From Phycisphaerae bacterium (GTDB lineage Bacteria > Planctomycetota > Phycisphaerae > Tepidisphaerales > Tepidisphaeraceae), in NCBI GenBank assembly GCA_026004655.1, contig BPJO01000006.1, positions 1 through 64,000 of the forward strand: DNA of 64,000 nucleotides. The letters are read 5' to 3'. The notes under the pieces are model-generated. The model was not told the DNA's origin. It worked only from the letters and a program-made list of their open reading frames with translations, and made no database searches. Below, in pieces: positions 1-64,000 of the stretch (position 1 is the first letter of the stretch; each line of letters starts with the position of its first letter). The position numbers were made by a program, and so were the translations under genes.

Positions 1-1
1 T

Positions 2-253
2 GTGGTTCTCGGAGGAGCCGACGTCATCGCATTCACAGGCGGGATCGGCGAAAACCAGATCCGGTTACGTGAACGCGTCTGCGAAAATCTGGATTTTGCG
101 GGTATCCGAATCGACCCCGGAAAAAACAAACAACGGGGCGTTGAAACCCGGATCAGTGCCGACGATTCACGAACACAGATCTGGATCGTCCCGACCAACG
201 AAGAACTGATTGTCGCCAGACAGACCCAGGAGGTTTTACAGGCGTTCAACTAA
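2..253 (+). CDS. ackA: Acetate kinase, C-terminal part (cut by window edge)
   Basis: Only the last 83 residues are inside the window. They carry the acetate kinase C-terminal pattern: the FTGGIGEN motif near the start, followed by CENLDFAGI and the end stretch VPTNEELIVARQT. The enzyme converts acyl-phosphate plus ADP to acyl-acid plus ATP. In PV-type BMC loci it sits with the shell genes and is thought to act on the acyl-phosphate made from lactaldehyde, giving lactate and ATP. The next gene begins 62 bases downstream on the same strand, so it is probably part of the BMC operon. The N-terminus, and possibly further BMC genes such as the phosphotransacylase PduL, must lie before position 1. 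Confidence 0.9.
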   Translation: MVLGGADVIAFTGGIGENQIRLRERVCENLDFAGIRIDPGKNKQRGVETRISADDSRTQIWIVPTNEELIVARQTQEVLQAFN

Positions 254-315
254 AGTCAGTGATCGATACGGGCCGTGTTGGCCCTGACAGAATCGTCTAC
301 CAAAGGAGTTTAAGC

Positions 316-585
316 ATGGCAGCAGGTGAAGCAATCGGATTAATTGAGACACGAGGTCTGGTCCCGGCCGTCGAAGCGTTGGACGCAGCCCTCAAGGCAG
401 CCAATGTCAGTTATGTGGACAACCACAAAGTGGGCAACGGGATGGTGGCCTTTACCCTCAAGGGAGATGTTGCCGCCGTTCGTGCGGCCGTCGATGCCGC
501 CGCCGAAGCCGCTGCCAAACTCGGAGAAGTGGTCAGCGTGCATGTGATCGCGCGTCCTCACCCGGACGTGTCGAAAATGGGCTAA
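316..585 (+). CDS. BMC-H hexameric microcompartment shell protein
   Basis: An 89-residue single BMC-domain protein, the usual size of a hexamer-forming shell protein. It shows the typical start (EAIGLIETRGLVPAVEALDAALKAA), the central KVGNGMVAFTLKGDVAAV segment and the end VVSVHVIARPHPDV. Such proteins tile the facets of the microcompartment and form small pores for substrates. The ATG at 316 is chosen because AAAGGAG lies at 302-308 and because family members start directly at this point. It is the only BMC-H gene visible here; the three pentamer genes that follow would close the vertices. Confidence 0.95.
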   Translation: MAAGEAIGLIETRGLVPAVEALDAALKAANVSYVDNHKVGNGMVAFTLKGDVAAVRAAVDAAAEAAAKLGEVVSVHVIARPHPDVSKMG

Positions 586-646
586 TCACCAGACGCTTCT
601 GCTTACGTCACTGATCCACATCGAGGATTCGATTCACGGAGCGCCT

Positions 647-967
647 ATGTTTCTTGCCCGCGTGACAGGACAAGTGGTTTCGACCCTGAAGGACAAAACC
701 CTTCAGGGACAGAAACTGATGGTCGTCGAACCGTTGAACATCAAATACGACGACCAGAAGAAACCCGCCTCGCTGGGCAACACCGGTCGGGCGATCGTCG
801 CGATCGATGTCGTAGGTTGCGGCGAAGGACAACTGGTGTTGGTGGTTCAGGGGTCGTCGGCCCGGATGACCGAACAGACGAAAAATCTTCCCGCCGATGC
901 CGTGATCGTCGGGATTGTTGATCAAGCCACCTATTCGGGAAAGACCTTCTATCAGGCCAAAGCTTGA
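647..967 (+). CDS. BMC-P pentameric vertex protein (EutN/CcmL family), copy 1
   Basis: A 106-residue EutN/CcmL protein. It begins with the family pattern MFLARVTGQVVSTLKDKTLQGQKLMVVEPL and continues with a beta-barrel core including VAIDVVGCGEGQLVLVVQGSSAR and the end VDAVIVGIVDQATYSG-like block. Pentamers of this family cap the twelve corners of the shell. It lies between the BMC-H gene and the aldehyde dehydrogenase in the same operon. This window contains three divergent BMC-P genes, a number that is characteristic of the PV-type BMC. Confidence 0.93.
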   Translation: MFLARVTGQVVSTLKDKTLQGQKLMVVEPLNIKYDDQKKPASLGNTGRAIVAIDVVGCGEGQLVLVVQGSSARMTEQTKNLPADAVIVGIVDQATYSGKTFYQAKA

Positions 968-1031
968 CTAAAACGGGTCGGTGTGCGGGGTGCGATTTTC
1001 GAATCGATCCCTCCAGACGGAGATATCACCA

Positions 1032-2507
1032 ATGGACGCAACACTAGTACAGGATGTCGTCGCCGAAGTGATGCGGAAACTGCAATCGAAGGTCGATTTC
1101 AAGTCCCCGGTACCACGGGTCGGTGAAGACGCTCCGGCCAACGAACCGATGCGCGACAACTCCAGCGCGTCAGGGAGCAACGTTGACGGTCGGTACGGGA
1201 TTTTCAATAACGTCGATGATGCCGTCCGGGCGGCCAGCGAATCCCAGCAAAAACTCCTCAAACTTTCTCTCGACGAGCGAGACCAAATCGTCAAACTGAT
1301 CAAATCGATCGCCCGACAAAACGCTCATCGTTGGGGAGAAATCGAGTTCAAGGAAACCAAGATCGGTCGACTCGATCACAAGATCGAAAAGCTCCAGATT
1401 CTAGAACTGGTTCCCGGAGTCGAATATCTCAAAACCTATGCCAATTCCGGGAGCAACGGGGTCTGCCTGGAAGAGTTTGCCCCGTTCGGTGTCATCGGGG
1501 TGATCACTCCGGTCACTCACTCGGTACCCACCCTCTCAGCCAACGCGATCAACATGATCGCCAGCGGAAACTCGATCGTGGCCAATCCTCACCCGAGCGG
1601 AAAGGATTGCGCGGTACTGGCTGTTCGTGAATACAACCAGCAGATCGCCAATCGGTTCGGGATCGAACATCTGATCACGATCCTGGCAAACCCGTCTCTT
1701 GAAACCGCCGACGCGATTTTCAATCACCGTGGGATCTCCTTGTTGGTGGTCACCGGAGGACCTGCCGTGGCCAAGGCGGCTTTGCGTAGCCCGAAACGGG
1801 CGATCGTCGCAGGACCGGGAAACCCACCCGTCGTGGTCGATGAAACCGCCTGTCTGAAAAATGCCGCTGAGTCGATCATCAAAGGCGCCAGTTACGACAA
1901 CAACCTGTTATGCATCGGCGAAAAACAGGTGTTTGTGGTCGAAAGTGTTTATGACAAGCTGGTGTCAGCCCTTCAGACAGCCGGTGCAGTTCAACTGACC
2001 CGTCCTCAAATCGAACGACTGACCCAACAGGCGTTCAAGCCCGGCCAAGATCACAAACCGCATGTAAACAAGGATTTTGTCGGAAAAGACGCCCGACTCT
2101 TGGTAGAGGCAGCCGGGGCTTCTGCACCCCCGTCCTGCCAACTGACGTTCGGAGAAACGGATTTTGATCACCCGTTCGTCCAGGAAGAACAGATGATGCC
2201 TTTCATCCCCCTGGTTCGGGTCCGGGACGTCAACGAAGCCATGGACAAGGCAATCGAATCCGAGCACGGGTATCGACACACCGCGATCATTCATTCGCGG
2301 AATCTGGAGACGATCACCCGTTTCGGACGACGGGCCGCTACCACGTTGTTCGTGGTCAATGGAGCATCTCCTTCGGGTTTGGGTCTGGGGGGACAGGGAT
2401 ATCTGAGTTACTCCATCGCGACCCCCACCGGTGAAGGGATCACGACGCCTCTGACTTTCACCCGGTATCGACGTGTGATGATTACCGGGTCGTTGAGAAT
2501 GATTTGA
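1032..2507 (+). CDS. CoA-acylating aldehyde dehydrogenase (PduP-like) of the microcompartment
   Basis: A 491-residue aldehyde dehydrogenase. The catalytic cysteine is about residue 294 in NNLLCIGEKQ, and ITPVTHSVPT, the NPH segment and the FVVNGASPSGLGLGGQGYLS end match the CoA-acylating PduP/EutE branch. It would oxidise lactaldehyde (or a related aldehyde) to acyl-CoA with NAD+ inside the BMC lumen. The start at 1032 is preferred: GGAG precedes it by 9 bases, and the N-terminus then begins with MDATLVQDVVAEVMRKL, an amphipathic helix followed by a Ser/Pro/Gly/Asn-rich linker to about residue 55. This is the usual architecture of an encapsulation peptide that targets cargo to the shell. Confidence 0.94.
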   Translation: MDATLVQDVVAEVMRKLQSKVDFKSPVPRVGEDAPANEPMRDNSSASGSNVDGRYGIFNNVDDAVRAASESQQKLLKLSLDERDQIVKLIKSIARQNAHRWGEIEFKETKIGRLDHKIEKLQILELVPGVEYLKTYANSGSNGVCLEEFAPFGVIGVITPVTHSVPTLSANAINMIASGNSIVANPHPSGKDCAVLAVREYNQQIANRFGIEHLITILANPSLETADAIFNHRGISLLVVTGGPAVAKAALRSPKRAIVAGPGNPPVVVDETACLKNAAESIIKGASYDNNLLCIGEKQVFVVESVYDKLVSALQTAGAVQLTRPQIERLTQQAFKPGQDHKPHVNKDFVGKDARLLVEAAGASAPPSCQLTFGETDFDHPFVQEEQMMPFIPLVRVRDVNEAMDKAIESEHGYRHTAIIHSRNLETITRFGRRAATTLFVVNGASPSGLGLGGQGYLSYSIATPTGEGITTPLTFTRYRRVMITGSLRMI

Positions 2508-2576
2508 GGAACTGACGGTCATCCGACTCCGGACGAATGGTCCGTCTCGAGCCCGCGTGAACCGTCATGAACAGGT

Positions 2577-2843
2577 ATGCAACTAGGCAAAGTCATCGGT
2601 CATGCCACCTCAACACTGAAACACCCGTCGATGAACGGTTGGCGGTTGTTGGTGGTCCAACCGTTGAACAACGCACGGGAACCTGAAAACGACCCGATCG
2701 TCGCGGTCAGTGGATTAAACGCATCCGTCGGTCAAGTGGTGGTGCTCAATTCGGACGGGAAAGGCGCCCGCGAACTGGTCAAAAACGAAAAATCACCGGT
2801 CCGGTATTTCGTCTGCGCGATCGAAAGTGAGGTTCAACCATGA
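2577..2843 (+). CDS. BMC-P pentameric vertex protein (EutN/CcmL family), copy 2
   Basis: An 88-residue EutN/CcmL protein starting MQLGKVIGHATSTLKHPSMNGW and containing RLLVVQPLN and GQVVVLNSDGKGARELV. It is shorter than copy 1 and clearly divergent in sequence, so the two are probably not interchangeable at the vertices. Its stop codon overlaps the start of the next gene (ATGA), showing translational coupling inside the BMC operon. Confidence 0.92.
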   Translation: MQLGKVIGHATSTLKHPSMNGWRLLVVQPLNNAREPENDPIVAVSGLNASVGQVVVLNSDGKGARELVKNEKSPVRYFVCAIESEVQP

Positions 2844-3541
2844 TCCTCACGCAACGTCAGATTGAACAGATCTTCAAAACCCGTGGAAAACTGGTGCTCC
2901 CCTTCCAAGCCCGGTTGACTCCCAACGCCCAGGATTGGGTCAGACACCAGAAGCTCGTGGTCCAGTACGACCAGGTGGATTTACCTACCGTCAGTCTTCC
3001 TGCGGAATCGGCTAAAACGTTGCCGGCAAAATACTTCTGGTGGTCGGACGGACCGGACGGTGTGGCCAAGGCGGCCATCGGGATGAGTGCCCGGGAGGTC
3101 TGCCTTGAACCCATGCCGATTCTCGAAGATTCGTCACGAACGATCAGCGCGGTACGCACCCTCGACCAGGCCGTCGGGCATAACGTCGTTCAGGGGGGCA
3201 TTTTACTGACCTCCAATCCGTCATTGGCTTGTCTACTAGCGAATCGAACCTCTTATCTTCGGGGCGTGTTGGCAGGGAAAATGTTCCACGTGGAACAATG
3301 CGTCACGACATTCGGGGCGAATGTGTTGATCGTCGAGCGGGAAACCTGGTCATTAACCCCGCTGAAAAACCTGTTAACTCGATTCTGTCGATTGTCACGA
3401 CGAACCGATCCTGTGATCGAAACCGAATTGCATTCGTTAAAAAGTTCCTGCGCCTGTTCGTCGAACCAGTCCCCGGGACTGACAACGGGGTGTCAGTGCA
3501 CCGGAGCAAAACGATCCTCCTGTCCGGGAGGTGTCGTATGA
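2840..3541 (+). CDS. Uncharacterised BMC-operon protein with RpiB/LacA-like C-terminal region
   Basis: A 233-residue protein of unknown function. Residues about 1-50 (LTQRQIEQIF... ARLTPNAQDWVRHQKLVV) resemble the short N-terminal segment found in EutT/EutQ-type proteins of other microcompartments. Residues about 105-190, with the pattern GGILLTSNPSLACLLANR ... GANVLIVERETWSLTPLKNLL, resemble the sugar-phosphate isomerase RpiB/LacA, but the catalytic features of that family are not obvious. The last 30 residues contain five cysteines, which is unusual. The gene overlaps both neighbours by four bases (ATGA), so it is translated together with two vertex proteins. A perfect parS site lies inside the gene and encodes MFHVEQ. 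Function is inferred only from position. Confidence 0.7.
   Translation: MILTQRQIEQIFKTRGKLVLPFQARLTPNAQDWVRHQKLVVQYDQVDLPTVSLPAESAKTLPAKYFWWSDGPDGVAKAAIGMSAREVCLEPMPILEDSSRTISAVRTLDQAVGHNVVQGGILLTSNPSLACLLANRTSYLRGVLAGKMFHVEQCVTTFGANVLIVERETWSLTPLKNLLTRFCRLSRRTDPVIETELHSLKSSCACSSNQSPGLTTGCQCTGAKRSSCPGGVV
3282..3297. other. parS: parS centromere-like site (ParB binding)
   Basis: The 16-base perfect palindrome TGTTCCACGTGGAACA fits the conserved bacterial parS consensus tGTTNCACGTGNAACa at every position. It is embedded in the coding sequence of the RpiB-like BMC gene, where it is read as MFHVEQ. parS sites are bound by ParB and cluster near the replication origin in most bacteria. No second perfect copy was found in this window. 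Confidence 0.8.
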
Positions 3542-3831
3542 GAATCGGAAAAGTCGTCGGAAAAGTTTCTCATTCGTTGCTTTATCCGACTTTGACCGGT
3601 GGACGTTTTGTGATTCTAGAAGTTCAGGACCGGTTTTCACTGGCGGGAAAACCTCGTCAGACGACCGAGGTACTGGTCGCTTACGATCATCTCGGAGCCG
3701 GGGAAGGGGATCAGGTCGCGTTCACTGAATCCCGCGAAGCCTGTATGCCTTTTTATCCGGAAAAGATTGTCCCTTTGGATGCGTATGTGACAGCAATCCT
3801 GGATCGGGTCATCATTGAAATGGAGATATAA
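3538..3831 (+). CDS. BMC-P pentameric vertex protein (EutN/CcmL family), copy 3
   Basis: A 97-residue EutN/CcmL protein beginning MRIGKVVGKVSHSLLYPTLTGGRFVILEV and containing VLVAYDHLGAGEGDQVAFTESREA and the end VTAILDRVII. The start at 3538 overlaps the preceding stop and is preceded by GGGAGGTG. It is the third member of the family in the operon and differs from the other two in length and in the loops. In PV-type microcompartments three BMC-P paralogues are typical. Confidence 0.92.
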   Translation: MRIGKVVGKVSHSLLYPTLTGGRFVILEVQDRFSLAGKPRQTTEVLVAYDHLGAGEGDQVAFTESREACMPFYPEKIVPLDAYVTAILDRVIIEMEI

Positions 3832-3833
3832 TC

Positions 3834-4733
3834 ATGGCTGTCAGTGTGGCGAACGAGTTCAAGATCAAACAACAGTTATGCGACATCGGTCACCGGATCT
3901 GGTTGAAAGGTTTCTGTGCAGGGAACGAGGGGAATCACTCCTACCGGATCGGTCCGAATCGGTTTTTGTGTACACCGACCGGGATCAGCAAGGGGTTTTT
4001 GAAACCCGACGACATCTGTGTGGTGGACGGTTCGGGGAAACAGTTGTCGGGAAAGCGCAAACGGACCAGCGAGTTTCTGCTTCACGCGCAGATTTATGCT
4101 GCACGTCCCGATGTCAATGCGGTGATCCATTCTCACCCCCCTCACGCGACCGCGTTCGCCGTCGCAGGAGTTGAGTTACCGACGTGCATTCATCCCGAAG
4201 CCGAAGTATTTCTCGGACCGGTTCACACCGCCAAATACGTTACCCCCGGAGATAAACGTCTTGGCGAATCCATCATGCCTTACGTCAAGGACAGCAACAC
4301 GATCATCCTGGCCAACCACGGGGTGGTCTGTTTTCATGCCGACCTCGAACAGTGCTACTATCAGCTCGAAATCGTCGACGCCTACAGCCGGATCCTGCTC
4401 CTGGCCAAACAGTTAGGAAGTGTCAACCCCCTGAAGAGCGACGAAATGGCGGAGCTGATCCAGTTGAAGAAGAAGTTTGGTCTTCCCGATCCGCGAATGG
4501 AAGAAGCCTCGAAAGGTTCGGTGTCGTGTGCGACCAGTGATTTCATGTCCCGCGTCGGTGGCGGTGACTTCGGAAGCCGGGGTCGTATGAGCATCAATGG
4601 TGGGACCTGTGCGGTTAAACCGCAGTCACCCTTGGAACGCGCGATCGGGTCCATGATCCCCGAACAATACTCCGAATCCGACATCGAACAGCTCGTACAG
4701 ATCATCACCGATCAGATCATGGCTAGTGTTTAG
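3834..4733 (+). CDS. Class II aldolase (fuculose-1-P / rhamnulose-1-P aldolase type) of the microcompartment
   Basis: A 299-residue class II aldolase. The zinc motif HSHPPH is at residues 99-104, the third histidine is about residue 162 in LANHGV, and the catalytic acid is probably Glu80 in the TSEF segment. Family members split L-fuculose-1-phosphate or L-rhamnulose-1-phosphate into dihydroxyacetone phosphate and L-lactaldehyde. The core ends near residue 225; after it comes a Gly/Ser-rich linker and a C-terminal amphipathic helix (SESDIEQLVQIITDQIM), which fits an encapsulation peptide at the C-terminus. It starts two bases after the vertex protein, so it belongs to the same operon. Substrate choice between fuculose and rhamnulose phosphate cannot be read from the sequence. 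Confidence 0.92.
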   Translation: MAVSVANEFKIKQQLCDIGHRIWLKGFCAGNEGNHSYRIGPNRFLCTPTGISKGFLKPDDICVVDGSGKQLSGKRKRTSEFLLHAQIYAARPDVNAVIHSHPPHATAFAVAGVELPTCIHPEAEVFLGPVHTAKYVTPGDKRLGESIMPYVKDSNTIILANHGVVCFHADLEQCYYQLEIVDAYSRILLLAKQLGSVNPLKSDEMAELIQLKKKFGLPDPRMEEASKGSVSCATSDFMSRVGGGDFGSRGRMSINGGTCAVKPQSPLERAIGSMIPEQYSESDIEQLVQIITDQIMASV

Positions 4734-4742
4734 GGAAAAGAC

Positions 4743-5864
4743 ATGACCAAATCCCTCGATACCAAGCTCACGGAGATCCACGCCGACCCTTCGGGTTCGA
4801 AGGCATTCATTCTTGCCGACGCGAAAGATGCCGATATGGCCAGTGGACTGGCAGCTACCGGTATCGATCCCCTGACCCGCAAACGACGTTCATTAGCCGA
4901 ATACCGCGAACAGATCCGTCAGGTGATTCGTCAGGGTCTGGTTGATATCGTCCTGATGAGTGCCAGCACGAACGAACTTCTGACCATCCGGGAACGTTTG
5001 TTCGACCAATCGACCATCACCCCCGCTGCCCGGGCCAACGACACCACCGACATTCACCTACCCTCCGGTGGGAACTATTTCCGGGAACCATCCCGACCTT
5101 TCAGGTCCGCATTAATCGACCATATCATGGCCGGCAAAATCGATCCCCAACCTCATGAGCGTCGTCTGGGTGCTGACCTGGGTCTGTATTCGATCACACC
5201 CAACAACCGACTCGAGTTCGACCTTCAGACGCTGGTTGCTTACCGGGAGTTCCGGGAAGAATCCGAAAGAAAAGGGTTTCGACATTTTCTTGAAGTATTC
5301 GACCCCAACGCTTGTGGAGATCACTGTCCTGCGGATGTGGGTCGGTTTATCAATGACCTGATCGTACGGACGCTGGCGGGGGTTTGCGGGAAAGGTCGAC
5401 CCATCTTTCTGAAAATCGTATATCACGGCCCTGCCGCGATGGAAGAACTGGCGTCATACGATCCACACCTGATCCCCGGAATACTCGGTGGAGCCAGCGG
5501 AACGACTTTCGACGCATTCCACCAGCTCTGGGAAGCCCGCAAATACGGGGCCCGAGCGGCTTTGTACGGTAGAATGATCAACAACTCCGAGCATCAAACC
5601 ACTTTCATTCAACACCTTCGTTGGCTGGCGGACGGTCAGATAGAACCCGTCGAAGCCGTCAAAAGTTATCACGGGTCCTTACAGAAACTCAAGATTCCCC
5701 CGTTCCGATCGTTGGAAGATGATTTGAAACCGACACTTCGGACCAGTCACTATTCGGGATCTTCGACATCGGTACGGGTTGACGGTCTGAAGACATCCGA
5801 CCAGACACCCCAGACCGACAAGGTCCGGGCCAGTCTGGAAAAGTGGCGACGTATACTGGGTTGA
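4743..5864 (+). CDS. Class I aldolase-like (beta/alpha)8 barrel protein, function unknown
   Basis: A 373-residue protein whose motifs look like the DeoC/LacD group of Schiff-base aldolases: FILADAKDADMASG near the N-terminus, a possible Schiff-base lysine in FLKIVYHGPAAMEEL (about residue 222), and a phosphate-binding-like stretch GILGGASGTTFDAF followed by RAALYGRMI. The reaction is not known. It begins nine bases after the class II aldolase and is followed by the PfkB kinase, so it is part of the sugar-degradation operon. It could act on a phosphorylated sugar made by the kinase, or serve as a second route that bypasses the microcompartment. The last 45 residues are Ser/Thr-rich and look like an unstructured tail. 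Confidence 0.72.
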   Translation: MTKSLDTKLTEIHADPSGSKAFILADAKDADMASGLAATGIDPLTRKRRSLAEYREQIRQVIRQGLVDIVLMSASTNELLTIRERLFDQSTITPAARANDTTDIHLPSGGNYFREPSRPFRSALIDHIMAGKIDPQPHERRLGADLGLYSITPNNRLEFDLQTLVAYREFREESERKGFRHFLEVFDPNACGDHCPADVGRFINDLIVRTLAGVCGKGRPIFLKIVYHGPAAMEELASYDPHLIPGILGGASGTTFDAFHQLWEARKYGARAALYGRMINNSEHQTTFIQHLRWLADGQIEPVEAVKSYHGSLQKLKIPPFRSLEDDLKPTLRTSHYSGSSTSVRVDGLKTSDQTPQTDKVRASLEKWRRILG

Positions 5865-5892
5865 ACCGAAAACGACATTTCGGAGCACGAAC

Positions 5893-7450
<1,558 letters not shown>

Positions 7451-7462
7451 TCGATATCCAGC

Positions 7463-8227
7463 ATGCTAGCGATCGAACGAAAACAACGTCTTCTGGCGAT
7501 ACTCCGTGAACGCAAGACCGCGACACTGGATGCCCTTGCGTCGGAGCTGGGGGTCAGCGGATCGACCGTTCGCCGCGATCTTGAATCCCTGGAATCCACC
7601 GGGGACGTCGAACGAACCCACGGGGGTGTGGTATGGATCGGGGACCGTCACGCCGGTCGGCCTTATGCGTTCGATTCGCGTCTCAACTACGCCACCGACG
7701 CCAAACGCAAAATCGCGCGGGCCGCCCGAAAACTCGTCACCCCCGGGCAAACGATTCTGATCGACGGTGGAACCACAACACTGTATTTCGCCGAAGAACT
7801 CCGCGGCCTGCACCTGCAGATCGTAACCAACTCCCTTCCGATTGCGGAGTTGTATCAGAACGACGAACGGGTGGAATTGATCCTCACCGGGGGACTGGCT
7901 TATCCGAGGTACGGCGTGTTGCTCGGACCCATCGCCGAATACCTGATCACGACGATTCATACCCAGACGTTGTTCTTAAGCGTCGCCGGGGTCCATGAGG
8001 GGTGGCTTTACAATCAGAACCTGCTTCTGGTCCAGGTGGAAGAAAAAATGATCCGTCAAAGCCAGCAGATCGTACTCCTGGTGGATCATTCCAAGTTCGG
8101 CCAACAGGCCTTGAGCAAACTGTGCGAGCTCGATCGCGTGGACACGATCGTCACGGATTCGGCTCCCCCTCCTGACCATTGGGAACAGATCCGAAAATCC
8201 GGGTGTCGATTGATTGTCGCTGAGTGA
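7463..8227 (+). CDS. DeoR-family transcriptional regulator
   Basis: A 254-residue DeoR protein. The N-terminal winged helix (KQRLLAILRERKTATLDALASELGVSGSTVRRDLESLE) matches the family, and the sugar-phosphate sensing domain shows ILIDGGTTTLYFAEEL and the end block LLVDHSKFG. Such proteins usually repress a neighbouring sugar operon and release DNA when a phosphorylated intermediate binds. It starts 12 bases after the isomerase, as the last gene of the BMC/sugar operon, so it most likely controls this operon. The operator is not visible because the operon promoter lies before the window. Confidence 0.9.
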   Translation: MLAIERKQRLLAILRERKTATLDALASELGVSGSTVRRDLESLESTGDVERTHGGVVWIGDRHAGRPYAFDSRLNYATDAKRKIARAARKLVTPGQTILIDGGTTTLYFAEELRGLHLQIVTNSLPIAELYQNDERVELILTGGLAYPRYGVLLGPIAEYLITTIHTQTLFLSVAGVHEGWLYNQNLLLVQVEEKMIRQSQQIVLLVDHSKFGQQALSKLCELDRVDTIVTDSAPPPDHWEQIRKSGCRLIVAE

Positions 8228-8346
8228 ACGTGCTTCCCGAGGGTTCGGACGAAATCATTGGATTTGCTTCTGCGGAGTTTTCATCCACGCATTCGGTGGG
8301 TTAAGATGATGCAGGGAGCCTTTATGTTTGGAGGTCTGATTCAGTC

Positions 8347-8796
8347 GTGGCCCAGGCAGATATTATCATCGCGGATGAGAAGCTTCTTCCCCAGGCGGTC
8401 GAGTTGTATAATTCGATGTTTCGTCCCAAACGGGAAGTCGATTTCTTTAAACGTCGGTTTCTTGGTCGTTACAACGTTCTGACCCTGATCGCCCGGTTGG
8501 GCGAAGTTCCGGTCGGTTTCTGGATCGGTTTTGAGCTTAAACCAGGCATGTTTTACCATTGGCTCGGTGCGGTCAAACCGGACGTACGACGTAGCGGAAT
8601 CGCCCGACAACTGCAGGAAGCCCAGCAAGCCTGGGCCAAAGATCACGGGTACGAACACATCCGCTGCGAATGTCTGAATCACCAGCGTGAGTTCATCCAT
8701 TTTGCCGTGGAAGTCGGTTATGACATTGTCGGGATCCGATGGGATAGCACCCATGCCGATAACCTGATCGTGTTTGAAAAGCACCTGGTGGAGTAA
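8347..8796 (+). CDS. GNAT-family N-acetyltransferase
   Basis: A 149-residue GNAT protein with the acetyl-CoA binding pattern VKPDVRRSGIARQLQEA and the later beta-strand IRCECLNHQREFIHFAVEVGY. The start is a GTG at 8347, with GGAGGT at 8330-8335. The acceptor substrate is unknown. It lies between the BMC operon and folP, with a 119-base gap after the DeoR gene. Confidence 0.82.
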   Translation: MAQADIIIADEKLLPQAVELYNSMFRPKREVDFFKRRFLGRYNVLTLIARLGEVPVGFWIGFELKPGMFYHWLGAVKPDVRRSGIARQLQEAQQAWAKDHGYEHIRCECLNHQREFIHFAVEVGYDIVGIRWDSTHADNLIVFEKHLVE

Positions 8797-8848
8797 CCCC
8801 GATCGTGGCCGGTCTGATATCGTTCAGGGTCGGTCCTAATGGCTTACG

Positions 8849-9695
8849 ATGAGTCCGTCCGATTTCAATCAGTGGCTGTTGTCCGAGCGGCGCAGGACGC
8901 TGGTCATGGGGGTTTTGAACGTGACCCCTGACAGCTTCAGCGACGGGGGGTCGATACCTTCAGACCGACCAGGCGATCCAGGTGGCACGGCAGATGATCG
9001 AACAGGGGGCAGATCTGATCGATGTCGGGGGTGAATCGACCCGACCCGGGGCCTTACGCGTTCCTGCCGATGAGCAGATCCGTCGGGTGATTCCGGTCAT
9101 CCGAGCCTTGTCGAAAATGAATATTGCCATCAGTATCGATACCACGCAAAGCCGGGTCGCCTCCGTCGCTTTGGACGAAGGCGCGTGCGCGATCAATGAC
9201 ATCTCGGCGGGGACCGACGACCCGGAAATGATCCGCTTGACCTCCCGCCAAGGATGTCCCGTGATCCTGATGCACATGCAAGGTACTCCCGAAACCATGC
9301 AGGTGAATCCCACCTATCAGAATGTGGTCCAGGAAGTAACGGATTATCTGCTGGACCGGGCCAGGACCTTCGAAACCCAAGGCGTGGACCGTCACAAAAT
9401 CATCCTCGACCCCGGAATCGGGTTCGGAAAAACCCTGGAACACAATCTGCTTTTGCTCAAACACCTTTCCCGATTGGTTGAGACCGGATATCCCGTCTTG
9501 ATCGGGACAAGCCGCAAGGGATTCATCGGGAGAATTTTGAACCTTCCCGAACCGTCAGACCGGTTGTACGGATCGTTGGCGAGTGTGGTTTGGTCGGTTT
9601 CTCAAGGGGTGTCCATCGTCCGGGTGCATGACGTGCTACCGAGCCGACAAGCCGTCACCCTGATCGAGTCGATCCGGTATATTGCCCCTTCTTGA
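8849..9695 (+). CDS. folP: Dihydropteroate synthase, reading frame interrupted at a G6 run
   Basis: All landmarks of dihydropteroate synthase are present but in two frames. The frame starting at 8849 gives LVMGVLNVTPDSFSDGG; the frame open to 9695 continues with RYLQTDQAIQVARQMIEQGADLIDVGGESTRPG and later INDISAG, LDPGIGFGKT and GTSRKGFIG. The switch falls exactly at GGGGGG (8945-8950): with five G the two parts join as DGGRYLQTD without loss of any residue. The enzyme condenses p-aminobenzoate with dihydropterin pyrophosphate in folate synthesis and is usually essential, so a sequence error or a recoding event is more likely than a dead gene. It lies just upstream of cdaA, a linkage also seen in other bacteria. 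Confidence 0.85.
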
Positions 9696-9731
9696 GATCC
9701 GACCCCCGATCAAGCACCTGCAAAGGGTGTC

Positions 9732-9760
9732 TTGGTTGAATCGAATCCAAAAGCTATAGT
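9732..9760 (+). promoter_or_regulatory. Probable sigma-70 promoter of cdaA
   Basis: TTGGTT (9732-9737) and TATAGT (9755-9760) are separated by 17 bases. Transcription would begin near 9767, only a few bases before the cdaA ATG at 9774, so the message would be nearly leaderless. No clear ribosome binding site is seen before this ATG. Confidence 0.5.
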
Positions 9761-9773
9761 GTAGACAGTATTC

Positions 9774-10685
9774 ATGCTACTTGTGACACTCTGGGACAAT
9801 TTCAACGCCTTTTTTCGCTCTTTAGCGACGTATTCGATTTGGCAGGTGCTGATCGAATTGTCGCTGATTTGGGTGGTGGTTTTTTGGGTGCTGCGTTTCC
9901 TTCAGGGGACACGTGGCGCACGGTTGCTTCGTGGAATCGTGCTACTTTTGATTTCGTTTTACGTGATTTTTGAGCTCTTATCGAGCATCTTGGATTTGAA
10001 CCGGATCAAGTACCTGTACGACCGTTTTCTATTTTTCATCGCCGCAGCAGTCATCGTGGTTTTTCAACCGGAATTACGACGTGCCTTGATGCGTCTGGGG
10101 GAAACCAAACTGTTCCGGACGATCTCGACCGCATTATCCGATCAGATCGACGCTTTGGTCGAAGCCGCCATGTTCTGTTCGAGACGAAAGATCGGAATGC
10201 TGGTTGCCATCGAGCGAGACGTGGGATTGGGTGGAATCGCCGATAGTGGAACTCGTCTGAACGCCGAGCTCTCTTCAGAATTGCTGAACACGATCTTTTG
10301 GCCTAATTCTCCGTTGCACGATCTGGGAGTGATCGTCAGCAATGGTAGAATCACCTGGGCAGGTGTTCAGTTTCCCTTGGCTGAGTCCGGTGATTTGGAA
10401 AAAGAACTCGGATCACGTCACCGTGCTGCCGTGGGTCTGAGCCAGGAATCCGACGCGGTGGTGCTAGTGGTTTCGGAGGAAACCGGTGATATTTCGATCG
10501 CCGAAAGGGGTGTTCTCTACCGTAAACTTTCTCCCGAAGCGCTTCGGGACACGCTCGAGGAACTGTTGGGAGGCGGAAACAAATCGATCAAACAGATCGT
10601 GACCGATAACCGTTCGGAAACCCAAGTGATTCATTCCAAGTCATCAACCCCCACAAGCGATGGATCGAGTGATAAAGCGGCTTGA
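9774..10685 (+). CDS. cdaA: Membrane diadenylate cyclase (c-di-AMP synthase, CdaA type)
   Basis: A 303-residue protein with three N-terminal membrane segments (about residues 20-105) and a DAC domain (about 110-245). It makes cyclic di-AMP from two ATP. The RHR motif (residues 215-217, GSRHRAAVG) is intact. The usual DGA motif is changed: the sequence reads LHDLGVIV with Asp183 kept but Gly-Ala replaced by Leu-Gly. The C-terminal 40 residues are Ser/Thr-rich. The gene overlaps the YbbR-domain gene by 26 bases, the classic cdaA-cdaR arrangement. Confidence 0.9.
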   Translation: MLLVTLWDNFNAFFRSLATYSIWQVLIELSLIWVVVFWVLRFLQGTRGARLLRGIVLLLISFYVIFELLSSILDLNRIKYLYDRFLFFIAAAVIVVFQPELRRALMRLGETKLFRTISTALSDQIDALVEAAMFCSRRKIGMLVAIERDVGLGGIADSGTRLNAELSSELLNTIFWPNSPLHDLGVIVSNGRITWAGVQFPLAESGDLEKELGSRHRAAVGLSQESDAVVLVVSEETGDISIAERGVLYRKLSPEALRDTLEELLGGGNKSIKQIVTDNRSETQVIHSKSSTPTSDGSSDKAA

Positions 10686-11715
10686 ACAACTTCTTCCCCG
10701 GAACAAGGCCCAGCTCCTGGAGATGGCCAAGACCCTGTCATTGGTGACCATCCTGACCCTGTTGATCTGGATTTACGCCGAACGAGCCCAAAATGACAAA
10801 GCCAGTCTCCAGCTCGAACTAGATGTGTTTGTGTCCAACCCGACGCAATTTGCAACACTGATCGAACCGAGCAACGCCCCGATCACGGTAGAGATCGAAG
10901 GTCCGCGTTCAAAACTGGACCAGTTGAGAACGCAGTTGGAACGTCGGATCCGTGTCGTTCTACCCGACAACTATGACCCCGACACTGAAAACAATATACC
11001 CGTCGTCCCCTTATTAAATGATTACCCGGAAATCCGGGCTTTGGGTGTCACGGTGACCAGTGCCTCCCCGGGGACCATCAGGGTTCGGATCGATCCCAAG
11101 CGGACGATCAAAGTCCCGGTGGTATTGCCTGCGGATCTTCCGGTATCGATATCGGACGTGTCGATTGATCCACCGAGTGTCGAAGTAACCGGCCCTGCCG
11201 CGGTGTTGTCCAGACTCTTCCCCACACCCAAATCAGGAATCCCACTGGACCTGAGCAGTGCGATAGAAAAGCTGAATACCCCCGGAAATCACCGACTGGA
11301 AAATGTTCCTTTGCAGATTCCCCGTGAAACGGGTTTGCAAGTTAAACCTACGAGAATCAACAGCGTTCGGATCGACATCAATACACGTGAAACTGAATTG
11401 ATCCTTCGGACAGTTCCGCTAGTGATTCAACAGCCGCTTCCGACCGTTAACCGCTGGGAGATCACGACCAGGGAAAAAACGCTGACCAACATCCGGGTTC
11501 GAGGTCCTGCATCGGAAATCGCCAAGCTTCAGTCCGTGGATAATAAACCGCCTGACATACTCCCGGTGGCGGTCCTGAGACTGACCAACGACGATCGAAA
11601 CGCGACGGATATCGTAAGACCCGTATCGATCGAGGGACTTCCACCAGGGGTTTCTCTGGTCGGACCCCCACCGGCGGTGGAGTTTTCGGTCCGCGAACTG
11701 GCCCCGCGAGAATAG
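10660..11715 (+). CDS. YbbR-domain protein, CdaR-like regulator of diadenylate cyclase
   Basis: A 351-residue protein with one N-terminal membrane helix (about residues 22-42, LSLVTILTLLIWIYAE) followed by repeated YbbR-like beta domains (for example ITVEIEGPRSKLDQL, VEVTGPAAVLSRL, IRVRGPASEIAKL). Proteins of this type sit outside the membrane and modulate CdaA. The start at 10660 lies inside the end of cdaA, so the two are translated together. No enzymatic motif is present. Confidence 0.85.
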   Translation: MDRVIKRLEQLLPRNKAQLLEMAKTLSLVTILTLLIWIYAERAQNDKASLQLELDVFVSNPTQFATLIEPSNAPITVEIEGPRSKLDQLRTQLERRIRVVLPDNYDPDTENNIPVVPLLNDYPEIRALGVTVTSASPGTIRVRIDPKRTIKVPVVLPADLPVSISDVSIDPPSVEVTGPAAVLSRLFPTPKSGIPLDLSSAIEKLNTPGNHRLENVPLQIPRETGLQVKPTRINSVRIDINTRETELILRTVPLVIQQPLPTVNRWEITTREKTLTNIRVRGPASEIAKLQSVDNKPPDILPVAVLRLTNDDRNATDIVRPVSIEGLPPGVSLVGPPPAVEFSVRELAPRE

Positions 11716-11772
11716 GTTCTTCGTCCGACGCGATCCGAATCCGTCGAAACGTTCATAAGAGAGATGATGATC

Positions 11773-13044
11773 ATGAGTGACGCATATGCTTATGTAGAAC
11801 AACTCGGAAAAAACGCTCGATCGGCTGCGACAAAACTCATGCGGACGACCGGTCAACAGCGTAATCAGGCGCTTCGGGTCATGGCGCAATCCATCCGCCA
11901 ATCCCGAGACGAATTAATCCGGGAAAACGCCAAAGACATCCAGGAGGCCGAGTCCGAAGGTCTGGCCAGACCGCTGATCGAACGTCTTCGACTCAATGAA
12001 AAACGCATCGAAGCCATGGCCAGTGGGATCGAATCCATCGCCGGTCAGACGGACCCGGTCGGACAGACGATCGAGGGTTATAATCGTCCGGACGGGCTTC
12101 GGATCGAGAAAAGACGTGTCCCGATCGGCGTGATCCTATTTTTCTATGAATCGCGCCCGAATGTCACTTCCGACGCAGCCGCTCTATGCCTGAAAAGCGG
12201 AAACGCCATCATCCTCCGAGGCGGCAAAGAAGCAATTCACTCCAACCGCGCTATTTCACGGATCATCAGCCGATCCGTCGAACAGGCGGGACTCCCCCCC
12301 CACGCTGTTCAGATTATCGAAAACACCGACCGTGCACTCGTTCCCCTGATCCTCAAACTCGACCGGTACATCGACCTGGCTATCCCCCGAGGCGGGGAAT
12401 CCCTGATCAAAACCGTCGTTTCCGAAGCCACCATGCCCGTGCTAAAACATTTCACCGGTAACTGCCACATCTACATCGATCGGCACCTCGAGGGTATCGA
12501 ACAACAGGTGATCAAAGTCTGCGTCAACGCCAAAACCAGCTACCCCGGAGGGGCTGTCTGTAACGCCGTCGAACATATCCTGATCCATCGGGATACCGTC
12601 GATCAGATTCTGCTTCCACTTTGTCAAGCGTTACACGAGCGTGGAGTCGAAGTTCGCGGGGATAAAACCGTTACCCAACGATTTGCACAAGCCAAACCGG
12701 CTACCGAATCAGACTGGGACCAGGAATATCTCGCCTTTATCGTGGGCATCAAGATAGTTGACTCCGTGGAACAGGCCATCGAACACATCAACCAACACGG
12801 TTCTCATCATACCGACGCGATTTTGAGCACGTCACTGACCACCATCGATGCTTTCGTGGCGGGGGTTGATTCGGCCAGCGTCATGATCAACGCCTCCACC
12901 CGTTTTGCCGACGGCGGGGAGTACCTGCTGGGCGCCGAGATCGGAATCTCCACCGACAAACTTCATGCCCGAGGACCAATGGGCGCAGCCGACTTAACCA
13001 CGTACAAATGGATCGTCACCGGTCAAGGACATATCCGGGAATGA
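11773..13044 (+). CDS. proA: Gamma-glutamyl phosphate reductase
   Basis: A 423-residue ProA protein. It reduces gamma-glutamyl phosphate to glutamate-5-semialdehyde with NADPH in proline synthesis. Visible family motifs are GVILFFYESRPNVTSDAAALCLKSGNAIILRGGKEA, the catalytic cysteine in SYPGGAVCNAVEHILIH, and the end FADGGEYLLGAEIGISTDKLHARGPMGAADLTTYKW. Three in-frame ATG codons lie at 11764, 11767 and 11773; the last is preferred because AAGAGAG (11757-11763) is then nine bases away. proB is not adjacent. Confidence 0.92.
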   Translation: MSDAYAYVEQLGKNARSAATKLMRTTGQQRNQALRVMAQSIRQSRDELIRENAKDIQEAESEGLARPLIERLRLNEKRIEAMASGIESIAGQTDPVGQTIEGYNRPDGLRIEKRRVPIGVILFFYESRPNVTSDAAALCLKSGNAIILRGGKEAIHSNRAISRIISRSVEQAGLPPHAVQIIENTDRALVPLILKLDRYIDLAIPRGGESLIKTVVSEATMPVLKHFTGNCHIYIDRHLEGIEQQVIKVCVNAKTSYPGGAVCNAVEHILIHRDTVDQILLPLCQALHERGVEVRGDKTVTQRFAQAKPATESDWDQEYLAFIVGIKIVDSVEQAIEHINQHGSHHTDAILSTSLTTIDAFVAGVDSASVMINASTRFADGGEYLLGAEIGISTDKLHARGPMGAADLTTYKWIVTGQGHIRE

Positions 13045-13097
13045 TCCCCGAAATGTCGGGATCTCCCCGATTTCCCACAGGAAAAAGGGATTCGACA

Positions 13098-14294
13098 TCA
13101 TCTCATGCTCGATTCGATGTCCTGAACCGTTTTAGGAACTGCTTGAGTGATATTCCGATGACCGTTGCGGGTAATCACCAAATCATCCTCGATCCGGATC
13201 CCCACTTTTCGTTCCGGCAGGTAAATCCCCGGTTCGATGGTGATCACCATTCCCGGTTTCAACGGATGATCCGGAACGACATCATGCACGTTCAGGCCCA
13301 GGGGGTGTCCGATCGAGTGGATGAAGGCATCACTCAGACCCGCTTTTTCGATCACGGATCGAGCCGCTGAGTCGATCTCCCAGAACCTCGCACCGGGTCG
13401 GGAAGCCTTGATGGCTTGGGATTGGGCTTTGAGGACGATTTCGTACAACTCGCGTTGTTCCGACGTGAATCGGCCGCTGACCGGAAATGTTCGAGTGATA
13501 TCCGAAGCATACCCGCCAAAAGAGGCTGCCGAATCGATCACCACAAGATCTCCGTCTTCCAGGGGTCGGTCATTATCCACGTAATGCAGAACCGTGCCAT
13601 TAATCCCACTTCCGACGATCGTTCCGTAAGCCACATCCCCACCTTGTTGCCGGTAGACTGTTTCCAGGGCCAGTTGAATCTGGGATTCATTGACTCCCGG
13701 ACGAATGTGTCGAATCACCTGCTGATAAGCCGAAACCGTGATCCGAGCGGCCTGTTCGATGAGTCGAAGTTCTGCCGGGGATTTGACGGCACGCATGGTG
13801 GTCAGTAGTTGGGTCTGGTCTTCGATGCGAACCCCGGGAACCCTCTGGGCCACCTGTTGAAAGATCTTTAAATCCGCCGAAGGTTCGGAAGGATAAACCG
13901 AAAAGGGCAACAAACAGGCCGCTCGTTTGCTGCGTCTCAAGGCAACGGTCACCATAGCCGGCAGATGATTTGTTCGGTAAATCGACTCGAATCCGGTTTT
14001 TTGACGCAATGATTCACTGATTCGTTCCCGGTAACCGTCCCACCGTTCGGCTTCGGTATCCAGTGGTTTGAGAAAGAGGCTGATCCGACGACGGGGGTTG
14101 TCGTTCTGAGGATCAAACAGAATCGCGGCCCCTCGTTCACGGGTTATTCCTGTCAGGTAAACGAAGTTTTCGTCCGCTTGCCATTTTCCGATCCGTGGCA
14201 GCGGATGCTCCCCGGAAAAAACCAACCCGACTGCCCCGTCAAGCTGCCTCAACAGAGTTTCACGACGTTTTCGGTATTCACGTGGTTCGATCAT
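13098..14294 (-). CDS. pepP: Xaa-Pro aminopeptidase (M24 metallopeptidase)
   Basis: A 398-residue aminopeptidase P-like enzyme. The N-terminal creatinase-type domain is followed by the M24 fold with the five metal ligands: Asp in VIDSAASFG, Asp in YASDITRTF, His in SIGHPLGL, Glu in TIEPGIYL and Glu in GIRIEDDLV. It removes an N-terminal residue before proline. The ATG at 14294 (MIEPREYRKRRE) fits the family start; an upstream TTG at 14333 would only add a poorly matching 13-residue extension. The gene converges with proA with a 53-base gap. Confidence 0.9.
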   Translation of the reverse strand: MIEPREYRKRRETLLRQLDGAVGLVFSGEHPLPRIGKWQADENFVYLTGITRERGAAILFDPQNDNPRRRISLFLKPLDTEAERWDGYRERISESLRQKTGFESIYRTNHLPAMVTVALRRSKRAACLLPFSVYPSEPSADLKIFQQVAQRVPGVRIEDQTQLLTTMRAVKSPAELRLIEQAARITVSAYQQVIRHIRPGVNESQIQLALETVYRQQGGDVAYGTIVGSGINGTVLHYVDNDRPLEDGDLVVIDSAASFGGYASDITRTFPVSGRFTSEQRELYEIVLKAQSQAIKASRPGARFWEIDSAARSVIEKAGLSDAFIHSIGHPLGLNVHDVVPDHPLKPGMVITIEPGIYLPERKVGIRIEDDLVITRNGHRNITQAVPKTVQDIESSMR

Positions 14295-14415
14295 TTTGGA
14301 AAGTTTATCCGCAAATATTGTACGAATCGACAACCGTTCACGCCCGAGCTACTGTGACAATAGGATATAGACCGTTCGGACGATCTTGTCTTATCCGGAA
14401 CCGCTAGGAACCACC

Positions 14416-15273
14416 ATGATTGACACTCACCATCATTTCTGGAGATACAACCCTGTGGATTTTGACTGGATCGGGGATGAGATGGCTTGCCTTCGTCGTC
14501 ATTTCGGACCCGAAGACCTAGAACCGGTGCTACGATGTCATGGTGTGGATCGAGTCATCAGTGTACAGGCGCGCCAGTCGGTGGAAGAGACCTCGGACCT
14601 CCTGGAATATAAAAGACAATATTCTCGGATCGCTGGGGTGATCGGATGGTTGCCTTTGCGTTCCGAACATTTCGCGAGGTGGCTGGAATCCTTTTCCACT
14701 CATCAAAAGGCGTTGGTGGGACTCAGACACGTCGTTCAGGGAGAACCGCCCGGGTTTCTAGACGATAACGCTTTGAATCAGGGCATCCGGCAGCTGACTT
14801 CACGTGGGCTTGTCTTTGACCTGCTGGTCTTTGCACATCAGCTCTCTGAAACGATCCGTTTCGTGGACCGCCATCCGGAGCAGATTTTTGTGCTGGATCA
14901 TCTAGGTAAACCCCCGATCCGTTCCGGAGCGATCGAACCTTGGAAATCGGACATCCGGGAACTGGCAGCAAGAAGAAACGTCTTCTGCAAGATTTCCGGG
15001 GGCATCACCGAACTGGATCTGAACTGGGAGCCGGACCGGTTAAAACCTTATCTGGACGAAGCTTTGGAAGCGTTCGGAGCGGATCGTCTGATGTTCGGCT
15101 CGAACTGGCCGGTCATTGAATCGGCCGGGGGATACGATCGGTGGTTGAGTTTTGTCCGAGACTGGGCTGCTCGACTCAGCGTGACGGAACAGGATTCCCT
15201 GTTCACGAGCTGTGCTGAACGTGTTTACCTGAAACGACCCGCTGAGAGCAAATCCGACCTCGATATCGGTTGA
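14416..15273 (+). CDS. Amidohydrolase-2 family lactonase-like hydrolase (COG3618)
   Basis: A 285-residue TIM-barrel hydrolase. The start MIDTHHHFWRYNP carries the metal-binding HxH; FVLDHLGKPPI and RLMFGSNWPV provide the later His and the Asp/Ser region. It resembles L-fuconolactonase and L-rhamnono-lactonase type enzymes, which open sugar lactones in non-phosphorylated deoxysugar pathways. That would fit the nearby fucose/rhamnose BMC genes, but other lactones are possible. The ATG at 14416 is favoured over an upstream TTG at 14386 because the family begins with the HHHFW motif. Confidence 0.82.
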   Translation: MIDTHHHFWRYNPVDFDWIGDEMACLRRHFGPEDLEPVLRCHGVDRVISVQARQSVEETSDLLEYKRQYSRIAGVIGWLPLRSEHFARWLESFSTHQKALVGLRHVVQGEPPGFLDDNALNQGIRQLTSRGLVFDLLVFAHQLSETIRFVDRHPEQIFVLDHLGKPPIRSGAIEPWKSDIRELAARRNVFCKISGGITELDLNWEPDRLKPYLDEALEAFGADRLMFGSNWPVIESAGGYDRWLSFVRDWAARLSVTEQDSLFTSCAERVYLKRPAESKSDLDIG

Positions 15274-15287
15274 TCGTGCACGAGCTT

Positions 15288-16370
15288 TCAGACCGGTAAG
15301 GTGGGTTGGCGTTTTCCACTAATTTCGTAGACGTACGCGAGAATTTCCGCCACGGCGGCATAAAACTTTTCGGGAATTTCCTGACCGACTTCCACGTCCC
15401 TATAAATCGCCCGGGCCAACGGTGGACGCTCGAGAATCGGAATCCCGTGCTCGGCAGCGACCTCCCGGATGCGAAAAGCCAGGTAATCCGCCCCCTTCGC
15501 AACCACTTTGGGTGCATTCATCCGGTCCGGATCGTATTGAATAGCCACCGCATAGTGCGTGGGATTGGTTACGATAAAGTCCGCCTTAGGAACGTCTTGA
15601 CGAATGCGTTGGGTAGCTCGCTGGAGCTGAATCTGACGACGCCGCTGTTTCACAAGCGGATCACCCTCCATGCGTTTCATTTCTTCCTTGACCTGCTGTT
15701 TGGTCATTTTGAGCTGCTGTTCGTTTTTGTACCGTTGGTAGGCATAATCGAGGATCGCCAGGACCAGAAGAAGCACCGCGATGCGAAGACCAATGTCATA
15801 CACGATTTGCGTCCCTAATGAGAAAATCTGCTCGGCTGACAGCTGTGTGGCTGCGACAATCAAGCCGATCTTTCCGTGGACGGCCGAATAAGCAACCAGA
15901 GTGATTAGCACCAGTTTCGCCAGGTTCATTAAAAGGCTGACGATTCCCTGACCGCCCCCGAATATGCGTTTGATTCCTCGGGCGGGATTGAGCATCTCCA
16001 GTTTGGGTTGGATACGCTTGGTGCTGAGGAAAAAACCGACCTGAACGAGATTGATCGCGATCGCGACCAGAACAAAACCCGCCAGAACCGGACCCAAAGC
16101 CACCGCAACACGCACCAACAATTGGAAAAACGCCTCAGCCAACGAAGGGGGAGAGAAATCAGAAAGCGCGTCATGCCCGAGCATCCGCCGCATGACATCC
16201 CGAAGCGTGGTCATGATACCCGAACCGAAGAAATTGAGCAGGAGCATAGCCGCGAGAAACAACACCGCAGCCGTCAAGTCCTGTGATCGGGCGATCTGTC
16301 CGTTTTCTCTGGCCTCTTGACGACGCCGGGGCGTCGGTGCCTCTGTTTTATCTCCGTAATCATCGGCCAT
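15288..16370 (-). CDS. flhB: Flagellar export apparatus switch protein FlhB
   Basis: A 360-residue FlhB. The N-terminal half has four membrane segments; the cytoplasmic domain holds the self-cleaving NPTH motif (residues 269-272), where cleavage between Asn and Pro changes export from rod/hook to filament substrates. The start KTEAPTPRRRQEARENGQ is typical. Its start overlaps the end of fliR by 11 bases, and it is the last gene of the flagellar block on this strand. Confidence 0.95.
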   Translation of the reverse strand: MADDYGDKTEAPTPRRRQEARENGQIARSQDLTAAVLFLAAMLLLNFFGSGIMTTLRDVMRRMLGHDALSDFSPPSLAEAFFQLLVRVAVALGPVLAGFVLVAIAINLVQVGFFLSTKRIQPKLEMLNPARGIKRIFGGGQGIVSLLMNLAKLVLITLVAYSAVHGKIGLIVAATQLSAEQIFSLGTQIVYDIGLRIAVLLLVLAILDYAYQRYKNEQQLKMTKQQVKEEMKRMEGDPLVKQRRRQIQLQRATQRIRQDVPKADFIVTNPTHYAVAIQYDPDRMNAPKVVAKGADYLAFRIREVAAEHGIPILERPPLARAIYRDVEVGQEIPEKFYAAVAEILAYVYEISGKRQPTLPV

Positions 16371-17139
16371 GATGCCCCCAGAGCTGATGAACCAGAGCGA
16401 GTTGATCGGCCAAAGACGCCTGCAAGGCCTCGCTAGACAAGGTGATACCCAGAATCAAGACCAGTATCCCCACGATCGCCCGAATGGACAGACCGGCGGT
16501 CATGATATTGAACTGGGGCATCGCCCGACCGATACAACCCATTACCAGGTCGACCACGAGCATCGTAAAGAACATCGGAGCAGCCAAACGCAACGCCAGA
16601 ATCGTCGCCGCCGTTAACATGTCCAACAGGATTTCAAATAAAGGTGCATCAAACACTAGGGACAAAGGGGGCAATGTGATTAGGCTTTCCTGGACCGCCG
16701 AGATCAGAATCCGGTGCCCCCCGATCAGCAGAAACAGGACCATCGTCAGCATGAAATATAGGTCACCGATCAGCGAACCGGACTGACCGAACTGAGGATC
16801 AAAGACCTCCGACAGGTTCAAGCCCATCTGCTGCCCGATCATTTCCCCCGCCCACTGGGCGGCGATGAACGTGAGACTGACGATCAACCCCATCGCCAGT
16901 CCGAAACAGATTTCCGCACCGATCGCAAGCGTCAGCTCCCATATGGAAGAAGGAAACTGCACCGGCTGGGGTATCGCGCCGACGGCGCCCAAGGCCGCCA
17001 CCGATGCAAACATCACTTTGACACGTCGAGGCACACGGGTTGATCCGAACAACGGTGACATGATCATCAGTCCCGCCATCCTGAAAAAGACCAGGACAAA
17101 CGTCGGAACGAAGTTGATGGCGGCATTCAGATCGTTCAT
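16360..17139 (-). CDS. fliR: Flagellar export protein FliR
   Basis: A 259-residue membrane protein with about six hydrophobic segments and the FliR pattern FVLVFFRMAGLMIMSPLFG at the start and GMGLIVSLTF-like and MPQFNIMTAGLSIRAIVGI stretches later. It is part of the FliPQR export gate of the flagellar type III secretion system. It lies between fliQ and flhB in the conserved order. Confidence 0.95.
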   Translation of the reverse strand: MNDLNAAINFVPTFVLVFFRMAGLMIMSPLFGSTRVPRRVKVMFASVAALGAVGAIPQPVQFPSSIWELTLAIGAEICFGLAMGLIVSLTFIAAQWAGEMIGQQMGLNLSEVFDPQFGQSGSLIGDLYFMLTMVLFLLIGGHRILISAVQESLITLPPLSLVFDAPLFEILLDMLTAATILALRLAAPMFFTMLVVDLVMGCIGRAMPQFNIMTAGLSIRAIVGILVLILGITLSSEALQASLADQLALVHQLWGHHGR

Positions 17140-17178
17140 ACGCTATCACCTCGGTTACGAACCCATCAAACCGTGGAT

Positions 17179-17442
17179 TCAGGGCAGGCCCGCCCCGCTG
17201 AATAAAGCGGCTGCGTAGTCCAGCAATCGACGTTCGATCCAAGGCATCAGAAAAATGGCTGCCACCAGCATGGCACAGATTTTCGGAACAAACGTCAGGG
17301 TCTGTTCCTGGATCTGTGTGACCGCCTGAATGATGGAAATGATGATCCCCACGACCAGCCCCACCAACAGCATCGGTCCTGCAATCAGCATCGTGAGCAA
17401 GAGGGAGTGACGTATGTATTCTGAAGCGGATTCGATACCCAT
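17179..17442 (-). CDS. fliQ: Flagellar export protein FliQ
   Basis: An 87-residue protein with two membrane helices (LLLTMLIAGPMLLVGLVVGIII-type and VPKICAMLVAAIFLMPWI). The size and the QAVTQIQEQTLTFVPK loop match FliQ exactly. The ATG at 17442 is chosen because it gives the family length; a possible extension to 17499 is rich in Cys/Asp and does not match. It forms the export gate with FliP and FliR. Confidence 0.95.
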   Translation of the reverse strand: MGIESASEYIRHSLLLTMLIAGPMLLVGLVVGIIISIIQAVTQIQEQTLTFVPKICAMLVAAIFLMPWIERRLLDYAAALFSGAGLP

Positions 17443-17534
17443 AACACACCCGTCCTTGAGCGTGGTGCGGAGACAGTCGGATCCGTCTGTACCGCACATG
17501 ACATGTTGTTCCAGGCGCGTCCCTGCGCCTTGTA

Positions 17535-18350
17535 CTACCCAAAGCTACCCATCAGACTAGAGGTAATCAAGCGCCATCCGTCCACGAGCACAAAAAGCAG
17601 TAGTTTGAATGGTAGCGAAATCAGTACGGGGGGAAGCATCATCATCCCCATGCTGATCAGAATACTGCTGATGACCATATCGATAATCAGGAAAGGCAAA
17701 TAAATCTTGAATCCCATCAGAAAAGCGGTTTTAAGCTCGCTGAGCATGAACGCTGGAATCAGTGTGAGAGTTCCGACGTCGCTCCAGCTGCGGATCTGCG
17801 CCGACTCCGGAGAATCGCGATGGGCGTATTCGTGAAACAGATAGACATCTTCCTCATTTCCCGCCTGTTCGATCTGCGCGATCATAAAGTCGCGCAAAGG
17901 GATCTGTGCCCTACGAAGGGCTTCACGTTGGTCCATTTTCCCGTTGAGGTAGGGTTGGAGGGCTTCGTTATTGATCCGTTGCCAGGTCGGACCCATGACC
18001 AGAAACGTCATGAATAAGGCAAGTCCGATGAGGATCTGATTGGGGGGAAGCTGCTGAGTTCCCATGGCTTGTCGCAGCAGGCTGAGAACAATGACGATGC
18101 GGGTGAAGCTCGTCATCATGATCAGGATGCTCGGAGCCAGCGATAAAATGGTCAGCAAAATGATGATCTGCATCGCTGCCCCGAAATTGGCCGGGGAGGA
18201 GATGTCGGGTATCTGCACAGGACCGGACGGGGTCGGAATGGTGTTGGGAAGTGCCTGAGCCCAAACCACGGTCGATGACCCGCTGAAAATCGCGGTCACG
18301 ATCAACAGAATGATGGTTTTTCGAGCGTCCATGCCAAAAGAGCCCGGCAT
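17535..18350 (-). CDS. fliP: Flagellar export protein FliP
   Basis: A 271-residue FliP with an N-terminal signal peptide ending near VWAQA, followed by ILTILSLAPSILIMMTSFTRIVIVLSLLRQAMGTQQLPPNQI, the most conserved part of the family, and the end LKTAFLMGFKIYLPFLIIDMVISSILISMGMMM. FliP is the core of the export gate in the basal body. An alternative ATG exists six codons downstream (18332). It follows fliO with a 12-base gap. Confidence 0.95.
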   Translation of the reverse strand: MPGSFGMDARKTIILLIVTAIFSGSSTVVWAQALPNTIPTPSGPVQIPDISSPANFGAAMQIIILLTILSLAPSILIMMTSFTRIVIVLSLLRQAMGTQQLPPNQILIGLALFMTFLVMGPTWQRINNEALQPYLNGKMDQREALRRAQIPLRDFMIAQIEQAGNEEDVYLFHEYAHRDSPESAQIRSWSDVGTLTLIPAFMLSELKTAFLMGFKIYLPFLIIDMVISSILISMGMMMLPPVLISLPFKLLLFVLVDGWRLITSSLMGSFG

Positions 18351-18362
18351 CCTACCGGGGGT

Positions 18363-18992
18363 TCATTCTTTTCTGACCGCGCGGGTCAGGGTTTTCATTC
18401 GGTCGATCAATCCTTTGATCTGTTCCTGAGTGTCCTGAATAGCAGGTTCAGGATCGATCGGAGAAACCTCCGACGGATCTTGGTAGTCTTCCCGGGCTTT
18501 TCCGAACAAAAATGCGAAACAGGAACCCGATGTCGTCGAATCCGCGTGTGTTTTGATTTGCCCGACGAGCATCGCGACTTCATCCGGGTCACGGATCTCT
18601 GAAAGGGTTGACAACTGTCCACCGGAGTCTCCTACGATCAGCAACCGATGTCCGACCTGAAGAATCAGCAGGTGCTGACGGGGACTAATCGGCAAGCGTG
18701 ACAACACCCGAACGACTTGCAGGCCTTTTTGAGCATGGAGACCGGGGTACATCCTGGCCACGATCCATTTCAAAATCAGGATCAACCCCAGCACGATGCC
18801 CATCGCGATCAAAAGTCGATTCCAGTCAAATCCTGTATTTTCGACCGGTTTTGGGGGAGTTTCATTGTTTTGGGTCCGATTCCGACGAACCGGTTGATCG
18901 TCGTACCGACTGACCGGCTGGGTGGATTGGGAAAATGCGCCCGATCCGATCAACAACAAGCAAAAGATTGCCAGACGGATGTGCCCGACCAT
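18363..18992 (-). CDS. fliO: Flagellar biosynthesis protein FliO
   Basis: A 209-residue protein with a signal sequence (residues 1-21), a polar Gln/Asn/Pro-rich stretch, one membrane helix (about residues 60-80, LLIAMGIVLGLILILKWIV) and a FliO-type cytoplasmic domain (LQVVRVLSRLPISPRQHLLILQVGHRLLIVG). FliO helps assemble FliP. Its ATG overlaps the fliN stop codon (ATGA). The C-terminal 60 residues are poorly conserved. Confidence 0.88.
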   Translation of the reverse strand: MVGHIRLAIFCLLLIGSGAFSQSTQPVSRYDDQPVRRNRTQNNETPPKPVENTGFDWNRLLIAMGIVLGLILILKWIVARMYPGLHAQKGLQVVRVLSRLPISPRQHLLILQVGHRLLIVGDSGGQLSTLSEIRDPDEVAMLVGQIKTHADSTTSGSCFAFLFGKAREDYQDPSEVSPIDPEPAIQDTQEQIKGLIDRMKTLTRAVRKE

Positions 18993-19681
18993 CAGCTTTC
19001 TTCTTTAACGGAAGCAACGATTTCATTCACCCGGACGCAAAAGTTGTCATTCAGGACCAAAACTTCGCCACGAGCAACCAGTCGATCATTGACATACACG
19101 TCCACAGGGTCCCCGGCCAGTTTATCCAGCTCGACGACCGCGCCTTCACTGAGTTTCAAGACATCCTCAACGAGCATTCGTGATCGTCCCAGTTCGATCT
19201 TGACGTTCAGTTCGACATCCCGGATCAGATCAATGCTGCTGGCTTGGGATTCGGTCAAGACCTGCTGAAACGTCGGTAGATCAAATGGCTGGGTGGCTGG
19301 GGGGGGTTGGGAGGGTTCAGTTGAAGCGGACTGGGCATCCGCAATCAGTTGATCGGCAAGGGCATTGGCGTCTGAGGGGGATCCCAGATCGATGTTTTCT
19401 CCGGGACCGTCAAACCCCGCTTGTTTGAGAAGGGCTTCAAGTTCGGCCAAGTCAGGGGCGACTTCTTCGGGATTCAGCGGGGTTTGCGACGACGCCGAAC
19501 CGGAAGCCAACGGGGGTTCAGACACACCAGAATCTCCCGTGGACGAAGCGGCTTCAGCAGAGGCGTCGGTAAAGGTACCCATCGCCAACAGTTCGTCGGT
19601 CAAGGGATCCGATGCCTCGGATTTCGAAGCAGAATCAGGGGTCTGGGACTCGGATTGGGGGTCAGGAATAGGATCAGCCAT
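18992..19681 (-). CDS. fliN: Flagellar motor switch protein FliN with long acidic N-terminal region
   Basis: A 229-residue protein. The last 80 residues form the SpoA/FliN domain ([56 protein letters not shown]). The first 140 residues are rich in Ser, Pro, Asp, Glu and Ala and look disordered, so the protein is much longer than the usual 100-140 residues. It is part of the C-ring that sets rotation direction. No FliM gene is in this window. The ATG at 19681 is preferred over 19690 because AAGG lies nine bases upstream. Confidence 0.9.
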
Positions 19682-19761
19682 GCTCACCATCCTTGGTCAA
19701 GCAGCCTGCGAAGCGGCCTGGTCAGGCCATTCCCGGAAGGATCATATGATGAAGTTCCGTT

Positions 19762-20364
19762 TCAAAAATCCGTTCGAAACGGTACACAGCGAGGGACGAG
19801 CACCTCATCGACGTATCCTTCACCGATGATCTCGTCGAGCTGATACTTCACCTGACGCTTCAACGTCTCCAGCCCGGGTTCGGTTTCACCCTGCAGTTTG
19901 GCAGGTTCCGACTGTGCTATAATGGTCCGAATCCGATCCTGAATCAAGCCCGATTTTGAGGCAATGATCGATTTTACCTTTTCTTCGTTGGCTTGACGGG
20001 TGATGATTTTGATCTGCACGTCATAAAAAAACGTGCGTCCGGACTGACGGTTCGAAGCCTTGAGGGTCAGAACTTCCACTTCGACCGAGGACTTGGGATC
20101 GACTTTTTTGATCGGGTTCTCGTGAGCATCTTTTTCTTCTGCCTCGTGCCCGGAAGAGGGTTCATGGGTGGACAACTCGATGTCCGCACCCGAAGCCGGG
20201 GCGGGGCTCCCGGAAATCATTTTGAACCCGGCAAACAGAACAAATGCCTCGATAATCATGACCCCCCCTAGCAAGACAGGGAGCTTGGTCAGTATCGACA
20301 TGATCCCCCCTTTTTGAGGGGACTTTTCCGCATTTTCATCCTTTTTCTCAGCGTGCTCCGACAT
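19762..20364 (-). CDS. fliL: Flagellar basal body-associated protein FliL
   Basis: A 200-residue FliL-like protein: Lys/Glu-rich cytoplasmic start, one membrane helix (about residues 28-48, LTKLPVLLGGVMIIEAFVLFAGF) and a periplasmic domain with FYDVQIKIITRQANEEKVKSIIASKSGLIQDRIRTII. FliL surrounds the stator near the motor. The ATG at 20364 has AAAGGA at the right distance. The gap of 80 bases to fliN is larger than elsewhere in the block. Confidence 0.86.
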   Translation of the reverse strand: MSEHAEKKDENAEKSPQKGGIMSILTKLPVLLGGVMIIEAFVLFAGFKMISGSPAPASGADIELSTHEPSSGHEAEEKDAHENPIKKVDPKSSVEVEVLTLKASNRQSGRTFFYDVQIKIITRQANEEKVKSIIASKSGLIQDRIRTIIAQSEPAKLQGETEPGLETLKRQVKYQLDEIIGEGYVDEVLVPRCVPFRTDF

Positions 20365-20427
20365 GAGATCCTTTCCACAACGGTCGTGCAAAAGGATTAT
20401 CGGCTAAACACGTACGCAGAATTGTCC

Positions 20428-20622
20428 TCAATCCGTTATGGGACGACGCACCAGACGCGCGTATTCGATCGCGCGTCGGATGACCTCCTGCATTGGTTCC
20501 TTGACCATCAGCTTGTCGCCATGGTCGGTACATATCACCGTATCCGGGGTCTGCTCCACATAACGAATCTTGTCCGCATTGATAACAAAGGGTTGACCGT
20601 TCAGACGTGTCAATTGAATCAT
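20428..20622 (-). CDS. flbD: FlbD-family flagellar protein
   Basis: A 64-residue protein matching the small FlbD family: MIQLTRLNGQPFVINADKIRYVEQTPDTVICTDHGDKLMVKEPMQEVIRRAIEY. Its exact role is not settled; it is found next to flagellar hook and stator genes in many bacteria. The ATG at 20622 fits the family start; a TTG five codons upstream is the alternative. It lies downstream of flgE in the same orientation. Confidence 0.85.
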   Translation of the reverse strand: MIQLTRLNGQPFVINADKIRYVEQTPDTVICTDHGDKLMVKEPMQEVIRRAIEYARLVRRPITD

Positions 20623-20768
20623 ATTGATTTCGGCCAATGGGTTGACCGGTTTTGCACGATTTCACCAAAACCCGGTTTGACCCTGTACGACCGCTCCTTG
20701 TTTTAAAGTGCCCCCGCGACAGCAGAATAAACACCTGTCGCGAGGGCTAAGAACCGTTTACACCCGTT

Positions 20769-22493
20769 TTAACGGGTGGTATTCAACAATTCCGTCAGCA
20801 GCTGATCACTGGTGCTGATCACCCGTGAAGCTGCGGTGAATCCGGTGGACGAGATGATCATGTTGATAAACTCTCGACTCAGATCGACGTTGCTCAATTC
20901 GAGGGTCCCTGAACGAATTGCCCCACCGTTGAACTCCAGAGGACCGGAAATGATCGGGGTTCCGCTGTTGCCTCCGGGGGCAAAGACATTCCCGCCTTCG
21001 TCAATAAGTCCTGCCGGGTTGTCGAACTGGGCAATCGCCAGTCGTCCAAGGACTTTATTCTGTCCGTTGCTGTAGGTTCCTGTAATGATCCCGTCCGGAC
21101 TGATCCCGAATCCGTTGATCGTTCCAGTTGCAAAACCGTCCTGATTGTCCATGACCAACGAGCTTTTGTTGGCAGACAGTCCGGTCAAGGCCGAAAAATC
21201 GAGCGTGACGTTCTGGGCGGGCACTGCACCGGTATCGGACCGATCGAGGGTGATATTGGCTCCGGTAGTCTCGATCAACGTACCTTCGGTGTCGAACTTC
21301 AGCGTCCCGCTAGAAATGATCGCGCCGTAGTAGGCGGTCGGACCGGTACCCCCGGGAACGAATGTCTGGGCGCGGGTATTTTCGGGGCTTGAAGCTATAA
21401 AGTTCCAAGTCGAACCGGTATCGTCCTTGGAGACCAGATAGGCTGTCACATTGACCGAGACCGGGGTACCGAGTGAATCGTACACCTCAAAAGACGTGGT
21501 GACCGATTCCCCGACCGGGTTGCTGGTCGCATCGGGAGCAAATGACAAGGTCATGGCGGGGTTGGTGGACCGGAAACCTGTTCCGGACAAGGATAGAGCG
21601 TTTTCCGTCCCGGGCTGTCCAATAATGGTGATTCGGCCGTCCGGCAACAGGGTGGCGCCGGGGGGAAATCCGGGGGGACCCGGTTCATCGGTCTTGATCT
21701 GCAATCCCTGATTGATGAAGTCCAACAGGTCTTGAACCGTTGAGGTGGGGGTCAATTCAAAACTCAGCTCGGAAAGCGTCCGTCCCCCTTTGGTACCTTC
21801 AATAGTCAACGTATCGGGGGTCGTCCCGTTGAATAATGGTGTGGAACCGTCCAGAGAAACATTGCTAAGAAGGGTTGCGGTGGTGGGAGGCAATCCTGTA
21901 CCAATATCGATCGTGGTCGGACTGGTCAGGACACTGGCACCGGTGGAAAGATCTCCGTCCGGATTCAGGTTTCCCTGCATGGTGACCCGACTGGTGGGTT
22001 GGGCTTGCATGATCGAGTCCGTGGGGGTTGAAAGACGGGTCAGTTGTCCTTCGATGATGGTCCCGTTTTCATCGGCAGCGTACCCCATGACATAATCGCC
22101 CCGTTGAGTCACCAACTGGTTGTTGGCATTGAGAGTAAAAGCCCCATCTCTTGTGTAACGAAGTTCCTCACCTTCGATGATGAAAAATCCGTTCCCGTCG
22201 ATAGCCAGATCGGTAAGCTTTCCGGTCGTTTCCAGCGTCCCCTGGGAAAAATCCTTTTCAATCGCGGTGACAGTCGCTCCTAGCCCGCGTTGAGAGGGGT
22301 TGGCGCCCCCGAAATCCGCATTCGGAGGACCTCCTGCACGATCTGTGACATAAAACTGTGGTGCAAACAAGGCTCGGGAGGATTTGAATGCCACCGTGTT
22401 GGCGTTGGCAATATTGTTTCCCACCACATTGAGTCGGGTCTGGTTCACGTTCAATCCCGACAACCCTGTGAATAATGCGCTGGTCAATGCCAT
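20769..22493 (-). CDS. flgE: Flagellar hook protein FlgE
   Basis: A 574-residue hook protein. It has the N-terminal rod/hook motif (ALFTGLSGLNVNQTRLNVVGNNIANANTVAFKSSR), IDGNGFFII near residue 105, a variable hook middle, and the C-terminal coiled segment ELSNVDLSREFINMIISSTGFTAASRVISTSDQLL. It builds the flexible hook outside the cell and is exported by the Fli/Flh proteins encoded downstream. AGAGGA precedes the ATG. It is the first gene of the block and has a strong sigma-54 promoter match 136 bases upstream. Confidence 0.95.
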   Translation of the reverse strand: MALTSALFTGLSGLNVNQTRLNVVGNNIANANTVAFKSSRALFAPQFYVTDRAGGPPNADFGGANPSQRGLGATVTAIEKDFSQGTLETTGKLTDLAIDGNGFFIIEGEELRYTRDGAFTLNANNQLVTQRGDYVMGYAADENGTIIEGQLTRLSTPTDSIMQAQPTSRVTMQGNLNPDGDLSTGASVLTSPTTIDIGTGLPPTTATLLSNVSLDGSTPLFNGTTPDTLTIEGTKGGRTLSELSFELTPTSTVQDLLDFINQGLQIKTDEPGPPGFPPGATLLPDGRITIIGQPGTENALSLSGTGFRSTNPAMTLSFAPDATSNPVGESVTTSFEVYDSLGTPVSVNVTAYLVSKDDTGSTWNFIASSPENTRAQTFVPGGTGPTAYYGAIISSGTLKFDTEGTLIETTGANITLDRSDTGAVPAQNVTLDFSALTGLSANKSSLVMDNQDGFATGTINGFGISPDGIITGTYSNGQNKVLGRLAIAQFDNPAGLIDEGGNVFAPGGNSGTPIISGPLEFNGGAIRSGTLELSNVDLSREFINMIISSTGFTAASRVISTSDQLLTELLNTTR

Positions 22494-22628
22494 ATCAATC
22501 CTCTTTTCGAGACACGCTTTGAGATGATCCGCAAGGCACTTTTTGCGGCTCCGCCGCGCAACTCCTGCTCGAACCGATCTTCTGAACCGTTTTCAAACGC
22601 GTTCATCGCGGTTCACCTTCGCAATCCG

Positions 22629-22643
22629 GCAAGCGGCGTGCCA
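22629..22643 (-). promoter_or_regulatory. Sigma-54 promoter upstream of flgE
   Basis: The minus strand reads TGGCACGCCGCTTGC, which matches the sigma-54 consensus TGGCAC-N5-TTGC at every fixed base and has ten bases between the GG and GC. Transcription would start near 22617 and give a leader of about 124 bases before flgE. Hook genes are under sigma-54 in many flagellated bacteria. This type of promoter needs an activator ATPase; none is encoded in the window. Confidence 0.65.
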
Positions 22644-22712
22644 GATGAAGTTTCACCCGATTTTCATTCTTCAGCTCCCTTCACCGAAGTCCGTCTTTCC
22701 ACCAATACAATC

Positions 22713-22742
22713 GAGTCCCCGTTCGGGTTAGAACGGGGACTC
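22713..22742 (-). terminator. Perfect 12-bp stem downstream of the HPF/sigma-like gene
   Basis: GAGTCCCCGTTC and GAACGGGGACTC form a perfect 12-base-pair stem with a six-base loop. It begins 36 bases after the stop codon of the upstream gene on the minus strand, a sensible place for transcription to end before the flgE promoter. There is no T-run, so it may be a weak terminator or an RNA stabiliser. The rest of the 22494-22777 gap holds only the sigma-54 site. Confidence 0.5.
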
Positions 22743-22777
22743 CGGTCTTGCGTTGATTGGTCGAAATGAGTTGGCGA

Positions 22778-23806
22778 TTAACCGTTCGTGGCTGACTGTG
22801 AACTCAACCGCTGTCGAAGGGATTCCCGAACCCGATCAATATCCTCTCGGACTTGATCAACGGACCGGTTCTGCAACAAGGCAATTTCAGACGCGTCCCA
22901 TCCTTCCACGACGTGCAGCATAAAGGCTCTGCGTGCGGGATGCGGGAACCGACGTAGCTGGTTGACCAGCCACTGCATCTGTTCCTGCGCAGCCAACTCC
23001 TGCCACGGTTCAGGCACTTCATGATCCGGCAGGGTCTGATACAACGTCAGTGGGGAAAGAAAGTTCTGAAAATAAGGCTCGTTCTCCGCCATCCATCCGA
23101 TGTCGGTTTGATAGCGCGGGTCGTCTGCCGGGATCGGTTCCTCGACGGAATGATCCGTTCTGGAAACTTTCTGGTAGTACTCATCCAACACCTCGTGCAA
23201 CAGATGTAACAACCATTGGTCCAGATTCAAACGCGTAGGACGATGGTCGTAATTCTCCCATGCCCGAACCGCTACTTCGTCCACCAGATCCGAAACGCTC
23301 AGTTCTCCCGGACGGATCGCGCCTTCCAACTGGGCAACCAACAGTTCATGATGCGCCTGATCCGCCACCTGACGCAGCAACGGACGAATCAACTCCATGA
23401 AAGAAGCCCGGTCCCCTTTTCGCACATCGGACTCCAGAAACGATCGGACCCGGTGAAACTCGTCCTCCCGACGACGTTTGCGACGATACACGTCATCGTG
23501 CCGGAGCTTTTCCTTATGCCTTCGAATCTCCATCGCGAGCTTATCGGCGACCCGGTCCACCGCAGCCGGCCATTCGTCACGATGAAACGTCTGTTCCTCA
23601 GCAACCAATGTTCCGGTCGGCAAAACCAGGATCACGCGCACGTCCCACCCATTTTTCGCAGGACGCATTGATAATCTCAACGACTGTTGATCCTCCGGGA
23701 TCGGTCGAAGCAACCGTTTAATCCGACGCAGCTTGCGATTCCAGTAATCACTGACACGTTCTTTAAGTTCGGTTGATTCTTCCGGAATCACGATTTGTTC
23801 AGCCAT
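22778..23806 (-). CDS. HPF-like domain fused to sigma-70-like regions, novel architecture
   Basis: A 342-residue cytosolic protein. Residues about 10-110 look like a ribosome hibernation-factor fold (S30AE): YWNRKLRRIKRLLRP, DVRVILVLPTGTLVAEE, AAVDRVADKLAMEIRRHKEK. Residues about 130-225 contain a sigma region-2-like part (LVDEVAVRAWENYD ... LDQWLLHLLHEVL), and residues about 280-335 a sigma region-4-like helix-turn-helix (RRAFMLHVVEGWDASEIALLQNRSVDQVREDIDRVRESL). It could link ribosome hibernation to transcription, but both roles are inferred from sequence resemblance. GGAGGTGAT precedes the ATG, and it is the third gene of an operon headed by a sigma-54 promoter. Confidence 0.72.
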   Translation of the reverse strand: MAEQIVIPEESTELKERVSDYWNRKLRRIKRLLRPIPEDQQSLRLSMRPAKNGWDVRVILVLPTGTLVAEEQTFHRDEWPAAVDRVADKLAMEIRRHKEKLRHDDVYRRKRRREDEFHRVRSFLESDVRKGDRASFMELIRPLLRQVADQAHHELLVAQLEGAIRPGELSVSDLVDEVAVRAWENYDHRPTRLNLDQWLLHLLHEVLDEYYQKVSRTDHSVEEPIPADDPRYQTDIGWMAENEPYFQNFLSPLTLYQTLPDHEVPEPWQELAAQEQMQWLVNQLRRFPHPARRAFMLHVVEGWDASEIALLQNRSVDQVREDIDRVRESLRQRLSSQSATNG

Positions 23807-23833
23807 GACCGATCACCTCCGTCGCAGGTTCGA

Positions 23834-24082
23834 TTACCACTCGAACGATTCCATCTCGTACACGTCCCGACTTCGTCGCTGCAATCGTCGGATCTGCCAA
23901 GCAGAAAAGATCAGACTGGCACCGACCAGAACGATCCCCCCTGCCACAAGCATCACCAGAATGGTCGGGAAAAGCACAATGATGATTCCGAGCAAGACCA
24001 GCAAGCTTCCCAGAAGCATCTGAGATTTCCACCAGAAATCGTATTCACCCGCCTGCCAGATGAAAAACTCCCGAATGCGCAT
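23834..24082 (-). CDS. Small two-helix membrane protein
   Basis: An 82-residue protein with two adjacent membrane helices (about residues 20-60: LLGSLLVLLGIIIVLFPTILVMLVAGGIVLVGASLIF) and a basic, aromatic C-terminal tail (WQIRRLQRRSRDVYEMESFEW). The family is not recognised. AAGGAGGA gives a strong ribosome binding site. It overlaps the preceding gene by 38 bases in another frame and is followed 27 bases later by the HPF/sigma-like gene, so the three are probably made together. Confidence 0.75.
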   Translation of the reverse strand: MRIREFFIWQAGEYDFWWKSQMLLGSLLVLLGIIIVLFPTILVMLVAGGIVLVGASLIFSAWQIRRLQRRSRDVYEMESFEW

Positions 24083-24320
24083 GATCGTCCTCCTTCAGGT
24101 CTGAACGACTTTTTTTGCACAAAACCGTCTTTTGACGGATCCGATGGAACACCCGTTTTCCGACAAAGCCCCCCGCCAGTGCTGTCCCGATCAGCATGGC
24201 AGCGATCGTCAGCATGAGCAGGACAACCGGAAAAAAGATCATGACTAATCCCACCAACCAAACCGAACCGATGCTGGCAACCAAACGCAACCATTCACGT
24301 CGTAACGTTGCTAACACCAT
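24045..24320 (-). CDS. Small membrane protein, first gene of HPF/sigma operon
   Basis: A 91-residue protein with a basic start (REWLRLV), two membrane helices (about residues 15-53) and a basic C-terminal region. It resembles its downstream neighbour in layout (a FFPVVLLMLTIAAMLIG helix versus LFPTILVMLVAGGIVLV), so the two may be distant paralogues. GGGAGGTGA precedes the ATG. A sigma-54 promoter match lies about 100 bases upstream. Function unknown. Confidence 0.72.
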   Translation of the reverse strand: MVLATLRREWLRLVASIGSVWLVGLVMIFFPVVLLMLTIAAMLIGTALAGGFVGKRVFHRIRQKTVLCKKSRSDLKEDDHAHSGVFHLAGG

Positions 24321-24415
24321 CGCCGGTCACCTCCCTTGATGTTTCACCCGGAACGTTTCGCAGCTTCGACACCGAATGTTTAACGGATACCCGGGCGTCG
24401 TTCGTTTTACGACCC

Positions 24416-24430
24416 GCAAACAGTGTGCCA
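24416..24430 (-). promoter_or_regulatory. Sigma-54 promoter upstream of the small-membrane / HPF-sigma operon
   Basis: The minus strand reads TGGCACACTGTTTGC, a full match to TGGCAC-N5-TTGC with correct GG-to-GC spacing. Transcription would begin near 24404, giving an 84-base leader before the ATG at 24320. It is the second such site within 2 kb; both lie in gaps and both point toward the next minus-strand gene, which makes chance matches unlikely. Confidence 0.65.
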
Positions 24431-24558
24431 CCAGGGCCGATTTCACAAACTCTTTTTTTTCAATTACTTATGTAACTTAAGTTCGGACGTAGCTTCTGAC
24501 CCGATCGGCCATTTTGACAGTCCGGAGGGATCCATGTACCGGTCTGGTGTCACCGGGT

Positions 24559-25026
24559 TTAGGTTTTACCCAAAGCCCGTTGTTTGCGGAAAAAGTTTCG
24601 TAACAGATCCGCACATTCTTCGGCCAGTACCCCTGATAGGACCTGGACACGATGATTGAGACGGGGATCTTCACAGATCTGATACAAGGTCCGGACCGCA
24701 CCAGCCTTGGGATCATTACACCCGTAAATCAATTTAGGAACCCGGGCGTTTACGATCGCCCCGGCACACATCGGACAGGGTTCAAGGGTCACGACCAGAA
24801 TCGAATCGGTCACACGCCAGTGTCCAAGCGTCCGGGCAGCTTCCTGAAGCGCAACGATCTCCGCGTGAGCAACCGGATCGCACTGTTGTTCACGTAGGTT
24901 TCGACCCCTTCCGATAATTCTACCGGTCGGCTCGTGCCAAATGACGCACCCGATAGGCACATCCCCCGCGGACTCGGTCAGGCGTGCCTGTTCGATCGCA
25001 AGACCCATCAATTCTTGTGGATTCAT
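24559..25026 (-). CDS. tadA: tRNA-specific adenosine deaminase
   Basis: A 155-residue zinc-dependent deaminase. The catalytic HAEIVAL segment and the zinc cysteines in LEPCPMCAGAIV are present, and DPKAGAVRTLY matches TadA. It turns adenosine-34 of the tRNA anticodon into inosine. The ATG at 25026 (MNPQELMGLAIEQARL) is chosen because the longer open frame upstream has no resemblance to the family. Confidence 0.92.
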   Translation of the reverse strand: MNPQELMGLAIEQARLTESAGDVPIGCVIWHEPTGRIIGRGRNLREQQCDPVAHAEIVALQEAARTLGHWRVTDSILVVTLEPCPMCAGAIVNARVPKLIYGCNDPKAGAVRTLYQICEDPRLNHRVQVLSGVLAEECADLLRNFFRKQRALGKT

Positions 25027-25105
25027 CACAAGTGATCTGAAATCTCTGAAGGAAACAAAACGCTGGCAAAACCCGCAAAACCGAAGGACGGGAAATACTC
25101 GACCC

Positions 25106-25363
25106 TCAAGCGACGGGAATGACGGCTTTGACCTCGGGGATCTTTTCACGAATGTTCCGTTCGATCCCGTATTGGAGCGTCATGGTGCTGGACGGACATC
25201 CGTGACAAGCACCATGAAACCGGATTTTGACCGTGTCCCCGACCACATCAACCAGTTCGATATCCCCGCCATCTCCCTGGACAGCAGGACGGATACGGTC
25301 GATCACGTGCTGAACCCGTTCTTTCAGGCTTTTGTGACTGTCAGATGAATCGGTCGTGGACAT
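25106..25363 (-). CDS. NifU C-terminal (NFU) domain iron-sulfur carrier protein
   Basis: An 85-residue protein that consists of the NFU domain alone: VIDRIRPAVQGDGGDIELVDVVGDTVKIRFHGACHGCPSSTMTLQYGIERNIREKIPEV. The CxxC pair (CHGC) binds or hands over a Fe-S cluster. The ATG at 25363 is preferred, since the upstream extension lies in the divergent promoter region shared with rsmB. Confidence 0.9.
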   Translation of the reverse strand: MSTTDSSDSHKSLKERVQHVIDRIRPAVQGDGGDIELVDVVGDTVKIRFHGACHGCPSSTMTLQYGIERNIREKIPEVKAVIPVA

Positions 25364-25430
25364 GACATTATTATAGGTGAGTTTGCACGGACCGACAAAT
25401 CGGATCGATTTACGGTATAGTGCCCCGCCC

Positions 25431-26705
25431 ATGAACGCGAGAGATTACGCCCTGGTTCGTCTCATCCAAAGCCGACTCCCCGGCTGGTCCGGACCGATCC
25501 GACGGCAACATTATCCCCGACAAGGTATCCCCGACACGCGGGACCGTGCGTTGGGAGAATCCATCGCGATTCGGGTAGTCAAAAATCTACTTTTGCTTCG
25601 TCACGCGATCCGGATGTATTCCCAGAGAGATCTTCAGCGAATTGACCCATTGGTTCAAATGATTCTGTCGATCGGAATCGCCCAGTTGAGGTGGATGGAC
25701 CGGATCCCCCCCTCGGCTGCGGTCGATGAAGCCGTTGAACAGGCCAAACGTCTTCGACTCGGTAAGGCTTCGGGGTTTATTAACGCCGTATTACGTCGGG
25801 CTTCCCGTGAACCGGATCTGAACTTGCCCGATCGAGACAACCCTCAGGAATATGCCCGTTTGGTCTTGTCTTGCCCACCAGAGGTTTTTCAAAGGATGGT
25901 CCGTCAAATGGGGGTCGAAAAAGCGCTGTCGCTTTGTGAAAAAAATAACGAGCAAGCCCCTTTGATTGTTCGCGTGTCGTCGGACGAATGGTTCAATCAG
26001 CTACCAACGCCCGTCCAGATCCAGAAACACCAGATACACGGTTCCTGGGTCGTTACCGGGGCAACCGAATCGGATTTACGAACTTGGGCGGAGCAGGGAT
26101 TGGCTCAGGTGCAGGATCCGACAGCTTCGCAGGTCGTACCTCAACTGAAACTGGAACCCGGGCATTGGTCGTTGGACCGGTGTGCCGGTGTGGGAACCAA
26201 GACCCTCCAGATCGCCCAGCTCGTCGGCCACACCGGACGCGTGATCGCAGTCGATCCATCCACCACCCGGATCCAAAAGCTGAACCATCTGATTCGGGTC
26301 CGACATCTGACGTGGGTTCAGACTTACCAGACCGGAATGCTCGAAACACTCACCCTCGAACGCCCGTTCGATCGTATTTTGGTGGATGTTCCGTGTTCAA
26401 ACTCGGGTGTTTTGATCCGTCGACCCGAAGCCCGGTACCACCAGGATGACACATCGCTGCAAAGTCTGATCCGCCTGCAACGGAGAATCCTATCGGATAC
26501 CCTGGCTCATCTGTGCTCAGGGGGCCTGTTGGTCTACAGCACCTGTTCGATTTGGACCGAGGAAAACGAATCGCAGGTGGAATGGATTTTACGACAAACC
26601 GACCGGTTGGAGCTGGTGGATACCCGTCAGGTCCTTCCCAGCCTCGACCCGGACCCGACCCGTCACCACGACGGGGGATTCTGGGCGGTGTTTCGGAGTC
26701 GATAG
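25431..26705 (+). CDS. rsmB: 16S rRNA (cytosine-C5) methyltransferase RsmB
   Basis: A 424-residue RsmB/NOL1-type protein. The N-terminal NusB-like domain (residues about 1-140) is followed by the SAM-dependent methyltransferase with DRCAGVGTKTLQIAQ (motif I), LVDVPCSNSGVLIRRPEARY (catalytic-release Cys) and LLVYSTCSIWTEENE (nucleophile Cys). The enzyme methylates a cytosine (967 in E. coli numbering) of 16S rRNA. It is divergent from the NFU gene, sharing a 67-base gap. Confidence 0.9.
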   Translation: MNARDYALVRLIQSRLPGWSGPIRRQHYPRQGIPDTRDRALGESIAIRVVKNLLLLRHAIRMYSQRDLQRIDPLVQMILSIGIAQLRWMDRIPPSAAVDEAVEQAKRLRLGKASGFINAVLRRASREPDLNLPDRDNPQEYARLVLSCPPEVFQRMVRQMGVEKALSLCEKNNEQAPLIVRVSSDEWFNQLPTPVQIQKHQIHGSWVVTGATESDLRTWAEQGLAQVQDPTASQVVPQLKLEPGHWSLDRCAGVGTKTLQIAQLVGHTGRVIAVDPSTTRIQKLNHLIRVRHLTWVQTYQTGMLETLTLERPFDRILVDVPCSNSGVLIRRPEARYHQDDTSLQSLIRLQRRILSDTLAHLCSGGLLVYSTCSIWTEENESQVEWILRQTDRLELVDTRQVLPSLDPDPTRHHDGGFWAVFRSR

Positions 26706-26738
26706 ACGCGGGACATGAGTTTCAGTAATGAATGAAAC

Positions 26739-26767
26739 TTGCATCCGATCCGGATTGCACGTATCTT
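26739..26767 (+). promoter_or_regulatory. Possible sigma-70 promoter and structured leader of rpsO
   Basis: TTGCAT (26739-26744) and TATCTT (26762-26767) are 17 bases apart. The leader from about 26775 to the rpsO ATG at 26869 contains GGGCGGATGGTCTGCCC and AACGGG/CCCGTT pairings, so it is structured; S15 regulates its own mRNA in several bacteria, but the known binding motifs were not identified here. Just upstream, AGTTTCA/TGAAACT (26718-26739) forms a small stem that could end rsmB. Confidence 0.4.
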
Positions 26768-26868
26768 GCTTCACAACGGGCGGATGGTCTGCCCTTTGAC
26801 CCCGTTGTTGGCCCGGGGAGTGGTTTCCCGATTGGCTAGCAGGTGGGTGACTGAAGGAGTTTGAAGAG

Positions 26869-27138
26869 ATGTCGATCACTGCTGAGAAAAAGAGTGAAAT
26901 CGTTTCAAGTTTTCGGGTTCATGATAAGGATACCGGATCACCTGAAGTGCAGATCGCACTGTTAACCGCCCGGATCAATCAGCTGACCGAACATTTGAAG
27001 ACGCACAAAAAGGATTTTTCATCCCGACGGGGCCTTTTGAAGATGGTCGGGAATCGTAACGCTCTGTTGAAATACCTGATGCGTGAAGATCGTCAGCGTT
27101 ATCAAGCGACCATCACCCGTTTGGGGTTGAGAAAATAA
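26869..27138 (+). CDS. rpsO: 30S ribosomal protein S15
   Basis: An 89-residue S15 of the standard length with [50 protein letters not shown]. It binds 16S rRNA early in 30S assembly. GAAGGAGTTTGAAG precedes the ATG. It is followed by pnp, the widespread rpsO-pnp order. Confidence 0.97.
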
Positions 27139-27160
27139 CAAAACATGGGTCCTGGAGGAC

Positions 27161-27208
27161 ACAAAACGACCCGGATCGGGGGTCGGCCCGATAGTCGTAA
27201 CGTTTTGT
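27161..27208 (+). terminator. Stem-loop after rpsO, with further hairpins in the rpsO-pnp gap
   Basis: ACAAAACG (27161-27168) pairs with CGTTTTGT (27201-27208) around a GC-rich interior. Two more stems follow before pnp: TCCCACC/GGTGGGA (27238-27259) and GAATGCC...GGCATTC (27297-27344) with an inner AATG/CATT pair. In E. coli the same gap holds a stem that is cut by RNase III and used by PNPase to control its own mRNA. Here the first stem may slow transcription after rpsO and the others may form the pnp leader; no T-run of termination quality was seen. Confidence 0.45.
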
Positions 27209-27414
27209 GTAATTTGGGTTTAGATAATTTTGCACGTTCCCACCCTGCGCCCGGTGGGATGCGAGTGAGGAAGGAAGCGGAAGTCTGATCTGAGACGAAT
27301 GCCCAATGCTGCACGCCCCGTGGGACGTTCACCATTCGGCATTCAATCCTCAACCGTGTGACTCCGTTTGATTCCCACCTGGCTCGTCGGTTTTAGGGCG
27401 TTTAGGATAATTTT

Positions 27415-29682
27415 ATGCAGAAATACTCCGTCTCCCGAGAGATCGGCGGAAGAACCTTGACGATCTCCAGTGGAACGTATGCCAAGCTGGCATCGGGTTC
27501 GGTTACGGTTCAGTACGGTGAAACCATCGTTTTCGGGGCAGTCGCCCGTGCCAAACCCCGAGAGGGAATCGATTTTTTCCCCCTTCAGGTCGATTATCGT
27601 GAACGGTTTGCTGCAGCCGGGAAGTTTCCGGGCGGGTTCATGAAACGGGAAGGTCGTCCCAGCACCCGAGAAGTGCTGATCAGTCGATTGATCGACCGAC
27701 CCCTTCGCCCGTTATTCCCTGCAGGTTTCATGGATGAAGTGCAAATCCAACTGAACGTCTTGACGTTCGACAAGGAAAACGACACGGACATGCTTGCCGG
27801 GATTGCCGCTAGCGCTGCAGTAGCCATCTCGGATATCCCCTTCATCACCCCCACCGCTCATGCCAAAGTCGGACGCATCGACGGAAAACTGATCTTGTTC
27901 CCGACCGTCGAACAGACCGAAGCCAGCGATTACGAAGTGGTGGTGGCCGGGACCAAAAACTTTGTCAACATGATCGAGGTCGGAGCCTACGAGGTACCCG
28001 AAGACGAAATCGCCGATGCTATCGAGTTCGGTCACAAGGCCGTGATCGAAATCTGCCACATGATCGAAGAACTACAACAGATGTGTGGCCGACCCAAAGT
28101 GGGTGAAATCAAGTCCCCCGAACCCGGTCTGCTCGACGCGATTCGCGCTCGTGTGGGAGATAAGATCCGTGAGGTCAAAGGCCAACCCGGCAAGCAGGAT
28201 CGCGCCGAGAGAATTCGCCAGATCCAGGAAGAACTAATCGCCGAAATGGCCCCACCGATTACCGACGTGAATGCATCCTATTACTCGGTGCTGATGCAAA
28301 AAGCCGAAGCCGCCAAAATCCGATCCGCCTTTGCAGTCGTGGAGGAACAAGTCACCCGCGAAGCCATTCTGGCGGGAATACGACCCGACGGACGGTCGTT
28401 TGAAGACATCCGACCGATCACCTGTGCGGTGGACGTATTGCCTCGCGTACACGGATCCGCCGTTTTTACCCGTGGCGAAACCCAAGCCATGTGCACCGTC
28501 GTGCTCGGGACAACCGCCGACGAACAACTGGTGGACGGTCTTCTGGAAGAATACAGTCAGAAGTTCATGCTGCATTACAATTTCCCGAGCTACTCGGTCG
28601 GCGAGGTTCGTCCGATCCGTGGACCGGGTCGTCGTGAGATCGGTCACGGCGCTCTGGCCGAGCGATCACTCCTAGCAGTGTTGCCGACGGTTCAGGAGTT
28701 TCCCTACACCGTCAAAGTGATCTCCGACATTCTTGAATCCAACGGTTCATCGTCGATGGCTTCGTCCTGCGGCGGATGTCTGGCACTGATGGACGCAGGC
28801 GTACCCATCAAAACAATGGTCGCCGGTATTTCCATCGGTCTGGTCCAGGAAAGCGACACTTATAAGTTGCTGACCGATATCATTGGCGAAGAAGATCATT
28901 TCGGAGACATGGATTTCAAGGTCTGTGGGACCCGAACAGGGGTCACCGCCATCCAGCTGGATATCAAAATCGAAGGCCTGAGTTACCAGATCATTCGCGA
29001 GACGCTCCATCGCGCCCGTGAGGCCCGGTTGAAGATCCTGGACATCATGTCTAAGGTCATTGATAAACCACGTCCGCAAATCAGTGAATGGGCACCGCGG
29101 CTGCTGACCATCAAGATCGATCCGGAAAAGATCGGAAAGCTCATCGGTCCGGGAGGAAAGAACATCAAAGCCCTCCAGGCCGATACCGGGTGCACGATCG
29201 ATATCGAAGACGACGGGACGGTGTACATCAGCTCGACCGACGCGTCGGGGGCAGAAAAATGCCGCGATATCGTCGAAGCCATGACCGCCAGTGTGCAGGT
29301 CGGGCGGATCTACACCGGCAAGGTCGTTTCGATCAAGGACTTCGGCGCGTTCGTCGAAATCGCACCGGAAACCGATGGGCTTTGCCACGTCAGCGAATTG
29401 TCCGACCAGTACGTCGGACGCGTTGATGAAGTGGTCAAAGTCGGGGACGAAATCAAAGTCAAGGTGCTTTTGGTGGACGAACAAGGACGTATCAAGCTTT
29501 CGCGAAAAGCCGCCATGGCGGAAATGGGCGAAAAAGATCCCGAACGTGCACGTCCGGAACGTCAGAACCGCGACACCGGTGAACGGACCAGCGAACCTCG
29601 ATCCGAGGGTAACAAAGGTGGACGGGGTGACCGAGGCAAACGCCCTGCCCGACGCGGACAACGTCCGGACGACCGTGAGTAA
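27415..29682 (+). CDS. pnp: Polyribonucleotide nucleotidyltransferase
   Basis: A 755-residue PNPase with two RNase PH domains (about 10-145 and 325-470; FPGGFMKREGRPSTREVLISRLIDRPLRPLFP and RGETQAMCTVVLGT), a KH domain (KIGKLIGPGGKNIKALQ, about 565-620) and an S1 domain (GRIYTGKVVSIKDFGAFVEIAPETDGLCHVSELSDQ, about 630-700). The last 55 residues are rich in Arg, Asp and Gly, a disordered tail common in this family. It degrades RNA phosphorolytically from the 3' end. A Rho-independent terminator follows. Confidence 0.97.
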   Translation: MQKYSVSREIGGRTLTISSGTYAKLASGSVTVQYGETIVFGAVARAKPREGIDFFPLQVDYRERFAAAGKFPGGFMKREGRPSTREVLISRLIDRPLRPLFPAGFMDEVQIQLNVLTFDKENDTDMLAGIAASAAVAISDIPFITPTAHAKVGRIDGKLILFPTVEQTEASDYEVVVAGTKNFVNMIEVGAYEVPEDEIADAIEFGHKAVIEICHMIEELQQMCGRPKVGEIKSPEPGLLDAIRARVGDKIREVKGQPGKQDRAERIRQIQEELIAEMAPPITDVNASYYSVLMQKAEAAKIRSAFAVVEEQVTREAILAGIRPDGRSFEDIRPITCAVDVLPRVHGSAVFTRGETQAMCTVVLGTTADEQLVDGLLEEYSQKFMLHYNFPSYSVGEVRPIRGPGRREIGHGALAERSLLAVLPTVQEFPYTVKVISDILESNGSSSMASSCGGCLALMDAGVPIKTMVAGISIGLVQESDTYKLLTDIIGEEDHFGDMDFKVCGTRTGVTAIQLDIKIEGLSYQIIRETLHRAREARLKILDIMSKVIDKPRPQISEWAPRLLTIKIDPEKIGKLIGPGGKNIKALQADTGCTIDIEDDGTVYISSTDASGAEKCRDIVEAMTASVQVGRIYTGKVVSIKDFGAFVEIAPETDGLCHVSELSDQYVGRVDEVVKVGDEIKVKVLLVDEQGRIKLSRKAAMAEMGEKDPERARPERQNRDTGERTSEPRSEGNKGGRGDRGKRPARRGQRPDDRE

Positions 29683-29749
29683 ACACCGTTATGTCAAGGT
29701 GATCGAATCACCCCCTGCTTTGTAATACACTCCACCGAAACTCAATACA

Positions 29750-29781
29750 AACCGTCCTGCACCCCGCAGGACGGTTTTTTT
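29750..29781 (+). terminator. Rho-independent terminator of pnp
   Basis: AACCGTCCTGC (29750-29760) pairs with GCAGGACGGTT (29766-29776), an 11-base-pair stem with a five-base loop, and the stem runs straight into seven T. It ends the rpsO-pnp message, and its mirror may also help end the Kelch gene on the opposite strand. Confidence 0.88.
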
Positions 29782-29799
29782 CGACCGAATCCAGCCGAA

Positions 29800-31266
29800 T
29801 CACGGGGTAAAGACCTCAAAAACCCTGCTTTCACTCTTACCCTGAACAACTCCTCCTCCCGCGACGTAGATTTTTCCGTTATAGGCAACCGGCGCGATCC
29901 CGTGCCGATCCGTGGGGATGGGGGCGACTTGTCGCCAAGTATTGGTCAAAGGATTGTAGACATCGACGCGGTCATAAACACCATCCGAACCGGTCTGGGA
30001 CAGATCTGAATCAGTTTCTCCCCCGATGACATAAAACTCGCCATTGAGAAATGGTGCTTTGCTAACGCCTGCTCGTCGCTGGGGCAAGGGGGCATAGGTG
30101 CTGGAAGTTCTGGAGCTAGTCCAGGTATTGGTCTGCGTGTCGTACACGAGGGTTTGCGCGTACCCGTTTCCCGGTCTGTCACCCACATCGCGTCCGCCGA
30201 AGATGAACATTCGTCTGCCGTCGGTTCCGGTCGCCCCGGAATCGGTCCGATGCGGAATATCGGGTAAGTTGGTCCATTGGTTCGTGATCGGGTCATAGAC
30301 TGCAAAACGATTGGTGGTGATATTGCCGGTCGTTACCCCTCCTGCGAGGTAAATTTTACCCCCGATGACAGCCGTCTGAGACGCAGCAGCTGCAAATGGA
30401 ATTGATGCGCCATAGGTCCATCGATTGGTGGATGGGTCGTAAATCTGGGTCGTATTCAACACCTGTTGACCGCTTGATAAGTATCGAACACCCCCGAAAA
30501 GGTAGAGCTTTCCATCGACGACTTCCGCCACCTGATCTTTCGCCCGAACCGGACGGGTGGCATGACCGGTGGACCAGGTATTGGTCGCAAAATCATAGGA
30601 AAAGGTGCGAGAATCTCCGTCTCCGACGATAAAAAGTCGGTTATTGATGACCCCGCCGCTGACTTCGCCCAAGGCCACAGGCAATGAGGCCAGCGTTGCC
30701 CAACGACCGACCGAGGGGGTGGAAGGCGGATCCGGTGAGTCGATTTCGCCTATTTTCTCGACCCTCGCGAAATTGAACGGTGTCAACGGAGCATCGGATC
30801 GGGCCCATAACGTCAATCGACCGTCCGTCACTTGTACGTCCACCTGACCGCCGATGTAGGGGATTCGGTCACTGACCGAACCACGATAGATCGTTGCGCC
30901 TTCTGCACAGACTGCGTACCGACGCCCTGCGGTCACGTAATCCCCGCTGACCACCCAGACACGATACTTCCCGTTGGGAACAGCGATTTCCCAGGTCTTC
31001 CCGAAGGCATAGACCATCGAATCGTACCGGAAAGTGAACCGAGTATGTCGCAATTTGGGCGCTTCGGTAGTGTTATCCGATGACCATCCGTACGAATACC
31101 CGTTCCCACGATCGCCAAAAGCAGCTCCTGTATCGGCGACATACCCGCTAGGCGGGGAATACCCGGAGGGTTGAAAATTGATATTGACAGCAAAAGTCTC
31201 CCCGGCCAGAAACCGTCGAGATTCCAGAGCTTCCAATTCTGGTCGATACAAAGCTACCTCACGCAT
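29800..31266 (-). CDS. Secreted Kelch-repeat protein with LEPR-type N-terminal motif
   Basis: A 488-residue protein. The start (RPELEALESRRFLAGE) fits the LEPR-RxLLAG motif found near the N-terminus of large exported planctomycete proteins. Residues about 22-170 form a beta-rich carbohydrate-binding-like module (VNINFQPSGY ... YSYGWSSDN ... VWVVSGDY). Residues about 185-488 hold at least five Kelch repeats, each with a GG pair and a W/Y (KLYLFGGVRYL, KIYLAGGVTTG, RMFIFGGRDVG, EFYVIGGETDS, KIYVAGGGVVQ), which would form a beta-propeller. Ligand unknown. It is transcribed away from hpf. Confidence 0.82.
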   Translation of the reverse strand: MREVALYRPELEALESRRFLAGETFAVNINFQPSGYSPPSGYVADTGAAFGDRGNGYSYGWSSDNTTEAPKLRHTRFTFRYDSMVYAFGKTWEIAVPNGKYRVWVVSGDYVTAGRRYAVCAEGATIYRGSVSDRIPYIGGQVDVQVTDGRLTLWARSDAPLTPFNFARVEKIGEIDSPDPPSTPSVGRWATLASLPVALGEVSGGVINNRLFIVGDGDSRTFSYDFATNTWSTGHATRPVRAKDQVAEVVDGKLYLFGGVRYLSSGQQVLNTTQIYDPSTNRWTYGASIPFAAAASQTAVIGGKIYLAGGVTTGNITTNRFAVYDPITNQWTNLPDIPHRTDSGATGTDGRRMFIFGGRDVGDRPGNGYAQTLVYDTQTNTWTSSRTSSTYAPLPQRRAGVSKAPFLNGEFYVIGGETDSDLSQTGSDGVYDRVDVYNPLTNTWRQVAPIPTDRHGIAPVAYNGKIYVAGGGVVQGKSESRVFEVFTP

Positions 31267-31389
31267 GACTGATCCTAGGCAAAGACGACAACGGCAGGAT
31301 AGGGTTAACAGTCAAAAAAACGGTTTAGTTTCTAGTCGTCAAGGATTTGATGCGATCCTATGCTCAAGAGTCTTAACAAAGGAGTGTCT

Positions 31390-31734
31390 ATGCAGATCGA
31401 CATTATCAGCCACCGGATCGACCGTTCGGCGGCTTTGTGGACTTATATCGAGACCCGATTCACGCAGGCCGTCCTGCGTTTCGCGTCTCAGGTGGATCGG
31501 ATGATCATCCGACTCTCCGATGTCAACGGAAGTCGTGGCGGGGTTGATAAATCCTGTCGGGTAGAGTTGTTCTGGAGCCTTGGTGATCCTGTGATAGCCG
31601 AAGCAACAGACGCGGATCCATACGTCGCGGTGGATCTGACAGCGAGCAAACTCAAACGTGCTGTCCTTCGAGCATCGCGTCGTCGATGGGAAAAACCGCG
31701 GAAAATCCACGAAATCCGTCCCGCAATTATTTGA
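31390..31734 (+). CDS. hpf: Ribosome hibernation promotion factor (HPF/RaiA family)
   Basis: A 114-residue short HPF/YfiA-type protein: MQIDIISHRIDRSAALWTYIETRF at the start, the DRMIIRLSDVNGSRGGVDKSCRVEL centre, and VAVDLTASKLKRAVLRASRRRW at the end. Such proteins bind the 30S decoding region and idle ribosomes in slow growth. AAGGAG (31379-31384) supports the ATG at 31390. A probable 6S RNA, another slow-growth factor, lies directly downstream on the opposite strand. Confidence 0.85.
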   Translation: MQIDIISHRIDRSAALWTYIETRFTQAVLRFASQVDRMIIRLSDVNGSRGGVDKSCRVELFWSLGDPVIAEATDADPYVAVDLTASKLKRAVLRASRRRWEKPRKIHEIRPAII

Positions 31735-31847
31735 GAAGATGGTCTATCCTGACCTGTTGTTCTCGTGACACAACGTATCACGGTTAAACAGACAGAATCC
31801 GCTTTCTGGGGGAGATTGATAATACGAGCTATTGAGAAGAACAAGAA

Positions 31848-31878
31848 AAACACCCGATGAATGGTTCATCGGGTGTTT
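31848..31878 (-). terminator. Rho-independent terminator, minus strand (end of 6S RNA)
   Basis: AAACACCCGATGAA and TTCATCGGGTGTTT form a perfect 14-base-pair stem with a three-base loop. On the minus strand the stem is followed by further T (TTTTTCTTG), giving a standard terminator for a minus-strand transcript. On the plus strand only TTT follows, so it might also weakly end hpf. Confidence 0.85.
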
Positions 31879-31881
31879 AAA

Positions 31882-32090
31882 GGCGGTAAATCCACCTGTG
31901 CCGTGTGGGACAAGGTTTGTGGTACAAACCCTTTAAAAAGTACAAGGGAACGGAAACAGCACCGAAGTGCTGAGGATCGACCATTCGGACCTGGTCATGC
32001 CAGTTTGCGGCCGGTCGAAGACCTTTCCCAATTGATGCGTATCGGTTTGCCACGTATGCGTCCCAATCTCGAACACCGCAGATTACCGAC
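31882..32090 (-). ncRNA. ssrS: Probable 6S RNA
   Basis: A minus-strand transcription unit without a plausible protein: promoter at 32097-32125, start near 32090, terminator at 31848-31878. The RNA folds like 6S RNA. The ends pair (GGTAATCTGC with the 3' GGATTTACC side, and TTGGGAC near 32066 with GTCCCAC near 31910), an internal open region follows, and the apical part has GGCATGACCAGGTCCGAATGGTCGATCC, which aligns with the conserved apical segment of E. coli 6S (GCATG, then a hairpin with GGTCCG in its loop, then GA..CC). 6S RNA imitates an open promoter and holds the housekeeping RNA polymerase. The identification rests on this fold and short motifs read by eye. Confidence 0.68.
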
Positions 32091-32096
32091 ACATAT

Positions 32097-32125
32097 ATTT
32101 TATCGGCAGACAAGACCCCGGACAA
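32097..32125 (-). promoter_or_regulatory. Promoter of the 6S RNA
   Basis: On the minus strand TTGTCC (32120-32125) and TAAAAT (32097-32102) are exactly 17 bases apart, and the predicted start is about seven bases downstream, at 32090, where the pairing 5' end of the RNA begins. Confidence 0.7.
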
Positions 32126-32243
32126 TCACTTACCTCAGATTCACCCCGATTTCATGGGATCCATGTCCGACCTTTCCGGTAGGAAAACTGGGGAGTTCGC
32201 GGAATTGGGTTAAAGCCCCGGGTATGATAAAGTGTTTTGCCCA

Positions 32244-34079
32244 GTGAAAGTGGATTTTGACATTCTCGTGATTGGTGGCGGACACGCCGGAGCCGAAGCC
32301 TCTTGGGCCGCTTCGAGGTTGGGAGTTCGAGTGGGTCTGATTTCACTTGACCCGTCCCGTATCGGCGCCATGAGCTGCAACCCGGCTATCGGAGGACTAG
32401 CCAAAGGACAAATGGTGCGTGAGATCGACGCACTCGGGGGGTTGATGGGTCTGGCAACCGATCGAACAGGAATCCAGTTTCGAATGCTGAATCGGAGCAA
32501 AGGTCCTGCGGTTTGGGGTCCACGAGCACAGTGCGATAAGTACAAATATGCTGCCGAAGTCCAACGATTGCTCCACACGTGTCAGAATCTGACGATCCTG
32601 AAAGGTGAAGCCGTCGAAATCCTGGTTGACGAACACCGACACGTCACCGGAGTCGTGTTGTCGGATCAGACGCGCCTTTCCTGCCGGAGCGTCATCGTCA
32701 CGACCGGAACTTTTCTTCGGGCGTTGATGCACACGGGAGAACAGAAAACCGAAGGCGGACGTGTCGGGGAACAGTCCGCCCGGGGATTGTCCGATTGTCT
32801 TCGAAAACTGGGCTTGGAACTCGGACGTCTCAAAACCGGGACACCGCCGAGGCTTAAGCGCCAAACGATCGATTTTTCAAAGTTTGAGATACAACCGGGA
32901 GACGCTCAACCGGCTCCTTTTTCCTATCTGAACGAGTATCCGTCCGAGTCCCGGGCGGTCTGGTCTCCCCCGCTTCCACAGGTGGAATGCTGGCTTGGAA
33001 CGACCAATCCGGATATTCATGAGTTGATCCGTGCCAATTTACACCGTGCACCGATGTACTCGGGGCAAATTCAATCCACCGGTCCTCGGTATTGCCCGAG
33101 CATCGAAGACAAAGTAGTTCGATTCTCGGACAAACCCTCTCACCAGATCTTTCTCGAACCCGAGGGACTCGACACCGACGAGATTTACTGCAACGGAATC
33201 AGTACCAGCCTACCGGCCGACGTGCAGTCAGAAATTATCCGACGGATCCCCGGTCTGGAAAATGCCCTCGTATTGCGATGGGGTTATGCGGTGGAATATG
33301 ACATGGTCTGGCCTCACCAGATCCGGGCCACTCTCGAAACAAAGCTGATACACGGGCTTTTTCTGGCCGGGCAGATCAACGGGACCAGCGGGTACGAAGA
33401 AGCAGCCGCCCAGGGATTGATCGCGGGCATCAACGCCTTCCAATACGTCACGACCGGACAAGCCTCTTTTACACTCAGACGCGATCAGGCCTACATTGGT
33501 GTATTGATCGATGATCTGGTCACCAAACCCCCCATCGAACCTTACCGAATGTTCACCAGCCGGGCAGAACACCGGCTATTGCTTCGCAACGACAACGCCG
33601 ACCTGCGTCTGACCGAAATCGGGTATCAGATCGGGCTTGTCCGATCGGACCGGTATGACGCCTTTGTCCGGGTCCGCGATACCATCGCACAAACGACCGA
33701 TCGACTCAAACAGCTGCGCTGCGACGGAACAAGCCTGTTTGATCTGCTGCGTCGTCCGGACCGGTCGTGGAACAACTTTTCTGAGCTTTTGATCCGGAAC
33801 GGCGTGGTGACCGACCCTCATACCGCCTGGCGAATCGAGACACAGATCAAATATGAGGGATATATCACCCGACAGGATAAATCGATCCAACGATTGAATC
33901 AGCTGGAAGACAAGCTGATCCCGGCGGATTTTGATTATCGTCAAGTCGTCGGATTGAGAAACGAAGCCCGAAGCAAATTGATACAGTTCACACCCCGATC
34001 CCTCGGCCAGGCATTGCGGATCAGCGGAATAACCCCCGCGGACGTTACTGTGTTAGCCATCGCGTTAAGAGGGAAATAA
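32244..34079 (+). CDS. mnmG: tRNA uridine-5-carboxymethylaminomethyl modification enzyme MnmG (GidA)
   Basis: A 611-residue MnmG. The FAD-binding motif ILVIGGGHAGAEAS is at the start, then SCNPAIGGLAKGQMVREIDALGGLMG, VIVTTGTFLRALMH, LKTGTPPRL and FLAGQINGTSGYEEAAAQG, all diagnostic for GidA. With MnmE it modifies the wobble uridine of several tRNAs. Start codons in this frame are GTG (32232, 32244, 32250); 32244 gives the family-like start but has no strong ribosome binding site. mnmG often lies near the replication origin. Confidence 0.95.
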   Translation: MKVDFDILVIGGGHAGAEASWAASRLGVRVGLISLDPSRIGAMSCNPAIGGLAKGQMVREIDALGGLMGLATDRTGIQFRMLNRSKGPAVWGPRAQCDKYKYAAEVQRLLHTCQNLTILKGEAVEILVDEHRHVTGVVLSDQTRLSCRSVIVTTGTFLRALMHTGEQKTEGGRVGEQSARGLSDCLRKLGLELGRLKTGTPPRLKRQTIDFSKFEIQPGDAQPAPFSYLNEYPSESRAVWSPPLPQVECWLGTTNPDIHELIRANLHRAPMYSGQIQSTGPRYCPSIEDKVVRFSDKPSHQIFLEPEGLDTDEIYCNGISTSLPADVQSEIIRRIPGLENALVLRWGYAVEYDMVWPHQIRATLETKLIHGLFLAGQINGTSGYEEAAAQGLIAGINAFQYVTTGQASFTLRRDQAYIGVLIDDLVTKPPIEPYRMFTSRAEHRLLLRNDNADLRLTEIGYQIGLVRSDRYDAFVRVRDTIAQTTDRLKQLRCDGTSLFDLLRRPDRSWNNFSELLIRNGVVTDPHTAWRIETQIKYEGYITRQDKSIQRLNQLEDKLIPADFDYRQVVGLRNEARSKLIQFTPRSLGQALRISGITPADVTVLAIALRGK

Positions 34080-34100
34080 TCTTACCCGGGAGCCACTTTC

Positions 34101-35003
34101 ATGTCCGAACACATCACCCACACAGCGATATGTGACGACGTCCGGAGACTTTGCCTGTGCCTGGATGATGTTCCGACCTTTTTCAAGAAGGTCTGGTCAG
34201 ATCATACGGATGTTTCCAGACTCGGTTCAGTGACCCGACACGCCGACCGGTGGTCAGCGGATCTGGTCGCTCATGTGCGTGACCACCCTGAAGACACGGA
34301 CGGACCGCGTAAACTGGCTTTTGTTCTGGGCGCGTTGACGCACCGTAGTATCGATCGGCATATGAAACCGGTTTTCACCTACTTCAAGCAGGCGATCGAT
34401 GCCAGAACGATCGACGGATCCGTCATTAACGAATGCACCGTTTACTGTGACCTCCTGATACTCAAAGAAGTCTTTTCGATTGACCATCTTTTCAGTGAGT
34501 CTCTTTTCGATCAAACCTTGTCTCGAAAACGTGAAGCGTTTCACGAACTGATGCGGACGACTTGGCAGCGAATCCTGATTCAGATGCACACATTCAAACC
34601 AGACGATGATCACGTTCATGAATGGTTGAGCAGACTTTTCCGAGGCATTCAGGATTTCAGTATTCGTATGGAAATCTACGAAGAGATTGCCGCAAACCCC
34701 GACCCCGAAAAATGGAGACGGTATCTGGTGGAAACCCGCTTTTACCACCCGACCGATCCAATGATTCGCCTCGCCCGACAGATCCAACGAGGACAGACCG
34801 TTTCCTCGCAGGAAGTTGCCCAAGCCGTTGAAAATACAACCGCCGATTCTTGCATTTATGCCCGGGCCATTAAACGCGCTATCGAATATATTCGAGCAGC
34901 TTCTGCGATTTATCGACGAGAAATCACCCCGGAACAGGCTAAACCACGATTGGATATCGGGGTGCCCGAATTATCCATGGCATACGTTCCGACCCGACGA
35001 TGA
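34101..35003 (+). CDS. Hypothetical protein, possibly zinc-dependent phospholipase C-like fold
   Basis: A 300-residue, mostly helical protein with no signal peptide or membrane segment. The stretch LAFVLGALTHRSIDRHMKP (about residues 72-90) resembles the His/Asp helix of the zinc-dependent phospholipase C-like family (PF00882), and several further His residues occur, but the full ligand set cannot be confirmed. It starts 21 bases after mnmG, so it may be co-transcribed. No function can be assigned with confidence. Confidence 0.65.
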   Translation: MSEHITHTAICDDVRRLCLCLDDVPTFFKKVWSDHTDVSRLGSVTRHADRWSADLVAHVRDHPEDTDGPRKLAFVLGALTHRSIDRHMKPVFTYFKQAIDARTIDGSVINECTVYCDLLILKEVFSIDHLFSESLFDQTLSRKREAFHELMRTTWQRILIQMHTFKPDDDHVHEWLSRLFRGIQDFSIRMEIYEEIAANPDPEKWRRYLVETRFYHPTDPMIRLARQIQRGQTVSSQEVAQAVENTTADSCIYARAIKRAIEYIRAASAIYRREITPEQAKPRLDIGVPELSMAYVPTRR

Positions 35004-35070
35004 CCCCGTTCACCGGTTCGGACATACCCGGTAATCGAGCGGGCGAACGTTTCAGCAGAGGGCGAGTTTG

Positions 35071-37932
35071 ATGTCTCGAGAGACTCATCCAGATGAAACC
35101 TTTCTGATAAGCGCCATTCGCCGCGCAACACGACGACACCGGTATCAGCAGACAGCACACGGTATCATGCTGTTTATCTCCGTCGGATGCGTTGCGTCGC
35201 TCGTCGCAGCGACGCTGTCTCACTGGCTGCGGGAAGGGACCGGGTCGGTTTTGGTTCTCTGCGGATGGATTTTCGTTCTGGGAGCATCCGCGTGGACGTG
35301 GTTGATCATTCCGCTCATATCACGATATCCTCGCGAACGAATCGTCCGTCGAATCGAAGCGCGTCTTCCGATTCTCAAAAACACGTTAACCAACGTGATT
35401 CAACTATCGCAGCGACCCGAGATCCGAACCAACCCGTTTCTTCCGTTGATTTATCAGGAAGCCCGGCAAACGATCGAAAGTATTCCCATCCACCGGGTTT
35501 TGTCTTGGAAGGAAGTGATTCCGGTCTTCTGGAGAACCTGTCTGGTAATCCTGGTTAGCGGAATCATGATCGCGTTGTTTTGGCACCCTTTGTCCCATGG
35601 ATGGGTTCAGATGTTTAATCCCCGGGGTTTCGTACCAACGACATCGTCCGTCCGTCTGATCGAGGTTCGACCGGGGAACATCACCCTGGTGAAGTCTCAG
35701 TCGTTGGAAGTTTTCGTCCGGTCGGCGGGGCTTACAGCCGATCAGAATGTTCCGACCAGAATGGTGGTCGAACCCCGAATCGATGGGAAAAACATTCTGG
35801 AACTCAGCCCCATCGCTCCCAACCAGTTCGCAACTCGGATCAGACGCGTTGATTTTCCGATCCGATACCGAATCGAGGTGGGAGAAACCCAAAGCCCCTG
35901 GTATCACGTTTCGGTGCTGGATCGAATCGAATTAACCGGCTTGAGCCTGAATATCCGCCCCCCGGCTTACACCCGATTGCCCGTTTCCAGTCAGCAGGTC
36001 AGTCCGTCGTCTTCTCTTTCCGTTACAGTCCCGGACGAGAGTGAAATTCAGATAAAGGCGGACCTGGATCATCCGGTACGATCGGCCATGCTCCATGTGT
36101 CTGATGAACCGCCCCGCGAGATGCAGCCGATCGGTGATGGTACCTCCTTCATTCAGACCATCCGCGTTGACAAAGACATGCCGGTGTCGATCCTGGTAAC
36201 CGACTCTTCCGGACTGATTATCGCCCGTTTACCTGATTCGCCCTTGATGATCCATGTCAAGGCTGACACTCCCCCGCGTCTTCGGGTCCGCTGGCCGAGC
36301 CAGGACCTGTCAGTCTTACCGAACACGCCCCTGCTGATTCGTGCCGACCTGCAGGATGATCTGGGGCTGGGCTTTGCGCGGATTTTCATGTCCACTTCCG
36401 CTGAGGGTCCCATGGATCTGGTGACCGAAATCCCTCTCAACGGACGAAAAACCTACTCACTGGTCCATGAACTTTCTTTGAAACCCGAACTGCGTAAACC
36501 GGGAACCGTCATACGAGTTCGCATCGAAGCCTCGGACAATCGCGATTTGTCCCCGACCGTTTCAACTCAGAACACCGCTTCCCCCGTTTACAACATTTCC
36601 TTCCGCGACCCCCAACAAACCCACCAAAACATCCAAACCCGAATCGAGCAGATCCGATCCGCTTTGCGTCAGATGCTTATCAAACAACAGGATTTGTATT
36701 CCAAAACGTTTTCAGACCGACTATTGACAGGCATTTATGAACGACAAAGCGAATTACGCGATCAGATGATCGAGGTTGCTCGAACTCAACCGTTCGCGCC
36801 TTGGGAAGCTAACATCTCCAAAACCCTCCTGATGCTAGCAACTCATCCCGCCCAGACCGCCATGAATCTGGTCTCAACCCTCCCTAACGAACCCAGCACC
36901 CAAGCCAAACAACGAATGTTTCAAAACCTTCAAATACAGCAACAATGCATCCTTTCTACCCTCCAAACCCTTGTCGAGATACTCAAACCCGAGTCCCCTT
37001 CTGATCCAACATCCCCCGAAACGACTCAAGCCTCTTATCCAATCGGCCCTACGATCGAAACCATCATCCAGCAACAAACATCAGTCCTGGATCAGACCCT
37101 TTCGCTGACCCGCAAATCCGTTGAGGAACTCTCGGACTCGGACCGAAAACAGCTCGAAAACCTCATTCGGGTTCAGGACCAGATCGCAGCTTTTCTTCAA
37201 AAGGAGATTTCTCGACAATCCGATCAGGTCACCCAAGGCCGATCCAATCCATCTGTTCTGCTGAGTCTGCTTGAAACCCATACCGAAATCACCCTCGCCA
37301 CCGAGACCCTTCGTCGGAGAGAACTTGATATCGCCAGGATCTGCCAGCAGATTGGTCTGCAACTAGCCCGACAGATCCTCGCCCAGCAAACCGGTTCACC
37401 AGACAGTTCGTCTCAGAGTTCAACGCAAGCGTCCGGATCGTTGATGACCGATTTACCCCGCGAACTCGACCAATGGATCGAACAAATCACCCAACAACAG
37501 GATCAATTGCTATTAAACCTGCAAGAGATCGGTTCTAACACCGACCCTGTCGGCGAAGCGATCCAAAACCGGTTAAAACAACTATCCGAACAACAAGAAC
37601 GCATCCGAAGCACCGCCGAACGACTTAATACTGTGTATTCCCTCGGACTCTATGACCGATACTGGCTTCTCAAAGCGATTGCGGTGATGTATCGCATCGA
37701 ATCCGACCTCGAGTCGGGACGAATTCCCAACGCCTTGCTCAAAAAAAACCAACTCCTCAACGCCCTTTGGACCAGCCGAATGCTGATCGGGGGGGAAATC
37801 CACCTTCAATACAACACCGTCCCCGTCTCGGATCCCGCGATCCATGAGCCGTTCGAGCAAAGTTTCGGTTCAGTGCTTCCCCCAGCGTGGCAGGATGTCC
37901 TGCAAGTGTACTACCAGAGACTCCACAACTGA
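35071..37932 (+). CDS. Large membrane protein with long coiled-coil region (DUF4175-like)
   Basis: A 953-residue protein. Three N-terminal membrane helices (about residues 30-50, 58-82, 150-172) are followed by a beta-rich region (about 180-490) and then about 400 residues of Gln/Glu-rich helix with strong coiled-coil character (for example QTRIEQIRSALRQMLIKQQDLYSK). The layout matches DUF4175-like proteins found in planctomycetes next to MoxR/von Willebrand genes, which are not in this window. Role unknown, probably in the cell envelope. The start is the ATG at 35071, immediately after a possible TTG. Use of CAA/CAG-rich stretches is notable. Confidence 0.8.
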   Translation: MSRETHPDETFLISAIRRATRRHRYQQTAHGIMLFISVGCVASLVAATLSHWLREGTGSVLVLCGWIFVLGASAWTWLIIPLISRYPRERIVRRIEARLPILKNTLTNVIQLSQRPEIRTNPFLPLIYQEARQTIESIPIHRVLSWKEVIPVFWRTCLVILVSGIMIALFWHPLSHGWVQMFNPRGFVPTTSSVRLIEVRPGNITLVKSQSLEVFVRSAGLTADQNVPTRMVVEPRIDGKNILELSPIAPNQFATRIRRVDFPIRYRIEVGETQSPWYHVSVLDRIELTGLSLNIRPPAYTRLPVSSQQVSPSSSLSVTVPDESEIQIKADLDHPVRSAMLHVSDEPPREMQPIGDGTSFIQTIRVDKDMPVSILVTDSSGLIIARLPDSPLMIHVKADTPPRLRVRWPSQDLSVLPNTPLLIRADLQDDLGLGFARIFMSTSAEGPMDLVTEIPLNGRKTYSLVHELSLKPELRKPGTVIRVRIEASDNRDLSPTVSTQNTASPVYNISFRDPQQTHQNIQTRIEQIRSALRQMLIKQQDLYSKTFSDRLLTGIYERQSELRDQMIEVARTQPFAPWEANISKTLLMLATHPAQTAMNLVSTLPNEPSTQAKQRMFQNLQIQQQCILSTLQTLVEILKPESPSDPTSPETTQASYPIGPTIETIIQQQTSVLDQTLSLTRKSVEELSDSDRKQLENLIRVQDQIAAFLQKEISRQSDQVTQGRSNPSVLLSLLETHTEITLATETLRRRELDIARICQQIGLQLARQILAQQTGSPDSSSQSSTQASGSLMTDLPRELDQWIEQITQQQDQLLLNLQEIGSNTDPVGEAIQNRLKQLSEQQERIRSTAERLNTVYSLGLYDRYWLLKAIAVMYRIESDLESGRIPNALLKKNQLLNALWTSRMLIGGEIHLQYNTVPVSDPAIHEPFEQSFGSVLPPAWQDVLQVYYQRLHN

Positions 37933-38160
37933 CACCCCGACACCGAAACATCCCGCCGATGGATCAGACGTTGTGGACGATCATCGGATGGCTACTGAAC
38001 CGAGACACTCGTCCATGGGGTCACGCAGGCGAGACGGCTAGAAATCGTAATCTCTTTTCGAAAAAGGATTTATAGACAATCGGACGGGCGAATTTCGCCT
38101 TTCGGATACGGCCGTTCCAAGTCCTGATCGACGACGTAAGTCTTTGCTACACAATGAGAA
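37933..38160. other. Gap between the DUF4175-like gene and the tRNA-Ser region
   Basis: No convincing gene. A 38-codon open frame (37959-38075, MDQTLWTIIGWLLNRDTRPW...) has no ribosome binding site and no recognised family. A near-perfect inverted repeat GGCGAATTTCGCC (about 38091-38103) lies before a short T stretch and may help end the preceding message. Confidence 0.4.
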
Positions 38161-38189
38161 AGCCCTTCGCACTGCTCTGCGAAGGGCTT
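38161..38189 (-). terminator. Stem-loop downstream of tRNA-Ser
   Basis: AGCCCTTCGCA and TGCGAAGGGCT form an 11-base-pair stem with a six-base loop, 15 bases beyond the 3' end of the tRNA on the minus strand. The T-run after it is interrupted (TTCTCATT) on the minus strand and TGTTGTTT on the plus strand, so it may act in both directions. Confidence 0.65.
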
Positions 38190-38204
38190 GTTGTTTCAAA
38201 CAGC

Positions 38205-38290
38205 GGAGGCGGAGGGATTCGAACCCCCGATACCCTTTCGGGTATACCGGTTTTCAAGACCGGCGCAATGAACCGCTCTGCCACGCCTCC
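38205..38290 (-). tRNA. tRNA-Ser (anticodon UGA)
   Basis: On the minus strand an 86-base tRNA runs from GGAGGCG to CGCCTCC, which pair as the acceptor stem. The D-arm (TGGCAGAGCGG), the anticodon arm CCGGTCTTGAAAACCGG with anticodon TGA, a long variable arm (TACCCGAAAGGGTA) and the T-arm GGGGGTTCGAATCCC are all present. The long variable arm marks the serine class. CCA is not encoded. Confidence 0.97.
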
Positions 38291-38302
38291 GGGGTAGTCC
38301 CG

Positions 38303-38331
38303 ACTATATCGACGACGGGCTGTGAGGTCAA
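38303..38331 (-). promoter_or_regulatory. Promoter of tRNA-Ser
   Basis: TTGACC (38326-38331) and TATAGT (38303-38308) on the minus strand are separated by 17 bases. The predicted start lies a few bases before the mature 5' end at 38290. Confidence 0.72.
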
Positions 38332-38494
38332 AAACCCCGTAAAATGGATTTCAATCAACCGTCTCTCAGGAAAATAAACCCATGATGTCCTCTGGTCCGC
38401 GGACTCGAACGGATGTAATACTTTGTACACAAAAGGTTTATCATTAAACCTCTGTTGAGGTAGTCCGTATCGGATCATTGATCAAATTTTTTTC
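38332..38494. other. Intergenic region between tRNA promoter and the LamG gene promoter
   Basis: No gene. It contains the perfect palindrome GGTCCGCGGACC (38393-38404), and a stem AGGTTTA/TAAACCT with a four-base loop (38434-38451). Either could be an operator or leader element for the divergent units on both sides. Confidence 0.4.
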
Positions 38495-38523
38495 TTGACA
38501 TACCCAATCTTCAAGGGTAGATT
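38495..38523 (+). promoter_or_regulatory. Strong sigma-70 promoter of the LamG/PEP-CTERM gene, with overlapping inverted repeat
   Basis: TTGACA (38495-38500) and TAGATT (38518-38523) are 17 bases apart, near consensus. The -10 box is covered by the inverted repeat GATTTA-ACGC-TAAATC, which may be a repressor site. Transcription would start near 38530, leaving a leader of about 68 bases. Confidence 0.6.
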
Positions 38524-38597
38524 TAACGCTAAATCAATCGATCACCTTTGTCACCGTTACAAGGGGCTGATCGGGAAAGAGTTTCTTGGAGGATGAG

Positions 38598-39443
38598 ATG
38601 AACACTCATATTGTTTCACATCGATGGGTTTGGACCTGTGTTTCTTCTGCAGGGCTGCTTGCTTCAGCGACTTCTTACAGTCACGCGTCAACCTATCAAG
38701 CGGAAGTGCTGGCAGACAACCCCCTCATTTATTACCGCCTCGGGGAATCGGGTGGTTCGACCGCTACTAATTTGGGAACCCATGGGGCTTCGGGGAACGG
38801 AACCTACACTAATTTTGCGGCAGCCGCTTTTGGCCAAACCGGAATCCCTGGCGGAGGTGGTGACACCGCCGTTCAGTTTGATGGAGCAAATGACTGGATC
38901 AGTTCAACGTTTGATGTTGTATCCACGGGCGATTCCACCGTCACTTTGGAAGCTTGGGTCAAGCTCACTGCCGATGTGACCACCAACGGTTATGCTGTTT
39001 CATATCTCCGCGATAACCAAAATAACCGATATCACGCGATCGGCGTAAACAGCTCCGAACAACCTATCCTTTCACAGGATCAAGCGGGAGGAGGCGGTAC
39101 GGCAACGGGTTCGAGCGCGCTGGTATCCGGAGAATGGTATCATCTTGTGGCAGTGTTTGATGCGTCTCCCAGTCCTGACAAACTGTATGTCAACGGGACT
39201 CTCGCTGCTTCCATAAACGGCCCGAATCCCGACTCAGCCACGAGACGGTTTTACGTAGGTTTGTTGCACAATCGCAGCGGAGGAACGGGGTGGTTTAAAG
39301 GGATCATCGACGAAGTCGCGTTTTATAACTACCAACTACCCGAAAGCCGTATCCTCGCCCATTACAACGTGGGTATTCCAGAACCGGCTTCGCTCGCAGG
39401 GCTCGGGATATCGACCACTCTTCTGTTGCGTCGCCGTCGGTGA
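38598..39443 (+). CDS. Secreted LamG-domain protein with PEP-CTERM anchor
   Basis: A 281-residue protein. A signal peptide (residues 1-28, ending ATSYSHA) is followed by a LamG/concanavalin-like domain (AVQFDGANDWI ... TVTLEAWVKL ... GEWYHLVAVFDASPSPDKLYVNG ... GIIDEVAFYNYQL, residues 30-255). The C-terminus has the PEP-CTERM signal: PEPASLAGLGISTTLLLRRRR. Such proteins are exported and processed by an exosortase; LamG domains bind carbohydrate or protein. GGAGG stands five bases before the ATG at 38598. The exosortase gene is not in the window. Confidence 0.88.
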   Translation: MNTHIVSHRWVWTCVSSAGLLASATSYSHASTYQAEVLADNPLIYYRLGESGGSTATNLGTHGASGNGTYTNFAAAAFGQTGIPGGGGDTAVQFDGANDWISSTFDVVSTGDSTVTLEAWVKLTADVTTNGYAVSYLRDNQNNRYHAIGVNSSEQPILSQDQAGGGGTATGSSALVSGEWYHLVAVFDASPSPDKLYVNGTLAASINGPNPDSATRRFYVGLLHNRSGGTGWFKGIIDEVAFYNYQLPESRILAHYNVGIPEPASLAGLGISTTLLLRRRR

Positions 39444-39467
39444 TCTTCTGCCAGCAAGTGACCAAAG

Positions 39468-39508
39468 TTCAGCAGGCTGGGTGATGATCCGTTATCCAGC
39501 CCGCTGAA
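39468..39508 (+). terminator. Stem-loop after the LamG gene
   Basis: TTCAGCAGGCTGG and CCAGCCCGCTGAA pair over 13 positions with one mismatch, starting 25 bases after the stop codon. There is no T-run, so it is either a weak terminator or an mRNA stabiliser. Confidence 0.5.
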
Positions 39509-39594
39509 CGGACCCGATCAGGATCCGGACAGTTCCGTCTGGATGTGGTTATTTATGTCTCCCGGACGTAGCGTGCGATCAAAGGAGGCTGACT

Positions 39595-40353
39595 ATGGTT
39601 AGTCGTAGGCGATCAACTTTTTCATGTCAGCAGTCCGGTTTTTCGCTGGTCGAGCTTCTGGTCGTGATCATGATTCTTTCGATCTTGATCGCGCTGTTGC
39701 TGCCTGCTGTACAGAAAGCGCGTGCCTCCGCGAGGCAGGTCGCGTGTGCCAGTAATCTGCGTCAACTCTCTCATGCCTTGCTGCTGTACGCGACCGAGTA
39801 TCGGGGGGCTCTGGTATTCGGTTACTCCAACCAGGCCTCTCCGATGCAGGGTTGGGTAGATACATTTTCTTACGCCAGAACATTCCCAGGCGGAACCGGA
39901 CTGATCGGAAACATCACCACCGATGGGTACACGAAGACCACCATGCCTGCTGTGCTTCGCTGTCCCTCTGATCCTGGAAACATTGAGTTTGCTTCGAGAG
40001 GGTTAACCTGGCAACCTCGTCCACAGATCGAGCGTGTCAGCTACGGGTTGAGTGGTTACTCGTGTACCGAAGACCGGTCGAAATATCGATACATCACCCA
40101 AACACGACCCCGGCAACTGGTCTTTTACGACAAGGTAAGCGGGTTGATCAGTGGGGTCAGCGATGCGAACCAGCCCGCCCGTCGTACCCTCATGTGGCGA
40201 ACCGGAAGCACTAACGTGTACTGGTTCAATGGGGCTGGACGTCATCCGAGAACAACCATTAACATCAGTTTCATGGACGGAAGCGTCGAATCGGTCGAAT
40301 TGGCGAAGTTTCAAGCGATCCCCCCAGGGACAGGTCTCTGGGTCGGACGCTAA
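39595..40353 (+). CDS. Type II secretion/type IV pilin-like protein (DUF1559 family)
   Basis: A 252-residue pseudopilin. The N-methylation motif [34 protein letters not shown] spans residues 15-49, so the protein is cleaved after Gly15 by a prepilin peptidase and methylated. The rest matches the DUF1559 proteins that are abundant in planctomycetes, including [28 protein letters not shown] and the end [26 protein letters not shown] supports the start. It may use the secretion machinery encoded at 52-64 kb. Confidence 0.92.
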
Positions 40354-40685
40354 ACCAGCCTTACGTCTCCCATTCAGCTACCACCCTTTTTTCGGATCAC
40401 CGATCGATTTCTTACTTTGTACATTTGATGCGTCTCTTCGGCTATCGATCGCTGGTATGCGGCGACGTCTGCAACCGTGCTGTGATCGGACCTTTTGGAG
40501 AATCCTTGTGTGATCCAGATTCGGATGGATATCTAATCATCGAGTCCTTGTTCAACGACCGGGAATGAGGAGACTCATCCCCCCGCCTGGTCTGCGAGTT
40601 AAACCCCTATTACCCTAACAGAGAATCCGATTCCGACCCGGAAAGTTGGTCGAATCGGGAAGCGGACTCCTACCCGCTCCTAAGT

Positions 40686-40771
40686 TTATCGTTAATCAAT
40701 TATTCTAGTCAATTAGTTTCATATTTTTCTTGACGATCCGGGTCATGAAGCTATTTTAGCTTATCGTTAAT
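40686..40771. repeat. Direct repeat TTATCGTTAAT flanking a promoter
   Basis: The 11-base sequence TTATCGTTAAT occurs at 40686-40696 and again at 40761-40771, one copy on each side of the promoter at 40730-40757. Spacing of 75 bases (about seven helical turns) would allow a dimeric regulator to loop the DNA. A related sequence (ACGCTAAATCAAT) overlaps the LamG promoter at 38.5 kb. Confidence 0.5.
40730..40757 (+). promoter_or_regulatory. Possible sigma-70 promoter for the PA14/pectate-lyase gene
   Basis: TTGACG (40730-40735) and TATTTT (40752-40757) are 16 bases apart. It would give a leader of about 355 bases before the ATG at 41121, which is long and could carry regulation. Confidence 0.45.
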
Positions 40772-41120
40772 TATCGGGATCTCGGTCTAACCCGAGCGTT
40801 CCGACGGTAGGTCGATGGCGGAGACCGGGCAGATTATTCCCTAACTTATCATGGGTTCAAACCCCTCATCTCTCTGGCGGATTGGCCATGGACCCCCGAT
40901 GGAAAAGGATTCTATGAGGAAAGGAGACGAGATCTGATTCATCCACGACACGCGCATCATCTCATCCTACCCCGTGTCGTCAGCGGATTTCTGCTGTTGT
41001 ATCCACCCATCGGTTGCGGGAGGATACTTCCGGGCTCATCGATTGAACCGGACAATCACATCGCAGCCACATCAAATCACCTAGGGTCAAAACTCAAGTC
41101 ACCCTGAAAAGAGGAGCAAT

Positions 41121-41819
41121 ATGAAGCGGAGCAAGAGAAGAGACTTTAAAAACCCGATGATCGAGCTGGAAGTCATGGAGCCCAGACGGTTGCTGGCAGG
41201 AAGCGGACTGTCTGCAATCTATTTTGACAAAGCCGCCATCGCCGGGGGTGGGGAAAAAGACTTCACCGGGACATCGGTGACGCGCATCGAATCGAGCATC
41301 AACTTTAACTGGGGCACCGGTTCGCCGAGTCCATCGATCGGAAGCGACACTTTTACTGCGCGTTTTGCGGGAGAAGTGGAAACCCCGGCCGGGCAAACCG
41401 GTACATACACTTTCAGGACCTATGGCGACAACGGTGTACGGTTGTGGGTGGATGACAAACTCATCATCGACGACTGGGCGGCGCACGCCCCTGCCACGAA
41501 CGACGGTACGATATCGCTGGACGGAGGCAAGCGTTATCACATCGTGCTGGAATACTTTGAGAGCACGGGCGGTGCGGCATTGAATCTGCAATGGAAGAAA
41601 CCGGGTGACAGCAACTTCGCAATCATCCCGACGGCTAATCTTCACCCGCTCCAGAGAGACCTACCACCCTTATCCTCTGCCAACTACATTAATGTCCGTG
41701 AGGCATTTACGTACAACGGGATCACCTATCAGGCAATAGGAGACGGTATAGCCAATGATACAGCCGCGATCCAGGCAGCAGTCAATGCGGCTGGGGGGAC
41801 GAGTCGTGTATGTCCCTAA
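41121..41819 (+). CDS. Secreted PA14 / pectate-lyase-like protein, N-terminal part (frameshift)
   Basis: The 5' part of an interrupted gene. Residues 1-30 carry the LEPR motif (LEVMEPRRLLAGSG), then a PA14 domain (about 35-180: FTARFAGEVETPAGQTGTYTFRTYGDNGVRLWVDDKLIIDDW, ALNLQWKKPG). At about residue 192 the pectate-lyase-3 type helix starts (NVREAFTYNGITYQAIGDGIANDTAAIQAAVNAAGG) and then the frame breaks at the GGGGGG run 41793-41798, ending in TSRVCP and a stop. With one G fewer the sequence continues smoothly into the next entry. AGAGGAGC precedes the ATG. Confidence 0.82.
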   Translation: MKRSKRRDFKNPMIELEVMEPRRLLAGSGLSAIYFDKAAIAGGGEKDFTGTSVTRIESSINFNWGTGSPSPSIGSDTFTARFAGEVETPAGQTGTYTFRTYGDNGVRLWVDDKLIIDDWAAHAPATNDGTISLDGGKRYHIVLEYFESTGGAALNLQWKKPGDSNFAIIPTANLHPLQRDLPPLSSANYINVREAFTYNGITYQAIGDGIANDTAAIQAAVNAAGGTSRVCP

Positions 41820-44034
41820 CGGGACTTATCGTCTGACAGACTCGATTATTCTCGGATCGACCCAAAGCGATGCCAAGTACAAGATCATCCAAGGACAAAA
41901 CAGAGACAATACGGTCTTCCGATTGGATGATGCAGCCAGCGGATTTACCAACTCAGGTTCACCCAAATCCTTGTTCAACTTCTGGAACAGCACCGGACAA
42001 ACTGGTCAGGCGTTCCGAAACTCCATGTTCGATCTGACGATCAACGTCGGGGCGAATAACCCCGGCGCCAAAGCCCTACGATTTGTCCAAAACAATCAAG
42101 GCGGACTCTGGAACATCACCCTCCGCGCCGAAGTCGGAAGCAATGGTCAACGGCAAGGCGTGACCGGATTGGATCTGACCCCGGCTTGGCCCGGACCCGG
42201 CGCCGTTCGCGATATGCTGATCGAGGGATTCAATATCGGAATGGATATCGGTCATTATCAGCTTTCCATGAACTTTGAAGATGTCACGTTCCAGGGACAG
42301 AACGTGAAAGTCATCCAAAACTACCAGAACGTTGTAACGCTACTATCCGCCAAAAGTCGCAACGCGGTCCCGTTCTATACCGATGGTGGAAGCCGAGGTC
42401 GATTGACCGTGTTGAACAGCCGGATTGAAAATACCGGAGGTACCAACGTCAATGCGATTACACAGTCCGGAGCGGTTTTCCTGCGTAACAGCGTGTTCAG
42501 CGGGTTTGGGAAAATCGTGGACAACGCGTCAGGGTCGGATTTGTCTGATCCTGCAGTACCCCAAGTGGAATATACCAACTACGGTTACGGAGGAGCGTTT
42601 GCCGACAGCCCGGATCGTTCTCTGAACATTCCGATCGAGGAGATTCCGGACTTCGATTACGACCCGCCGAGCAACTGGGTGCGAATCGATCCGGGCACCT
42701 CGAGCGACGACGACACACAACGTGTCAGAGACGCTATTGCCTACGCCAACGCCAACGGACGCAAAACCGTTTATTTCGCCGCCGGAAACTCCTATCGAAT
42801 TTCCGATACGGTGGAAATCAGCGGGGGCGTAACACGAATTTTTGGTTTCGATGCCACACTCGTTCCGGTCGGTGGTCTCTACGGTTCTTCCAACAAACCC
42901 ATGTTCCGGTTTACCGGTAGCGGTTCTCCAATCGCCTTCGAACGGTTCTATGGGGATTATCCAACAGACACCTTCACCTGGATCGAGGATTCGAGCAGCC
43001 GGACAGTTGTTTTACGGAATCTGCTTCTTCGACGCACCAGTGCTTCTTCCGGCCAACCCTATACCGATGGGGTTCGTACAACGACTTCGAAGAATGGTAA
43101 GTTGTTCATTGAGGACGTATCCGTGCCAACCTTTGAGTTCCTCGGTTCTAATACGACCGTCTACGGACGACAACTCAATCCCGAAAGTCAGCACAAAACG
43201 AACATTGTTGTCAATGCCGCGAAAGTATCGATCGTCGGTTTCAAAATCGAAGGCGGATTTACCGGTATCGATGTTCAGAACGGTGCTAAAGTCGAAGTCC
43301 TCGGTGCGATGCCTTATCCCAACGTGGATCCCGGAACACGTCCTTTATATAAGGTGACCGACTCTCAGGCATTCTTTCTGTCGAGACAAAACGGTAACAC
43401 GAGCTATTTCTATGATCCGGAAGTGACCGAGACCCGAGGCGGGACTACGCTGAACTCCACCGGTGAAACCTGGGCGTATGTCGCGTTCGGAAATGCGAGT
43501 ATCAACGTCACTCAAGCAACAGCTTCGGGAACCTATAACCTCACGTCCCAAGGTACTAGTGACTGGGGTAAATGGGGCCGATCAGCGGTCGGAGATTTCG
43601 ACCGCAAAGCAACCGGGGGTAACAAGATCAGCAACTGGACCGCGGTCGGTGGAGCATCGGTTGCACGTTCTTACAGCAATAACGTCTACCACAGCTGGAC
43701 CGACGGTACGCCTACTTCAAGTGGTAACAGCAGTGGGTATGTTCGCACAAGCGGGACCGGAAAGGGATTCGAGTTCACGGTAGCGGCAACGACCACACAG
43801 CAGACCTTAAAGATCTACGTGGGCACGCAGTATGGTGCAACGGGAAAACTCGAATTGATCATGGACGACGGCAGTGTAACGCCGTACACCACCACAGTCA
43901 CCGGAGGATCGGGTGTAAGTGATTACGTCTTCACGGTCAACTTCTCTGCAGGATCGAATACCCTGCTGCGTGTACGTTGGACCGCTAACGGCAGTACAGG
44001 CAACGTCCTGCTGCGTGCCGCATCGTTGGCGTAG
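41755..44034 (+). CDS. Secreted pectate-lyase-like beta-helix protein, C-terminal part (frameshift)
   Basis: The 3' part of the same gene, real from about 41794. It begins GGRVVYVPNGTYRLTDSIILGS, the exact continuation of the pectate-lyase-3 domain, goes through a right-handed beta-helix, has a second beta-helix unit (AIAYANANGRKTVYFAAGNSYRISDTVEISGG, about residue 325), and ends with a beta-sandwich module (TASGTYNLTSQGTSDWGKWG to the stop) that may bind carbohydrate. In total the protein would be about 970 residues. The target polysaccharide is unknown. The ATG at 41755 lies within the overlap and is unlikely to be a true start. Confidence 0.78.
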   Translation: MIQPRSRQQSMRLGGRVVYVPNGTYRLTDSIILGSTQSDAKYKIIQGQNRDNTVFRLDDAASGFTNSGSPKSLFNFWNSTGQTGQAFRNSMFDLTINVGANNPGAKALRFVQNNQGGLWNITLRAEVGSNGQRQGVTGLDLTPAWPGPGAVRDMLIEGFNIGMDIGHYQLSMNFEDVTFQGQNVKVIQNYQNVVTLLSAKSRNAVPFYTDGGSRGRLTVLNSRIENTGGTNVNAITQSGAVFLRNSVFSGFGKIVDNASGSDLSDPAVPQVEYTNYGYGGAFADSPDRSLNIPIEEIPDFDYDPPSNWVRIDPGTSSDDDTQRVRDAIAYANANGRKTVYFAAGNSYRISDTVEISGGVTRIFGFDATLVPVGGLYGSSNKPMFRFTGSGSPIAFERFYGDYPTDTFTWIEDSSSRTVVLRNLLLRRTSASSGQPYTDGVRTTTSKNGKLFIEDVSVPTFEFLGSNTTVYGRQLNPESQHKTNIVVNAAKVSIVGFKIEGGFTGIDVQNGAKVEVLGAMPYPNVDPGTRPLYKVTDSQAFFLSRQNGNTSYFYDPEVTETRGGTTLNSTGETWAYVAFGNASINVTQATASGTYNLTSQGTSDWGKWGRSAVGDFDRKATGGNKISNWTAVGGASVARSYSNNVYHSWTDGTPTSSGNSSGYVRTSGTGKGFEFTVAATTTQQTLKIYVGTQYGATGKLELIMDDGSVTPYTTTVTGGSGVSDYVFTVNFSAGSNTLLRVRWTANGSTGNVLLRAASLA

Positions 44035-44478
44035 CGATTCAGACGTCAAACGCGACCGAGCAAAGCAGCCCCGGTCGGATGTTGGACTATACCAAACCGC
44101 TCGTGGATCCAGGGTTCTCTATGACTACCCGTGAAGCACCCCGCTTTCCGGGAAGCCTAAGAGAACTATGGGCCACGAGCGGTTTTATGCGCGCCAAGAT
44201 GTATACAAGCCGCTTTTCCGTCAGTACTCAGACACTTCGGTTGTCAGCAGTTTTATTTGCACCGACACTGCAAATCTTTCAGTAAAACCCCACTCCGAGC
44301 GACCTGACCTCTGCGCAGAAAATGATAAGTTTCTGAATCAGAAGCGAGAAGACGACTATCGACTTCTGTGTCACGCTGAAAGCGGGGAGTTCGGGCCATA
44401 TCGGTATGAACAGTCGTATAGACAAAGGGTCCGATCAGAAATAAGAGCTTTGGAGTGGTCTGACAGGAGCAAATGGTT
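44035..44478. other. Intergenic region without a convincing gene
   Basis: CGACCG and CGGTCG (about 44054-44077) form a small stem soon after the beta-helix gene, without a T-run. The longest open frame (44168-44530) reads into the next gene in another frame, has no recognisable domain and no clear ribosome binding site. No promoter was recognised. Confidence 0.45.
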
Positions 44479-45417
44479 ATGTCAGTTTTTCGGTGGATCA
44501 ATGATCACTCAGGATTGCCGCCGCGATTGAACGTGCGTCTGAATCTGGGCACGTTGGACGATCTGCCCGAAGAAAGCACGGCCCCACGAGCCCGGGGAAA
44601 GGATTTGCTGCTGGCGTTGCGTGATGCAGGTTACGAAGGCATACAGGCTGGTGAGGAGTTTGCCGTCCATGCCGCAAGTACTGGAATGCGGATATCGGGA
44701 AGCGGTCGGGTGGATTCTCCCGAAGACGCCCTCGAACTGTCGTGTCGAATGGTCGATTACGGAGCCGACGCCTGCACCCTGCACGTCGGTACCGGATTTG
44801 AGGACGATCATACCGTTGACCGACTCTGCGAAGCTATCATAAAAGCTTCAGACGCAACAGGGCTACCTCTTTTTGTCGAGACACATCGTGCGACTATCAC
44901 TCAGGACTGTTGGCGAACAATCCAAATCTTGAGCCGACATCCGCAACTCATGATCAATGGTGATTTTTCTCACTGGTACACAGGATTGGAGATGGTATAT
45001 GGAGACTTTGAGTTCAAGCTGTCGAAATTGCAACCGGTGTTCGCGCGCACGGGATTCATGCACGGGCGTATCGGAACGCCTGGTTGCATTCAGGTCGCGA
45101 TTGATCCCCCCTTCGGAGATGACGGAACAGAACCCCGAACCGAAGCACAGCACGTCCGACACTTTCGAGAAATCTGGACGCGTTGCTTCCGAGAATTCCT
45201 CGATAATGCCGGTCCGGGTGACATGATCGTCTTCGCACCGGAACTGCTTGCCCCGCGGATCGCGTATGCCCGAACATTTCAGGGGCGTGAAGAAAGCGAT
45301 CGCTGGGTTCAGGCGTCATATCTTGCAAAAATTGCCCGGCAGTGCTTTGAGAACTGCGTCAAGGAACGCGGGTTTGATGCAAGGTCGGCTTGCCCACCTC
45401 GAGACGCCAAAAGTTGA
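44479..45417 (+). CDS. Sugar phosphate isomerase/epimerase-like TIM barrel protein
   Basis: A 312-residue protein resembling the xylose isomerase-like TIM barrel (AP endonuclease 2) family: RLNVRLNLGTLDDL, GYEGIQAGEEFAVHAASTGMRISGSGRV, TGLPLFVETHRATITQDCWRT (Glu and His metal ligands) and LMINGDFSHWY (Asp/His), then GRIGTPGCIQVAI. It probably isomerises or epimerises a sugar or sugar acid with a metal. The ATG at 44479 has AGGAG nine bases upstream; the ATG at 44473 would be only three bases away. It is followed 40 bases later by the probable glycosidase. Confidence 0.8.
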   Translation: MSVFRWINDHSGLPPRLNVRLNLGTLDDLPEESTAPRARGKDLLLALRDAGYEGIQAGEEFAVHAASTGMRISGSGRVDSPEDALELSCRMVDYGADACTLHVGTGFEDDHTVDRLCEAIIKASDATGLPLFVETHRATITQDCWRTIQILSRHPQLMINGDFSHWYTGLEMVYGDFEFKLSKLQPVFARTGFMHGRIGTPGCIQVAIDPPFGDDGTEPRTEAQHVRHFREIWTRCFREFLDNAGPGDMIVFAPELLAPRIAYARTFQGREESDRWVQASYLAKIARQCFENCVKERGFDARSACPPRDAKS

Positions 45418-45457
45418 ATATCTATCGATCTGTTCTATCCCTTTTGAAAGAAATAGT

Positions 45458-46156
45458 ATGGACGTTGCAACGGATCTGCCATCGTGCTCGTGGCTGGAAC
45501 GGGTTAACCGGATCGGACAGCTTTTCATTGTCGTCAGACAATACACGTCGAACTCGGCGCGAATCAGAGAACTTTTGCTGCAAATTGACCAGACGTGTAC
45601 GGAAAATACTGTCTTGCTGGGTGACGCACGAATTCGAGTACAGGTCAACGTTCAACAGCTCGCCGATGGGAGTTCTGTGCGCGTATCAGGGATGTTAACG
45701 GCCATTGATCCGCTCGTGAACGTCAGTGTATCCATTGCCGTGAGGGTCCGAGACTGGAACGAGAATGGTTATGTCATGATGCCCGGCGCCGTTTACGAGG
45801 GGAATCGTTTCAGGGTAGTTCCCACATGGGAGCCTCAGTACGTCAAGGATGCTTCTCCCGACATGGAGCCGGTTATCTCTGCTGCAGTACCCCGTCTGGA
45901 GCGATGGGGGAATCCCGGGCGTATTCAGTTACTGACGGGCGATATGGCAACACCTGCGATCGGTATCCAGTGCCATGAAAGACAAATCGGATGTCTGCTT
46001 CAGACGGATCAGGGGGGTGATTTCGGGAATCACGGTATCTTCGTCGAAGAAGATCCCCAGAATCATCGGATTTTGATGCTGGTTCAGGCTCCCGGGGTCC
46101 GTGAAGAGGTGCTTTATAATGGTCGTGCGTCTCGTGATCACGGGGGTCGATCTTAG
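45458..46156 (+). CDS. Probable glycosidase, N-terminal beta-sandwich part (frame break)
   Basis: A 232-residue open frame. Its beta-rich sequence (RIRVQVNVQQLADGSSVRVSG, NENGYVMMPGAVYEGNRFRVVPTW, NHGIFVEEDPQNHRILMLVQAPGV) looks like the sandwich that precedes an (alpha/alpha)6 catalytic barrel in many glycosidases. It ends abruptly after VREEVLYNG, where the next frame carries on the sandwich as VRLVITGVDLSEGQ. Removing one base near 46121-46123 would join both. No signal peptide is visible. Family not recognised. Confidence 0.68.
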   Translation: MDVATDLPSCSWLERVNRIGQLFIVVRQYTSNSARIRELLLQIDQTCTENTVLLGDARIRVQVNVQQLADGSSVRVSGMLTAIDPLVNVSVSIAVRVRDWNENGYVMMPGAVYEGNRFRVVPTWEPQYVKDASPDMEPVISAAVPRLERWGNPGRIQLLTGDMATPAIGIQCHERQIGCLLQTDQGGDFGNHGIFVEEDPQNHRILMLVQAPGVREEVLYNGRASRDHGGRS

Positions 46157-47789
46157 TGAAGGACAGCGTATACAGCTTTCTGCCGATTTGCACATCTTCA
46201 GTGCCCCAGATCGAAACGCACTTTTCGAATACTTCTGGAAGCATCGCCTAGACCGAAGCCATTCTCACGTGCAGCACTGTATCCCGTTTTCATCGGTTTT
46301 TAGTATTCAGAAGGAGAAATACGAAACCCAGAACTGGGTCGAGTCTTATGGTTATTACTCGGTGGGAATGCGGGAATGCCCGGCTCAGGACTGGCAAACG
46401 GGTTGGGTCGGGGGGCTCAACACCACGTACGCGTTGCTCGCTAGCGGGGATGAGCAAATGCGAAACCGGGCGATGCGCACATTCGACTTTCTGTGTAACC
46501 AAAAGGCTTGGCATCCATCAGGATATCTGCGTACTTGTTTCAGTAATGGAAAGTGGTATCAAGACGCGGATGCCGAACTGCAGCGTTATAACGCGGACGC
46601 GCTGTACTTTCTGATCAAAGACTTCATGTTGCTGCACCGACGCGGTATTCAGGTCAAACCCCAATGGGAAGAGATTGCTCGTCGTGTCGCTGATGCGTTT
46701 TGCTCGACATGGGAACGTTGGAAGCAGTTGGGACATCGGATCGATCCACAAACCGGTGACGTCGTCTGGGGTGGAACCGCTGGGGCAGCGTTAGCGCCCG
46801 GAGCATTAGCCTTAGCGTCTCACTATTTTGACGACAATCCACGATATGCTCAGGTGGCAAAGGCCTCTGGGAGTCAATACTACAAGAAGTACGTTTGCAG
46901 GGGTGTTCTTGCTGGAGCACCTGGAGATTCTCTGCACGCTCCGGACTGTGAATCGGCGTTTTCATTACTCGAATCTTACGTCACGCTGTATGAAAGCACC
47001 GGCGATCACCGTTGGATCGAATATGCTCGTCATGTTGCTCATCATGCAGCTAGTTACGTCGTCAGTTATGACTATTTGTTCCCGCCGAACACGACATTTC
47101 AACGTCTGGGGATGCTGACACGCGGCACCATGATGGCCAACGCACAGAACAAATGTGCGGTTCCCGGAATTTGTACGCTTTCAGGTCTACCACTACTGAA
47201 ACTATACCGGGCGACCGGGGAATGGACCTATCTGGAGCTGTTACGGGATATTGCACATGCGATTCCGCAATACATGTCTCGTTCAGATCGTCCCATCATC
47301 GACCGGCGACCCAACCAGCGATGGAAAGTCATGCCCCCCGGATGGATAAATGAACGAGTCAATATGGGTGACTGGGAAGTGCGAGGCGAGCCTGATGTCG
47401 AAATTGGTGTCGGTGAAATCTTCGGTGGTTCCTGCTGGTGCGAAGCAGCCATGATGCTCACCTGGACTGAAATTCCCGGGGTATATGTTAATATGTCCCA
47501 TGGTCGCGTGTTGGCGTTCGATCACGTGGACGTTGTCGCTTCTGATCAACTCTGTGACGGAAGTTTTGACATCGTGATCAAAAACCCTACGCCGTTTCAC
47601 GCGCGGGTTCGGGTCTATACCGAATCGGATTCTGATCGATCACGTCCACTCGGACCATTAGCCATGCTCGATCTTCCTGTTTACGATATTCCCAGCGGCT
47701 CAGAGATTCAATTGAAAATCACCACAAGCAACGCCGATTGGGGTACTTACCCTCATAAATCGACTGTATCAAAACTCATTCGACTCTGA
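46119..47789 (+). CDS. Probable six-hairpin glycosidase-like protein, C-terminal part (frame break)
   Basis: A 556-residue open frame, beginning MVVRLVITGVDLSEGQRIQLSADLHIF, which reads as the end of the beta-sandwich, followed by helical repeats typical of an (alpha/alpha)6 barrel (GWVGGLNTTYALLASGDEQMRNRAMRTFDFL, YNADALYFLIKDFMLLHRR, CESAFSLLESYVTLYESTGDHRWIEYARHVAHHAASYV) and a closing beta domain. It could be translated alone: the ATG at 46119 has AGAGGTG upstream and overlaps the first frame by 38 bases. A single protein of about 790 residues is more natural. Substrate unknown. Confidence 0.7.
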   Translation: MVVRLVITGVDLSEGQRIQLSADLHIFSAPDRNALFEYFWKHRLDRSHSHVQHCIPFSSVFSIQKEKYETQNWVESYGYYSVGMRECPAQDWQTGWVGGLNTTYALLASGDEQMRNRAMRTFDFLCNQKAWHPSGYLRTCFSNGKWYQDADAELQRYNADALYFLIKDFMLLHRRGIQVKPQWEEIARRVADAFCSTWERWKQLGHRIDPQTGDVVWGGTAGAALAPGALALASHYFDDNPRYAQVAKASGSQYYKKYVCRGVLAGAPGDSLHAPDCESAFSLLESYVTLYESTGDHRWIEYARHVAHHAASYVVSYDYLFPPNTTFQRLGMLTRGTMMANAQNKCAVPGICTLSGLPLLKLYRATGEWTYLELLRDIAHAIPQYMSRSDRPIIDRRPNQRWKVMPPGWINERVNMGDWEVRGEPDVEIGVGEIFGGSCWCEAAMMLTWTEIPGVYVNMSHGRVLAFDHVDVVASDQLCDGSFDIVIKNPTPFHARVRVYTESDSDRSRPLGPLAMLDLPVYDIPSGSEIQLKITTSNADWGTYPHKSTVSKLIRL

Positions 47790-47906
47790 TAACACCGTAA
47801 ACCAGCCTTGGAGGAATAAAACCCAACTATTCAGAGTCCCTGTATGGATGTCTGTCCACCGAATACTTCAAGGTAGTTGTCGTGTTTCAATCCGAGAGTT
47901 CAGTGC

Positions 47907-48308
47907 TCAATTATGAACGGAGACCGATTCTCGTCTCAGTCGATGAACGACATTTAGCAAACCAAAGGCTTGCAACGGTTCGATAAACACATCTACATGC
48001 GTACCAGGTACTTTGCGAGACAAACAGGGGTCTTCGGTTTCGTCATCCGACAAGATAGCGATACGGGCGGGGCGCTGTTCGGGTGGAAGAACTGCCAGGT
48101 GGTCAAGCCCCCCCGCCACCTGTTCGCGATTCCCACGGATTACCACCAGCACTGGAGAGTGCTGATCAACATCCCGGCAGGCCTGTTCCATCGAACCGGA
48201 CTCAATGACTTCAAAACCGGCATTTCGCAGCATGTTGGCAGCAATATCAGTGATACGGGTTCGGGGCTGGGTTTGGATTATAACCGTTTGGGATGAACGA
48301 TATGACAT
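47907..48308 (-). CDS. Receiver-like domain protein
   Basis: A 133-residue protein with the alternating pattern of a CheY-like fold (TVIIQTQP, MLRNAGFEVIESGSMEQACRDVDQHSPVLVVIRG, RPARIAILSDDE, HVDVFIEPLQAFGLLNVVHRL). The usual acidic pocket and the phosphorylated Asp are not clearly kept (VVIRGN replaces the D site), so it is probably not phosphorylated. The ATG at 48308 (MSYRSSQTV) is chosen; the longer frame to 48386 lacks support. It is a lone minus-strand gene between plus-strand genes. Confidence 0.6.
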   Translation of the reverse strand: MSYRSSQTVIIQTQPRTRITDIAANMLRNAGFEVIESGSMEQACRDVDQHSPVLVVIRGNREQVAGGLDHLAVLPPEQRPARIAILSDDETEDPCLSRKVPGTHVDVFIEPLQAFGLLNVVHRLRRESVSVHN

Positions 48309-48523
48309 AAAATAACTCCGAATCGACAACATAAGATTATCCTCGATTCGAACCAACTCAACCGAGTATTTATTCGACCCGAACAATCTTAGCGCTTTGC
48401 AAACAAATCATCGCGCCCATTTTCGACACAACGTATTGAAAGATAGCAACTTAAGACCGACACTTTTCTGAACGGTTTTTCGTCGATAGCATGATTTCTG
48501 CCTGTTGAAAATGTGGAGTCTTC

Positions 48524-49663
48524 ATGGATGAATTGATTCGCCCGAATTGGCACATGGCTGCGGTTCACTTTCCGATCGGACTGTTGGTCATTGGAGCATT
48601 TGTGGAGTTTTTTTCGTTTTTGGGTTGGAGGCAAAGCGGATTCCGCATTTTCGGACGATGGGCGTTTTTGTTGGGCGCAATCCTGTCTGTTCCAGCCGCT
48701 TTCGGGGGATTGTATGCATTAAACGATGTCGTCCCCGAGGGATTGCACGTTTTAGCCGAGACAAATCCCTCTGCCGCGGAAACCGTTCGTGATCACTTAT
48801 GGATGTCTGCCTCAGCCACGATTGGTGCGATGGTTATCGTGGTAAGCTGGATTGCTTTGAGTGATGCCTGGCGGGACCGTTTACACCTGTTTTATAAATT
48901 GGCGTTGGCTTTTGTCACCGGTTTGCTGGTCCTGGGAGCGCATCATGGGGGAGAAATGGTCTATGCCCATCAGATCGGTCCTCACGCCTACGGGCCGCTC
49001 GAGCTTCCCTCGACACTTCCGGATCAACCGATTTCCCAGCTGGCGGATCAGGCTTTATCCCTAATGCAACTGCATGTTTATATGGCAGGACTGGCTGGTT
49101 CGATGGCGTGTGTGTGTCTGGGTTGGTCGATTCGAAACGTCAGTCAGCCCGATGACCCACGTGAGTATGAACAAAAAATCAGTGCCCAACAGATCGCAGC
49201 TGCCTTTTCGTCCAGCATTCCTCCATTGACGGAATTTTCTTCCCCGTCCGAACCAGAAAGGGCGCAGTCTCTGAATCACACGCCACCTGTACGCACCGGA
49301 AGATGGTGGTTGTTGACCGTTTTACTACTTTTGCTCGCAGCCGGATCAGGATTATGGTATTTAGCCCATTCGACGGATTCGTGGGATTTTGAAATGCTCC
49401 GCCAAACGATTCGTGAACCGATTGAGGAAACCGATCCGGATCTGACACGCCGATACGCTCATACGATCGTTGGCCTGGTATTGATCGGTCAAACCCTGCT
49501 CTTAGCGTTAGCGGGGGTTATTGCCCGTCGAAGCGGATTGCTTTTGATCTTGCTTGCGTTACCCCTGATCGTAGCGTTAATAGCGCAGGTATGGCTGGGG
49601 ATATTATTGTTATTCGACGGACCTTCCGGTCCAGTAACGACGTTTTCCGTCTATCCTTTTTAA
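48524..49663 (+). CDS. DUF2231-type membrane protein
   Basis: A 379-residue membrane protein. The N-terminal part (HMAAVHFPIGLLVIGAFVEFFSFLGW ... FLLGAILSVPAAFGGLYAL ... LVLGAHHGGEMVY) matches DUF2231, four helices with conserved His residues that might bind heme. A polar middle region (about residues 205-255) is followed by a helix and two more at the C-terminus. It starts 44 bases before the FAD-FeS oxidoreductase gene and may serve it or an electron chain; this is inference. Confidence 0.75.
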   Translation: MDELIRPNWHMAAVHFPIGLLVIGAFVEFFSFLGWRQSGFRIFGRWAFLLGAILSVPAAFGGLYALNDVVPEGLHVLAETNPSAAETVRDHLWMSASATIGAMVIVVSWIALSDAWRDRLHLFYKLALAFVTGLLVLGAHHGGEMVYAHQIGPHAYGPLELPSTLPDQPISQLADQALSLMQLHVYMAGLAGSMACVCLGWSIRNVSQPDDPREYEQKISAQQIAAAFSSSIPPLTEFSSPSEPERAQSLNHTPPVRTGRWWLLTVLLLLLAAGSGLWYLAHSTDSWDFEMLRQTIREPIEETDPDLTRRYAHTIVGLVLIGQTLLLALAGVIARRSGLLLILLALPLIVALIAQVWLGILLLFDGPSGPVTTFSVYPF

Positions 49664-49706
49664 GATTGATAGATCTTTTCTTTGATAACTCTTAACCGAC
49701 GTATCG

Positions 49707-52700
49707 ATGTCTCGTTTATCACTTCCTGTTTTTCGATCGCCTCTGACCGGTCCAGATTCGGATGGCACTGTCCATCGGATTGAACAGGATCTGAAGCATC
49801 TGAACATCGGCAGCGTAAGGTTTGGATACCATGACCGCCAACTCTATTCGACCGATGCATCACTGTATCAGGTCATGCCGATCGGGGTGGTCATTCCGGA
49901 TTCGATCGACCGCATACCGACCCTGGTCCGGTATGCGACCGAACATCGGGTCTCCCTTTTACCGCGGGGGGGAGGAACGAGCCTAGCCGGCCAATGCACC
50001 AATGCATCGGTGGTAATCGATTTTTCCCCGATGTGTCGAAAAATTCTGGATCTGGACGTTTCTGCACGAACGGTTACGGTCGAACCGGGAATTGGAATTG
50101 ACGAATTAAACCGGGAATTGGGCTTGCGAAAAGTCTCCCTGTTTTTTGCTCCCGATCCTGCAACGAGCAATCAATGCACGATCGGAGGATGCATCGGAAA
50201 CAACGCCGCCGGGGCCCGATCGATCCGGTACGGACGCACCAGCGAGAATATAGCCGGAATCGAAATAGTCCTGAGCAGCGGAGAGCAGGTCTGGCTGGAA
50301 CCGGGGGCAGGACGCCGCTGTGAAGTAGCGTTGCGACTGGCAGAGCAGGTTGCTGAAGTTGTGAGAAAGAATGCGTCTGAGATCAGAAAACGATTCCCTA
50401 AACTGATTCGTCGAAACGCCGGTTACGAGCTAGACCCCATTCTAGACCAGTTGGAAAAAGGCGTTACACCCGCGGATCTAGATTTGTCGAAGCTGATCTG
50501 CGGAAGCGAAGGAACGTTGGGCATCATCACCCGGGCCAAGTTGCTTCTTCATCCGCTGCCTCTTGCGCGGGGGCTAGCCGTCGTTTCCTTCAGGACGGTC
50601 GAAGACGCGATCGACGCAGTGGTTTCGATCGTCCGAACGGGTCCGTCTGCTGTTGAGCTTCTGGACGATGCGGTCATCCGCGCCGCTTTGGGAAATACCG
50701 AGTGCAGAAGGTATGTCCAGATGCTTCCGAGGGTCGACGGTCAGACTCCTCAAGCGGTTTTGTACGTTGAATACCAGATTGAAGAGGAATCCGACCGATT
50801 GGTTTATCACTTTGATCAACTTCGATCGGTTGTAAAAGATTCTGCGATTGAGACTTACGAAGATCCGTCGGCGATGAACCTGGCTTGGACTCTCCGCAAA
50901 GCCAGCGAAGCCCTCCTGCACGGGCTACCCGGTCATGCCAAGCCCATCACCTTTGTGGAAGATAATTCAGTTCCGGTCGAAAACCTCAAGCGATTTGTAT
51001 CGGGGTTCAAGGAAATTGTTGCCCGTCATGGTACCGAAGCAGCTTATTACGCGCATGCTTCAGTCGGGGTTTTACACGTCCGACCGATGATCGATCTGCA
51101 TTCTCCGCACGAACGCGACAAGATGCGATCGATCGCCGTCGAAGTCGCAAAGTTGGCCCAAGAATGTGGCGGAGTCATGTCCGGAGAACACGGCGACGGA
51201 CGAGTCCGAGGGCCTTTATTAGAATCGTTTTACGGACCCGCCATTACCTCTGCTTTTCAGCAAATCAAACAGATCTTTGACCCTGCCGGAATTCTCAATC
51301 CTGGTAACATCGTCGGTGCAGGACCGATCGAATCCATTACCCAGAATCTTCGTCTTGATGCGCAAAAGTCCCCCAATTCCATCAACCAGATCGATACCTA
51401 TTTCGAATACCCCGGCGACGAAGGATTCAATGGCGCGCTCGAATTGTGTAACGGCGCCGGTTTCTGCCGGAAAACCGCCGGCGGGGTCATGTGCCCCTCT
51501 TATCGCGCGACCCTCGACGAACGACACTCCACACGTGGACGCGCCAATGCGGTCCGCGTGGCGGTCACCCATTATGACAAGCCCGACTGGAACAACACCG
51601 ACGTTTACGAAACCTTGAATCTCTGCCTCAGTTGCAAAGCCTGTAAAACCGAATGTCCCAGTAACGTAGATATTGCACAACTCAAAGCCGAGTACTACGC
51701 CCAATCCTATCGTGCATCGGGACGCATCCCTTTATCCGCCAGACTCATCGGACACGTGCGTACGCTTAACCGTCTAGCAAGCCTAACCCCCGAATGGGCC
51801 AATCGGATCGCCCGGTTTCGGCCCGTCCGTGCCTTGGCCAACCGGGTCATGAACCTGCATCCCAACCGGTCACTTCCGACGTTTTCACCATCGTTATACC
51901 GATGGTTCCACGGAAAACAGCCACGCACGTCTGAAAAACCTAAAGTCGCCTTATGGCCTGACTGTTTCATGACTTACAACGAACCCGGGATCGGGATTGC
52001 GGCAACGACCGTCCTTGAAGCCTTTGGGTATCACGTCGATCTGCCTCCGGGGGGGTGTTGTGGTCGGGCAATGATATCGACCGGACTTTTGTCCGATGCC
52101 GTCCGCACGGCTGATACCACACTCGAGATCTTCCGTCCGATCATCGAAGACGATACCGTCCAAGCCATCGTGGTCTTTGAACCTTCTTGTCTAAGTGCGA
52201 TTCAGGACGAATGGCTGAAACTTAAGCTCAAATCGCCCCGTTCACTTCGGAAAAAGCTGGCAGAAAAAGCCGTCCTGATCGAACAATTCATCGAATCGTC
52301 GTGGTCCAATCATCCTCTGCATCCGGAAATTCGTCCCATGACCACCGACATTCTCCTCCACGGTCACTGTCACCAAAAGGCTTTGTGGGGAGAGCAGATC
52401 ACGCTCGATCTGCTGAGACGACTAACAACCGGACAGGTCCGGGCGATTGCTTCGACCTGTTGTGGGATGGCGGGCGCATTCGGATACACCCGGGACCGAT
52501 ACGATCTGTCCATGCGGATCGGAGAACTAAGCGTTTTCCCCGCGGTCAGAGCATCCAAACCTGAAACGATCCTGTGTGTTCCGGGAACCAGTTGCCGACA
52601 TCAGATCCATGACGGGACGGGGAGAAAATCGTTTCACCCGGTTGAAATCCTGGCACGAACGCTTCAGACTCAATTACTGCGCCATCACGCGGCTGATGGT

Positions 52701-52754
52701 AAAGATGGGCAGCATCAGCGCAAGCGCCACCCCACCAATAATACACCCCATTAA
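49707..52754 (+). CDS. FAD-linked oxidase fused to Fe-S / CCG-domain protein (GlcD-GlcF type, D-lactate/glycolate dehydrogenase-like)
   Basis: A 1015-residue fusion. The FAD-binding domain (about 55-250) has LLPRGGGTSLAGQC and IGGCIGNNAAGARSIRYGRT; the FAD oxidase C-terminal domain (about 260-530) ends with SGEHGDGRVRGPLLESFYG and GILNPGNIV. Then come iron-sulfur cysteines (CNGAGFCRK..MCPSYRAT, CLSCKACKTECPSNVD, about 575-655) and two CCG-type motifs (GCCGRAM, HGHCHQKA, STCCGMAG, about 770-930). Such proteins oxidise D-lactate or glycolate and pass electrons to the membrane. It could take up the lactate made by the BMC, though chirality is open. Its end overlaps the convergent pilC-like gene by 81 bases. 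Confidence 0.9.
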   Translation: MSRLSLPVFRSPLTGPDSDGTVHRIEQDLKHLNIGSVRFGYHDRQLYSTDASLYQVMPIGVVIPDSIDRIPTLVRYATEHRVSLLPRGGGTSLAGQCTNASVVIDFSPMCRKILDLDVSARTVTVEPGIGIDELNRELGLRKVSLFFAPDPATSNQCTIGGCIGNNAAGARSIRYGRTSENIAGIEIVLSSGEQVWLEPGAGRRCEVALRLAEQVAEVVRKNASEIRKRFPKLIRRNAGYELDPILDQLEKGVTPADLDLSKLICGSEGTLGIITRAKLLLHPLPLARGLAVVSFRTVEDAIDAVVSIVRTGPSAVELLDDAVIRAALGNTECRRYVQMLPRVDGQTPQAVLYVEYQIEEESDRLVYHFDQLRSVVKDSAIETYEDPSAMNLAWTLRKASEALLHGLPGHAKPITFVEDNSVPVENLKRFVSGFKEIVARHGTEAAYYAHASVGVLHVRPMIDLHSPHERDKMRSIAVEVAKLAQECGGVMSGEHGDGRVRGPLLESFYGPAITSAFQQIKQIFDPAGILNPGNIVGAGPIESITQNLRLDAQKSPNSINQIDTYFEYPGDEGFNGALELCNGAGFCRKTAGGVMCPSYRATLDERHSTRGRANAVRVAVTHYDKPDWNNTDVYETLNLCLSCKACKTECPSNVDIAQLKAEYYAQSYRASGRIPLSARLIGHVRTLNRLASLTPEWANRIARFRPVRALANRVMNLHPNRSLPTFSPSLYRWFHGKQPRTSEKPKVALWPDCFMTYNEPGIGIAATTVLEAFGYHVDLPPGGCCGRAMISTGLLSDAVRTADTTLEIFRPIIEDDTVQAIVVFEPSCLSAIQDEWLKLKLKSPRSLRKKLAEKAVLIEQFIESSWSNHPLHPEIRPMTTDILLHGHCHQKALWGEQITLDLLRRLTTGQVRAIASTCCGMAGAFGYTRDRYDLSMRIGELSVFPAVRASKPETILCVPGTSCRHQIHDGTGRKSFHPVEILARTLQTQLLRHHAADGKDGQHQRKRHPTNNTPH

Positions 52755-53876
52755 AACGATCATCGCGGGCTCGATGTATCGGGTCATTTCGGTGATTTTT
52801 TCCTTCAATTCCTGTTCACTAAAAGTGGCGACCTGCTCCATGACCGACGCCATTTTTCCTCCCTTTTCAGCGGAACTGATCATCTGTGCGATCGAACGCG
52901 GCACGAGAGGATTATTGAACAGGGGTTCGCTGAACTGCTTTCCGTGCTGGAGCTGGTGCTCGATCCGATTCCAGAGGGATTTGAAATAGCTGTTTGGGCA
53001 AAGCTCTCGGGCTGTGATCACGCACTCCAGAAGTTGCACCCCGGAACCAGCCATCGTCCCGACCATCCGAAGCCCACGCGCCAGGTGCAATTGCCGAAAA
53101 AGGTTTCCCAACAGCGGCGTATGAATTTGAGCCCAATGCATGGTTTTTTGTCCGGTCGAGGTAAGCTTAATCCAGGCGATCAGACCGATCGCACCGATAA
53201 GTAGTCCCGGAACGATCAGCATCCAATGGGTTATCAGCAAATCACTGACGTTCATCAACACCTGGGTGGGCAACGGTAAGGCCGCCTTCTTACTCGCATA
53301 AAGGGCGGTAAATCTTGGCAGGACAAAGATTAACAACGATAAGGTTGTCAGAACTGCGAAACCGAACATGATGCCCGGGTAGGTCAACGCGCCCCTAACT
53401 TTACGAAGGATTTCGGCTTCGTCTCGGAGGTAATGGGTCGCACGATTGAGCATTTTCGGCAACATGCCTGACTTTTCCCCGGCACGAATCAACGCGATAA
53501 ACAGGACCGGGAAAGACCGCGGGTGTTTGGCTAGGGCTGCACTGAAATCGCTTCCAGATTGGATCTGCTGACTGATGTCCTGCATCATTCGTCGCATACG
53601 GGGATTGGTAGATTGATGGGCAATACAGTCCAGTGCCTCAGGGAGCGTCACCCCGGTTTCGATCATGATCGAAAGCTGATTGGATATTTGAATGATTTCT
53701 TTTCGGGATACTTTTATTCCTGCGGACCCTATCCGGGTCGCGGAACTGTTTGAAACAACGAAGGTATCATTTCGTGAAGCCGACCGTCCGATGTCGCCCG
53801 GGGTATTCCTCGATGAAACAGGATTGTTCAGATCATGGAAACTGTAAATCGGACTCGCCATCGTTTTGTCACCCAT
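52674..53876 (-). CDS. Type II secretion/type IV pilus inner membrane protein (GspF/PilC)
   Basis: A 400-residue GspF/PilC protein with the duplicated domain (ISNQLSIMIETGVTLPEALDCIAHQ and LHLARGLRMVGTMAGSGVQLLECVITARELCPN) and three membrane segments (about 205-230, 255-275, 370-395). It forms the platform on which the assembly ATPase acts. Alternative starts are 53876 and 53861. It is the last gene of a long minus-strand operon; its C-terminus overlaps the convergent oxidoreductase gene. Confidence 0.92.
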   Translation of the reverse strand: MGDKTMASPIYSFHDLNNPVSSRNTPGDIGRSASRNDTFVVSNSSATRIGSAGIKVSRKEIIQISNQLSIMIETGVTLPEALDCIAHQSTNPRMRRMMQDISQQIQSGSDFSAALAKHPRSFPVLFIALIRAGEKSGMLPKMLNRATHYLRDEAEILRKVRGALTYPGIMFGFAVLTTLSLLIFVLPRFTALYASKKAALPLPTQVLMNVSDLLITHWMLIVPGLLIGAIGLIAWIKLTSTGQKTMHWAQIHTPLLGNLFRQLHLARGLRMVGTMAGSGVQLLECVITARELCPNSYFKSLWNRIEHQLQHGKQFSEPLFNNPLVPRSIAQMISSAEKGGKMASVMEQVATFSEQELKEKITEMTRYIEPAMIVLMGCIIGGVALALMLPIFTISRVMAQ

Positions 53877-53961
53877 TCTGTTTCGAACCTGTTCTAGTAA
53901 AGAAGTCTGTTATTAATATCGACCTTTGATGACAGGGAATTGGGTGTTGTTTTTACCATTT

Positions 53962-55668
53962 TCACGCAGTGACCCGATAAATTTCCTCCAGGGTGGTGAT
54001 ACCCGTTTTCACTTTCTCAAGTCCGTCCATTCGCAGGGTTCGCATTCCCGATGACAGGGCTGTCTGTCGGATCTCGTTGAGGCTCGTACCGTTGCTGATG
54101 AGTTCGATCATTCGTTCGTCGGGGACGAGTAATTCGTAGATTCCGATACGTCCTGAAAACCCCAATTGACGACATTTGGGGCAACCTTTCGGCTTATAAA
54201 GGGTTTCGACGGGTCCGGCGTGCTTCTCAATCTGGAGTTTTTCGGTCAGACCAGGTTCATACGGTTGACGGCAATGAGGACAAAGTTTTCGGACCAGCCG
54301 TTGGGCCAATACCCCCATGACGGTCGCACCGACGAGGTAGGGTTCGATTCCAAGATTGTACAACCGGGTAATGGCGCCCGGCGCGTCGTTGGTATGTAGC
54401 GTGCTGAAAACCAGATGCCCTGTCAACGCCGCTTGGGTTGCCAGACGGGCGGTTTCCTGATCACGAATTTCCCCCACCATCATTACGTCCGGGTCCTGTC
54501 GCAATAGTGCACGAAGCGCCGATGCAAAGGTGAATCCGGATTTTTCATTGACCTGAAACTGATTGATCCCGTTCAGGTTGTATTCTACCGGGTCTTCGAT
54601 CGTGCAGATATTGATGTCCTCGGAATTGATCTCCTGAAGACAGGCGTACAAGGTGGTTGATTTGCCCGATCCGGTCGGACCGGTGACAAGGATGATCCCG
54701 TTGGGCAGGTTCAGCAGCTTGCGCCACTGTTTGAGCGTTTCATACCCGAACCCCAGTTTTTCGAGGTTAACCGATGCCTTTTCGTTGTCGATGACCCGAA
54801 TGACGACCTTTTCACCAAATCGTCCGGGCATGGTGCTGACACGCAGATCGATCGGACGACGATCCATCATCACATGAATACCCCCGTCCTGAGCGACGCG
54901 TCGTTCGGCGATATCCAGACCGGCCATGATCTTGATCCGTGATGCAATGGCCGATGACATCTGGTGAGGCGGTCGAAGTTTTTCCACAAGGCTACCGTCG
55001 ATGCGATACCGGATTCGAAGCTGATGATCCCCCGGTTCGATATGAATATCGCTGGCACCGTCCTTGACGGCGTTGTAAATGCAGTAATTGACCAGTTTTA
55101 CAACCGGCGAATCACCAGCGGCTTGTTCCAGATCGGTAATATCTTCGATCTTGCGCTGTTCCAGAAGCGTAAAATCTTCCGGTTTGACGTCCTCTATAAT
55201 GTCGTCAATAACAAAGATCTTGTCGTCCGGGAGGTAAGTCTGGAGGGTGGCTTTGATGTCCTTGCTCGTTCCTGCGACGATCTGAACCTTTCGTCCGGTC
55301 AGTCGTTGTATTTCCTCAATGAGAAAGACATTGGATGGTTCGGTGACCGCAACGGTCAAAACCCCTTCCACCAGGAACAGTGGGAGAACGGCATGCTGTT
55401 CCAGAAACTGACGGGGAAGCACTTCGATCACTTTGGGATCAGTGATTTTGGGGTTAATTCGGGCGAACGGAACACCGTACCCCTCTGCCAGCACTTCACA
55501 AATCTGTTCTTCACTGGCCATTCCCCGTTCGACCAGGATTTCTCCCAGAAGCTTCTGGGAATTGCTCATTCGCTGTTCGTCCAGCGCGCGTTGTAATTGT
55601 TCGGGGCTGATAACACCCCGATCCACCAGAGCTTGCCCAAGAGGTTTTCGAAGTCCGCTTGCGATCAT
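53962..55668 (-). CDS. Type II secretion/type IV pilus assembly ATPase (GspE/PilB)
   Basis: A 568-residue ATPase. An N-terminal MshEN-type domain (LGQALVDRGVISPEQLQRALDEQ ... LLGEILVERGMASEEQICEVLAEGYGVPF, residues 10-150) is followed by the secretion ATPase core with Walker A GPTGSGKST (residues 330-338), EDPVEYNLNGINQ, VGEIRDQETARLATQAALTGHLVFSTLHTND and a zinc motif (CPHC ... CPKC). MshEN domains often bind c-di-GMP, which fits the HD-GYP gene upstream. Its ATG overlaps the STAS stop codon. Confidence 0.94.
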   Translation of the reverse strand: MIASGLRKPLGQALVDRGVISPEQLQRALDEQRMSNSQKLLGEILVERGMASEEQICEVLAEGYGVPFARINPKITDPKVIEVLPRQFLEQHAVLPLFLVEGVLTVAVTEPSNVFLIEEIQRLTGRKVQIVAGTSKDIKATLQTYLPDDKIFVIDDIIEDVKPEDFTLLEQRKIEDITDLEQAAGDSPVVKLVNYCIYNAVKDGASDIHIEPGDHQLRIRYRIDGSLVEKLRPPHQMSSAIASRIKIMAGLDIAERRVAQDGGIHVMMDRRPIDLRVSTMPGRFGEKVVIRVIDNEKASVNLEKLGFGYETLKQWRKLLNLPNGIILVTGPTGSGKSTTLYACLQEINSEDINICTIEDPVEYNLNGINQFQVNEKSGFTFASALRALLRQDPDVMMVGEIRDQETARLATQAALTGHLVFSTLHTNDAPGAITRLYNLGIEPYLVGATVMGVLAQRLVRKLCPHCRQPYEPGLTEKLQIEKHAGPVETLYKPKGCPKCRQLGFSGRIGIYELLVPDERMIELISNGTSLNEIRQTALSSGMRTLRMDGLEKVKTGITTLEEIYRVTA

Positions 55669-56000
55669 CTCATGCTCTTAAGTGCAAAAGAAAGGTCATT
55701 TTCAATATCGAACTGATGATCGAGGCGCGTGATTTCGAGTATTTTCCGGCAGGTATCATTCAACCCGACCACCTTGAGCATCCCGAACAGATCTTCGCAC
55801 TTTCGTCTCAACCAAAGCATCGTTTCAAGGCCTTGGCTGTCGATAAAGTCACAACCCGCAAGGTCCAAGGCGAAGTTCACGATCTGCTTTTCGTCGATCT
55901 GCTTTTCAACGATCTGCCGACACACCTTGCACTCGTCAGCAGATAGCTGCCCGTTGATGCTCAGCACACATACGCCGTTGTATTCGTCGGTCTTGATCAT
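55665..56000 (-). CDS. STAS-domain anti-sigma factor antagonist-like protein
   Basis: A 111-residue STAS protein: YNGVCVLSINGQLSADECKVCRQIV, then NFALDLAGCDFIDSQGLETMLWLRRKCEDLFGMLKVVGLNDTCRKILEITRLDHQF. The DSQG site is where the regulated Ser normally lies (here Ser in DSQG). Such proteins work in partner switching with anti-sigma kinases. The gene is coupled by overlap to both the ATPase (ATGA) and the HD-GYP gene. Confidence 0.87.
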   Translation of the reverse strand: MIKTDEYNGVCVLSINGQLSADECKVCRQIVEKQIDEKQIVNFALDLAGCDFIDSQGLETMLWLRRKCEDLFGMLKVVGLNDTCRKILEITRLDHQFDIENDLSFALKSMR

Positions 56001-57670
56001 GCGACTTTAAGATTCGTGGAATGAAGTTCGATCAACCGAGACGCCTGCTCATGATGAGCCGATGTCAGTTCTCTGAGACGCTTTTCTCCGATATCCATAA
56101 ATGCCTGGGCCAAAACCGGATCGAACTGTGTTCCGGAACCCTTTTTGATCTCCATCATGGCCACCTCAAACGGGAGTGCCCGTCGATAGGTTCGATTGCT
56201 GGTCATGGCGTCGAAACAGTCGGCCAGACAGATGATCCGTCCTAAAAGCGGAATATTTTCTCCCGCGAGCCCGCTGGGGTACCCTCTTCCGTCGAATCGT
56301 TCATGGTGGTGCAGCACGCCGGGGATCACGTCTTCGAGCTGACGAACATCCCTTAAAATCCGGGCGCCGATTTCCGGATGCTGTTTCATCAGATCAAACT
56401 CGGCATCGGTCAATCGACCGGGTTTCTGCAGGACGGCTTCGGGGACACCAATTTTTCCAACATCATGTAATAACCCGGCCATGTAAACTCGCTCGACCTT
56501 CGCTGCGACCAGACCTGATACCTGTGCCAGTTCTCGAGCGATCAAAGCCACCCGCTCGCTGTGACCACAGGTGTAGGCATCTTTAGCATCGACCGCACTG
56601 ACCAGACTGTGCAAAAGCCCCATCATCAACCCACGCACGTCTGCAAACAGCATGGCGTTCTGAAGGTAAATGGCTGATTCATCCGCAATACTGGTCAGAA
56701 GCTTGGCGTCCGTAGAGTCAAACTCACCGTCCTGCTTATCGAACGCAAAAAGTGTACCCAGGACTTGATCGTCCCGTTGAAGCGGAACTGCCAGTATCTG
56801 ACGCGCAGACTGACTAAGCCAATGAAAATCGGGATCCTGGTCCAGGTGATGAATCACCAGAGGCGATTTTCGGATTTTTAGCTGGCAGGTTAACTCATCG
56901 GCCAAACGACGCACCACACCGGGTGAAAAACTAATCGATCCATAGACCACCGGCTCATAATGGGCCAGTGACTCTACTCGCAGGTCCACGCCGATCCCAC
57001 GGACCTGAAGGATCTGCATCAGATCAAGACACGCCTGTTTGAAAAAGTCGCCCGCCGACCGGTTCACCTTCATACCACCGGACAGACGGTAAATGAGATT
57101 CAATTCCTCGTAAGTGTTGGATAACTGTGTTGAAAGAGATTCGACTTCCTGCTCGAGTTCACGAAGACGGATCCGATCATTGAGCATATCCAAAAGGTAT
57201 CGTGCTTCTCGAAGGAGAAGTTTCTGATCCACGGGTGATACTTTGTTAGCTTCCTCGGCCAACCAGTCCGGATCTACCCCGAACTGTCGGCAAGATTCAA
57301 CGATTTTGTCATCGATCTTCCAGTCAGGACAACGCCCCAAAAGGATCACAACCCCGGCAAGTTGTCTTCGGTCCTGATGGGCAAACGCCGACAGCAGAAT
57401 GCCCGGAAAAGGTTGCAGAATATGAATCATCGGGTCACGTGACGCGATTTGAACGACCGACGAGAGAACGTCTTTTCCATCAGTACCGTAGGTCAGGAGA
57501 GGGATCGCAAAACGTTGAAAGAATGTCGCTGCATGAGCATCTGAATAGTGTATCTGCCCGTTCGGAGAAAGGATGATCAGACATAGTCCGTTTTCACGTG
57601 ACTTTCGAGCGAGGAACTCGCCGATCCGATTCGGAACTCCTGAAACTGGTTGAGATGTAGGATGTGACAT
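55997..57670 (-). CDS. GAF / HD-GYP c-di-GMP phosphodiesterase-like protein
   Basis: A 557-residue soluble protein. A central GAF domain (about 215-345, LLTSIADESAIYLQNAMLF) precedes an HD-GYP domain (about 360-535) with HSERVALIARELAQ, LLHDVGKIGVP, HPEIGARILRDV, HHHERFDGRGYPSGLAGENIPLLGRIICLADCFDAMTSNR. All metal ligands and the GYP motif are present, so it probably breaks down c-di-GMP. It lies between the response regulator and the STAS gene, which suggests that the pilus operon carries its own second-messenger control. Confidence 0.92.
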   Translation of the reverse strand: MSHPTSQPVSGVPNRIGEFLARKSRENGLCLIILSPNGQIHYSDAHAATFFQRFAIPLLTYGTDGKDVLSSVVQIASRDPMIHILQPFPGILLSAFAHQDRRQLAGVVILLGRCPDWKIDDKIVESCRQFGVDPDWLAEEANKVSPVDQKLLLREARYLLDMLNDRIRLRELEQEVESLSTQLSNTYEELNLIYRLSGGMKVNRSAGDFFKQACLDLMQILQVRGIGVDLRVESLAHYEPVVYGSISFSPGVVRRLADELTCQLKIRKSPLVIHHLDQDPDFHWLSQSARQILAVPLQRDDQVLGTLFAFDKQDGEFDSTDAKLLTSIADESAIYLQNAMLFADVRGLMMGLLHSLVSAVDAKDAYTCGHSERVALIARELAQVSGLVAAKVERVYMAGLLHDVGKIGVPEAVLQKPGRLTDAEFDLMKQHPEIGARILRDVRQLEDVIPGVLHHHERFDGRGYPSGLAGENIPLLGRIICLADCFDAMTSNRTYRRALPFEVAMMEIKKGSGTQFDPVLAQAFMDIGEKRLRELTSAHHEQASRLIELHSTNLKVA

Positions 57671-57679
57671 GGATTAGCC

Positions 57680-58054
57680 TCATGCTGCTGCAAGGACTTG
57701 ATCGACCGCGGCCAGGAGTTCTCGAGGACTGAAGGGTTTGCTCAGCATCCGCCGGATACCACCGGCTGCGGTATCATTTTCATCCAGTTGAAATCCTCTG
57801 GCTGAAAGCATGATGGCCGGCATGTGATCAAACCGTGCATCCTGACGCAGCTTTTGACATAGCTCGAGCCCTGTCATCCGTGGCATGTTGTGATCCGTAA
57901 TCAACAGGTCCGGATTTTCCTGCAAGGCAAGTTCAAAAGCTTCCTGCCCGTCACGAGCGGTAATGACTCGAAAACCGGCATTTTTGAGCTTCAGGGAAAC
58001 CACATTCAGGATGTGTGTTTCGTCATCGGCGACCAGGATTGTCTTGGATCCCAT
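57680..58054 (-). CDS. CheY-like response regulator (single receiver domain)
   Basis: A 124-residue receiver: KTILVADDETHILNVV with the acidic pair, phosphorylated Asp in LLITDHNMPRMTGLEL, conserved Ser in AIMLSARGF and Lys in RRMLSKPFSPREL. There is no output domain. GGAGGT stands seven bases before the ATG at 58054. Between a histidine kinase and an HD-GYP protein, it probably receives phosphate from the kinase. Confidence 0.92.
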   Translation of the reverse strand: MGSKTILVADDETHILNVVSLKLKNAGFRVITARDGQEAFELALQENPDLLITDHNMPRMTGLELCQKLRQDARFDHMPAIMLSARGFQLDENDTAAGGIRRMLSKPFSPRELLAAVDQVLAAA

Positions 58055-58091
58055 TCCAAATACCTCCGAAAATATCCTCAACCCTTTGTCA

Positions 58092-59525
58092 CTAGCACAA
58101 AGAAAGCTCAATACTAAACGTGCTTCCCTGCCCCACCACACTTTCGACAGACACCTTTCCGTGGTGAACTGTTTCCACAATTTGTTTCACCAAAGACAAC
58201 CCCAGCCCCGTTCCCTTGGCCATCCGGTTGTTGGCTTCCACTCTGTAGAACTTATCGAACACATGGGGAAGGTCCTTTGGGGGAATTCCGACTCCCGTGT
58301 CGGAAATTTTTACGGTGATCCGTTTTTCGACCTCATTGACATCGGTCAGGACCGATATTCGTCCTCCCTCCGGGGTATATTTCACTGCGTTGCTCATCAG
58401 ATTGAGGATCGCGCGGTGGATCATGTCCTTGTCGGCAAGGACCTGATAAATCGCCGGTGCGATGTTTTCTTGGATCGTGATATTTTTCCCAATGGCTTGC
58501 GGTATGATGATTTCGATGGCTTCTTTGATAACGACGGTCAGACTCAGGGGTTGTTTATTCACTTTAACGATGCCTGATTCGATCCGGCTGATGTCAAGAA
58601 TGTTGTCGATCAATCGTCCAAGACGGTTAGCTTCGTTCTGGATCACTTCATAAAACTCCGCCTGTTGCTTTGCATCGGTGGCTTCACCGTCGATCAGCAT
58701 TTCGATATAAGCGCGGATGCTGGCCAGGGGAGTACGCAGTTCATGGCTGACGTGACTTACAAAGTCGTTTTTCATCCGGGCGATCTCAGCTTCGCGGGTA
58801 ATGTCGTGCAATACTGCGACAACTCCGCTCGCGTCTTGACGGTCACCCGTCAAACATGACAAAGTGATCTTGTATGTCCTTTCCTGACCATTGTTCTGAA
58901 TACTGTGCTCTACCACCTTTCTGCTCCCGCTGGACCTGCTGGCACGCATTTCCCGAATCAGCGCAATCAGCTTGGGGTCCTTGAGAATCTGATCGATGGG
59001 TGGACGACCTTCTTCCGGTATGTCAAAACCCAGTGCCCGGGCTGCAGATTCGTTAGCGAGAACGAGTTCATCCCAGGGATCCGTCACCAATACCGCGTCC
59101 GAGATCGAATGCAAAATGGATTCGGCATGATCTCTTTCGAGTTGAACGATCTTGAGCTGAATCTCCAGTTCTCGGACTTTTCGCGCCAATTCGTTCATTC
59201 GGGCACGAATCGACATCATCATCTGATTGACCGATTGGATGAGAGGATTTAATGCCCGATCGTTTAAAGCAAGGGGCGATTCATCCCCCTCCTGATAAGC
59301 CTTTAATAGGGACGCCCCGACCTGATCACAGGACTTGCGTATCTGTCGATGAGCCATCAAACCGCTGACGGCTCCGAGCAGGACGAGTATTGCGGCTGCA
59401 AAATTGACAAAACCCGGTTCACCAATCGAAGGCAACTGTCGGTAAAGTCCCGGTCCGGCCAGAACGACCCCGGCCAGCAACATCGCGATCGAGAAAATAA
59501 TCAGTACACTTGAACGTCTCACCAC
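58092..59525 (-). CDS. Membrane sensor histidine kinase (PAS, HisKA, HATPase)
   Basis: A kinase of about 477 residues: two membrane helices (about residues 5-25 and 38-58), a coiled segment (RELEIQLKIVQLERDHAESI), a PAS domain (ISDAVLVTDPWDELVLANESAARALGF), HisKA with the phospho-His in FVSHVSHELRTPLASIRAYIEML, and HATPase motifs (NLMSNAVKYTPEG, ISDTGVGIPPKDLPHVFDKFYR, GTGLGLSLV). A GTG at 59525 with GGAAGG upstream is a likely start; a TTG at 59552 that overlaps the TPR gene stop is the alternative. It is similar in layout to PhoR/ResE kinases. Confidence 0.9.
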   Translation of the reverse strand: MVRRSSVLIIFSIAMLLAGVVLAGPGLYRQLPSIGEPGFVNFAAAILVLLGAVSGLMAHRQIRKSCDQVGASLLKAYQEGDESPLALNDRALNPLIQSVNQMMMSIRARMNELARKVRELEIQLKIVQLERDHAESILHSISDAVLVTDPWDELVLANESAARALGFDIPEEGRPPIDQILKDPKLIALIREMRASRSSGSRKVVEHSIQNNGQERTYKITLSCLTGDRQDASGVVAVLHDITREAEIARMKNDFVSHVSHELRTPLASIRAYIEMLIDGEATDAKQQAEFYEVIQNEANRLGRLIDNILDISRIESGIVKVNKQPLSLTVVIKEAIEIIIPQAIGKNITIQENIAPAIYQVLADKDMIHRAILNLMSNAVKYTPEGGRISVLTDVNEVEKRITVKISDTGVGIPPKDLPHVFDKFYRVEANNRMAKGTGLGLSLVKQIVETVHHGKVSVESVVGQGSTFSIELSLC

Positions 59526-59548
59526 ACACCACACACCTTCCGAGCGTA

Positions 59549-60757
59549 TCAATCTCCGATCCGTGCCGTTGCCATGAGTCGAAGTGCCAATTCTTCCTGG
59601 GGATTGATTCTTAATGCTTTTCCGTACCAGGCCAACGCCTCATCATGCTGACCTTGCAGTTCATAAACGCGTCCGATCAGACACAGGCTGACAGCATCCA
59701 GGGGATTGAGTCGGCTGGCTGTTTGAAAGGACCTAACCGCCTGCTCATATTGTCCCTGTTTCATTCGAAGGTATCCCATCGAAAGGTGAGTATCCGCATT
59801 TTCTGGTGACAGCGAGATCGCCCGACGAATGGCCGACTCTGCACGTTGAAAATCGTTCAACGCCAGCGCCGCCTTGCCTAGTCCTATCCAGGCTGGGGTC
59901 GAAGCCGGATTTAAACTCGTTGCCTTGAGAAGAATCTGTCGGGATTGCAGTAACTGGCCGTTTTGCAAATAGGCTTCACCCAGCATCACCAGCAGATCGG
60001 TGCGTTCGGAGTAGGCAGGGTTGTCCACCAGCCGAGACAAGGTTTCGGATGCGGAACGATAGTCACCCGCGAAAAACTGGGCCGTCGCGAGGTGTTCTCG
60101 GATTGACAGATCGTCCCCTGCAAGAATGCTTGCCTGACGGAACAGGTCCGCGGCTTTGACGTACTGACCTTCCTGCATCAGAAGCTGCCCCACCGCATCA
60201 CGTAGGACAGCGGAATGCTCAAAATAAACCAATTTATCCTGCAAAGCTGACAAAGCTTCCGGACGACGGTCGAGCATCGCCAGCATTTCCGCCCGTGCCA
60301 GCAGATAGGCAGGCTCGATCGGCTGGGCCTCTGATGCCCGCGTATAGTACGCCAAAGCTTCTTCAAATTTCTGCCACCGCTGGGCGACAATGCCCGAATA
60401 ATAAAGTGCTTCGGCGTTTTGCGGATTTAGCATTAAAGCCTGTTTTAGTTGCTGATCGGCCTGGTCCAGCCTGTTCTGTTCGATGGAAATCCTTGCCGAC
60501 AGGATATGTAGCTGGATGTTCTGAGGATCGATCGTCAACGCTTCGTCAACCGTACGCCGGGCTTTATCAAAATTACCGGTTTTGAACTGGTCCAAAGCCA
60601 GACTGTGCATGATCCCCGCCCTGGTCTGGTTCCACTGCTGCTGGGCGACTTCGCGTTGGGTTTTCTGGTGATCCGGACTACTTTGGCACCCGACCAGCGA
60701 CGCAATTCCCACCCCGGCTGTTATCAGAACTCTAACAACAGAAGTATCGATTTTCAT
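59549..60757 (-). CDS. TPR-repeat lipoprotein, pilotin-like part of the secretion operon
   Basis: A 402-residue protein. A lipoprotein signal ends with LVGC (Cys24). The rest consists of about ten tetratricopeptide repeats (for example ARISIEQNRLDQADQQLKQALMLNPQNAEALYYSGIVAQRW and AWIGLGKAALALNDFQRAESAIRRAISLSPENADTHLSMGYL). GGAGG/AAGG support the ATG at 60757. Such lipoproteins often help assemble the secretin, whose gene lies directly upstream. Confidence 0.88.
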   Translation of the reverse strand: MKIDTSVVRVLITAGVGIASLVGCQSSPDHQKTQREVAQQQWNQTRAGIMHSLALDQFKTGNFDKARRTVDEALTIDPQNIQLHILSARISIEQNRLDQADQQLKQALMLNPQNAEALYYSGIVAQRWQKFEEALAYYTRASEAQPIEPAYLLARAEMLAMLDRRPEALSALQDKLVYFEHSAVLRDAVGQLLMQEGQYVKAADLFRQASILAGDDLSIREHLATAQFFAGDYRSASETLSRLVDNPAYSERTDLLVMLGEAYLQNGQLLQSRQILLKATSLNPASTPAWIGLGKAALALNDFQRAESAIRRAISLSPENADTHLSMGYLRMKQGQYEQAVRSFQTASRLNPLDAVSLCLIGRVYELQGQHDEALAWYGKALRINPQEELALRLMATARIGD

Positions 60758-60777
60758 GATCCTTACCTCCGAGTGCA

Positions 60778-62742
60778 TTAATGGGTCTGTTCCTCGAGAA
60801 CAGTGACAAGCGGTTCAGGATCGGAAGATTTTTCGGGCAGATTATTCTGCACCTGACCAGCAGTCGCTTGGCTCACTTGTTCGGGTGTTGAGGAAGGTTG
60901 CATACTTGCATCCCCGTCGGCCGGGAGCGTTGTTGGTAAAACCCTTTCAATGGTCGACCGTCGCGGTAGGACCGGAAGCTCGTTCTGATTCTCCTTGTCC
61001 GACAGGATTTGCCGACGGACAAACCCCCGAATCGAGCTGTTATCCATTGTGACGACCGTTTGTCCGGTGAGGGTTTCCTTTAATTTAATAGCTTCAGCGA
61101 ACTTGGGATTCAGATTGGTCGCGCAGTTTAGATGCCACAACGCCTTGTTCCGATCGGGATCGGGCTTTTTCAGTTCGGCTTCGGCATTCTCGTAAGCCAG
61201 TTCTGCAAGCCGTTCGCGTCCCCAAGGCATCATTCCCTTTCGGACCCCGACACGCAGCCTTTCTCCGTCCTTGGCCAGATCTTCAGATGCTTTACTGAAC
61301 GCTTCATCGTCTTTGATGATATGAGGGGTCAAAAGGATGATGATTTCTTCACGTGTGCTGCGATCCCGTTGTTGACGGAACAACGCCCCCGCTACCGGAA
61401 TGTTACCTAAACCGGGGACCTGTGATCGCGCGGTATCCGAAGACTCGCGGAACAGCCCTCCGATCACCACCGTGTGCCCGTCTTTGACCATGATGTTGGA
61501 AGTCACCTCGGTAGTGATTTTGAAAGGCAGATTAGAACTGGTCAGCCCGCCGGAGCTGTCTTCCGGGTGGATCTCCATGCGCACATATCCATCCTCCCCG
61601 ATATAAGGACGGAAAATCAGTCGGGTCCCCGTATCGAGAAACTCCACCGTCTGAATGGTGCTGGATTCAGTGACGGTTGTGGTCAAATACCCGTCTTTTC
61701 GACCGACAATCACTTCGCCTTTTTGCTTGTTCAGCGCCAGGATCTTGGGATTCGCCAGCACAACCGTATCCGTCACGCCTTCAAGAGCTGACAAGAAGAC
61801 CGAGACGTTGTCTGACACGAACCCGACTTTCATACCCCCCGGAATACTCGACGCAAAGGAGTTACCTGTACCGACGGAGGCAGCGTTGCTGCCCGAAATC
61901 GTACCCGCGTTGGCGCCGGTAATTTGTCCGCTGGTGTTGGAGATGATGCTGCTGAAATTGACCCCCGCCAGAAGATTGAAATCAACGCCCAGGGCGTTGT
62001 CTTCGCTGAGACCTGCCCGGAGGATGGTGGCTTCGATGAGGATCTGTTGTGGACGACGATCGATTTCTTTCAGCACACGGGCAACGGCTTCGAGATTTTC
62101 GGCATAGTCCGTAATCACGATCATGTCTTCGACCGCATGACTGTTCCCCCCGACATCACTCGTGCCGCTGCTGATACCTGCAGAGGCAGGAGTCGTATAA
62201 GACACCTGAGCGTCCGTAGAGAGGACTGGTTTGATCATGTTGACGGCATTTGCAGCCGGGGTGTAAAAGACTCGGAAGACCTCGGTTTTCAGCACCCGAG
62301 CTGCACGGTCCATTTCAGCAGCTTCCTTCTGTGTGTATACGAAGATAAAGTTGCCTTTTTCCCGATAGGTATACCCGCTGGATTGAAGAATGGCTTCGAG
62401 GGCCTCTTGGATCGTGACGCCATAAAGATTAGCGGTCACGGTTCCTTTCACGTCCTTGCCGGCGATAATATTCTTCTGCGATTGGGACGAGAGCATCCGC
62501 AGGACTTCGACGATACTGGCATCATTGACATGGATCTCGACAGTTCCCTGGGTCATGTCATATTTGATTTCACTGGTTTTTTCGGATTTGGTTTCGGGCG
62601 TGGGGATCGGAATTACGTCAGAACTGACAAATGGGTCGGTCATCGGAGGCGGAGACGAAATTGCCTGATCTGCCCCAAAGGAATAAATGGACAATGAGGA
62701 TAAGACGGTAGCAACTACTGCGTGATGGAGAGCCTTATTCAT
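60778..62742 (-). CDS. Secretin (GspD/PilQ family) outer membrane channel
   Basis: A 654-residue secretin. Signal peptide residues 1-24 (ALHHAVVATVLSSLSIYSFGA); secretin N domains (VEIHVNDASIVEVLRMLSSQSQKNIIAG and the NO/STN-like GVTIQEALEAILQSSGYTYRE, then a DYAENLEAVARVLKEIDRRPQQILIEATIL module), and the secretin core to about residue 545 with GTRLIFRPYIGEDGYVRMEIHPEDSSGG and IMVKDGHTVVIGGLFRESSDTARSQVPGLGNIPVAGALFRQQ. A C-terminal extension (about 550-654) ends Ser/Gln/Pro-rich. GAGGAGAT precedes the ATG at 62742. Confidence 0.93.
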   Translation of the reverse strand: MNKALHHAVVATVLSSLSIYSFGADQAISSPPPMTDPFVSSDVIPIPTPETKSEKTSEIKYDMTQGTVEIHVNDASIVEVLRMLSSQSQKNIIAGKDVKGTVTANLYGVTIQEALEAILQSSGYTYREKGNFIFVYTQKEAAEMDRAARVLKTEVFRVFYTPAANAVNMIKPVLSTDAQVSYTTPASAGISSGTSDVGGNSHAVEDMIVITDYAENLEAVARVLKEIDRRPQQILIEATILRAGLSEDNALGVDFNLLAGVNFSSIISNTSGQITGANAGTISGSNAASVGTGNSFASSIPGGMKVGFVSDNVSVFLSALEGVTDTVVLANPKILALNKQKGEVIVGRKDGYLTTTVTESSTIQTVEFLDTGTRLIFRPYIGEDGYVRMEIHPEDSSGGLTSSNLPFKITTEVTSNIMVKDGHTVVIGGLFRESSDTARSQVPGLGNIPVAGALFRQQRDRSTREEIIILLTPHIIKDDEAFSKASEDLAKDGERLRVGVRKGMMPWGRERLAELAYENAEAELKKPDPDRNKALWHLNCATNLNPKFAEAIKLKETLTGQTVVTMDNSSIRGFVRRQILSDKENQNELPVLPRRSTIERVLPTTLPADGDASMQPSSTPEQVSQATAGQVQNNLPEKSSDPEPLVTVLEEQTH

Positions 62743-62831
62743 GTAACATCTCCTCGAAAAGTCCGCGTTATTCGCGGCGGTTTTTTGCGGGTCACGTCGT
62801 TTCAGAGAACCCGCCGTTACGGGCATCGTGG

Positions 62832-63488
62832 TCATTTTTGCATGCGAAGCTCGAGCTTGATGCCCTCCCGCTCGAGGATCACACGCCGTGCCTCGATCGC
62901 GAGGACACGGAACTGGACGCCCACACCCGGGCGGTCCGACGCCACGACGTCACCTTTCTTTACAAGGCTCCCACCGATGATCGCCTGTGGCTCAGGCCCC
63001 ATCACCGTACTCTGCAACCGAAGCTTGGCCGCCTCCCGCTGCAGGTTCTGGATAAGAATATCCTGTCTTCTTTTCTGATCGGCCTCGAAAGAGCGTAACT
63101 TTTCAACTTCTTCCCAGAATTCCCCGGATTCCGGTTCTGACGAGACCGATTTTGCGGTCTTTGTCGGATAAAACTCGGTTTGGATCACGAAAAGGTTTCT
63201 TGAGACCGAGTTCACCGGTGTTTCTAACCATTGACGTAATTTGTTTGGAGCAGTCGCCGACCGGATTGCATTGGTTCTGATCGTTGATGAAGATCCCGTT
63301 TGCTGATTAAGCTTCGGTTTTATTCCTGAACTTGCCTGTACCGAAGTCGGCCCTCCACCCCACAACCAGTAGCGGAGCAGCACCACCAAGAGTACCAGAA
63401 GTAGTACACCGAGAATTCCCGTCTTTCGAGGATCGTCTCTTAATGATTCCGGCAACCATTCCGGTAGTTGAACCGAGGATCTGTTCAT
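62832..63488 (-). CDS. GspC/PilP-like secretion system protein
   Basis: A 218-residue bitopic protein. The membrane helix is about residues 25-45 (TGILGVLLLVLLVVLLRYWLW); a polar linker with a coiled part (FWEEVEKLRSFEADQKRRQD) leads to a small beta domain (LQSTVMGPEPQAIIGGSLVKKGDVV ... FRVLAIEARRVILEREGIKLELRM) like the homology region of GspC/PilP, which binds the secretin. The ATG at 63488 overlaps the stop of the PilO-like gene. It is 90 bases before the secretin gene. Confidence 0.75.
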   Translation of the reverse strand: MNRSSVQLPEWLPESLRDDPRKTGILGVLLLVLLVVLLRYWLWGGGPTSVQASSGIKPKLNQQTGSSSTIRTNAIRSATAPNKLRQWLETPVNSVSRNLFVIQTEFYPTKTAKSVSSEPESGEFWEEVEKLRSFEADQKRRQDILIQNLQREAAKLRLQSTVMGPEPQAIIGGSLVKKGDVVASDRPGVGVQFRVLAIEARRVILEREGIKLELRMQK

Positions 63489-64000
63489 GATTCTGCCCCG
63501 AAAAAGATGCTGACCATCAGTTCTGCTTCGACGAGACCTGATTTTCCGTCCCTGGACTTCAGATCCAGACCACGTGTTCGCAACATACGGGGCATTTCCT
63601 CGATTTGACGCAGGAAAGAGGAAACCTCCATGAACCCGCCCGTAAACTTCAGCGAAATGGGCATCTCCTGACACAGTTCCAGTCGCTTGACGTTAGCCGG
63701 CTCACAACGGAATTTCTGTAGCCCCGTCTTTTGGGCCAATCCGGCGGTTTCACGCAAAAAACCCGACAGATCCTGGTCCCGGGGCAACTGACGACTTCGT
63801 GCAAGCTGCTCTTTCAACCGTTGGACGTCCCGCTTGATCACGTCCAGGTCCTGTGCGGCCTGTTGATTTTGATGTATCTGTGATTCTGCAGACGCAATCT
63901 CCCTTCGAATCTCGCCTAACCGGTCGGTTCCAGGTCGATACAACATGAAGTAGAAAAACACGAGACCCAAACCGCTGATTAGACCAACAAACTTCTGACA
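63485..64000 (-). CDS. PilO/GspM-like secretion protein, partial (cut by window edge)
   Basis: The open frame runs past the window end, so the N-terminus is missing. A membrane helix (ISGLGLVFFYFMLYRPG) is followed by a coiled coil (EIRREIASAESQIHQNQQAAQDLDVIKRDVQRLKEQL) and a ferredoxin-like domain with LCQEMPISLKFTGGFMEVSSFLRQIEEMPRMLRTRGLDL, which is the PilO pattern. It stabilises the inner membrane platform. PilN/PilM-like genes are expected just beyond the edge. Confidence 0.85.
   Translation of the reverse strand, partial: CQKFVGLISGLGLVFFYFMLYRPGTDRLGEIRREIASAESQIHQNQQAAQDLDVIKRDVQRLKEQLARSRQLPRDQDLSGFLRETAGLAQKTGLQKFRCEPANVKRLELCQEMPISLKFTGGFMEVSSFLRQIEEMPRMLRTRGLDLKSRDGKSGLVEAELMVSIFFGAES

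Follow-up and report, generated by a model that had tools for sequence, protein, structure and literature searches.

Organization of the Locus

The window, which is the whole stretch of DNA analyzed here (64,000 nucleotides from a Phycisphaerae bacterium), carries on the minus strand a gene encoding a protein of 342 residues, in which an S30AE (HPF/RaiA-like) domain is followed by a part resembling ECF sigma factors. The features discussed below are the following, the evidence being given in brackets:

22713 to 22742, minus strand: terminator-like 12-pair hairpin, about 35 nt past the stop codon of the fusion gene (hairpin scan)
22778 to 23806, minus strand: gene of the fusion protein (342 aa), combining an S30AE domain with an ECF-sigma-like part (open reading frame, Pfam/NCBIfam, full-length relatives)
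22787 to 23014, minus strand: sigma region 4-like part, residues 265–340 (Sigma70_r4_2 under its cut-off, model helices)
22820 to 22861, minus strand: position of the region 4 recognition helix, SVDQVREDIDRVRE, net charge -2 (positive in canonical ECFs)
23015 to 23155, minus strand: disordered linker, residues 218–264 (pLDDT <50 for residues 216–264)
23156 to 23422, minus strand: sigma region 2-like part, residues 129–217 (TIGR02937, hhalign to planctomycete ECF sigma2, model helices)
23501 to 23803, minus strand: S30AE domain, residues 2–102 (PF02482, fold order in the model, Foldseek, alignment to HPFs)
23813 to 23820, minus strand: Shine-Dalgarno-like GGAGGTGA ahead of the start codon of the fusion gene (sequence)
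23834 to 24082, minus strand: gene for a small membrane protein, next to the fusion gene on its upstream side, 27-nt gap (sub-threshold Pfam similarity, YtpI)
24045 to 24320, minus strand: second gene for a small membrane protein, in overlap with that at 23834 to 24082 (weak match to holin-X, PF07332, 18.7 bits, cut-off 28.4)
31360 to 31734, plus strand: diverged stand-alone S30AE paralog (PF02482, 37.5 bits; TIGR00741 below its cut-off)

The reading frame of the fusion starts with ATG, and the Shine-Dalgarno-like sequence, the first nucleotide of which lies 14 nt upstream of this codon, was rated good. The fusion gene is the last of three closely spaced genes, and a flagellar cluster lies downstream. 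The membrane protein gene at 23834–24082 is a probable operon partner. The hairpin is only suggestive of a terminator, six such sites being present in the region as against 3.3 expected. The holin-X family is one which we take to include YqjE of E. coli, the neighbor of the ribosome-binding membrane protein YqjD. As conserved partners of the fusion, the two upstream membrane proteins were discarded, no convincing homolog having been identified in seven other genomes. Elsewhere in the window, the minus strand at 29800–31266 encodes a protein in which a planctomycete-type N-terminal motif, LEALESRRFLAG, is followed by kelch-like repeats.

S30AE proteins are three in number in the source genome: the canonical HPF, the diverged copy at 31.4 kb and the fusion. 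The copy at 31.4 kb had been taken for a normal hpf in the preliminary description, which has to be corrected: helix 2 of this diverged S30AE protein ends in RAVLRASRRRWEKP and not in the HKEK-type motif, the branch leading to the protein in a tree of S30AE domains is long, and the canonical hpf (109 aa, 83 bits) is located on another contig (contig 4, at about 18.3 kb; L073, 776–1105). The canonical gene is followed by PTS EIIA (ptsN)-like and HPr-like genes, so named from reading their sequences, which is a classical arrangement. The presence of all three S30AE genes in one genome means that the fusion is an addition to HPF and not a replacement for it.

The N-Terminal S30AE Domain

Profile searching for S30AE, which had been named beforehand as the test of the claim that the N-terminal part has an HPF/RaiA fold, gave a match, and the claim stands. 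PF02482 was found at residues 11–102 (E=6.7e-8, 33.6 bits, gathering cut-off 23.7) and, at E<=0.1, in 10 of 12 members of the fusion family; TIGR00741 reached 27.7 bits, under its cut-off of 40.9. Alignment to HPFs showed that helix 2 of the domain has a basic end, RRHKEKLR (residues 95–102), which in HPFs faces the rRNA; this end is retained to a varying degree in many of the relatives and is weaker in L026 and L046, for example. PF16321, the C-terminal dimerization domain of long HPFs, was not detected in the fusion in a Pfam scan at E<=5.

The AlphaFold model of the fusion, built from four sequences, has a mean pLDDT of 69 and a pTM of 0.42, and the relative placement of its parts is unreliable. 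The S30AE part, where the pLDDT values are about 72–87, shows the order beta-alpha-beta-beta-beta-alpha expected of the fold, with strands at residues 2–6, 42–50, 53–62 and 65–74 and helices at 12–32 and 76–125. When the model was compared with the PDB using Foldseek, HPF/YfiA entries were matched, many of them ribosome-bound (best TM about 0.7–0.78 of target), as were ECF sigma factors, with a best E of 1.4e-5; complexes between sigma and anti-sigma factors ranked high (5uxx, RpoE-NepR; 4cxf; 5wuq). The structure prediction called for in the preliminary description thus recovered both the S30AE fold and the sigma2- and sigma4-like folds. A profile built from 12 relatives of the fusion again retrieved HPFs and ECF sigmas, in this case by sequence.

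The Sigma-Like Part

The presence of sigma regions 2 and 4 with a helix-turn-helix, as proposed initially, was borne out at the profile and fold levels. TIGR02937 (sigma70-ECF) matched residues 135–334 with 43.1 bits, barely above its cut-off of 42.9, and Sigma70_r4_2 scored 22 bits, below its cut-off of 25.7; Sigma70_r2 gave no match in the Pfam scan. The region 2-like part opens with an ECF-type GDxxxF motif, comparable to the GDxxAF of ECFs, and its region 2.2 reads SDLVDEVAVRAW. The model places sigma2-like helices at residues 133–161, 171–188 and 195–217 and sigma4-like helices at 267–284, 289–301, 305–312 and 316–340.

The helices on which promoter contact would depend differ in charge from those of canonical ECF sigma factors. 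With helix charge counts serving as a proxy for DNA contact, the region 2.3/2.4 helix (the 20 residues following the invariant Trp) has a mean net charge of -1.8 in 18 fusion members (range -5 to +1), as compared with +4.5 (range +2 to +9) in a set of 31 canonical ECFs drawn from planctomycete genomes, that of the window included and row L052 left out; the two ranges do not overlap. In the recognition helix of region 4, the mean is -1.6 in nine fusion members and +2.2 in 15 ECF-type matches. Since the members of the fusion family are related, the U-test p-values obtained on these charges overstate independence and are indicative only.

The Gln of the region 2.2 motif DxxQE is replaced by Asp or Glu in all 18 members, the Asp and Glu positions being mostly retained. 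We take this residue to be the equivalent of Gln406 of sigma70, which matters for core binding, as mutational work has established. The consistent replacement means that the contact with beta-prime may be altered or gone, and core binding by the sigma part is accordingly uncertain as judged from these residues.

Seven members (L031, L032, L034, L046, L048, L049, and L072) have no region 4 and end after the sigma2-like part; in the case of L049, just the end of the S30AE domain was read. In L031, L034, and L048, the next gene begins at once, so that there is no room for a region 4. The C-terminal part of five of the seven aligns with ECF sigma2 (hhalign probability 90). It follows from these seven members that S30AE plus sigma2 is what the whole family retains. 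L034, L046, L048, L049, and L072 form a distinct subfamily consisting of the S30AE and sigma2-like domains only, with motifs of the GRWxxRYP and EEVYLNAF types, and one genome (G545) carries both this short form and the full one.

The idea of an ordinary sigma factor binding the polymerase and promoters is not supported in its initial form, in view of the charge lost from the DNA-contact helices, the replacement of the Gln in 18 of 18 members and the absence of region 4 from seven. These features of the sequence make it likely that promoters are not read by the sigma part as they are by canonical sigma factors, and the fusion is probably a sigma mimic carried by a ribosome-hibernation scaffold, a promoter-reading sigma being unlikely.

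Relatives of the Fusion

Diverged relatives of the fusion (about 16–41% identity) occur in at least 10 planctomycete families, according to their family labels. Among the 298 genomes of the class searched, three more relatives with the full layout were identified (L002 and L003, about 40% identity; L004, 26%), and none was found in the window's own family. A profile search in 392 genomes of the phylum at E<=1e-12 yielded about 16 genomes with a match spanning the S30AE and sigma2-like parts, a count taken from the match coordinates, some matches being cut by contig ends; scanning genome contigs with the fusion as a single protein yielded no match. The close relatives obtained from a three-member alignment were JAAYQH010000043.1, DCUI01000042.1 (Phycisphaerales UBA2218), and JAGOLX010000046.1 (Phycisphaerae), the first and last of which are apparently identical with the contigs of L002 and L003. 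L071, from a member of the Bacteroidia, was set aside because its match covers region 4 only.

The S30AE-domain tree, which includes few stand-alone proteins and has three rows on long branches, separates 17 fusion domains from eight stand-alone ones by a branch with 98/97 support, and this split allows a single origin. Chance is excluded by the full-length relatives in unrelated planctomycete families, where the two parts follow one another as they do in the window protein. The architecture first described, S30AE and then a sigma-like part, is borne out, as regards both the domains and their order, by the profiles, the fold and the relatives of the same layout, and can be regarded as practically certain.

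The genes adjoining several of the relatives encode BON, HSP20, CHAD, and PCMT proteins and one weak Usp match; these stress-type neighbors are suggestive of a role in stress. Other relatives precede rplS-like and yraN-like genes, named from reading the sequences. The neighborhoods are not conserved between subfamilies. Local conservation was observed in one family: in three genera (L027, L033, and L043), the fusion directly follows a radical-SAM-like gene, and in L027 and L033 it precedes an EamA-type transporter-like gene. No anti-sigma gene was recognized beside the fusion in the window, in L068–L070 or in the other relatives read.

Possible Functions of the Fusion Protein

We propose, with a probability of about 0.4, that the fusion is a two-headed dormancy or stress factor in which a decoy sigma is carried by a ribosome-docking domain. 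Like HPF/RaiA, the S30AE domain would dock on idle ribosomes, in the decoding channel of the 30S subunit; to judge from the domain, ribosome binding is likely. The ECF-like part has -10 and -35 contact helices without positive charge, as can be seen in the sequence, and for this reason the protein is unlikely to start transcription. In the last and least certain step, the docking face of sigma2 would still bind a sigma partner, most likely the beta-prime clamp of the core polymerase; the decoy would thus keep the core off promoters and near the ribosomes under storage.

The partner of the mimic may be the RNA polymerase core, an anti-sigma factor or another copy of the fusion. Sigma2 is the main core-docking part of sigma. 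Because all the members retain S30AE plus sigma2, the core is favored, and remains a tentative choice. Binding to both the ribosome and the polymerase is plausible. That the family constitutes a joint hibernation factor spread across the Planctomycetota, its S30AE domain plugging the 30S channel while the promoter-blind mimic fills the sigma-docking site of the core, is a rather doubtful extension of this proposal.

Two other roles are live rivals. The fusion might be a variant of the long HPFs, the sigma-derived part serving as a dimerization or ribosome-contact module without any link to transcription; such a role, which is somewhat unlikely, would fit the layout (S30AE, linker, C-terminal domain) and the degenerate sigma surfaces, and archaeal HibA likewise joins an HPF domain to a foreign ribosome-binding module (PMC13324472). 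However, region 2.2 and the GDxxxF motif keep sigma-like residues in very diverged members, beyond what a free scaffold would need, and the acidic character of the helices examined is not that of an RNA-binding surface. Mimicry of the PhyR type, in which the sigma-like part would remove an anti-sigma factor and thus free a genuine ECF sigma, S30AE tying the process to the state of the ribosome, is unlikely. Sigma mimicry is well established for PhyR (PMC8999054), a sigma fold retained without its DNA contacts is consistent with such a role, as is the high rank of sigma/anti-sigma complexes in the Foldseek results, and with the NCBIfam model of PhyR 9 of 12 members gave E<=0.01, at scores under the cut-off of the model. 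This match sits in region 4, however, a region absent from seven members; the fusion showed no receiver domain in a Pfam scan at E<=5, and the genes adjoining it in the loci read include no recognizable anti-sigma gene.

Less likely still is a genuine ECF sigma which a regulatory S30AE domain would hold on idle ribosomes until its release. This reading, which we regard as improbable, draws on the TIGR02937 score above cut-off, on the presence of both sigma regions and the linker in the window protein and on the frequent occurrence of regulatory extensions in ECFs (PMC8999054), but it is at odds with the lack of positive charge in the promoter-contact helices, the failure of Sigma70_r2 to match, the region 4 score under its cut-off and the seven relatives without region 4. 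Lastly, although the source genome is a draft assembly of 31 contigs, a chance resemblance or an assembly chimera has a negligible probability and was ruled out by the relatives in many genomes from at least 10 families and by the supported branch parting the fusion S30AE domains from the stand-alone ones.

If the two-headed factor exists as proposed, the combination of a hibernation domain and a sigma mimic within one family would connect the two machines physically and directly, offering a simple testable object, and the fusion may link idle ribosomes with the transcription machinery. The family also suggests that a sigma factor may turn into a protein which does not read promoters, on a ribosome-binding scaffold, and that proteins of this type probably carry the annotation of sigma factor.

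Comparison with Known Systems

No description of an S30AE-sigma fusion was found in the open-licence PMC literature. HPF domains combined with other modules, such as HibA, are already known (PMC13324472), as are ECFs with extensions (PMC8999054). The former study looked for fused domains in bacterial HPFs, and the present fusion may possibly be among those tabulated in its supplement.

Like HPF/RaiA, the fusion has an S30AE profile match above cut-off, the same fold order and a basic end of helix 2; it differs in its additional sigma-like part of about 215 residues and in not reaching the TIGR00741 equivalog cut-off. With the long HPFs it shares the succession of S30AE domain, linker and C-terminal domain, but it lacks PF16321, and its C-terminal part resembles a sigma factor and is far longer. 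In HibA, an archaeal HPF/RaiA domain is fused to a CBS module, which is N-terminal (PMC13324472), whereas the module of the planctomycete fusion is sigma-like and C-terminal.

The sigma2-sigma4 layout with an extra domain is common to the fusion and to ECFs with regulatory extensions, such as SigG1/ECF56, an ECF sigma with a SnoaL extension (PMC7730460). In the fusion, by contrast, S30AE is the added domain and stands at the N terminus, the promoter-contact charge is lost and some members have no region 4. PhyR likewise has a sigma-like fold which need not read promoters, but it carries a receiver domain where the fusion has S30AE.

In E. coli, RMF/HPF are paired with the anti-sigma factor Rsd, and transcription and translation are silenced together (PMC6904343), which speaks for the proposed two-headed factor. 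On entry into dormancy, this silencing is performed by separate proteins under shared control, Rsd being an anti-sigma, whereas the fusion is one protein with a probable sigma mimic.
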